A program made the position numbers and the translations under genes. Source: Desulfobulbales bacterium (GTDB lineage: Bacteria > Desulfobacterota > Desulfobulbia > Desulfobulbales > JAGXFP01). From it: DNA of 35,058 bases. How positions within the stretch are numbered: position 1 is the stretch's first letter; each line of letters opens with the position of its first letter. The notes beneath the pieces were generated by a model that worked only from the letters and a program-made list of their open reading frames with translations, had not been told where the DNA came from and searched no databases. Shown one piece after another: positions 1 to 35,058 of this stretch. The stretch spans positions 1 to 35,058 of the forward strand of contig JARGFN010000005.1 in the NCBI GenBank assembly GCA_029210665.1, written 5' to 3'.

Positions 1-36
1 GATAATTACAAACTGATAAGTGAAATTCACCACGAA

Positions 37-54
37 GCCGTCACGGATTCAGGA
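37..54. repeat. Family E terminus, edge copy
   Basis: This 18-bp stretch ends in TCACGGATTCAGGA, the same terminal inverted repeat that bounds the MITE-like element at 14097-14318. Only the terminus is visible here; no matching interior follows. It could be a solo end or the right end of an element that begins before the window. Confidence 0.5.
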
Positions 55-85
55 AATCTTAATAGTACCCGTGGGTGCAAGGAAC

Positions 86-142
86 AAGATTTCTCACATG
101 CGTTCGAAATGACGGCTTTTTTCGACTTATTGCGAACTCATC
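86..142 (+). repeat. Family D dispersed repeat, copy 1
   Basis: About 57 bp that is nearly identical, in reverse complement, to 11310-11367. Shared landmarks are TTTCTCACATGCGTTCGAAA, ATGAC and GCGAACTCATC. It covers the upstream ATG (109) of the following ORF, so that start codon is part of the repeat and is unlikely to be the native one. Confidence 0.75.
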
Positions 143-168
143 ATCAACCATCAACGACGGGATGGCCA

Positions 169-1134
169 ATGGAAGAACCGCTGAATGTCTGTCTGGAAAA
201 ACTCGCCAAACTGCATACCCACCGGAACAAGACGAACTGGACGGCAGCCACCTTCTTTCAGGACCCCGGCAAGCCTCTGCTGCTCCTTTCGGTGATCGAC
301 ATGGCGGCCGGCGGCTTTATTCGGGAAAATCTCGTGGAGCCCTCTTTTGAACTTGCCGGAATCTACAACCGTTATTGGAAAACCGTTACTTCGGCCGGCG
401 CCGCCCCTGACCTGGCCGCCGCGTTCATGGCCCTTGAGGACGAAGGCTTCTGGAAAATGACCGGCCTGAAAGAAACCGCCGTCCGACTGCCGATAGACAC
501 GATGGGCAAGCTCCACAAGAGCTATCTCGGCGCCACAATCGATCCGGAAATCAGCCCCTTGTTGACCGAGCAGCACGCCAGAAAAACCATGCGTGAAACC
601 TTGATCTCGACCTATTTCGCGAACAAAATCCAGTCCGCCCTGCTGGACGTTGCCCTGATAAATCACGGAGCCGCCATCTACCGCAAGGAATTATTGAACG
701 ACGCGTTGGCTCCGACCATAAAAACCGGCCGGGGCGACGCAATAAAACGGAAAATTTCCTCGCTCGGCTTCGCGACGGCGATTGTGGATATCTACGACCA
801 TCGCTGCGCGATCTGCGGCATAAAGCTGATGACTCCCGAGGGTCATTCCGCCGTCGATGCAACCCGGATTATTCCCCGGCAGCTCGGCGGCGACGACCAT
901 CCGAGTAACGGGCTGGCCCTCTGCAAAATTTGCGGCTGGTCATTCGCCAACGGCTTGCTCGGCATCGGCGAGGAATATGAAGTGACAATCCCGATCGCGG
1001 TCAGGCTGAACGGCAATCTGCCCGGCCATATCCTGATTTTCAAGGGCAGGACCATCGCCAAACCCAAGCAGGAAGCCTTTATCCCCTCCCGGAAAAACCT
1101 CGCCTGGCACCGGCAAAATGTCCTAAGAGAGTAA
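169..1134 (+). CDS. HNH restriction-endonuclease-like protein with degenerate active site
   Basis: A 321-residue protein resembling predicted restriction endonucleases of the COG3440 type. The N-terminal part carries the family's KPLLLLSVIDMA stretch (about residues 43-54). The C-terminal part has an HNH_2-like zinc-finger fold: CAICG near residue 220, then VDATRIIP and NGLALCKICGWSFANGLL. Active relatives have VDAAHIIP and an LCHWAFDEGL-type segment. Here the first catalytic His is Arg (residue 233), the second is Gly (256) and the following Asp is Ala (260), while Asn and the Cys residues stay. This suggests a DNA-binding or decaying protein rather than an active nuclease (inference). I chose ATG 169 because the ATG at 109 lies within repeat D. 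No methylase or partner restriction gene adjoins it. Confidence 0.75.
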   Translation: MEEPLNVCLEKLAKLHTHRNKTNWTAATFFQDPGKPLLLLSVIDMAAGGFIRENLVEPSFELAGIYNRYWKTVTSAGAAPDLAAAFMALEDEGFWKMTGLKETAVRLPIDTMGKLHKSYLGATIDPEISPLLTEQHARKTMRETLISTYFANKIQSALLDVALINHGAAIYRKELLNDALAPTIKTGRGDAIKRKISSLGFATAIVDIYDHRCAICGIKLMTPEGHSAVDATRIIPRQLGGDDHPSNGLALCKICGWSFANGLLGIGEEYEVTIPIAVRLNGNLPGHILIFKGRTIAKPKQEAFIPSRKNLAWHRQNVLRE

Positions 1135-1197
1135 CCTCCCTGTTTCTCGGCTTTCGCCGGGGACCATCGAAATCGAGGGCCGTTCCCAAATCAAAAA

Positions 1198-1230
1198 GGG
1201 TCCGGCCGTTAATCTGCAACGGCTGGACCC
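1198..1230 (-). terminator. Bidirectional-looking intrinsic terminator
   Basis: A 13-bp stem with one G-T pair (GGGTCCGGCCGTT / AACGGCTGGACCC) and a 7-nt loop. On the minus strand it is followed by TTTTTGA, directly downstream of the tRNA-Leu gene. On the plus strand TTATTTT follows it, so it may also end the transcript of the 169-1134 gene. Confidence 0.8.
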
Positions 1231-1239
1231 TTATTTTAC

Positions 1240-1326
1240 TGGTGCCTAGGGCGAGAATCGAACTCGCACGGGGCGAACCCCGAGGGATTTTAAGTCCCTT
1301 GCGTCTACCAGTTCCGCCACCCAGGC
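1240..1326 (-). tRNA. tRNA-Leu (anticodon UAA)
   Basis: An 87-nt tRNA read on the minus strand. Acceptor arm GCCTGGG pairs with CCTAGGC (one G-T), the discriminator is A, and the CCA end is encoded. The anticodon stem-loop is AGGGA-CTTAAAA-TCCCT, giving UAA and so Leu (UUA codons). There is a long variable arm (CGGGG...CCCCG), as expected for leucine tRNA, a D-arm GGCGGAACTGGTAGACGC and a T-arm GTTCGATTC. It stands alone with its own promoter and terminator. Confidence 0.96.
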
Positions 1327-1369
1327 AAAATCACTGTAAGCGATCCGGGAATCTCTTGAAACCAGGGGT

Positions 1370-1398
1370 TTTATAGCATCCTCCCGGCCAAAAAGCAA
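1370..1398 (-). promoter_or_regulatory. Sigma70-type promoter of tRNA-Leu
   Basis: On the minus strand, TTGCTT (1398-1393), a 17-nt spacer and TATAAA (1375-1370), about 44 nt upstream of the mature tRNA 5' end. Spacing and -10 match are good and the -35 match is moderate. Confidence 0.6.
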
Positions 1399-1497
1399 CT
1401 TCCGATTTTCCAACGAAAAACCGCGCCGGTCTCACTTATTCGGCGAGTTCGCAAAACCGGTCTCGCCTCTATGGCTCGGGATCCGCTTTTGAACCCG

Positions 1498-1557
1498 GCT
1501 TACACCCACAGGGCATAAGTTTCGTACGAGCAGCAGAGCTGCTCAACTCAGCTTATG
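1498..1557 (+). repeat. Family A REP-like repeat, copy 1
   Basis: Contains GGCATAAGTTTCGTACGAGC followed by an inverted GAGCAG...CTGCTC pair and CAACTCAGCTTATG. Three further copies occur at 3286-3344, 4157-4214 and 33172-33226. The repeat supplies the last codons and the stop of the small minus-strand ORF at 1543-1713. Confidence 0.8.
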
Positions 1558-1713
1558 CTTTTTAAGCGGCCCCCGGTTGGTTTTTCCAAGGATAATCGCC
1601 AAACCGACGCCCACCAGCCGGACGGCGCGAAAGGCAAGGATTGCGCCGACAGCGGCGGCGGCCAGGATGACCGTTCCCGTAAGGACGGGATTTTCTCGGG
1701 TTTGCCTGGCCAT
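1543..1713 (-). CDS. Small hypothetical membrane protein (56 aa)
   Basis: A short ORF whose ATG (1713-1711) directly follows the TAG stop of the cation efflux gene, so it could be translated by coupling. The product starts MARQTREN and has a hydrophobic stretch from about residue 10 to 43, rich in Ala, Val, Ile and Leu with a central Arg pair. It ends in a basic tail KTNRGPLKKHKLS. The last four or five residues and the stop codon come from repeat A. I do not recognise the family. One or two membrane passes are likely (inference). It has no ribosome-binding site of its own beyond the coupled position, so it may be a real accessory peptide or a chance frame. Confidence 0.45.
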   Translation of the reverse strand: MARQTRENPVLTGTVILAAAAVGAILAFRAVRLVGVGLAIILGKTNRGPLKKHKLS

Positions 1714-2607
1714 CTACTCTCGACCCGCGATGGGATCCTGATGGATAATGATATCGGCGGCCGGAACAGTCTTACGGATATCGTTTTCCACCTCCTTGGC
1801 AATCCGGTGCGATTCGGCCAGGGGCATGCTCCCCTTCATTTCGAGATGGAGTTGAATAATCTCGGTCTGCCCGGAACGTCTGGTCTTGATATCATGGACC
1901 CCTTCCACCCCGCGGTTTGCCATGGCGATCGCGAAAATCCGCGCCTCAAGTTCGGGCGGCAGCTTGCAGTCCAGCAGAAATTGAGTGGAATCGTGACCAA
2001 TCCGCCAGGCATTATAGAGAACCACCAGGGCGATCACCACGGCAATCAGCGGATCGAGAACCGCCCAACCCGCTGCGGCCAGGGCCAGGGCCAGGACGGT
2101 CCCCAGATTGGTGAACAGATCGGCGGAATAATGCAGGGAATCGGCCTTGATGGCCATGCTGCCGGTCCGCGCCACCACCTTTTGCTGAAACAGGACGAGA
2201 GCGGCGGTAAGCAATACCGCAAAGATCATCACCCCGACACTTAAGCCGGTGACGTCAAGGGGATGGGGCTCGACAATTCTCCGCAAGGCCTGGACGAGAA
2301 TGAACAGAGCGGACCCGGCAATAAACAGGGACTGGCCGAGACCGGCCAGGTATTCGGCCTTACCGTGCCCAAACGGATGATCGCTGTCGGCCGATTTCTG
2401 GGAGTAGCGAATCGCCAGCAGGTTAATCAGCGATGCGGCCCCGTCAAGCATGGAGTCGGCCAGGGAGGCCAGCACGCTGAGCGAACCGCTAAGCAGCCAG
2501 ACCCACGCCTTCACCAGGACCAGGGCCAGCGCAACAGCCACCGAGACTATCGAGGCGAGCCTGACCAGCCGGGCATCACCGGCCGTTGTCTTGGCAGCCT
2601 GGGCCAT
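1714..2607 (-). CDS. Cation diffusion facilitator (FieF-like) metal efflux protein
   Basis: A 297-residue inner-membrane antiporter of the CDF family that exports divalent metal (Fe2+, Zn2+ or similar) in exchange for protons. The metal-site residues match FieF: D51 and D55 in DSMLD (first site pair), H159 and D163 in ADSLHYSAD (second pair). There is also the HPFGHGK loop (77-83) typical of the FieF branch. Six membrane segments precede a C-terminal cytoplasmic domain (about 205-297, VEGVHDIKTRRSG). I chose ATG 2607 because it overlaps the TGA of the upstream AMMECR1 gene as TGATG; a longer reading frame starts upstream but lies inside that gene. Substrate metal cannot be decided from sequence. 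Confidence 0.88.
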   Translation of the reverse strand: MAQAAKTTAGDARLVRLASIVSVAVALALVLVKAWVWLLSGSLSVLASLADSMLDGAASLINLLAIRYSQKSADSDHPFGHGKAEYLAGLGQSLFIAGSALFILVQALRRIVEPHPLDVTGLSVGVMIFAVLLTAALVLFQQKVVARTGSMAIKADSLHYSADLFTNLGTVLALALAAAGWAVLDPLIAVVIALVVLYNAWRIGHDSTQFLLDCKLPPELEARIFAIAMANRGVEGVHDIKTRRSGQTEIIQLHLEMKGSMPLAESHRIAKEVENDIRKTVPAADIIIHQDPIAGRE

Positions 2608-3203
2608 CAAGCCTGATGACCCAGCTCGGCGAAAGACTGGACCTGATAGGTGCTGACCGCGAGGTCGCCCCGACGCCATTCATCGGCCGACAGCCCGGCT
2701 TTCAGGCAAAGATGGGAGAGGAATTCGGCAACATCGGGAAGCTGTTCCCACACCTGGGGCAGAAAAGTGGCCGTCGCCCCGGCCTTTCGGATAATGACCC
2801 CATCGATGAACGGACGCAGGCGACTGATGAGATCATCGACATCATCGTACCGCAAGGGTTGCGGTTCCGAAAGAACGCTGACCTCAATATCTATTTCGTC
2901 CAGTTCCCCGGGGGGCACCGGTTCGAAACGGTAATCGTTGCAGGCGGCATTGACCGCGTTTTCCCGCACCCCGTCGATCAGGGGGCGCGTCCCGACCAGG
3001 CTGCCGATACAGCCGCGCAGCCGCCCCTCAAGATGCAGGGTGACGAACACTCCCTGTTTTTCGAGGAATACCGGATCCCGCGCAACATCCCCAGCCGTTT
3101 GCCGCTTTTCGGTCGGGACGGGAAGGTGCAGCTTTTCCATAATGGCTTTTCTGGCCGCATCAAGCAGAACTCGGCCCTGCTCCTCGTCAAGCCTGTTCGC
3201 CAT
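2607..3203 (-). CDS. amrA: AMMECR1 / AmmeMemoRadiSam system protein A
   Basis: A 198-residue AMMECR1-domain protein, close to the family's usual size. It carries the signature LRGCIGS (about residues 61-67) and the surrounding core (GVFVTLHLEGR; NAVNAACNDYRFEPV). In the AmmeMemoRadiSam set this protein accompanies a Memo-like protein and a radical SAM enzyme. Neither partner is in this window, so here it is separated from them and instead coupled to a metal-efflux gene through the TGATG overlap at 2607. The molecular activity of the family is not settled in my knowledge. Start ATG 3203 is preceded by a purine-rich GGGAGGTTGGGAG stretch, which supports it. Confidence 0.85.
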   Translation of the reverse strand: MANRLDEEQGRVLLDAARKAIMEKLHLPVPTEKRQTAGDVARDPVFLEKQGVFVTLHLEGRLRGCIGSLVGTRPLIDGVRENAVNAACNDYRFEPVPPGELDEIDIEVSVLSEPQPLRYDDVDDLISRLRPFIDGVIIRKAGATATFLPQVWEQLPDVAEFLSHLCLKAGLSADEWRRGDLAVSTYQVQSFAELGHQA

Positions 3204-3285
3204 CTCCCAACCTCCCTTCTGGCGCCTGCCTAATACCGCAGCGCGGATTTTTCCGAGGCACGGTATATCAACCGGGCCGAGAAGA

Positions 3286-3344
3286 GCTTATACCCACGGG
3301 GCATAAGTTTCGTTTGAGTCGACAAGCGACTCAACTCAGCTTTA
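3286..3344 (+). repeat. Family A REP-like repeat, copy 2
   Basis: Begins GCTTATACCCACGGGGCATA and continues to AGTTTCG. In this copy the inverted arms are GAGTCG...CGACTC in place of GAGCAG...CTGCTC. The arms have changed together and still pair, which points to selection on, or an origin from, a hairpin. Confidence 0.8.
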
Positions 3345-3345
3345 T

Positions 3346-3382
3346 AAAAAAAGCCCCCCGTCTTTTCGTAAAGACGGGAGGC
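3346..3382 (-). terminator. Intrinsic terminator downstream of the HesB-like gene
   Basis: On the minus strand, GCCTCCCGTCTT pairs with AAGACGGGGGGC (12 bp, one G-T) around a 6-nt loop, followed by seven T residues. It would end transcripts from the HesB-like selenoprotein gene after the repeat at 3444-3551. Confidence 0.85.
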
Positions 3383-3443
3383 CGTTGATGATCTTTGTAA
3401 CCGTTCACCGGCATAGCCGCCAAAGCCCCACAATCGCCGGACT

Positions 3444-3551
3444 GTAACCGTTCAGCAGTGCCGCAGGTTGCGGCAAGCGGGACGGCGATGCGTACTTTTG
3501 TACGTGAGCCGGGCTGATCGTCGCAAGATGTGGTGCTGCTGAACGGTTACA
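3444..3551. repeat. Family B palindromic element, copy 1
   Basis: A 108-bp imperfect palindrome with perfect 15-bp ends, GTAACCGTTCAGCAG and CTGCTGAACGGTTAC. The centre is GCGTACTTTTGTACG. The interior matches 18162-18271 in reverse complement (for example GGGACGGCGATGCGTAC, GTACGTGAGCCGGGC, GCAAGATGTGGTGC). It sits inside the probable 3' untranslated region of the HesB-like gene. Confidence 0.85.
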
Positions 3552-3578
3552 CGATCTTCACGACATCTGTTGCCTAAA

Positions 3579-3914
3579 TCAGCCGCATCCGGACCCGCAG
3601 CTGCCGCTGCTGCAACCGCCACCGCCGCCGCTGACCGGAATCGTGGAGGATATCGAAAAGCCGGACCGCATGCCGCTCTCGACAAAATCGACCTTGATAT
3701 CTCCGCAATCCTTCATCAGATCATTGTCCACCAGAAAGGTGAGACCATCCTGTTCCATTTTCGCATCGTTATCTTTTGGCTCATCCAGAGCCAATCCCAG
3801 AGAGGGACCGGATCAGCCGCCCTGCATCAAGGCGACGCGCAAAGCGGAATCGACCTTGTTCTGCGCCATATAATCCTTGAGATTGGATACTGCCAGATCG
3901 GTAACTTCCAACAT
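3579..3914 (-). CDS. HesB/IscA-like selenoprotein (in-frame UGA = Sec34)
   Basis: A 111-residue A-type iron-sulfur carrier-like protein. From ATG 3914, preceded by GGAGG 8 nt upstream, the frame runs to residue 33 (ending VALMQGG). It meets TGA at 3815-3813 and continues SGPSLGLALDEPKDND to a Gly/Cys-rich tail ending CSSGSCGSGCG. IscA proteins have GGCSG at this point, so the UGA replaces the first of the three conserved Cys residues; the other Cys lie in the tail. HesB-like selenoproteins with Sec at this site are a known bacterial family. A conventional caller would start at TTG 3794 and give a 71-residue fragment. A sigma70-type promoter lies at 4045-4074 and a terminator at 3346-3382. Sec insertion needs selABCD elsewhere. 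The family's exact role is uncertain. Confidence 0.9.
3791..3811 (-). promoter_or_regulatory. Candidate bacterial SECIS hairpin
   Basis: Starting two nucleotides after the UGA, CCGGTCCC can pair with GGGATTGG (8 bp, two G-T pairs) around a TCTCT loop. Position just downstream of the codon fits a bacterial SECIS element, but the loop lacks the usual early G. This is therefore a tentative call from hand pairing. Confidence 0.4.
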
Positions 3915-4044
3915 TTCAAAATCCTCCATACTTTATTAATAATATAAAAAATAATGGCTGAGTAAAGATCAGCATTGATATCCTTCCGGCCCATGATTCA
4001 CAAAAAGAGGCACCGGAGTCGAAAAACAGAAACTTTACGAGTAT

Positions 4045-4074
4045 ACTATATATATTCCCTAAGGAAACTGTCAA
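4045..4074 (-). promoter_or_regulatory. Sigma70-type promoter of the HesB-like gene
   Basis: On the minus strand, TTGACA (4074-4069), an 18-nt spacer and TATAGT (4050-4045), giving a leader of roughly 120 nt before ATG 3914. The rest of the 344-nt gap 3915-4258 is AT-rich and otherwise holds only repeat A copy 3 and the pfkA upstream region. Confidence 0.65.
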
Positions 4075-4156
4075 TGACGCGGCTCAATAAATTCTGTAAA
4101 TATTACCCGGCGGCAACCGTTTTTTGCTGATCCCTACCCCGCTTTTCTGCTAAGTT

Positions 4157-4214
4157 GCATATAGCTGCGTTGAGCAGCCTGCTCGTACGAAACTTATGCC
4201 CCGTGGGTATATGC
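4157..4214 (-). repeat. Family A REP-like repeat, copy 3
   Basis: Reverse-oriented copy: TTGAGCAGCCTGCTCGTACG followed by AAACTTATGCCCCGTGGGTA. It ends about 45 bp upstream of the phosphofructokinase start, within the divergent promoter region. Confidence 0.8.
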
Positions 4215-4258
4215 CGGTAAAAAAGCCTCCCGATCAGGAACATCACAGGTGATTCGAC

Positions 4259-5356
4259 ATGAACAGAATCGTAATCTCAACCGGCGGCGGAGATGCGCCC
4301 GGATTGAACGCGGTAATATATTCGGTGGTAAAGTCATCCCAGGCCAGGGGCTGGGAAGTATACGGCAGCAGAAGCGGTTACCGGGGGCTCCTTGAGCTTG
4401 ACGAACTGGTAAGGCTGACCGACGAGCAGGTTCGGGATATTACGCCCACGGGCGGCACCATCCTCGGTTCAACCAACAAAGGCAATCCCTTTGCGATGCC
4501 GGTGGAAAACCTGGCCGGGGAAATCCACTTACGGGATGTTTCCGACCGGATCATGACCAATTTCAACCGCATGGGTTTCTTATGTCATATCGCGGTCGGC
4601 GGCGACGGCAGTCTGGAGATAGCTCATCGGTTCGCCGTTGAGAAAGGAATGCCGGTAATCGGCGTACCCAAGACCATCGACAACGACCTGGAAGCAACCC
4701 AGATGACCTTCGGTTTCGATACCGCCGTCTCGACCGCCACCGAGGCCATCGACAAGCTTCACTCCACCGCCAAATCCCATGACCGGGTGCTGATCGTCGA
4801 GGTAATGGGCCGGGACTCGGGCTGGATCGCGCTCAGTTCCGGGATATCCGGCGGCGCCGATATCGTCCTGATTCCCGAAATTCCCTTTAACGTCGAAACC
4901 ATCTGCCGCAAAATCACCGACAACGAACTGCACGGCAAGCACTATGCCATCATTGTGGTCGCCGAGGGGGCCTGTGCCGAAAAATCGGGCCGAATCCACA
5001 AAAAAACCGATAAATCGGAGATCGGCCGCCAGGAACTGCTGCTTGGCGGCATTGGCGAATGGGTGGCGGCGAAGATAAGGAAGAATTCCGGCAAGGACAC
5101 CCGCTCAATGGTCCTCGGCCACCTTCAGCGCGGCGGTTCACCGACCACCTTCGACCGCCTCCTCGCCCTGCGTTTCGGCGCGGCGGCCGTAAGAATGGCG
5201 GAAAACAATCAATTCGACCAGATGGTTTCACTGGTCAACGGCGAAATGGAAGCCGTGCCTCTGGCCGACGCCATCAAGCAACGGAAAAAGGTGCCGCTCA
5301 GCAGCGATAAAATAATGACCGCCAGGGAAATCGGCATCTGCCTAGGTGATTATTGA
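4259..5356 (+). CDS. pfkA: 6-phosphofructokinase
   Basis: A 365-residue PfkA-superfamily enzyme that phosphorylates fructose 6-phosphate to fructose 1,6-bisphosphate in glycolysis. Seen motifs are STGGGDAPGLNAVI (7-20), GGDGS (114-118), PKTIDND (137-143, with the catalytic Asp), MGRDSGW and GHLQRGGSPTTFDR near the C-terminus. The residue equivalent to E. coli Gly104 is Gly (ATP type), while the one equivalent to position 124 is Lys (PPi type). This mixed pair is seen in the 'group III' phosphofructokinases. ATP is the likelier donor, but PPi cannot be excluded by eye. AGGTGA precedes the ATG. It lies divergent from the HesB-like gene and upstream of a Fur-family regulator. Confidence 0.93.
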   Translation: MNRIVISTGGGDAPGLNAVIYSVVKSSQARGWEVYGSRSGYRGLLELDELVRLTDEQVRDITPTGGTILGSTNKGNPFAMPVENLAGEIHLRDVSDRIMTNFNRMGFLCHIAVGGDGSLEIAHRFAVEKGMPVIGVPKTIDNDLEATQMTFGFDTAVSTATEAIDKLHSTAKSHDRVLIVEVMGRDSGWIALSSGISGGADIVLIPEIPFNVETICRKITDNELHGKHYAIIVVAEGACAEKSGRIHKKTDKSEIGRQELLLGGIGEWVAAKIRKNSGKDTRSMVLGHLQRGGSPTTFDRLLALRFGAAAVRMAENNQFDQMVSLVNGEMEAVPLADAIKQRKKVPLSSDKIMTAREIGICLGDY

Positions 5357-5358
5357 TA

Positions 5359-5379
5359 GCAAACATTATGATTGTTTGC
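5359..5379 (+). terminator. Weak hairpin after pfkA
   Basis: GCAAACA pairs with TGTTTGC (7 bp) around TTATGAT, followed by CAGATTTTCC. It begins two bases after the pfkA stop. The stem is short and AT-rich with a poor T-run, so this is a weak terminator candidate. Confidence 0.35.
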
Positions 5380-5486
5380 CAGATTTTCCGAAAAATAGCT
5401 GATTTCGGCAAAATGACTATTTCGTTATTTTAAGGTCTGTAGTATTGTATGGATATGTTCGTTTCCCCAACCGGATGAGTAGTGCA

Positions 5487-5900
5487 ATGAAGGAAAAGAG
5501 AAGTGGAAAGATATTACGAATGACCAATCAGCGGAAGGTTATTCTGGAAGAGCTGTCCAAGGTTTATTTCCATCCGACCGCCGGCGATGTCTACGAAATA
5601 GTCAAGAAAAAGCTGCCTAACGTCAGCCTGGGCACGGTTTATCGTAATCTGCAGCTGCTGAGCAATTGCCGGACCATCCAGAAACTGGACTTCGGCGAGC
5701 CCCATAAAAGATTCGACGGCAACCCCGAACCGCACTACCACATCAACTGCACCAGATGCGGCCGGGTCGAGGATGTCCCGATCGAATTAAAACCGGACCT
5801 TGAAAAAGAGGCCGAAAAAATCAGCGGCTACCGGATAGACGGCCACCACATCTCATACAAAGGCCTCTGCCCCGACTGCGTTGCCCTTCCGGACCAATAG
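5487..5900 (+). CDS. Fur/PerR-family transcriptional regulator
   Basis: A 137-residue ferric-uptake-regulator family repressor. The N-terminal winged helix contains RMTNQRKVILEEL and the recognition-helix part VSLGTVYRNLQLL. The C-terminal dimerisation domain contains the metal-binding EPHYHINC. Structural zinc pairs are CTRC and CPDC, the arrangement found in PerR and Fur. The short length and HKRFDGNPEPHYH segment look PerR-like (peroxide sensing), but the effector is not certain. Upstream ATGs at 5445 and 5475 are possible; I chose 5487 because the product then starts MKEKRSGK, close to usual family length. None has a strong ribosome-binding site. It follows pfkA by about 130 nt and probably has its own promoter in the AT-rich gap. 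Confidence 0.88.
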   Translation: MKEKRSGKILRMTNQRKVILEELSKVYFHPTAGDVYEIVKKKLPNVSLGTVYRNLQLLSNCRTIQKLDFGEPHKRFDGNPEPHYHINCTRCGRVEDVPIELKPDLEKEAEKISGYRIDGHHISYKGLCPDCVALPDQ

Positions 5901-5941
5901 ATCGATCCCCCGCCGTTCTTCCAAGCCGGCCGGGACCCGGA

Positions 5942-6271
5942 TCAACCATCTTTCGCACCGCTACCGCCCGCCCGGCAACCAGCCATGTATTCCTGCCATT
6001 CCTGGGGGAGCATGGTTTTCTTTTTGGTATTGCACTCCTTGCAGGACGGCACCAGGTTGTTTCTGGTGCTGGCCCCGCCCCTGGTCAGGGGCACCACATG
6101 GTCCATGGTCAATTTCGCCGGCGGAGTCTGCCCGCCGCAGTAGTAGCAGCGGCCCTCGCCGATCTTGTTCCGCCACCAACGGCTCTTGCGGAGATCGCGG
6201 GCCCTGGCCTTCTCCCGGCGAATGGCCGCATCGTCGACCCCGGCAAAGGAGATGCCGTCCTCCCAACTCAT
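5942..6271 (-). CDS. HNH endonuclease family protein
   Basis: A 109-residue single-domain HNH protein. Zinc-ligand pairs are CYYC and CKEC. The nuclease core is MDHVVPLTRGG followed by NNLVPSCKECNTKKK, which keeps the metal-binding His and Asn expected for activity. The N-terminal 40 residues are basic (RREKARARDLRKSRWWRNK) and may bind DNA. Its ATG overlaps the FolC stop as ATGA, so it is the last gene of the uvrD-folC set and is likely cotranslated. Cellular role unknown. Association with a helicase gene is compatible with DNA repair, but this is inference. Confidence 0.85.
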   Translation of the reverse strand: MSWEDGISFAGVDDAAIRREKARARDLRKSRWWRNKIGEGRCYYCGGQTPPAKLTMDHVVPLTRGGASTRNNLVPSCKECNTKKKTMLPQEWQEYMAGCRAGGSGAKDG

Positions 6272-7638
6272 CCGACCAGTTCTCCCAACAAAAGGGTCCG
6301 GACCGCGCCGACCAGATAAAGGGAGCCGGCCACGCAGATCAAATCGTTGCCGCCGGTAATTTGCCGGGCCTTTTCCAGGGCGTTCCCGACCCCATCGACA
6401 CAGATTGTTTTCCCCCGGTGTTCCGCGGCTAAGGCTTCGGCCAGCGCCCCGGGAGAGGCGGAACGCTCCTCCTCCGGTCTGGTGAAGACCAGGATGTCGC
6501 CCAGGGCGGCAATCATCGCCAGTGAGGTTCCATAGTCCTTGTCGGCCATGCTGGCCCAGACCACGACAAGTTTATCGAAATCGTCCCGGGAACGCAGATA
6601 GCCGACCAGTGATGCCACTCCGGCCGGATTGTGGGCGCCGTCAAGCAGGTAGCGCCGATAACCATGCCCGACTCCGGCCGGATCGGGACAAACCGTTTTT
6701 CTCAACCCGGGTTCGCTCAGGCAGAAGCTTTCCAGGCGGCCGGGCCAGATGACCTCGGGCAGGGCGGCCCGGAGCGTCTCCCCGGCAACCGGAAAACCCA
6801 CTTTGCCGAGAATTTCCAGGGCGGCAAGGGCAATAGCGCCGTTGGTCCGCTGGTAGCCGCCGGCCAAGCCGCCCCTGAGACCGGTCAGCGGCTTCCCATG
6901 CCCGATGGGTCGATAGGTCCACCGCCCGTCGGTCTGCTCCGCGCAATCAAAATCGCGACCGAGCAGATAAAGCGGGGCGCCCCGTTCGCGACAGCTCCCC
7001 TCCACCACCGCCAGGCTTTCATCCGCCACCACCCCGGAGACTACCGGCACGCCGGGTTTGATAATCCCCGCCTTCTCGCCGGCCACTTCGGCCAAGGTGT
7101 TGCCGAGGTGCGCTTCGTGGTCCATCGAGACGTTGGTGATGATGGCGACCAGGGGGGTGACGACATTGGTGGCGTCGAGACGGCCGCCCAGTCCCACTTC
7201 CAGGATAACCAGATCGACCTGTTGCTCGGCAAACCAGAGCAGGGCGAGGGCGGTGGTGAATTCAAAATAGGTGATCCGGGGTAAGCAATCACCGGGACCA
7301 CGGGGCAAGCGGTTACCGGCCAGGGAATTTCTGATCGCGGTGGCATGTTCGGCAAATTCCCGCTCGGAAATATAGGTGTGATTGATCCGAAACCTCTCCC
7401 GGACCGACGAAAGATGCGGCGAGGTATAGAGGCCGACCTTGTAACCGGCCGCGGCCAGAATCGTCAGGAGATGGGCCGCCACCGACCCCTTGCCGTTGGT
7501 GCCCGCCACATGGATGAATCTTAATTTTTCCTGGGGCCGGCCGACGCTCTCCAGAAAGGCGGACATCGAATCGAGCCCCAGCTTGATCTTGAAAAATTGC
7601 AGGTCGTCGAGATATGACCAGGCTTGCCGGTAATCCAT
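6268..7638 (-). CDS. folC: Bifunctional folylpolyglutamate / dihydrofolate synthase
   Basis: A 456-residue Mur-ligase-family enzyme that adds glutamate to dihydropteroate and to folates, in the cytoplasm. Seen motifs are the ATP-binding VAGTNGKGSV (about 44-53), the TSPHLSSVRERFRIN loop, LDATNVVTP, and the catalytic stretch ITNVSMDHEAHLGNTLAEVAGEKAGIIK. The C-terminal domain has LLDGAHNPAG. Length is close to the usual 420-450. It starts inside the TGA of the helicase gene (TGATG at 7640-7636) and its stop overlaps the small HNH gene, so the three genes form one coupled unit. GTP cyclohydrolase FolE2, the entry enzyme of the same pathway, is encoded separately at 16999. Confidence 0.95.
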   Translation of the reverse strand: MDYRQAWSYLDDLQFFKIKLGLDSMSAFLESVGRPQEKLRFIHVAGTNGKGSVAAHLLTILAAAGYKVGLYTSPHLSSVRERFRINHTYISEREFAEHATAIRNSLAGNRLPRGPGDCLPRITYFEFTTALALLWFAEQQVDLVILEVGLGGRLDATNVVTPLVAIITNVSMDHEAHLGNTLAEVAGEKAGIIKPGVPVVSGVVADESLAVVEGSCRERGAPLYLLGRDFDCAEQTDGRWTYRPIGHGKPLTGLRGGLAGGYQRTNGAIALAALEILGKVGFPVAGETLRAALPEVIWPGRLESFCLSEPGLRKTVCPDPAGVGHGYRRYLLDGAHNPAGVASLVGYLRSRDDFDKLVVVWASMADKDYGTSLAMIAALGDILVFTRPEEERSASPGALAEALAAEHRGKTICVDGVGNALEKARQITGGNDLICVAGSLYLVGAVRTLLLGELVG

Positions 7639-9839
7639 CAGCCGATGATCTCCAGTTTGGCATAATCGAGATGGAGGGTTTTGCGGCCATGGCGCGGAAA
7701 GAACACCTCGACCGACCTTTTCCCGCTTGTTTTCTCGATCCTGCCCTCGCCGAAAAAGGGGTGCCTGACCGTGACGCCTTCGGTCAGCAGATTGATATCC
7801 GGCGCTCCGCCGCGTCCCGCGCCGCCTTGCCGGGCGGGCGGCGATAGCTTGCTTCGGGCCATGGTTGTCCCGCCGCCCGGACCGCTGTCCAGCAGGGCCG
7901 GGGAAAGCTCGGCCAGAAAGGGCGACATCCCGCCGGCCCGGCTCTGACGATCAAAGGACATCACCTCCCGGGGATAGGAGAGATAGAGCATTTTACGGGC
8001 CCGGGTGGCGGCGACATAGAACATCCGCCGCTCCTCTTCCCACTCGGCCGTCATGAACGGCTGGCAGGACGGAAAACGGCCGGCCGCCAGATTGATCACG
8101 AAAACATGGTCCCATTCGAGCCCCTTGGCGGAATGGATAGTCGAGAGGATCACCTGGGCCGGGGGGGAGCCCAACCGGCCGCCCAACGATTCATCGGTCG
8201 TTTCGGGGGGGTCGAGGGTGGTATCGTCGAGCAGGGACTGGAGGTCGCCGTAACCGGAAATCAGCTGGCGCAGCTGGTCAAGATCGCGGCTTCTGGTCGG
8301 ATAATCATCATGGTAGATCCGCTCGAAAATTTCCCGATAGTACTCCATCACCATATCGAAAATCGCCACCGGTTCAAGACCGGGCGCCCGCAACTTCAGC
8401 AGCAGCTCAACAAGTTTATCGAGACCGGCCCGCCAGCTTTTACCGGCCGGGAAAGCGCGGATTGCCTCAAGGGGGTCCTCATTCGCCCGGATCCGGTCGA
8501 GGACATTGCGGGCCGTCTTGGGGCCGACCTTGTCGAGCAGCAACAGGATGCGGTTCCAGGAAAGATGGTCGCCGGGATTGCCGGTCACCCGCAGGTAGGC
8601 GAGAACGTCCTTAATATGGGCCGACTCGGTCAGTTTCAGCCCTCCCCTCTTTTCAAACTGAACCTGCCGGTTGGTCAGCTCCAGCTCCAGCTTGTAGGAA
8701 TGAAAGCCGGAGCGGAACAGCACGGCAATCTCATCGGCGGGCACATCCCGGCCGCGCAGCTCGACGATCTGTTCGGCCACCCGGCGGGCCTGGGCCGCTT
8801 CGTCCAGGGTTCCCTGGAGCCGCGGCTTGGCGCCGCCATCGATATTGCTGAAGAGTTTCTTGCTGTACTTTTCCTCGGCCTTGTCGATAATGGCATTGGT
8901 CAGCGCCAGAATCGCCTGGGTGCTGCGATAGTTCTCCTCGAGCCGCACCACCCTGGTGCCGGGGAAGACCTTGGGAAAGTCCATGATATTGCGGAAATCG
9001 GCGCCGCGGAAACTGTAGATCGACTGGGAATCGTCGCCGACCACCATGACATTGTTATGACCCGCCGCGACCAGCCTGACGATATCGGCCTGGATCGGAT
9101 TGGTATCCTGATACTCATCGACCAGGACATGATTGAAGCGCTCGGCGATCTCCTCGCGGACCCGCGGCACCTCGGTCATCACCCGCCGCAGATTGACCAG
9201 GAGGTCGTCGTAATCCATCAAACCGTGCTCAAGCTTGAACTTCCGGAAATCAGCGAAGATCCTCTCCAGCTCCGAGCGGTACTCCTCCAGATGGCTGTAC
9301 TGGTCGGCAATGACCGTTTCGATATCGGTGCATTTATTCACCGAACGGGAGAGAAGATTGCAGACCACCCTTTTCGAGGGAAACCGTTTCCCGGAACCGC
9401 CCAGCTCCAGCGAGGATTTAATCAAATTGATAATCCCCTCGGAGTCGGAACGGTCGAGAATCGTGAAGTTCGGCGCGTAGCCGAGATGATGCCCGTAGCG
9501 CCGCAGAAGTATATTGGCCATGGCATGGAAGGTGCCGCCGGTGACCTTCCGGCCGGGATCGTTGATCAACCGGCCGGCCCGTTCGATCATCTCCTGGGCC
9601 GCCTTGCGGGTGAAGGTCAGCAGCAGGATATTGTCGGCCGCCACCCCCTGTTCGATCAGGTAGGCCATCCGGTAGACCAGGGTGCGGGTCTTGCCGGTGC
9701 CGGCCCCGGCGATGACCAGGACCGGCGCACCCATGCAGGTGGCCGCTTCGAGCTGGGCGCGGTTCAGATCGCCGGCCCGGAAAGCGCCCCGAGCCCCGGC
9801 CCGATCTTGATTTTGTGAAGGGAAAAGAGATGGTTGCAT
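7638..9839 (-). CDS. UvrD/PcrA-type ATP-dependent DNA helicase
   Basis: A 733-residue superfamily 1A 3'-5' helicase used in repair and replication restart. Motifs in order: Walker A AGAGTGKTRT, Ia LLLTFTRKAAQEM, II DEYQDTN, III DDSQSIYSFRGAD, IV EENYRST, V STIHSAKGLEWDHVFVI and VI YVAATRARK. A C-terminal Tudor-like tail (GVTVRHPFFGEGRIEK ... VFFPRHGRKTL) resembles that of PcrA. I chose ATG 9839 (MQPSLFPSQ); the frame extends 13 codons further to a TTG. No Shine-Dalgarno is seen and the region before ATG is very AT-rich, suggesting a short leader or leaderless start. First gene of the uvrD-folC-HNH unit. Confidence 0.92.
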   Translation of the reverse strand: MQPSLFPSQNQDRAGARGAFRAGDLNRAQLEAATCMGAPVLVIAGAGTGKTRTLVYRMAYLIEQGVAADNILLLTFTRKAAQEMIERAGRLINDPGRKVTGGTFHAMANILLRRYGHHLGYAPNFTILDRSDSEGIINLIKSSLELGGSGKRFPSKRVVCNLLSRSVNKCTDIETVIADQYSHLEEYRSELERIFADFRKFKLEHGLMDYDDLLVNLRRVMTEVPRVREEIAERFNHVLVDEYQDTNPIQADIVRLVAAGHNNVMVVGDDSQSIYSFRGADFRNIMDFPKVFPGTRVVRLEENYRSTQAILALTNAIIDKAEEKYSKKLFSNIDGGAKPRLQGTLDEAAQARRVAEQIVELRGRDVPADEIAVLFRSGFHSYKLELELTNRQVQFEKRGGLKLTESAHIKDVLAYLRVTGNPGDHLSWNRILLLLDKVGPKTARNVLDRIRANEDPLEAIRAFPAGKSWRAGLDKLVELLLKLRAPGLEPVAIFDMVMEYYREIFERIYHDDYPTRSRDLDQLRQLISGYGDLQSLLDDTTLDPPETTDESLGGRLGSPPAQVILSTIHSAKGLEWDHVFVINLAAGRFPSCQPFMTAEWEEERRMFYVAATRARKMLYLSYPREVMSFDRQSRAGGMSPFLAELSPALLDSGPGGGTTMARSKLSPPARQGGAGRGGAPDINLLTEGVTVRHPFFGEGRIEKTSGKRSVEVFFPRHGRKTLHLDYAKLEIIG

Positions 9840-9954
9840 ATAAAAAACAATTAAATTAAAGGGTTGTAACTTCGCCAAAAGTCCACAATCCAGATGTGAT
9901 TGCAGGGGCGGACCTTGTATTTACCACAGGCGCAAAGGCGGTGCAACGGGAGTT

Positions 9955-10005
9955 CATGGGAGATTGGCCAATCCTGGGCGGCTTATCCCGTGATCGGTTA
10001 CGCGG
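9955..10005 (+). repeat. Family C repeat, copy 1
   Basis: About 50 bp including GGGAGATTGGCCAATCCTGG and ATCCCGTGATCGGTTAC. It matches 18274-18323 (same strand) and 16786-16826 (reverse). It occupies the 263-nt divergent gap 9840-10102, which otherwise shows no gene. Confidence 0.75.
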
Positions 10006-10102
10006 CAACAAATTGGATTGACGCACTTTCTCGGACAAGTTATCTTACCGGGTTGAAGCCCACCTTTCCGCGACAACTATGGAAAAGAGACCGAATACCG
10101 CG

Positions 10103-10501
10103 ATGACCAGCGATAACTTCAAGGAAATATTCACCGCCAACCTGCTCGGCGAACTGCTCCCAGACCAACGAACCGACCAGTTCTTCGAGGCTCTTTACGG
10201 CGATGTCGAGGAAGGAGCATACAACATCCGCCTCAGTTATGAAGGCCGTGATCCCGACCGGAAAGTTCTGCATTTCAAGCTGAATCTCGCCGAGCGCCCC
10301 GGCAAATGCCTGGCCTGCCATCTGACCCAGGGATTACCCGAGGTCTTCGCCAGGCACCCGATTATCGACATCGCCGGCCTCGTCGCCAAAATAGACCAAC
10401 ACCTCGGCGACAAGGGGTCCTGCGGCCCATGGCGTCTCGGTCCGACCGAGACCATCTCCCGAAAACTCTACGCGGTCCCCCTAGCCATCGAGCTTGACTG
10501 A
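10103..10501 (+). CDS. Conserved hypothetical protein ('pancreas/duodenum homeobox protein 1'-labelled family)
   Basis: A 132-residue cytoplasmic protein. Homologues in Desulfobacterota are often labelled 'pancreas/duodenum homeobox protein 1', a name with no functional meaning. It matches my memory of that family in the segments NFKEIFTANLLGELLP, RTDQFFEALYGDVEEGAYNIRL, RPGKCLACHLTQGLPEVFARHPIIDIAGLVAKID and SRKLYAVPLAIELD. Two Cys lie in KCLAC and one in KGSCG, a possible metal or redox site (inference). No helix-turn-helix or homeodomain is visible. Start ATG 10103 is chosen to fit family length; ATG 10079 is an alternative. Its 3' end overlaps the convergent PHP gene by 21 nt. Confidence 0.75.
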   Translation: MTSDNFKEIFTANLLGELLPDQRTDQFFEALYGDVEEGAYNIRLSYEGRDPDRKVLHFKLNLAERPGKCLACHLTQGLPEVFARHPIIDIAGLVAKIDQHLGDKGSCGPWRLGPTETISRKLYAVPLAIELD

Positions 10502-11302
10502 CGACTCCCCAAAGACCTCGGCCAGCATCCCGAATTGCCCCACATCTTCAGGGCGATGGGCGTCGGAACCCACCGCCAGCGGAATATCGCGCCGCACCGC
10601 CGCCTCGATAATATCCAGGGCCGGAAACGGCGCACCGCGCATCCGGCACCCGGAAACGTTGACTTCCAGGGCCATGCCCCGTTCGACCATCGCCGCGAGG
10701 ATCATCTCGATCCGGAGGTAATGGCCCCGCTCAAGGCGGATTTGCGGATGATACCGCAGGACCGCGTCAAGATGACAGACGACCTGGGCCGGTACAGTCC
10801 GCACCGCCTCCAGAAGGGTATCGAAATAAGCCGAGACCACCTTGGCCACCCCGGCCCGGCCAAGAACTTCCAGATTATAAGGTTTGCGGCTGACCAGATT
10901 GTAATGACGGTCCCCGATTCTCATGAAATGGTAGGAAACCGCGATCCGGTCCCAGGGGTACTCGGCCAGTTTCTCAAGAATTTCGCGGTGTCGCTCCGGA
11001 TTATAGCCCGTCTCGACCCCCAGCCCGATGAACAGCTTGTCCCCATACTTCTCCCGCAGCCGGTTACCCTCCGCGAAATAACGATCAAAATCCCCGGGGT
11101 TCAACCAGGTACGCTCGAAATAATTAATCCCGACCTCGAGATGCTCCAGGAAAAAGAGCCTCTCCAAGCCCCGCTGGATGGCGGCCTTGACGTACTCCTC
11201 CATGCTTCCCGAAGCGTGCCGGCAAAGGGTGGTGTGGACATGGCCGTCGGTTTTCAGATCGAGTTTGATAAGATACCCTCCCGGTACTTTTCGCGACGCC
11301 AT
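10481..11302 (-). CDS. PHP-domain phosphatase, histidinol-phosphatase-like
   Basis: A 273-residue PHP-family phosphoesterase of the HisK type, which hydrolyses histidinol phosphate or a similar sugar/alcohol phosphate using three metals. Metal-site motifs: DGHVHTTLCRHA, FLEHL, GLGVETGYNPERH, VSYHF, VVCHLDAV and GSDAHRPEDVG. Length fits HisK (about 265-275). No other histidine-biosynthesis gene is near, so a housekeeping substrate other than histidinol phosphate is possible. The start is uncertain: ATG 11302 (or TTG 11305) lies just downstream of repeat D and lacks a ribosome-binding site. A strong GGAGGG sits a few codons into the frame, so the native start may be further downstream. Confidence 0.87.
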   Translation of the reverse strand: MASRKVPGGYLIKLDLKTDGHVHTTLCRHASGSMEEYVKAAIQRGLERLFFLEHLEVGINYFERTWLNPGDFDRYFAEGNRLREKYGDKLFIGLGVETGYNPERHREILEKLAEYPWDRIAVSYHFMRIGDRHYNLVSRKPYNLEVLGRAGVAKVVSAYFDTLLEAVRTVPAQVVCHLDAVLRYHPQIRLERGHYLRIEMILAAMVERGMALEVNVSGCRMRGAPFPALDIIEAAVRRDIPLAVGSDAHRPEDVGQFGMLAEVFGESSVKLDG

Positions 11303-11309
11303 CAAAAAA

Positions 11310-11367
11310 GATGAGTTCGCAAAAACTCGAAAAAAGCTGTCATTTCGAACGCATGTGAGAAATCTTA
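11310..11367 (-). repeat. Family D dispersed repeat, copy 2
   Basis: Reverse complement of 86-142, from GATGAGTTCGCAAAAACTCG to GCATGTGAGAAATCTTA. The stretch 11337-11416 is itself an inverted pair: GTCATTTCGAACGC ... GAGAAATC against GATTTCTCCGG ... TCGAAATGAC. The type GTCATTTCGAACG...GAGAAATC is widespread in bacterial intergenic regions. Confidence 0.75.
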
Positions 11368-11447
11368 TTCTTTAACCTATTGGAACTATTGTGATTTCTC
11401 CGGTTGGTCGAAATGACATTGTGGCGATCCCGCCTTTTTGCGACGCC

Positions 11448-11480
11448 AAAAAAAGGGACCCGCCTTTGCAAAGACGCGCC
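11448..11480 (-). terminator. Intrinsic terminator of the 64-aa ORF
   Basis: On the minus strand CGTCTT and AAGGCG pair around TGCA, extended by GC-rich flanks, and are followed by CCC and seven T residues. It lies about 30 nt past the stop of the gene at 11512-11706. Confidence 0.6.
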
Positions 11481-11511
11481 CCTGGCCGTGCAACTTGCGG
11501 AACATCAAGGC

Positions 11512-11706
11512 TCAGGCGTTGCCCCACGGAAAATAATGAACCTCGCCATTATACTCCGAGGTGTCGCATATCCTGCCCAACCCCAATTCCATATCGCCGT
11601 CCATGTTCTCAACCGCCACGGCAAGAGCCTCGCCATCGGAAAGGTGAAAAACGATCGTATTTGCCCTGCTCAGATCAACCGCTCTAGTGAATATTTTATG
11701 TTTCAC
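11512..11706 (-). CDS. Small hypothetical protein (64 aa)
   Basis: A 64-residue soluble protein beginning MKHKIFTRAVDLSRANTIVF and ending YNGEVHYFPWGNA. It starts at GTG 11706 with GAGGT placed about 8 nt upstream and is followed by a terminator, so it looks like a genuine monocistronic gene. It is acidic in the middle (VENMDGDMELGLGRICD) and has one Cys. There is no signal peptide or membrane segment. I do not recognise the family. The neighbours, a PHP phosphatase and a rhomboid protease, give no clear hint. Confidence 0.65.
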   Translation of the reverse strand: MKHKIFTRAVDLSRANTIVFHLSDGEALAVAVENMDGDMELGLGRICDTSEYNGEVHYFPWGNA

Positions 11707-11839
11707 CTGTTTTACCTCGCTATTGTCGCTTTATCGGTTTTTAGAAATTAGTCACGATTAGCCGTTTGGCAAGCCGGCTCGACAAAAAGAAAGGATCGGG
11801 AAACCGGGCGAGGCATGCGGGGGATGGGGAGAGAAAGGG

Positions 11840-12529
11840 TTAGCCCCTGCCCTTCAGTCTCTCCTTGAACAGGTTGATCAGCAGCAGTCCCGCCGCGAAA
11901 CCGCCGATATGGGCCCACCAGGCGATGCCGCCGGCGCCGCTCCCCTCGGCCGCCGTCATATAGGTGGTGTACCCCTGCATGATCTGGAGGAGAATCCACA
12001 GGCCCAGGAAGACAAAGGCCGGCAGTTCGATCATATAGAAGAAAAAGAAAATCGGCACCACGGCCAGAATCCTGGCCCGGGGGTACAGGAGAAAATAGGC
12101 GCCAAGCACCCCGGCGATCGCGCCGCTGGCCCCGACCAGAGGCACCGGCGAGGCGGGGCTCGCCATGGCCTGGGCCAGGACCGAAACCGTTCCGCAGAGC
12201 AAATAGAAGAGCAGATAACGGCGGTGGCCCATGCTGTCCTCGACATTGTCGCCGAAGATCCACAGCATCCACATATTGGAGAGCAGATGGAGGAAGCCGC
12301 CGTGCAAAAACATCGATGAATAGACCGGCATAAAGCGGTCAAGATCCAGAAAGTTCTCGCTCTGGGCAGCCATGAAGCGGACCGGCACGAAACCGTAGGC
12401 CCGGATGAAGTCGTCCAGCCCGGGCCCCAGCTGGAGTTCGAGGATGAAAACCAGGACATTGACCAGAATCAGGCCGGCGTTGACCGCCGGCAGGCGCCGG
12501 GCCGGAATATTGTCTTTAAGCGGAATCAA
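11840..12529 (-). CDS. Rhomboid-family intramembrane serine protease
   Basis: A 229-residue polytopic inner-membrane protease that cleaves membrane helices. The catalytic dyad is visible: Ser135 in GASGAIAG (133-140) and His207 in AHIGGF. The oxyanion-side HGGFLHLLSNMWML (76-89) carries the conserved His and Asn. Six hydrophobic segments fit the basic bacterial fold, with no extra cytoplasmic domain. It starts 12 nt after the stop of the histidine-kinase-like gene, so the two probably share a transcript. Substrate unknown. Similar rhomboids are common and are often not in conserved operons. Confidence 0.92.
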   Translation of the reverse strand: MIPLKDNIPARRLPAVNAGLILVNVLVFILELQLGPGLDDFIRAYGFVPVRFMAAQSENFLDLDRFMPVYSSMFLHGGFLHLLSNMWMLWIFGDNVEDSMGHRRYLLFYLLCGTVSVLAQAMASPASPVPLVGASGAIAGVLGAYFLLYPRARILAVVPIFFFFYMIELPAFVFLGLWILLQIMQGYTTYMTAAEGSGAGGIAWWAHIGGFAAGLLLINLFKERLKGRG

Positions 12530-12541
12530 GCGCCACTCCCG

Positions 12542-13936
12542 TCAGGCGTGGTCGGGATTAGCCGCCTCGACGGTGGCGAGCGGCGGCGGCACTGGCAGAA
12601 CGAAGAAGAAATTATTACCCTCCTCCACCGGCTCGCAACCGACCCGGCCGCCATGGATCTCGACCACCTGCTTGATGAAGGAAAGCCCGTGCCCGGTTCC
12701 CGAACTGCCGGAGGCATTGGCGCCCCGGAACCCGTCCTCGAAGATCCGGGACAACTCGGCCTGGCGAAGATGGCGACCGGTGGTAAAAACATTAAACTTG
12801 ATGCCGGACATGCCCGGGCCGAAAAAGTCGGGGTAGAATTCCCAGCCATAGGCCAGGGCCTTGCGCCGGCTGCCGTCTTTCCTGGTAATCTCCTCGGCAT
12901 ACTTGACCCCGTTCGAGAAAAGGTTGGCGTAAACCTGGGAGAGCAGACCGATATCGACGGTCAGATAGATTTCCACCTCCATGCCGGTGGGGTGCTCCAC
13001 TTCGATCCCATAGAGCTCGAACCGTTTCTGGTAATTTTCGAGCTGGGGGCGGATGATCTCCGATCCGACCGAACACAGCCTGGTTTTAAGGACCAGGTGG
13101 CCTTCCTTGAAATGATCCCGCCGGAAGAGGCTCTCCAGGAATAGCGAGGTATTGACATGGTGGTCCAGCAGCTGGCGATGATTCTCGGCGAATTCCGCCT
13201 GGAGTTCAAGCAACCGGGTCCGGACGTTTTGCCCGGCGGGCGGCGGTTCACCGGCGGGCGGCAGCTCCTCGACAAGGCCGGCAAGGCGGTCGAGATTCTT
13301 GCGGAGCTGGTTGAAAAGATGCCGAAAATACATATTGGGAATGATGACGTTGTGCTCGATGTCCATGACCAGATTGTTAATGAATTCCAGGTGCCGGATA
13401 TTCTGCTGGACCAGCCGGCGATTATGGAGGTTATGGGCGATCCGGTTGGTGTACTTGCCGAAAAAGAAATAGTCGGCCGCCGTCATCTCCCCCTGCGGCG
13501 AGACCTCAAGCATCCCCAGCAGCCGGCCTTGCAGAAAGCGGACCGGGGTATCTTCCGAATCGTAATGTTTGCGGGCAATCGGGACCAGATAGGAATCGCC
13601 GTGCTCATAAGGACTCTTGCGCGGTTCCAGATACGGAGGGGCGGGACTCGGTTCGGGAAGCAAACCTTTCAGGGAATCGCAGACCAATTCGAACCTATCG
13701 GTGTTGATATCGAGCAGATATAGCCTGACCTGCAGATCCAGGTACAGATTGGGGACCGCCACGCAAATCCGGTAAAAATCCTGCAAGCTGTCGAATTCCT
13801 GGGCAAGATCAAAAAAAGTCTTGAGGATATCGTTCTGCCGGCGGGTGAAACGGTAGGTCTGATAATCGGCCTCCTTCTTCCTGACCCGTTGATGAATGTA
13901 GTGCAGGTCACTGGCGGCCTTTTCCGGTTTGGCCAT
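12542..13936 (-). CDS. Histidine-kinase-like protein with degenerate catalytic domain
   Basis: A 464-residue cytoplasmic protein. Residues 30-165 look GAF-like (KTFFDLAQEFDSLQDFYRI; VRLYLLDIN). Residues 180-270 form a long helical dimerisation region with a candidate phosphoacceptor His195 in EHNVIIP, an H-x4-P spacing but with Asn instead of the usual acidic residue after His. The ATPase domain has an N box (QVYANLFSNGVKY, 334-346) and a G2 box (GTGHGL, 413-418). The expected DxGxG segment reads FNVFTTGRHL (381-390), so the key Asp is absent. It may bind nucleotide weakly or act as a sensor scaffold (inference). No response regulator is adjacent. It is followed closely by the rhomboid gene; upstream lies a 399-nt repeat-filled gap. 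Confidence 0.75.
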   Translation of the reverse strand: MAKPEKAASDLHYIHQRVRKKEADYQTYRFTRRQNDILKTFFDLAQEFDSLQDFYRICVAVPNLYLDLQVRLYLLDINTDRFELVCDSLKGLLPEPSPAPPYLEPRKSPYEHGDSYLVPIARKHYDSEDTPVRFLQGRLLGMLEVSPQGEMTAADYFFFGKYTNRIAHNLHNRRLVQQNIRHLEFINNLVMDIEHNVIIPNMYFRHLFNQLRKNLDRLAGLVEELPPAGEPPPAGQNVRTRLLELQAEFAENHRQLLDHHVNTSLFLESLFRRDHFKEGHLVLKTRLCSVGSEIIRPQLENYQKRFELYGIEVEHPTGMEVEIYLTVDIGLLSQVYANLFSNGVKYAEEITRKDGSRRKALAYGWEFYPDFFGPGMSGIKFNVFTTGRHLRQAELSRIFEDGFRGANASGSSGTGHGLSFIKQVVEIHGGRVGCEPVEEGNNFFFVLPVPPPLATVEAANPDHA

Positions 13937-13950
13937 GTTCCTCGAATCCT

Positions 13951-14080
13951 GATGAGTTCGTAAAAACTCAAAAAACCCTTCGCCAGGCTCAGGGTGTGCG
14001 GAATAACTTGTTGATTTAACGTTGTGCCGAGCTTGTCGAAGTGCGCTCCGCTAATCTTCGCTGATCTGGCGAGTTTTTGC
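13951..14080. repeat. Repeat remnants: family D start and an inverted CTTCG-type pair
   Basis: Begins with GATGAGTTCGTAAAAACTCA, like family D. It continues with the inverted pair CCCTTCGCCAGGCTCAGGGTG and GTGCCGAGCTTGTCGAAGTG about 50 bp apart, and ends with GCGAGTTTTTGCGGG, a reverse family D start. It therefore looks like one composite bounded by inverted D-type ends. The gap 13937-14335 holds this and the family E element and no supported gene. Confidence 0.6.
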
Positions 14081-14096
14081 GGGTTTGTCACATTTT

Positions 14097-14318
14097 CCTG
14101 AATCCGTGACGGCTTAGTGGGGGATTTTGCTTTATCCGTTTGTTGTTACGTGAAATAATGGTCTTTTCATTGAGTCGCCAAGATTCACCCCGCCGCCCTG
14201 CGGGACGCCCGATAACGGCGCATCTGCCGCGTTGACAACTCGTTGATATACCATTAGTATTATCAACATCGTTGCCGCCTTGCATCCGCACCGTTCTCGA
14301 GCGCTCACGGATTCAGGA
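14097..14318. mobile_element. Family E MITE-like element (222 bp)
   Basis: Bounded by inverted ends TCCTGAATCCGTGA and TCACGGATTCAGGA. The right 65 bp is almost identical, in reverse complement, to 34995-35058. The interior contains GGTATATCAACGAGTTGTCAA on the minus strand and a 67-codon open frame without family resemblance. No transposase is present, so it would be non-autonomous. It lies between pyrR and the histidine-kinase-like gene. Confidence 0.7.
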
Positions 14319-14335
14319 TTTTAGCCGCCGATAAA

Positions 14336-14875
14336 TTACCGAGACTCCAGGATCACTTCATCGCCCCCCGCCTTTTCCTTAAGAAGGACATCGATCCGTT
14401 CATGGTCCTCGACCTTGACATGCATGCCGACGAAATCGGGCTGAATCGGCAGTTCGCGCCCGCCCCGATCAACCAGAACCGCCAGCTGAATGACCATGGG
14501 CCGCCCGAAGTCCATGATGGCATCAAGGGCCGCCCGGATGGTGCGGCCGGTGAACAGGACATCGTCGACCAGAACCATGGTGCAGCACTCAACCGGGAAG
14601 TTGAGGTCGGTGGTCTTGACGATCGGACTCTGGCTCGCCATGCTCCAGTCATCCCGGTAGAGGGTGATATCGAGACTGCCGAACGGCACCTCGACGTTCT
14701 CCCGGTTTTTGATCAACTCCTTGATCCGTTCGGCCAGATAGACCCCGCCGGTATGGATGCCGACAATCGCCAGGTTATTGACATTACGGTTGCGCTCAAC
14801 GATCTGGAGAGCGATTCTGGACAGGGCCAGATCGATATCGCCGGCGGTCATTATCTGCTGTTTTTCACTTTTCAT
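14336..14875 (-). CDS. pyrR: PyrR bifunctional regulator / uracil phosphoribosyltransferase
   Basis: A 179-residue phosphoribosyltransferase-fold protein. The PRPP loop is VLVDDVLFTGRTIRAALD (about residues 101-118). Other family stretches are LAIVGIHTGGVYLAERI, VPFGSLDITLYRDDW and QLAVLVDRGGRELPIQPDFVG. In Firmicutes it binds pyr mRNA leaders and also makes UMP from uracil and PRPP. In this lineage the enzyme role is safer, since no pyr operon or attenuator adjoins it. It follows purN by 18 nt, linking pyrimidine salvage to purine synthesis. The GGAAGG directly before ATG 14875 is too close to be ideal, so ATG 14851 is a possible alternative start. Confidence 0.93.
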   Translation of the reverse strand: MKSEKQQIMTAGDIDLALSRIALQIVERNRNVNNLAIVGIHTGGVYLAERIKELIKNRENVEVPFGSLDITLYRDDWSMASQSPIVKTTDLNFPVECCTMVLVDDVLFTGRTIRAALDAIMDFGRPMVIQLAVLVDRGGRELPIQPDFVGMHVKVEDHERIDVLLKEKAGGDEVILESR

Positions 14876-14893
14876 CCTTCCAGGCCCTCTCTA

Positions 14894-15460
14894 TTATTTC
14901 CAGAAATAATCAATACCCTTGTCGATCACCAGATTAACCGCTTCCGGAAAAGCCTCGCACTCGGCCTCGAAAACCCGGGCGGCAATATCGGCCGGGGTGT
15001 CCGCTTCCTCGACCGGCACGCATCTCTGGACAATGATCGGGCCCTCATCGTAAACCTCGTTGGCGAAATGGACCGTGCAGCCGGAAACCTTGACCCCGCG
15101 CGCCTTAACGGCCCGGTGGACGCGCATCCCGTAATAGCCGGCCCCGCAAAAGGAGGGGATCAGGGCGGGATGGATGTTCAACACCGATCTGCCCAGGCGC
15201 GGCGGCGGCTGATAGAGTTTCAGAAAACCGGCCAGGAGGATCAGATCGACATCGTAGTCAGCGATGATCCGGTTGATCTCGTCGTTATCCGGGGCGTGAT
15301 AGGCCGGATAACCGTAGCCCGCCGCCTTTTCGAGGCCGAGAACATTATCGACGTTGGAGATGACCACCTCGATCGAGCCCAGCATCTCCCCCGCCGCGAT
15401 TTTTTCGTGAAAATTATCCAGGGTCCGGCCGCTGCCGGACAGCAATACCGCCATTTTCAT
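14894..15460 (-). CDS. purN: Phosphoribosylglycinamide formyltransferase
   Basis: A 188-residue GAR transformylase, transferring a formyl group from 10-formyl-THF in the third step of purine synthesis. Visible motifs: LLSGSGRTLDNF (phosphate binding), LAGFLKLY, NIHPALIPSFCG (catalytic Asn and His), and GCTVHFANEVYDEGPII with the catalytic Asp. I chose ATG 15460 because GGAGAAAGG precedes it closely; the frame runs 17 codons further upstream. The HPALIPSFCG version differs slightly from E. coli HPSLLPKYPG but occurs in related anaerobes. It sits between an IMP cyclohydrolase gene and pyrR. Confidence 0.93.
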   Translation of the reverse strand: MKMAVLLSGSGRTLDNFHEKIAAGEMLGSIEVVISNVDNVLGLEKAAGYGYPAYHAPDNDEINRIIADYDVDLILLAGFLKLYQPPPRLGRSVLNIHPALIPSFCGAGYYGMRVHRAVKARGVKVSGCTVHFANEVYDEGPIIVQRCVPVEEADTPADIAARVFEAECEAFPEAVNLVIDKGIDYFWK

Positions 15461-15482
15461 GCCTTTCTCCCAACTAATTAAA

Positions 15483-15550
15483 GCAGACTCAAGACTAAAA
15501 ACTAGATTCAAAATTCAAGACTTAAAGTTTGTCCCTTGTCCCTTGAACTT
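15483..15550. repeat. Low-complexity intergenic tract before purN
   Basis: Contains AAGACTAAAAACTAGATTCA followed by AAATTCAAGACTTAAAG, then a tandem GTCCCTT GTCCCTT and TTTCCCTT. Such tracts recur between genes in many bacterial genomes. It fills most of the 95-nt gap between the IMP cyclohydrolase gene and purN. Confidence 0.4.
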
Positions 15551-15555
15551 TTCCC

Positions 15556-16170
15556 TTAAGCAAGTTCGGGGTGACTATCGATATCCACCTTGTCCAGCCA
15601 GGCGGATATCGCCATATCGTAACGGCTGGTAAGGGCGAAAACCTTGGCGGCCAACCGGAACCGGGTCTTCAGGGTGGTATTGCCGGTCTCATTGATCTCG
15701 CTGATTATCAGAGGATAATCACCCGGATCGACCAGCACGGTGACGTCGGCATAGTTTTTGGCCGCCGAGCGGAGCATGGCCGGACCGCCGATGTCGATAT
15801 TTTCGATGGCGGAGGCCAGGGTGCAGTTGGGATCGGCAACGGTCTTCTCGAAGGCATAGAGGTTGACGGCAACCAGGTCGATGGGCAGAAGACCGTGGGC
15901 CTCCATCTGCGCCAAGTGGTCGGGATCGCTCTTTCGGGCCAGAATGCCGCCGTGGACCTTGGGGTGCAGGGTCTTGACCCGGCCATCGAGCATTTCGGGG
16001 AAACCGGTGAACTCGGAGACATCCTTGACCGTTATGCCCTCTTCACGCATTTTTTTGGCGGTGCCGCCGGTGGAAAGGATTTCGACTCCCAGCGCCTCAA
16101 GCTGCCGGGCAAAATATTCGATCCCCGATTTATCAGTGAGGCTGATAAGCGCCCTTTCGATCTTCCGCAT
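15556..16170 (-). CDS. purH: Free-standing IMP cyclohydrolase (PurH N-terminal domain only)
   Basis: A 204-residue protein corresponding to the MGS-like IMP cyclohydrolase half of PurH, which closes FAICAR to IMP. Motifs: [72 protein letters not shown] and [25 protein letters not shown]. It stops after [12 protein letters not shown], where normal PurH (about 520 aa) enters the AICAR formyltransferase domain. No continuation of that domain is present downstream, so the ending looks natural rather than frameshifted. The formyltransferase must be a separate protein elsewhere. Start ATG 16170 is supported by AGGAG 8 nt upstream; a longer frame begins at 16251. Confidence 0.9.
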
Positions 16171-16269
16171 GGTTAATTCTCCTAAAAATAAATTCAAAGT
16201 TGATGAGTTCGCAAAAAATCTAAATCGAACCGGTTCAGGCAACGCCGCCATATCCCTGGCGGGCCCGGA

Positions 16270-16680
16270 TCAATCATCAGCGATATTCCTGATGAATTTT
16301 CTGATCAAACGCCGGTCCCTCTTGCCCGGTTTGCGCAACGGACCCTTACCGCCGGCCGTAGCCATAAGCCGCCGCTCTTCCCGCCCCTGGAGCCGCGCCT
16401 CGATACTGGCTTCGGTTTCCTCGTACAGGGTCCGGGCCAGAGCAGCCGGGCCCCGGCGGTCATGCAGAGCGGTGACGAAAACCACAAATTCGTCATTACC
16501 CCGGGTGATCCTTAATTCATCACCGGTTTTAACCGGCCTGGCCGGTTTGGCCCGCTCGCCGTTGACATGCACATGCCCGCCGGTAACGGCTCGGGCGGCT
16601 AAAGCCCTGGTCTTGAAGAACCGGGCCGCCCACAACCACTTGTCGACCCTGATCTTTAATTCCTGATCGCTTTCACTCAA
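16270..16680 (-). CDS. hslR: RNA-binding S4 domain protein, Hsp15-like
   Basis: A 136-residue protein with an N-terminal S4 RNA-binding domain (IRVDKWLWAARFFKTRALAARAV through HVNGERAKPARPVKTGDELRI, residues 10-58). It has a basic C-terminal tail (RRLMATAGGKGPLRKPGKRDRRLIRKFI). This matches Hsp15, which binds free 50S subunits carrying stalled nascent chains and helps their recycling. The start is TTG 16680; no ATG lies early in the frame. It is the first gene of the minus-strand run to purH, purN and pyrR, separated from purH by 99 nt that contains a family D fragment (16202-16227). Confidence 0.88.
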   Translation of the reverse strand: MSESDQELKIRVDKWLWAARFFKTRALAARAVTGGHVHVNGERAKPARPVKTGDELRITRGNDEFVVFVTALHDRRGPAALARTLYEETEASIEARLQGREERRLMATAGGKGPLRKPGKRDRRLIRKFIRNIADD

Positions 16681-16785
16681 TTTAAAAATCCATCGCCATA
16701 ATCAAGATCACTTTAACATAACTACCTTGCCACTTCCAGAAATGGCTCCACCACCGGCGGCAAAAGAGCACTTTTATTATTACCA

Positions 16786-16826
16786 ATCACGGGATAAGGC
16801 GCCAAGGGTTGGCCAATCCCCCAGCC
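16786..16826 (-). repeat. Family C repeat, copy 3 (reverse)
   Basis: Reverse complement of the family C core: ATCACGGGATAAGGCGCC followed by AAGGGTTGGCCAATCCCC. It ends directly at the left end of family B copy 2, the same pairing as at 18162-18323. Confidence 0.65.
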
Positions 16827-16827
16827 G

Positions 16828-16934
16828 GTAAGCGATCACAGGGGGCCGGAGATGCAAGGCATCGGCCTGCGAGGTGTACTGGTGTACCTGAGCAGGCCGA
16901 TAACACAGCAGATCGGTGCCCTGAGATCGCTTAC
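16828..16934. repeat. Family B palindromic element, copy 2
   Basis: Ends GTAAGCGATCACAGGG and CCCTGAGATCGCTTAC (one mismatch over 16). The interior differs from copies 1 and 3 and has its own inverted pair, ATCGGCCTGCGAGGTGTAC and GTGTACCTGAGCAGGCCGAT. Together with repeat C it fills the 318-nt gap 16681-16998, which has no gene. Confidence 0.8.
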
Positions 16935-16998
16935 CTTTTATTCGGTCCGCGAGAAGCCGGACTGGACAGTATAAAAAAAAAACGTTAGATTCGCGGGC

Positions 16999-17736
16999 AT
17001 GAAACTAAAGAGTGTCGGCATCGAAAACATCAGCTATCCCGTGAAGATCCGCCAGAAAAAGGGGGGCCATCAGGATACAGTCGCCACTATCGATCTGCGG
17101 GTTAACCTGCCGCGGTCTTACCGGGAAACCTGCGTCTCCACCTTCATCAGGATCCTGAACAAGTATCAGGATGACTTGAGTGTGACCATCTTCCCCGACC
17201 TGATCCAGGAGGTCAAGCAGGAACTGAGCGCCGTTTCGGCCGGCATGGAGATGACCTTTCCCTATTTCATCGAAAAAACCGCGCCGGTCAGCAACACCAA
17301 GAGCCTGATGGAATATCGCTGCCGCTTCACCTGCGGGGTCGATGCCGTCAACGATCTGATCCTGTCGGTCTGGGTGCCGGTGACCACGCTCTGCCCCTGT
17401 TCCAAGGAGATCAGCGCTTACGGGGCCCATAACCAGAGGGCCGAAATCAACCTCAACATCCGCCACCGTAAATTCATCTGGGTCGAAGACCTGATCGACA
17501 TGATCGAGTCGACCGCCTCCTGCGAGGTTTTCGCGCTGCTGAAAAGACCGGATGAAAAATTCGTCACCGAGCAGGCTTATCTTAATCCGATGTTCGTCGA
17601 GGACGTGGTACGCAAGGTGGCGGAGAATGCCCTGGCCGACCCCGATATCACCTGGTTTTCCGCCGGCGTGGAAAGTTTCGAATCTATTCACAAGCACAGC
17701 GCCTACGCCTATATCGACAGCAATGAGTTAAGGTAA
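16999..17736 (+). CDS. folE2: GTP cyclohydrolase FolE2 (type IB)
   Basis: A 245-residue COG1469 enzyme that converts GTP to 7,8-dihydroneopterin triphosphate, the first folate step. It is structurally distinct from zinc-dependent FolE and can use other metals. Signature seen: TTLCPCSKEISAYGAHNQR (129-147) with the metal/catalytic Cys, plus VGIENISYPVKI near the N-terminus and an acidic ligand region VTEQAYLNPMFVEDVVR. Length is a little shorter than the typical 260-300. The ribosome-binding site is weak. Upstream lies family B copy 2 and a 10-A run; the cytochrome gene follows after about 96 nt with its own strong ribosome-binding site. Confidence 0.93.
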   Translation: MKLKSVGIENISYPVKIRQKKGGHQDTVATIDLRVNLPRSYRETCVSTFIRILNKYQDDLSVTIFPDLIQEVKQELSAVSAGMEMTFPYFIEKTAPVSNTKSLMEYRCRFTCGVDAVNDLILSVWVPVTTLCPCSKEISAYGAHNQRAEINLNIRHRKFIWVEDLIDMIESTASCEVFALLKRPDEKFVTEQAYLNPMFVEDVVRKVAENALADPDITWFSAGVESFESIHKHSAYAYIDSNELR

Positions 17737-17832
17737 CGATACCCGGCCTAACTTTTTTCTTGCAATCCCTCGTGAAATGCCTTACTCAGAGTAAGACCTA
17801 CCACTTATTAATTTTTTTCAAAGGAGAGGAGC

Positions 17833-18153
17833 ATGAAAAAGATCTATCTGTTGACGGTTTTACTGGCCGGGGCAATCCTGTTGATCGGCGGGCAGGCGAT
17901 GGCCGCAAAAAGCTCGGCGGAACTGGGCAAGGAGCTTTTCAACGATCCCACCCTGGGCGGCTCGCCGAACGACAAGACCTGCAACAGCTGTCACCCCGGC
18001 GGCGAAGGTCTGGAAAAAGCGGCGGACAACAAAAAACTGGTAAAAGTTATCAACCAATGCGTCACCGGCCCCCTTGAGGGCAATAAAATCGACGGGCGCA
18101 GCGTCGAGATGCGTTCATTAAAGATGTACATCCAGAGTCTGGCCGCCGAATAA
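17833..18153 (+). CDS. Periplasmic monoheme cytochrome c
   Basis: A 106-residue secreted cytochrome. A signal peptide covers about residues 1-24 (MKKIYLLTVLLAGAILLIGG, cut near AMA-A). The single heme site is CNSCH (50-54), preceded by LGKELFNDPTLGGSPNDKT, a typical class I start. A C-terminal Met in RSLKMYIQSLAAE or VEM could be the axial ligand. AGGAGAGGAG precedes ATG 17833. Such small cytochromes carry electrons between periplasmic partners in sulfate- or metal-reducing bacteria; the partner is unknown. The gene is followed immediately by palindromic repeats B and C. Confidence 0.9.
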   Translation: MKKIYLLTVLLAGAILLIGGQAMAAKSSAELGKELFNDPTLGGSPNDKTCNSCHPGGEGLEKAADNKKLVKVINQCVTGPLEGNKIDGRSVEMRSLKMYIQSLAAE

Positions 18154-18161
18154 ACGACAAG

Positions 18162-18271
18162 GTAAGCGATCACAGGGCACCACATCTTGCGGCGATCGGC
18201 CCGGCTCACGTACACAATGTACGCATCGCCGTCCCCCTTACCACAACCTGCGGCACCCTGTGATCGCTTAC
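18162..18271. repeat. Family B palindromic element, copy 3
   Basis: Perfect 16-bp ends GTAAGCGATCACAGGG and CCCTGTGATCGCTTAC, with centre CACGTACACAATGTACGCAT. The interior is the reverse complement of copy 1 with scattered, often paired changes. It starts 9 bp after the cytochrome stop and could serve as an mRNA-stabilising or terminating hairpin. Confidence 0.85.
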
Positions 18272-18273
18272 AG

Positions 18274-18323
18274 GATGGGAGAATGGCCGAACCTGGGCGT
18301 CTCATCCCGTGATCGGTTACACG
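18274..18323 (+). repeat. Family C repeat, copy 2
   Basis: Contains GGGAGAATGGCCGAACCTGG and ATCCCGTGATCGGTTACACG, closely matching 9955-10005. It directly abuts family B copy 3. Confidence 0.75.
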
Positions 18324-18356
18324 ACAAGGGCGGAGCACAATGCGCTCCGCCCTTGT
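18324..18356 (-). terminator. Strong hairpin after the outer-membrane gene
   Basis: A perfect 13-bp stem ACAAGGGCGGAGC / GCTCCGCCCTTGT around a 7-nt loop, 26 nt past the stop of the minus-strand barrel gene. There is no T-run on either strand, so it may act as a Rho-independent-like block or an mRNA 3' stabiliser rather than a classical terminator. Confidence 0.55.
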
Positions 18357-18382
18357 CCGCCTGACCGGCCAATCGCGCGGGA

Positions 18383-19153
18383 TCAGAACTGCAGGCCGCC
18401 CTCCACAAAGGGACCGGAGATGGTGATATCGGCCAGCACATCGTCTTCGTCAATACTCAAATCCTCGTAACGCCAGCCGATCGCGCCAAAGGCCGGTCCG
18501 AAAAAGCGGTACTTGAGCCGGGCGATCAGGTCGTAATAGTGATTGCCGCTGTAGGCGATCCCCCGGAGCTCACCCTCCAGGGCCAGCTTGTCGGTCGGTT
18601 TAAGCTGGACCGACAGATAACCCATGGGGACGTAAAAGGTCTCGTCCACCGAATCCTCTTTCCCAAGCCCCGCTTTGTCCCTGACTACCATGTCGATCTC
18701 CAGGCGGCGGACATTAATGCCGAGATCGATGCCGAGGGTGCCGAGGGAGGCGACTCCGGTCAACGGCACTCCGTAATAGAGGGCCAGATCGTAGTGATCC
18801 AGTCTGGCCTTGGAATAAAAAGGAACGTTAGCGTCAATCTCCGCATCGCCGAACTTGAATTTGACGTCTTTATTGCCGTCCCCTTCAAATTCCATCGGGG
18901 TTGCCAGAAAATAGACATTGGGCAGCACCGGCAGATCGAGCTTGATCCGCCCGAAATAACGGTCCTCGTCATCGTAGCCCGCCTCCCGGTCGAGATCCAC
19001 TCTGTCGCCGATCAGAGGACTTTTATAGGAGAGCTCCCCATCCAGCCCCTGCGCCCAGCCCCCCACCGCCACTTCGACACCGACGGCGGCGGCATTAGTT
19101 GCCGCGAAGAGCAGCAAACCCGATCCCAACAAAATCCCTGTAAAGATTTTCAT
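18383..19153 (-). CDS. TIGR04219-family outer-membrane beta-barrel protein
   Basis: A 256-residue predicted outer-membrane protein. A signal peptide spans about residues 1-23 (MKIFTGILLGSGLLLFAATN, cleaved after AAA). The rest alternates hydrophobic and polar residues as in barrel strands and ends in a C-terminal aromatic, GGLQF, the usual recognition signal for barrel assembly. Family resemblance is to TIGR04219 (VEVAVGGWAQGLDGELSYK ... DLDREAGYDDEDRYFGRIKLDLPVLPNVYF). AGGGAGGAA sits before ATG 19153. Function of the family is unknown. It lies divergent from the CHASE2-kinase gene, with a 149-bp AT-rich gap between. Confidence 0.85.
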   Translation of the reverse strand: MKIFTGILLGSGLLLFAATNAAAVGVEVAVGGWAQGLDGELSYKSPLIGDRVDLDREAGYDDEDRYFGRIKLDLPVLPNVYFLATPMEFEGDGNKDVKFKFGDAEIDANVPFYSKARLDHYDLALYYGVPLTGVASLGTLGIDLGINVRRLEIDMVVRDKAGLGKEDSVDETFYVPMGYLSVQLKPTDKLALEGELRGIAYSGNHYYDLIARLKYRFFGPAFGAIGWRYEDLSIDEDDVLADITISGPFVEGGLQF

Positions 19154-19302
19154 GGAAGTTCCTCCCTAAAAAAATAATTCGTCAACAAGCTCATCTCTTG
19201 CCCGAAAGCCACTCAAATGTTAGCATAGGCTCATTATCATTACTTTAATATCTTATCAGGTCAAGCACTTTACTCCCTGCTGAACCGGAATCCCTTATAT
19301 AG

Positions 19303-21849
19303 ATGAAAAAAAAGCCCATCATCATACCGAACTGGTTAATCTGTCTGATAATCACCCTTCCGCTGCTGGCGGGAATGCTCGGCGGTTACGCACCATTGAA
19401 TTTCTTCGATCTGAAGGTATACGATCTCCTGTCGAGGCTGCGCCAACGGGACGAGCCGAGCCCGGTGGCGATTATCGAGATCGACCGAAAAAGCATGGAG
19501 GCAATCGGCCCCTGGCCCTGGCCCCGTTCCTACATGGCCGATCTGGTCAACAAAGTTTCCGAGGCCGAGGCGAAAGCCGTCGGAATCGACATTCTCTATC
19601 CGGGCAAGATCGTCAACCCGGCCCTTGACGAAATAAACAACCTGCGCCAGGCTCTCGGCAAAATCGCGGACGGCGGGGAGAACCTGGTCCGGGCCGATGC
19701 CCTCCTGGCCGAAACCGGCAAAAAGATCGATCACGATTCCCTTCTGGTCGCGGCGATCAAACCGGCCAAAAACATCGTGCTGGCCCTGAAATTCGACTGG
19801 GACCCTGAAACCGCCGCGCCACTGGAAATTCCCGGCTGGCTGAAAAAAAACACCCTGGACGCACCCCCCCCCTCCTACAAACCGCAACAATTGCTCAAGG
19901 GGTTCCGCAATCCCCTGCTGGCCTTCAGGCCGCACCGCTCTCCCCAAACCATTGAAATACCCTTTCGAGACCTGGCCGCGGTAGCGAGCCGTTACGGTCA
20001 CGTAAACCATGAATCCGACCCGGACGGCATCACGCGGCGGGAGGCCCTGCTGATCTACTACCAGGGACAGCTGTTCCCCTCCCTTGCCCTGCAGATGGCG
20101 CTCGCCTACACGGATCATCAATTTACCGAGGCACAATTCGTCAGCAGTTACGGGATCATCAAAGCCATCCGCTTCGGCAGCCAACAGGCGCCGCTTTCGC
20201 ATGATCTGAAGATGTTGATCGACTACAATGCCAGTCCCTTCACCATATCGCGGTTTTCCTTCGGTGAGGTTCTGGCCGGGAAAATTCCCAAAGGGGTGCT
20301 GGACGGCAAACTGGTGCTCGTCGGCATAACCGATCCCGCCTTGACCAGGATCTACCGCACCCCGACCGGCCTCGCTAAATCCGGCGTTGAAATCACCGCC
20401 GAGAGCGTGGAGAACCTCGTCAACCAGAGCTTCATCCAGCGGCCGGGCTGGGCCTGGTTTCTGGAATCGCTGGTTCTGCTTTATTTCGGCATCATCCTGT
20501 TGTACATAACCGATTGCCTGGATGCCAGACTCAGTCTGACCATTCTGGCCACTTTCCTGGTCTGCTGGTGGGGACTGGCCGCCTTCATGTTCATCAACAA
20601 CGGCCTGTGGTTCTACATCGTCCCGCATACCATCGCGGTGATTTCGGGATTCAGTCTGCAAAGGCTTAATCACTACCAGGCCGCACCCGGGAAAAAGATG
20701 GACGAACACACCGAAATGAACAAGATGCTGGGCCTCTCCTTTCAGGCCCAGGGGCTGCTCGATATGGCCTTCGACAGTTTCCGGAAGTGCTCCCTTAACG
20801 ACCATTCCGTCAAGGAATCGATTTATAATCTGGCCCTGGATTTCGAACGCAAACGGATGTTCAACAAGGCCGTTTCCGTTTATGAATATCTAGTGAAAGG
20901 CGGCAAGCACAAGGACGCCCACGAGAGGATCTGGCGGTTAAAGCGGGCGGAGGCCAAAACGATGGGCGGCGCGCCCGCGGGCGGCGACCGCTTCGAGAAA
21001 ACGGTTCTCTACAATAACGACACCCAGACCAGACCTACCCTGGGCCGCTATGAGGTGCTCAAGGAAATCGGCAAGGGGGCCATCGGCACCGTCTACCTGG
21101 GTCGGGATCCCAAGATCAATCGAAAAGTGGCGATCAAGACCCTGCGTTACGACGAATTGGACGAAGAGCAACTGGCGGATCTCAAGGAAAGGTTCTTCCG
21201 GGAGGCGGAGGCGGCCGGCCGGCTGAGTCATCCGAACATTGTCACCATTTACGACGCCGGTGAGGATTACGACATAACCTATATGGCCATGGAGTATCTG
21301 GACGGGCACGACCTGACCCGCCACTGTAAAAAGAATAACCTGCTGCCGATCAAGGTGGTCCTCAATATTATCATCCGGGTCGCTTTCGCCCTCGATTACG
21401 CCCATAAGCACAAGGTCATCCACCGCGACATCAAACCGGCGAACATCATGTTGACCGAGAAAGGCCATGTCAAGGTGACCGACTTCGGCATAGCCAGACT
21501 TACCACTGCCGACAGCACCCAGACCGGAGTAATCCTCGGCACCCCCAATTACATGTCGCCGGAGCAGGTCCTCGGCAAAAAGCTCGACGGACGTTCCGAC
21601 ATTTTCTCCCTGGGCGCGGTTCTCTACGAACTGCTGACCGGTGAAAAACCTTTCAAGAGTTCCAATATCGGCAATCTGATGCACAACATCGCCAGCGCCA
21701 AATTCCGCCCCGTTACCGAACTGCGGCCAGATACTCCGCCATGTTGCGACGCCATAGTCCGCCGGATGATGACCAAAAGCCGGGCCAAACGATTCAGCAA
21801 TGCGGGTGAGGTGGTCATCGAGGCACAAATGTGCATGGGGAAGCTGTGA
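19303..21849 (+). CDS. CHASE2-domain transmembrane Ser/Thr protein kinase
   Basis: An 848-residue membrane receptor kinase. Order: membrane segment about 11-29; periplasmic CHASE2 sensor about 35-370 (PLNFFDLKVYDLLSRLRQ; VAIIEIDRKSMEAIGPWPWPR; GKLVLVGITDP); three membrane segments about 384-457; a TPR-like linker about 475-550; then a Hanks-type kinase from about 582. Kinase motifs: GKGAIGTVYLG, VAIKTL (ATP Lys), HRDIKPANIM (catalytic Asp), TDFGIARL and GTPNYMSPEQV, all intact. It probably senses a periplasmic signal and phosphorylates Ser/Thr on cytoplasmic targets. A PP2C phosphatase gene follows after about 107 nt, forming a classic opposed pair. The CHASE2 ligand is unknown. Confidence 0.94.
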   Translation: MKKKPIIIPNWLICLIITLPLLAGMLGGYAPLNFFDLKVYDLLSRLRQRDEPSPVAIIEIDRKSMEAIGPWPWPRSYMADLVNKVSEAEAKAVGIDILYPGKIVNPALDEINNLRQALGKIADGGENLVRADALLAETGKKIDHDSLLVAAIKPAKNIVLALKFDWDPETAAPLEIPGWLKKNTLDAPPPSYKPQQLLKGFRNPLLAFRPHRSPQTIEIPFRDLAAVASRYGHVNHESDPDGITRREALLIYYQGQLFPSLALQMALAYTDHQFTEAQFVSSYGIIKAIRFGSQQAPLSHDLKMLIDYNASPFTISRFSFGEVLAGKIPKGVLDGKLVLVGITDPALTRIYRTPTGLAKSGVEITAESVENLVNQSFIQRPGWAWFLESLVLLYFGIILLYITDCLDARLSLTILATFLVCWWGLAAFMFINNGLWFYIVPHTIAVISGFSLQRLNHYQAAPGKKMDEHTEMNKMLGLSFQAQGLLDMAFDSFRKCSLNDHSVKESIYNLALDFERKRMFNKAVSVYEYLVKGGKHKDAHERIWRLKRAEAKTMGGAPAGGDRFEKTVLYNNDTQTRPTLGRYEVLKEIGKGAIGTVYLGRDPKINRKVAIKTLRYDELDEEQLADLKERFFREAEAAGRLSHPNIVTIYDAGEDYDITYMAMEYLDGHDLTRHCKKNNLLPIKVVLNIIIRVAFALDYAHKHKVIHRDIKPANIMLTEKGHVKVTDFGIARLTTADSTQTGVILGTPNYMSPEQVLGKKLDGRSDIFSLGAVLYELLTGEKPFKSSNIGNLMHNIASAKFRPVTELRPDTPPCCDAIVRRMMTKSRAKRFSNAGEVVIEAQMCMGKL

Positions 21850-21956
21850 GAAAAGAGACCGCGCCCTAAGACGGGACGCGTGCTGGCATGGCAGGGTCTT
21901 CCGGGTCCCTTAAATTAACGTTCGGAACAAAGCGGGCAAGATCGGGAGTTGCGCGG

Positions 21957-22721
21957 GTGAAATTCAAAGTATGCGGCCGGACCGATATCGGCATGAAACG
22001 CAACAGCAACGAAGACAGTTTTGCCATCGACCGGAAACTCGGCCTGTTCATCGTGGCGGACGGGATGGGGGGACATGCGGCCGGTGAAATAGCCAGCAAA
22101 ATGGCGATCGATGTAACAACGGATTACATCAAACGGACCATTACCACCGACGAACCCTACCTGACCGGCTTCAACAACCGATACTCCAGGGCCGGCAACC
22201 GCCTCTGCTCCGCTATAATCCTGGCCAACCAGCTGATCTCCGACACCGCCACCAACCGTCCGGATTGGCAGGGGATGGGCACCACCCTGGTCGCCGCCTG
22301 GCTTCCCGACCCCAAGATCCCCCTGCTGTCCATCGCCCATGTCGGGGACAGCAGGGCATATCTGCTCCGCTATGGCGAACTCCGGCAACTCACCCACGAT
22401 CATTCGCTGGTCGAGGAACAGCTGCGCAACGGGCTGATCAGCAAAAAAGAAGCCGACTCCTCCTCGATCAGGAACATGATCACCAGGGCCCTCGGTTTCC
22501 GGGATAGGGTCGAACCGGACATTGTCGAAACGGAAATCGAGCCGGGCGACAAACTGCTGCTCTGCTCCGATGGATTGAACTCGATGGTGACCGATGAAGA
22601 AATCCTGACGATCCTCAAGTTAACCGGGGGCCAGGAGGCAACCTGTCAGCAACTGATCGACACCGCCAACGCCAAGGGCGGCAAAGACAATATCACCGTG
22701 ATTATCGCAAATTTCCTTTAA
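21957..22721 (+). CDS. PP2C-type protein phosphatase (Stp1/PrpC-like)
   Basis: A 254-residue metal-dependent Ser/Thr phosphatase. All usual motifs are present: RNSNEDSF, LFIVADGMGGHAAGEIAS (metal-binding Asp and Gly), GMGTTLVAAW, IAHVGDSRAYLLR, LTHDHSLVEEQ, MITRALG, LLLCSDGLNSMVTD and GGKDNITVIIANF. It likely reverses phosphorylation by the upstream CHASE2 kinase. I chose GTG 21957, which has GGGAG 8 nt upstream and gives the standard family N-terminus (KFKVCGRTDIGMKR). An in-frame ATG at 21888 would add 23 residues. Its last 20 nt overlap the convergent nadD gene. Confidence 0.93.
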   Translation: MKFKVCGRTDIGMKRNSNEDSFAIDRKLGLFIVADGMGGHAAGEIASKMAIDVTTDYIKRTITTDEPYLTGFNNRYSRAGNRLCSAIILANQLISDTATNRPDWQGMGTTLVAAWLPDPKIPLLSIAHVGDSRAYLLRYGELRQLTHDHSLVEEQLRNGLISKKEADSSSIRNMITRALGFRDRVEPDIVETEIEPGDKLLLCSDGLNSMVTDEEILTILKLTGGQEATCQQLIDTANAKGGKDNITVIIANFL

Positions 22722-23424
22722 CCCTGCCATACAGACGATGCCTGCCGATATAATCGGCCACCTCGCCGGGAAGCAAGCCGGTCGGTAAATCTCCCGCCGC
22801 GATCATGCGCCGAATATCGGTGGACGAGATGGCGACAGGATCCATCACTACGGGATAGATTCGCCCGGCTCGGTCCGAGGCGCGCCAGCAGGAATCGGCG
22901 GGATCAAAAAAATAACGGCCCATTTGCGGGATGACCTTGGCGATCATCGCCAGAGGACAATCGGGCCGGGGCACAACGGCAATGTTGGTATAATCCGGCA
23001 ACCGCTGCCAGTTCTTCCAGGTCTTCAGTTCGACGAAGGCGTCCATGCCGACGATGAAAAAAAGCGCCGCCGCCGGGCCAAGGGTCCGGCGCAACTCCTT
23101 CAAGGTATCGACGGAATAGGAGGGTCCGTGCCTTACCCCTTCCATCTCGGACACCAGAAAACTGGGAAAGGCGCGGACGGCGATTCGCACCATCGCCACG
23201 CGGTTCTTGAAGGGGGCCATCTGCTCATCCCCTTTGTGAGGGGGGCGGGCGGCCGGAATGAACAGGATGGAATCCAGGTTCAGGCAATGGAGAACTCGCT
23301 CGGCCAGGCGCAAATGACCGTTATGGACCGGATCGAAAGTACCGCCCAGAACACCGATGCGCCTGCCCGGATTTTCCGGCGCCGCCGAATCATCGCCGGG
23401 CGTCGCGTTACCCGCACCATTCAT
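22702..23424 (-). CDS. nadD: Nicotinate-nucleotide adenylyltransferase
   Basis: A 240-residue nucleotidyltransferase that makes deamido-NAD from nicotinate mononucleotide and ATP. Motifs: GVLGGTFDPVHNGHLRLAE (nucleotide-binding HxGH), FIPAARPPHK, and ISSTDIRRMIAAG near the C-terminus. The N-terminal 20 residues (MNGAGNATPGDDSAAPENPG) are a low-complexity extension before the fold begins. It is the last gene of the conserved minus-strand block. The rsfS and rlmH genes that often follow nadD in relatives are absent here; instead its 3' end overlaps the PP2C gene on the other strand. Confidence 0.94.
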   Translation of the reverse strand: MNGAGNATPGDDSAAPENPGRRIGVLGGTFDPVHNGHLRLAERVLHCLNLDSILFIPAARPPHKGDEQMAPFKNRVAMVRIAVRAFPSFLVSEMEGVRHGPSYSVDTLKELRRTLGPAAALFFIVGMDAFVELKTWKNWQRLPDYTNIAVVPRPDCPLAMIAKVIPQMGRYFFDPADSCWRASDRAGRIYPVVMDPVAISSTDIRRMIAAGDLPTGLLPGEVADYIGRHRLYGRVKGNLR

Positions 23425-23525
23425 GGAGACTTACCTGTTTTCGAAGCGGCAACCGCCCGGGGTAACCAGGCCGCAACCAATCACATGGCCAGACAATCCC
23501 GGCAGTGCGCCCAGACCGCTTGCGG

Positions 23526-24782
23526 TCAGCCGCGGACCTGGCCATCGCCATAGACGATATACTTAAGGGCGGTCAGCTCCTTGAGCCCCATCGGGCCATA
23601 GGCATGGAGTTTGGTGGTGCTGATGCCGATCTCGGCGCCGAGGCCGAACTGGCCGCCGTCATTGAAACGGCTGGAAGCGTTTACCATCACCGCCGATGCA
23701 TCGACCTCCCGTAGAAAGCGCTGAGAGTTGCGGTAACTTTCGGTGACGATCACCTCGGTATGCTGCGAACCATGCTTGACGATGTGTTCGATGGCGCCGT
23801 CAAGGTCATCGACCACCCGCACCGCCAGGATCAGGTCCAGAAATTCCATGCCCCAGTCGTATTCCCGGGCGGATTTGGCTTCGGGCAGAATCCGGCAGGT
23901 TGCTTGACAGCCGCGAATTTCAACGCCGGCGGCGGTAAGGGCCCTGGCCGCCACCGGCAGAAAACCGTCGGCGATATCGCGATGAATAAGCATGGTCTCC
24001 AGGGCGTTACAGACCCCGGGGCGCTGGGTCTTGCCGTTGATAACGAGATCGACCGCCATCTGCCGGTCGGCGCTTGCATCGACGAAGAGGTGGCAAACCC
24101 CCTTGTAATGCTTGAGAACCGGAATCCGGGAATTTTCCGAAACGAAGCGGATCAGCCCCTCGCCGCCCCGGGGGATAATCAGGTCGATATACTTCTCCAT
24201 GGTCAGCATGGCATTGATTGCTTCCCGGTCGGTAACCGGCACAACCTGGATCACGGCCGGATCGATATTTTCGGCCGCCAGCGCTTCCTGGAGAACCTGG
24301 GCCAGGGCCAGGTTCGAATGGATGGCCTCGGAACCGCCCCGCAAAAAAACCGCGTTACCGGCCTTGAGACACAGGGCCGCGGCATCGACGGTAACATTGG
24401 GTCGCGACTCATAAATTATCCCGACCACCCCGAGGGGGATCCGCATCCTCCCCACCCTGATGCCGCTGGGCCGTTTAACCATTTCGACCACCTCGCCGAC
24501 CGGATCCGGCAAAGCCGCCACTTCGCGAAGCCCGGTCACCATCGAATCGATCACCTTGTCGGACAGCTCGAGACGATCCAGCATCGCCGCCGACAACCCC
24601 TTCTCCCGGCCCGCCGCAAGATCCTTGAGATTTTCCCCTTTGATGAAGTCGGCCCTTTTCAGAAGGTCGTCCGCCATGGCCAGGAGCAGCCTGTTCTTGA
24701 CAACGGTTGATATCGCCGCCATCTCCCGGGAGGCGCGCCGGGCCTGAAGCGCCATTGCACTGATCTGTTGTTCGATCGCCAT
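23526..24782 (-). CDS. proA: Gamma-glutamyl phosphate reductase
   Basis: A 418-residue NADPH-dependent reductase, second step of proline synthesis, converting glutamyl-5-phosphate to glutamate semialdehyde. Family segments seen: IPLGVVGIIYESRPNVTVDA, LKAGNAVFLRGGSEA, LIIPRGGEGLIRFV, HYKGVCHLFVD, the active-site stretch KTQRPGVCNALETML, and VNASSRFNDGGQFGLGAEIGISTTKLHA. I chose ATG 24782 (MAIEQQIS), giving the standard length; ATG 24800 and an earlier start at 24848 are alternatives. It is separated from proB by 205 nt that hold no recognised gene, so it may have its own promoter. Confidence 0.95.
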   Translation of the reverse strand: MAIEQQISAMALQARRASREMAAISTVVKNRLLLAMADDLLKRADFIKGENLKDLAAGREKGLSAAMLDRLELSDKVIDSMVTGLREVAALPDPVGEVVEMVKRPSGIRVGRMRIPLGVVGIIYESRPNVTVDAAALCLKAGNAVFLRGGSEAIHSNLALAQVLQEALAAENIDPAVIQVVPVTDREAINAMLTMEKYIDLIIPRGGEGLIRFVSENSRIPVLKHYKGVCHLFVDASADRQMAVDLVINGKTQRPGVCNALETMLIHRDIADGFLPVAARALTAAGVEIRGCQATCRILPEAKSAREYDWGMEFLDLILAVRVVDDLDGAIEHIVKHGSQHTEVIVTESYRNSQRFLREVDASAVMVNASSRFNDGGQFGLGAEIGISTTKLHAYGPMGLKELTALKYIVYGDGQVRG

Positions 24783-24987
24783 TTTCCTGTCAAGCTCCAT
24801 CTCGTTGTCGACTCTTTGCGAACTTATCCTGGGATGGCCAATTCGCAAAAAGCCGGGATTGCCATAATGTCATAGGGTGGTGAATAAAAATAATAGACCA
24901 CAAGGGAGATTGGATCAAGACAAGAATTGATGTAACAAATCGGTAATGCAGGGCAGAACTTCAGAGGCAACCGGCAAGCTCCTTGCC

Positions 24988-27218
<2,231 letters not shown>

Positions 27219-27270
27219 CTAAGCCGTCGTTCAAAAATAACTGTCACATTTGGAGGCTGTAAACGGCATA

Positions 27271-27322
27271 AGGGGCCGTATCCAAGCGGCTATTCATGTA
27301 ACAGTGGTTCTCGACGGCCCCT
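27271..27322 (-). promoter_or_regulatory. Long-loop hairpin between rpmA and obgE
   Basis: AGGGGCCGT and ACGGCCCCT form a perfect 9-bp stem around 34 nt. On the minus strand the stem begins within the rpmA stop codon. No T-run follows. It may be an RNA processing or attenuation site that sets different levels of ribosomal protein and Obg mRNA (inference). Confidence 0.4.
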
Positions 27323-27584
27323 AAACTGCTTCCGCGGGATAAACGCTGACCCTTTTGCGATTCCGGCCGAAGTCCTCATATTTGACGACGCCGTCCACTT
27401 TGGCAAAAAGCGTATAATCGCGGCCAAGCCCGACATTGGTGCCGGGATGGATCTTGGTGCCAAGCTGGCGCACCAGGATATTGCCGGCCCTGACCACCTG
27501 CCCGCCGAACCTTTTTACTCCGCGCCGTTGCCCGGCACTGTCGCGGCCGTTCCTTGAACTGCCGCCCGCCTTTTTATGAGCCAT
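27321..27584 (-). CDS. rpmA: 50S ribosomal protein L27
   Basis: An 87-residue L27, standard length. It starts [20 protein letters not shown] with the conserved [10 protein letters not shown]-terminus that reaches the peptidyl-transferase centre. There is no Firmicutes-type cleavable extension. It continues [24 protein letters not shown]. It follows rplU by 69 nt and precedes obgE. Confidence 0.97.
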
Positions 27585-27653
27585 ATCGGAACCTCTTCTC
27601 TACCCTTATTAAGGAAATATTCAATAAACCGCGCAAGCCGTCAAACAACGCGC

Positions 27654-27965
27654 TCAGGGATTAATCCCCTCGATTCGTAAAGCGGTGTAATGCTGTCGAT
27701 GACCGCGCTTGACCTCATAGCCTTTCCGGCGCTTCTTCTTGTAAACCAGCACCTTCTTGGCCTTGCCCTGCTCAACGATAGTCGCGGTAACCTTGGCGCC
27801 TTCCACCTGCGGCTGGCCGATCTTGACGTTCTCGCCATCGGCGACCATCAGCACATCGTCAAGCTCCACGGTCTCACCGACCTCTCCGGCCAGAGACTCG
27901 ACCCGAAGCCGATCACCCTGCGCCACCTGATACTGTTTCCCGCCTGTACGGACAATAGCGTACAT
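27654..27965 (-). CDS. rplU: 50S ribosomal protein L21
   Basis: A 103-residue L21 of standard length. MYAIVRTGGKQYQVAQGD at the start and KKVLVYKKKRRKGYEVKRGHRQHYT near the end are diagnostic. GGAGG sits 8 nt before ATG 27965; the open frame extends six codons further. It heads the ribosomal-protein/obgE transcript, with a strong promoter at 28085-28113. Confidence 0.97.
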   Translation of the reverse strand: MYAIVRTGGKQYQVAQGDRLRVESLAGEVGETVELDDVLMVADGENVKIGQPQVEGAKVTATIVEQGKAKKVLVYKKKRRKGYEVKRGHRQHYTALRIEGINP

Positions 27966-28084
27966 AATATCCTCCACCATCAAAAAATTCCGGCCATATC
28001 TATGTTACGATCGGCACAACCGACCGTCTTAATCGCGACGCCAATTACTTCATCCCATCCCATATGGGTAATTGTGAAACGGTG

Positions 28085-28113
28085 ATTAATAACAGAAAGC
28101 TACATTTTGTCAA
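28085..28113 (-). promoter_or_regulatory. Sigma70-type promoter of rplU-rpmA-obgE
   Basis: On the minus strand, a perfect TTGACA (28113-28108), a 17-nt spacer and ATTAAT (28090-28085), giving a leader of about 110 nt before rplU. It lies within the 312-nt gap 27966-28277, where I see no gene. The long leader could hold an r-protein control element, but no known fold was recognised. Confidence 0.65.
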
Positions 28114-28277
28114 CTTAAAACAATGAAGTCAATCCTCTTTATTAATCATCCGGCCAACCGATTATCGCGCCGGCCTTGGGTGGATCCGAGCACCGGACAG
28201 GCAAGCGGGACCAACGCCACATCCCGGCACCTTTGACCAACTCGCATGAAGTCGGAAAACCCTACAACGGAAAAAAC

Positions 28278-29816
28278 CTATTTCCCCTCCCAGACGATCT
28301 CATACTTCTCGATATGCAGGTCGCCGTTGGGGACCACGGTGATCCGCTTATTGATGCCGTCCTCAAGCTCATGGACGGTCGAGGACTCTTCCCTGAGCAT
28401 GATGGCCGCAACCTGGGGATTGACGCTGACAGTGACGTTATTGCCGCTCATCTTGCCGGCCTTGACCATGATCTTGCGAAGAATCTCGTAACAGACCGTG
28501 CGCCGCGACTTGATGATCCCGTCGCCATGGCAATAGTGGCAAGGTTCGCAGAGGATGCTGGCCAGGTTTTCGGAGCTTCTTTTCCGGGTCATCTGGACCA
28601 GACCGAACTCGGAGACCTTGAGGATATTGACCCGGCTCTTATCCTTCTTGGCCGCTTCCTTCAGGGCCCGGACCAGCTCGTCGCGATGGGCCTCCTCCTC
28701 CATATCGATGAAATCGATGATAATTATGCCGCCGATATTTCTGAGCCTCAACTGATAGGCGATCTCCCGGACCGCTTCCATATTGGTCTTGAAGATCGTG
28801 TCTTCCAGGTCGCTTTTCCCGACAAAACGGCCGGTATTGACATCGATCACCGAAAGGGCCTCGGTCGTCTCGATAATGATATAACCGCCGCAGCGGAGCC
28901 AGATCTTCTTGTCCAGCGCCCGGTTGATGTCCATCTCGATCCCGTAGGCATCGAAAACCGGGGTCTTTTCATCATAAAGGCCCACCCTTGACCGGAGGTG
29001 GGGGGCGAAGGTCTCGACAAATTTCAGGATGCGTTCATAGACCCGGCGGTCGTCGACGATCAACCGGTCGACATCCGCCGAAAAGATATCGCGCACCGTC
29101 CGCAAGGTGATATCGAGATCCTCATAGACCAAACTCGGCACCTTGGCCTGGGCCGCACTATCCCGGATCTCGTCCCAGAGATGCAACAGAAACTCCATAT
29201 CGGCCTCAAGATCGTGCTGCGAGGCGTTTTCGCCGACCGTCCTGACAATGAAGCCGGTCCCGGCGGGACGCAGGTCCTCGATGATCTTTTTCAGCCTCTG
29301 GCGGGTCTCTTCATCCTCGATCTTGCGGGAGATGCCGATATGGTTGGTCATCGGCATAAAGACCACATTGCGGCACGGCAAGGTAATATTACAGGTGAGC
29401 CGGGCGCCCTTGGTCCCGATCGGATCCTTGCAGATCTGGACCAGAATCTCCTGCCCTTCGCTCAACAGATCGCCAATGGAGATCTCGGGGGAAGCGTCGG
29501 GTATGGAGATATCGGCGACGGAATCGCCGCAGCATCTGCCCTCGTTTTCTTCCTGATCGCAGGACAGTTCCCGCTCACCGCCGTTCTGCCTGACGGTCAC
29601 GTCATCGACATAGAGGAAGCCGGTTCTCTCAAGGCCGATATCGACAAAGGCCGCCTGCATTCCGGGCAGCACCCTCTTGACCACCCCCTTGTAGATATTG
29701 CTGACCAAACCCTTCTCGGCGGGTCTTTCGATGTGAAATTCCACCAGATTGCCGTACTCGATCAGGGCCGTTCTAATCTCGAAAGAGGTCGCGTTAATAA
29801 TCAGATCCGTTGCCAT
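28278..29816 (-). CDS. rng: Ribonuclease E/G family endoribonuclease
   Basis: A 512-residue RNase G-type enzyme that matures rRNA and cuts mRNA in AU-rich single strands. The S1-like N-terminus (YKGVVKRVLPGMQAAFVDIGLERTGFLYVDD) is interrupted at about 76-115 by an acidic, Cys-containing insert. The catalytic metal site is in SVIDVNTGRFVG and IIIIDFIDMEEE. The zinc link is CEPCHYC. There is no long C-terminal scaffold, so it is of RNase G length rather than RNase E. It follows the radical SAM gene by 81 nt and precedes rplU, a conserved order in related bacteria. Confidence 0.93.
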   Translation of the reverse strand: MATDLIINATSFEIRTALIEYGNLVEFHIERPAEKGLVSNIYKGVVKRVLPGMQAAFVDIGLERTGFLYVDDVTVRQNGGERELSCDQEENEGRCCGDSVADISIPDASPEISIGDLLSEGQEILVQICKDPIGTKGARLTCNITLPCRNVVFMPMTNHIGISRKIEDEETRQRLKKIIEDLRPAGTGFIVRTVGENASQHDLEADMEFLLHLWDEIRDSAAQAKVPSLVYEDLDITLRTVRDIFSADVDRLIVDDRRVYERILKFVETFAPHLRSRVGLYDEKTPVFDAYGIEMDINRALDKKIWLRCGGYIIIETTEALSVIDVNTGRFVGKSDLEDTIFKTNMEAVREIAYQLRLRNIGGIIIIDFIDMEEEAHRDELVRALKEAAKKDKSRVNILKVSEFGLVQMTRKRSSENLASILCEPCHYCHGDGIIKSRRTVCYEILRKIMVKAGKMSGNNVTVSVNPQVAAIMLREESSTVHELEDGINKRITVVPNGDLHIEKYEIVWEGK

Positions 29817-29897
29817 CCGCCTGTCACCCGCTAAAAAATATTAAAAAGTAAAATCGGTTTTTTATGTCTCCGCACAAAGTCAAAAACGGCTTAGCCA

Positions 29898-32405
29898 TCA
29901 GGCCTCCCGGCTCCACATCTTCATAACCCTGGACCGGGCCGCTTGTTCAACCGTCAGATCGAACAGGGCCGCCATGATCTCCATGGGCTTCAGGGCCGCC
30001 TTGCCGCCCTCGGTCAACAGCTGCATTTCGACCTGCCCGCCGTCGAGCATGGCAAAACCATGCAGCATGAGCCGGGCGTCCACCCTGCGCCGTCGGCCTT
30101 TTCTTGTCACCTCGATTTCCAGAGGCTCATTGCCGGCAAAGGAATCCAGCATCCCGGGCTTTATCGGCTCGACGGTTTTGATATGATAACAGGTCAAAAG
30201 TCTTTGCTCAACCCGGCCGGAATCGAGGGTGACGCTCCGCACCGCGAAGCCCGCCGGCAACTCCCGGTTGAGAATCTCCTTGAGCCTTTCGAGCTCGGGC
30301 GGAATCCGGTGCAGCTCGACCAGCAGATACTCCGCCCGGCTCTCGGTGCCCAGCGGCAAGGCCGGGCTGAAAGTTACCCGCGGACTCGGGTTGAAGCCCT
30401 GGGAAAAATTCAACGGCAGGCGAACCCTGCGCAGAACCCGGTAAAAGAGCTGGATTACCTCAAGGTGACCGGAAAAGCGCGCCGGCCCGAGCCGACTGTA
30501 GTCAATGCGGTAGATAAAGCGATTATCGCCGCTGGTCCCGTCCCGCGGCGCCGCCCCGTCCTTTTCCGCGGCGGGGGGGGCCGCGGCTAAATTGCAATCC
30601 TTGACAACCACCGGTTTAATGATCTTGAAATCGCACAGGCCGCATTTTTGACAGCCATGCACCCGGCAGTCCGGGGTATAGATACCGGTGAGCGCCTTGC
30701 GTTGCTCCGCCTCGATAAATTCGGGATCGACCCGGCAGTCGAGATGGTTCCAGGGCAAGGGTTCGTTGTCGTCCCGTCGGCGCAGATAGCCGTCAAGATC
30801 GATCCCGACGCTCTCCGCCGCCGCCAGCCAGGTATCGAGTCGATAATGTTCCGTCCACGCGTCGAGCCTGGCGCCGCGCCGCCAGGCCGCCTCGATCAAG
30901 GTTGACAGGCGGCGATCTCCCCTTGACATCACCCCTTCGAGATAACTCTGGCGGGGATCGTGCCATTTCAGTTGAAAGTTTTTTCCGCGGACCTCCTTCT
31001 TGAGATAGTCGATCCTGGCGAATCCTTCGTCGATCCCGAGCTGCCTGGCCCGCTGGAAGGGGGTATGGGGCTTGGGAACGAAGGTGGCGACACTGATGTT
31101 GATCCGCCGCCCGCCCTGCGCGGCGGTCTGCAGGGCCCGTTTGGCGAGAAGCGGGATGGCCGCCAGATCCTCATCGGTCTCGGTGGGCAGCCCGAACATG
31201 AAATAGAATTTGAGCAGTTTCCAGCCCAGGTCGAAGGCGGCCCGGCTGGTGGTCAGCAGGTCTTCCTCGGTAATGCCCTTGTTGATCACCCGGCGCAACC
31301 GGTCGGTCCCCGCCTCCGGGGCGAGGGTGAAACCGCTCTTCCGGACCCGTTTGATCTGGTCCATGATTTCGGCAGTCAGGGTTCCAACCCGCATGGACGG
31401 CATCGACACCGCCACCCGGTCCCGCGCCAGCCGGTCCATCAGGCCGACCAGAAGCTCGGAGATACAGGAGTAATCGCCGGTACTGAGCGAAAGCAGGGCC
31501 AGTTCGTCAAAACCGCTTTCGTTGATCCCCTTTTCGGCCAATTCGAGAATCCTGGCGGGAGAACGCTCCCGGACCGGCCGATAGACCATGCCGGCCTGGC
31601 AGAACCGGCAGCCCCTCGTACAGCCCCGGGCGATCTCGATACCCAGCCGGTCATGGACTATTCTGCTTAACGGCACCAGGGGCGGGTCGCCGCCGCTATT
31701 TTCGATATCGGCCAGGATCCGGCGCCGGACCGAATTTTGCCCGGCCAAGCCGCGCATGCCGCTGAAGTTGCCGGAGTGATCGTAGCGCGGTTCGAAAAAA
31801 GAAGGGACATAAACGCCCTCCACCGCCGCCAGACGACGCAGGACCTCGGCCCGGCCCGCGCCCTCGCTTTTGGCGGCCAGCAACAGCTCGGCAATCACCA
31901 GAACAGCCTCCTCCCCGTCCCCGAGAAGAATGGCGTCAAAAAACTCCGCTACCGGTTCGGGATGAAAGGCGCCTGGCCCGCCGCCGATCACCAGGGGATG
32001 GCGGTCGTCGCGCTCCAGGCTGCGAAAAGGCATCCCGGCCAGGTCGAGGATTGTCAGGATATTGGTATAACAGAGTTCATAGGGCAGGGTTATGCCCAGG
32101 AAATCGAATTCCCCCAGGGGACGATGCGATTCCAGACCGAACAGCGACCGGCCGCTGTCGCGCAGAACCTTCTCCATGTCCGGCGCCGGCGCATAGGCCC
32201 TTTCCGCCAGGACCCGCGGATGGTTGTTCAGCAAATGATAGAGGATCTGCAAGCCCTGATGGGACATGCCGATTTCGTAAAGATCCGGGAAGACCAGGGC
32301 GCAGCGAAGCTCGGCATGGCGCCACTCCTTCTTTACGATATTAAACTCGTTACCGGCATAGCGGCTCGGGCGGCTGACCAGCGGGAGGATGTCGTCGATG
32401 CTCAA
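29898..32405 (-). CDS. TIGR03960 radical SAM protein fused to DUF2344 domain
   Basis: An 835-residue fused protein. Residues 1-200 form a B12-binding-like domain. The radical SAM core has the cluster motif in ARGCTRGCRFCQAG (Cys-x3-Cys-x2-Cys). A Cys-rich linker CRVHGCQKCGLCDFK follows near residue 610. The C-terminal 200 residues (YRIDYSRLGPARFSGHLEVI; NFSQGFNPSPRVTFSPALPLG) match the DUF2344/TIGR03936 family. This fusion commonly precedes rng in Desulfobacterota and its substrate, possibly an RNA or ribosomal target, is not established. Start is TTG 32405, overlapping the lipoprotein stop as TTGA, so translation is probably coupled. Confidence 0.92.
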   Translation of the reverse strand: MSIDDILPLVSRPSRYAGNEFNIVKKEWRHAELRCALVFPDLYEIGMSHQGLQILYHLLNNHPRVLAERAYAPAPDMEKVLRDSGRSLFGLESHRPLGEFDFLGITLPYELCYTNILTILDLAGMPFRSLERDDRHPLVIGGGPGAFHPEPVAEFFDAILLGDGEEAVLVIAELLLAAKSEGAGRAEVLRRLAAVEGVYVPSFFEPRYDHSGNFSGMRGLAGQNSVRRRILADIENSGGDPPLVPLSRIVHDRLGIEIARGCTRGCRFCQAGMVYRPVRERSPARILELAEKGINESGFDELALLSLSTGDYSCISELLVGLMDRLARDRVAVSMPSMRVGTLTAEIMDQIKRVRKSGFTLAPEAGTDRLRRVINKGITEEDLLTTSRAAFDLGWKLLKFYFMFGLPTETDEDLAAIPLLAKRALQTAAQGGRRINISVATFVPKPHTPFQRARQLGIDEGFARIDYLKKEVRGKNFQLKWHDPRQSYLEGVMSRGDRRLSTLIEAAWRRGARLDAWTEHYRLDTWLAAAESVGIDLDGYLRRRDDNEPLPWNHLDCRVDPEFIEAEQRKALTGIYTPDCRVHGCQKCGLCDFKIIKPVVVKDCNLAAAPPAAEKDGAAPRDGTSGDNRFIYRIDYSRLGPARFSGHLEVIQLFYRVLRRVRLPLNFSQGFNPSPRVTFSPALPLGTESRAEYLLVELHRIPPELERLKEILNRELPAGFAVRSVTLDSGRVEQRLLTCYHIKTVEPIKPGMLDSFAGNEPLEIEVTRKGRRRRVDARLMLHGFAMLDGGQVEMQLLTEGGKAALKPMEIMAALFDLTVEQAARSRVMKMWSREA

Positions 32406-33256
32406 TTTACTTTCACTCTTTTAAAACTCGGGGGAAGTTCCAACTCGAAATCGACCGGCGAGGAGGGAAAGCCGGTCCGCCAGTCGTCCAGCCGGATCGT
32501 CAGTTCACCGGCGTGATCGCGGCTTACCGCGGTCAGACGACCGGGCAATCCGCACTCTCCGGCGCCGTACTTGTCATAAACGATCTCCAGCGCCGCCCGG
32601 CCGTCCTCATCAAGCTTCAGATCGCGGCGGATCAGCTGCCGGGCCGGATCGAAAAGCACCAGGCTGCGGCTGTTGCCGGGTTCGCGGGCAAGTTCCAGCC
32701 AGACACCGCGGCCCCGCTCGTCACCACCGGTCGAGAGGATCCGCACCTCGCCGGGCGCCAGTCTGCCGATCAAGGTATAATAAAGGGCGCCCGGCTCGAT
32801 CCCGGCGGGGGCAATTCGCCGGTAAGCCTCGGAATCGACATCTCCTTGATAAATCAGCCGGTCGGGGAACCGGACGAAATTGAATCGTTCGCCGTCGCTG
32901 ACCAGCGCGACCAGAGGCTGGCCGAGGGGGTTTATCCCGACCAGTTTCACGAAAGAGGGGGCCATGGCCTGCAGATAACCGTTCATCGTCCCCCGGTAAA
33001 ATCGCGAATCGACGGTGACGGTCAGATCGGCATCAACACTCTTGTCACATAGACGCTGACGGCCGGCCATCTCCTTGAAGGATTGCCTGGCCGCCACGCT
33101 CTCCGCCGCCGAAATCGGCAGCCGGGCCGGCAGACCGGCGCAGCCGGCCAAGACGATCGAAAGAAAGATAAAGCTTAGTTGAGCAGCTCGTCTGCTCGTA
33201 CGAAACTTATGCCCTTGCGGTATAAGAGACAAAACACGGCGAAACACGGCGATCAC
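32402..33256 (-). CDS. Outer-membrane-type lipoprotein, LolB/DUF4292-like candidate
   Basis: A 284-residue predicted lipoprotein. The lipobox is VLAGC with Cys39; the mature part reads VDADLTVTVDSRFYRGTMNG ... FVKLVGINPLGQPLVALVSDGERFNFVRFPDRLIYQGD, reminiscent of the LolA/LolB-like fold or DUF4292. Substrate binding of lipids or lipoproteins is a guess. It starts at GTG 33256, overlapping the TPR gene stop as GTGA, and overlaps the next gene at its end. Residues about 11-28 (LIPQGHKFRTSRRAAQLS), just before the hydrophobic signal segment, are encoded by repeat A. No start codon lies between the repeat and the lipobox, so the repeat-encoded part must be translated. Confidence 0.75.
   Translation of the reverse strand: MIAVFRRVLSLIPQGHKFRTSRRAAQLSFIFLSIVLAGCAGLPARLPISAAESVAARQSFKEMAGRQRLCDKSVDADLTVTVDSRFYRGTMNGYLQAMAPSFVKLVGINPLGQPLVALVSDGERFNFVRFPDRLIYQGDVDSEAYRRIAPAGIEPGALYYTLIGRLAPGEVRILSTGGDERGRGVWLELAREPGNSRSLVLFDPARQLIRRDLKLDEDGRAALEIVYDKYGAGECGLPGRLTAVSRDHAGELTIRLDDWRTGFPSSPVDFELELPPSFKRVKVN
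33172..33226 (-). repeat. Family A REP-like repeat, copy 4 (inside a gene)
   Basis: Contains GAGCAGCTCGTCTGCTCGTA then CGAAACTTATGCC, matching copies 1-3. Unlike those it lies within a reading frame and encodes part of the signal peptide region of the lipoprotein. Confidence 0.8.
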
Positions 33257-34965
33257 TTGGCGGCGGCCTCGATCTTCCGCGCGAGGGCTTCCCTCTTACC
33301 CTTGTCTTTCTGGAGTTCCAGAGCCCGGTTCCAGGCGGCCACCGCCTTATTCACCCGGCCCAGCCGGTAATACACGTCGCCGGCATGCTCGTTGATGGCC
33401 GGATCCTCGCCTTCCAGTTCCAGGGCTTTCCGCAACTCCTTGAGGGCCTCCTCGTAGCGGCCCATCTTGAACAGGACCCAGCCCAGACTGTCACGAATAA
33501 AACCGTCATCCGGCTTTATTTCCAGGGCCCTGCGAACGTATTCCAATGCCTTGTCCAGATTTTCGCCGCGTTCGGCCCAGGTATATCCCATATAGTTCAA
33601 GGCATACGGTTCGTCGGGACTGAGATCGAGCACTTTGGCCATGCCGGCCAGCGCCCCGTCGACATCGCCGGTTTCATCCTGAAAAAGGGCGTACTCGAGG
33701 AGCAGTTCCTTGTCGTCGGGGTATAATGCAAGCGCCTCCTGGAAAACCGTCGCCGCTTCCCCGGTTTTTTGCCGGTCATGAAGGAGCGCGGCCAGGGCCG
33801 GATAAAAGCTTCTTCGCCGGGTCTTCTCCGCGGAAATCCTCTCGCGCAGCAATTCAATCGCCGCGTCATGTTCTCCCTCGTCACCCAGAACCCTGACCAG
33901 AAAGATCGTGGCGTTTTCATATTCATCGGAGCGGGGTTCGACCTTTTTCAGCTGGTCGAGCGCCGCCGCCACCTCGCCCTTGTCGTGATAGGCGACGGCC
34001 ATCAGGATACGGGCATTAGGGAAATCGGGATCACCGGCCAGGATGTTTTCCAGGTGCGCGATTGCCTCGTCGTACCGCTTGCGATCGAGGAGCAGCCGGC
34101 TCAGATTCAGTTCGATTTTCGCGGAGTCGGTCGCGACCGGCAGCAGTTCCTCCAGTTCGACGATGGCCTCGTCAACCCGATCCATCCGCAACAACAGGGA
34201 AACGGCCATGGTCCGGACCCGCTCGTTCGTTTCATCCTCGGCAATGATCTGCCGGTAAAGGGTCAGGGCCTCCTCCTGTAAACCCCTTTTTTCCAGAAAG
34301 AACGCGGCCTCGAAGGCGAGAAACGGCGACCAGTTCAATTCCAGGGCCTTCCCGAAAGACTGCCGCGCCTTTTCAACCTTGTCGGTTTCCATATAGATTT
34401 TGGCGAGATAATGGTGCGCGACGAAGGATTCGGGATTCAGCCCGACCAGCTTCTCCAGGGTTGCCCGCGCTTTGTCGTACTTTTGCTGCCTGGCATACAA
34501 GGCGCCGAGCAACAACATATTGTCGTAGTCCTTGGGGTTTTTCTTCAGGATGTTCCGGTAAATCTCCTCGGCCTTGTCGTATTCATCCATGCTTGCATAC
34601 AGATTAGCGAGAAAGGCGTACGAGGCGAGATCGTCGGGATTTTCCGCGATGATCGTCTTGATCCAGCCGGCGGCCACATCCTTATGGCCCATATTAATCA
34701 GCAGCACCGCCAGCCGATGCATGATGTGAACGGCATGCTGATCGCAGACCAGGGCCTTCTCGTAGGCCTCGCGCGCCTCTTCCGGATTGCCTTCCAGTTC
34801 GGCGGTTCTGCCCCACATGAAATAAAAGTAGGAGCAGTCACTCTCGACCGCGTCGGTGGTGGGATCAAGCCCCCCGGCCAATCTGGAGTACGGCTGGTAA
34901 TCGCCGCCGGCGCAGGCGGTGCAGAAAATGGCAAACAGGGCTATCGCCATTAGATTGTTTCTCAT
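33253..34965 (-). CDS. TPR-repeat lipoprotein
   Basis: A 570-residue protein with a short N-terminal hydrophobic signal and a probable lipid-attachment Cys (MRNNLMAIALFAIFCTACAG; the -3 residue is Cys, so the lipobox is imperfect). Almost the entire remainder is tandem tetratricopeptide repeats, about 14 by eye. Examples are DDLASYAFLANLYASMDEYDKAEEIYR and PYALNYMGYTWAERGENLDKALEYVRRALEI. TPR lipoproteins of this type act as scaffolds at the outer membrane; partners are unknown. It begins the block with the LolB-like lipoprotein and the radical SAM gene, all overlapping by a few bases. Family E repeat lies just upstream. Confidence 0.88.
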   Translation of the reverse strand: MRNNLMAIALFAIFCTACAGGDYQPYSRLAGGLDPTTDAVESDCSYFYFMWGRTAELEGNPEEAREAYEKALVCDQHAVHIMHRLAVLLINMGHKDVAAGWIKTIIAENPDDLASYAFLANLYASMDEYDKAEEIYRNILKKNPKDYDNMLLLGALYARQQKYDKARATLEKLVGLNPESFVAHHYLAKIYMETDKVEKARQSFGKALELNWSPFLAFEAAFFLEKRGLQEEALTLYRQIIAEDETNERVRTMAVSLLLRMDRVDEAIVELEELLPVATDSAKIELNLSRLLLDRKRYDEAIAHLENILAGDPDFPNARILMAVAYHDKGEVAAALDQLKKVEPRSDEYENATIFLVRVLGDEGEHDAAIELLRERISAEKTRRRSFYPALAALLHDRQKTGEAATVFQEALALYPDDKELLLEYALFQDETGDVDGALAGMAKVLDLSPDEPYALNYMGYTWAERGENLDKALEYVRRALEIKPDDGFIRDSLGWVLFKMGRYEEALKELRKALELEGEDPAINEHAGDVYYRLGRVNKAVAAWNRALELQKDKGKREALARKIEAAAK

Positions 34966-34994
34966 AATTGTTCCTTACATTCTTTAAGACCACT

Positions 34995-35058
34995 ACCTGA
35001 ATCCGTGAGCGTTCGAGAACGGTGCGGATGCAAGGCGGCAACGATGTTGATAATACTG
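34995..35058. repeat. Family E element, partial at window end
   Basis: Starts CCTGAATCCGTGAGCG and continues GAGAACGGTGCGGATGCAAG, GCGGCAACGATGTTGATAATACT. It is almost identical to the reverse complement of 14255-14318 and is cut by the end of the window about 30 bp upstream of the TPR gene start. Confidence 0.75.

Follow-up and report, generated by a model that had tools for sequence, protein, structure and literature searches.

A UGA-interrupted IscA/HesB gene in a Desulfobulbales bacterium very probably encodes a selenoprotein

The window that we analyzed (the whole stretch of 35,058 nucleotides of contig JARGFN010000005.1 from a Desulfobulbales bacterium) contains on its minus strand a frame that starts with ATG at 3914, reads 33 codons to a TGA at 3815–3813 and then stays open to 3582; the true stop is a second TGA at 3581–3579, which is included in the span 3579–3914. 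With the internal TGA translated as selenocysteine (Sec, U), the product has 111 residues. An earlier note on this DNA, made from the letters alone, had described this frame, its downstream sequence and the length of its product exactly as we obtained them by translation, and the GGAGG that it placed upstream of the start is found at 3927–3923. The standard code splits the gene into an ORF of 38 amino acids (ATG 3929, same frame) and one of 71 amino acids (TTG start, 3579–3794). The note expected annotation to retain only the latter; the truncated ORF does exist, but the gene need not be missed, because NCBI has a dedicated model for the family (NF038090). An ORF on the plus strand (3570–3947) is without a Pfam match and was taken as antisense noise.

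The note also framed the unit with a TTGACA-18-TATAGT promoter and a terminator, and both are present (Table 1). The TTGACA element occurs upstream at about the same distance in the relatives L059, L060 and L062. The terminator (3383–3352) lies approximately 200 nt past the stop codon because a dispersed palindromic repeat sits between them; in L059, a near-identical terminator hairpin follows the stop after a few tens of nucleotides. The repeat is approximately 157 bp long, and its 113-bp core has 48 matches in the 2.5-Mb genome, some of which represent fragments of a single copy or the palindrome itself. The presence of GATCTT on both flanks (a possible target duplication) together with the absence of the repeat from this place in L059 suggests that it is an insertion, MITE-like or REP-like in kind. 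The repeat, which has inverted ends TGTAACCGTTCA, is also found at 18177–18273. A second dispersed repeat of approximately 57 bp (CCCACGGGGCATAAGTTTCG...) is located at 1498–1554, 3285–3348, 4159–4214 and 33168–33226, with 49 genome matches among those listed, several of them in tandem or at contig ends. The gene order in the genus is Fur, PFK, the divergent selenoprotein gene, AMMECR1 and cation efflux.

Table 1. Features assigned at the locus, with coordinates in the window and the evidence for each.
Feature	Position	Strand	Evidence
CDS, predicted 111-aa IscA/HesB selenoprotein	3582..3914	-	Translation with TGA = U; NF038090, PF01521; predicted fold
Predicted Sec codon (UGA) for residue 34, aligned with the GGC(S/A)G cysteine of IscA	3813..3815	-	phmmer alignment to 1nwb, 1s98; codon counts in relatives
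bSECIS apical hairpin UUGGCUC-UGGAU-GAGCCAA, G at loop position 2	3776..3794	-	Synonymous freeze, covariation, model test, published rules
Ribosome-binding sequence GGAGG, 8 nt 5' of ATG 3914	3923..3927	-	Sequence
Gly/Ser/Cys-rich C-terminal tail GCSSGSCGSGCG, replacing the IscA CGC motif; Cys 101, 106, 110	3582..3617	-	Alignment of relatives
Promoter-like site TTGACA-18-TATAGT, 11/12 matches	4045..4074	-	Sequence; TTGACA kept in relatives
Intrinsic terminator of the gene	3352..3383	-	14-pair stem + T run
Dispersed palindromic repeat between stop codon and terminator, outside the CDS	3395..3551	.	48 genome matches to 113-bp core; absent here in L059

The readthrough protein was compared with the IscA/HesB families, as the note had proposed. 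It matches NCBIfam NF038090 (IscA_HesB_Se) over the entire model (1–101 of 101) with 145.4 bits, the cut-off being 85; the two halves match the same model in one frame with 37.5 and 77.3 bits, that is, each alone falls below the cut-off. The A-type carrier family PF01521 is also passed (39.5 bits; gathering cut-off 26.3). The cut-off of TIGR01911 (HesB_rel_seleno) is not reached (45.2 vs 66.35 bits), nor are those of the IscA, SufA and ErpA equivalogs (39.7 vs 150.6, 45.3 vs 136.2 and 35.7 vs 117 bits, respectively). The claim that the UGA stands exactly at the first conserved cluster cysteine is borne out by phmmer, which aligns U34 with the GGCSG cysteine of both Escherichia coli IscA (1s98) and Aquifex AQ_1857 (1nwb); the motif at this site, GGUSGPSLGL, fits the GG(U/C)(S/A)GPSLGL of NF038090. 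The AlphaFold2 model (47-row alignment) has a pLDDT of 84, and the Foldseek top matches of the predicted fold are IscA, SufA and [2Fe-2S] IscA (1r94, E = 1.5e-7; 1x0g, E = 5e-7). In E. coli IscA, two C-terminal cysteines in a CGC motif are cluster ligands. The tail of the protein described here has three cysteines with the spacing C-x4-C-x3-C instead; each is at least 90% conserved (alignment A2), and the tail, of low confidence from residue 97, is predicted to be disordered (pLDDT <50).

The NF038090 family is found over the cut-off in 110 of 116 related genomes, mostly with one internal TGA; the nearest named relatives are metagenome-assembled genomes and isolates labeled Desulfobacterales, Desulfobulbaceae and Desulforhopalus, so that the DNA probably comes from an uncultured bacterium of this sulfate-reducing lineage. 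Among 79 distinct sequences, the codon at the residue-34 site is TGA in 61 and TGC or TGT in the remaining 18 (Cys forms). Purifying selection is evident both 5' and 3' of the TGA; downstream of it, dN/dS is approximately 0.03 against a 95%-identical relative and 0.09–0.28 in the other comparisons that could be computed. The TGA does interrupt the standard-code ORF, as it would if a Cys-type IscA gene had become a decaying pseudogene with a real stop, but that reading, to which we give practically no credence, is refuted by the invariance of the TGA in 61 distinct homologues from many families of the order and by the strong selection downstream, to which are added a complete Sec machinery (vide infra) and the lack of any frameshift in the copies of close relatives, where we looked for one.

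Several relatives (L030, L045, L047, L048 and L070) have adjacent Sec and Cys copies of the gene. In the Cys copy of L030, a SECIS-like hairpin persists in which a single pair differs; this suggests a recent Sec-to-Cys change after duplication. A subgroup of Cys-only paralogues (L089, L091, L092, L098 and similar) carries an inserted loop of the CGCG type before the GF motif that is absent from the Sec forms (A2).

Bacterial SECIS elements have been described as having a stem of 4–16 bp, a loop of 3–9 nt with G in positions 1–2, a spacing of 16–37 nt and an MFE of ≤ −7.5 (PMC13188914). The hairpin at 3794–3776, which lies inside the span that the earlier note suggested for a bSECIS search (3780–3815) except for its last bases, satisfies all of these rules with a 7-bp stem, a 5-nt loop with G at position 2, a distance of 25 nt from the UGA and −10.1 kcal/mol, with a longer competing fold also present in this window. 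A search of positions 3000–4400 against Rfam matched no SECIS-type family, and comparative counts were therefore used to test the hairpin. The rules are satisfied by 50 of 60 Sec sequences vs 2 of 18 Cys sequences, and also by approximately 6% of random synonymous redraws. The relative synonymous entropy is 0.24 in codons +6 to +12 vs 0.78 elsewhere; within this segment, the synonymous positions of codons +8 to +12 (counted from the TGA) are near-frozen in the Sec forms (GCT in 60/60, CTG in 61/61, GAT in 58/61 and GAG in 60/61), whereas the same codons vary in the Cys forms. Across the relatives, pairing is possible in 95.8% of cells vs 14–54% when the helix is slid along the alignment; RNAalifold recovers the identical helix, and compensatory changes (CG to UA and GC to UA) are present, the covariation consisting of two sequences with both sides changed. 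We did not take a 41-nt MFE fold that begins just 5' of the UGA as the main SECIS, since the relatives do not have it in common; the 19-nt apical hairpin is the conserved element.

The source genome (2.5 Mb, 95.9% complete) was searched family by family. As the note had asked of the genome, selA (C202, 626 bits), selB (C215, 366 bits), selD (C196, 337 bits) and the tRNA-Sec gene selC (C191, 71.8 bits, anticodon UCA) are all present over their cut-offs. The selD gene (G000:C196:2402-3331, L027) has one in-frame TGA, so SelD of this genome is probably a selenoprotein too. The note had named a missing Sec machinery together with decaying copies in related strains as the finding that would speak against its proposal; the machinery is full and the close relatives show no decay. 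The same genes bear on a rival reading in which near-cognate readthrough, or a reassigned code, would place Cys, Trp or some other residue at the UGA instead of Sec. Cysteine does occupy the residue-34 site in homologues, but we consider such decoding very improbable and reject code reassignment: tRNA-Sec with its UCA anticodon, SelA, SelB and SelD are present, a SECIS-type hairpin is conserved in UGA forms only, and the gene itself terminates at TGA.

We conclude from sequence comparison, with a probability of roughly 0.96, that the product of this gene is a bacterial selenoprotein belonging to the IscA/HesB (A-type) family, for which the UGA at 3815–3813 would be read as Sec. SelB carrying Sec-tRNA would bind the hairpin at 3794–3776 in the mRNA, and the UGA would then be decoded as selenocysteine to give the 111-residue protein; we strongly infer this route from the machinery and the hairpin.

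As to function, Sec would occupy the place of the first cluster cysteine of IscA. Together with the tail cysteines it would most likely provide selenolate and thiolate ligands for an Fe-S cluster or for iron, and the protein may serve as an A-type carrier for an anaerobe with a NifU-type scaffold but without a Suf system. One NifU-type scaffold (NifU_N) is found in the 95.9%-complete genome, in which neither SufB/D (SUFBD) nor a second PF01521 protein was found; the selenoprotein is the only one. A further A-type protein of the canonical kind (PF01521 matches of ~50 bits or more, no TGA) is encoded in approximately 30 of 117 relatives; in the others PF01521 found none, and this absence is only suggestive because PF01521 misses many NF038090 members. 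The papers that we searched for the function of the family describe it only as 'not clear': in Methanococcus maripaludis, where mutagenesis and 75Se labeling revealed a HesB-like selenoprotein, its function is unclear and a disruption mutant retains nitrogen fixation (PMC11097638).

A distinctly less probable alternative is a selenoprotein whose Sec works in metal binding or in thiol/selenol redox chemistry and not in the carriage of Fe-S clusters. The altered tail, with C-x4-C-x3-C instead of CGC and predicted disorder, is in its favor and counts against cluster binding; the fold, the core motif and the position of the cysteine agree with a cluster-binding IscA, and the protein is the sole member of the A-type family found in the genome. 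We therefore regard Fe-S carriage with a selenolate ligand as a fairly probable role, judged from the alignments and the predicted model.

The outcome is one more well-supported selenoprotein, whose SECIS hairpin is defined by conservation at synonymous sites. Should it carry clusters, the protein would represent a natural Fe-S carrier with a selenolate ligand, apparently the sole A-type one in the genome, and Fe-S assembly would be tied to selenium supply. The broader proposition that the sole A-type carrier is a selenoprotein here, and perhaps in many relatives in which only the NF038090 form was found, so that Fe-S maturation would depend on selenium via a selenolate-ligated cluster intermediate, is one that we consider rather unlikely.

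Among known systems, the E. coli IscA, SufA and ErpA proteins (PDB 1r94, 1s98, 1x0g, 2d2a) share the fold and the position of the first cluster cysteine; they differ in having Cys for Sec and CGC for C-x4-C-x3-C, with approximately 26% identity. The hairpin resembles the general bSECIS model (PMC13188914 Fig. 2) in its 5-nt loop, G at position 2, 7-bp stem, 25-nt spacing and approximately −10 kcal/mol; its sequence differs in being family-specific, and no Rfam family fits it. HesB-like selenoproteins (TIGR01911) are indeed already known, as the earlier note stated, and are listed in Desulfovibrio, Geobacter and Syntrophobacter (PMC1794560), with UxGP given as their motif (PMC13188914). The protein described here shares with them a related fold and a U-S/A-G-P motif whose Sec coincides with the first cluster cysteine; by the TIGR01911 model, whose cut-off it does not reach, they form a sister subfamily. 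Its precise family is NF038090, with which it has in common the full-length match, the Sec/Cys pair at the same site and the kind of Gly/Cys tail found in the relatives that match the model. There is no substantive difference; the gene is an ordinary member of NF038090, that is, a further, clear and unsurprising member of an already catalogued selenoprotein family.
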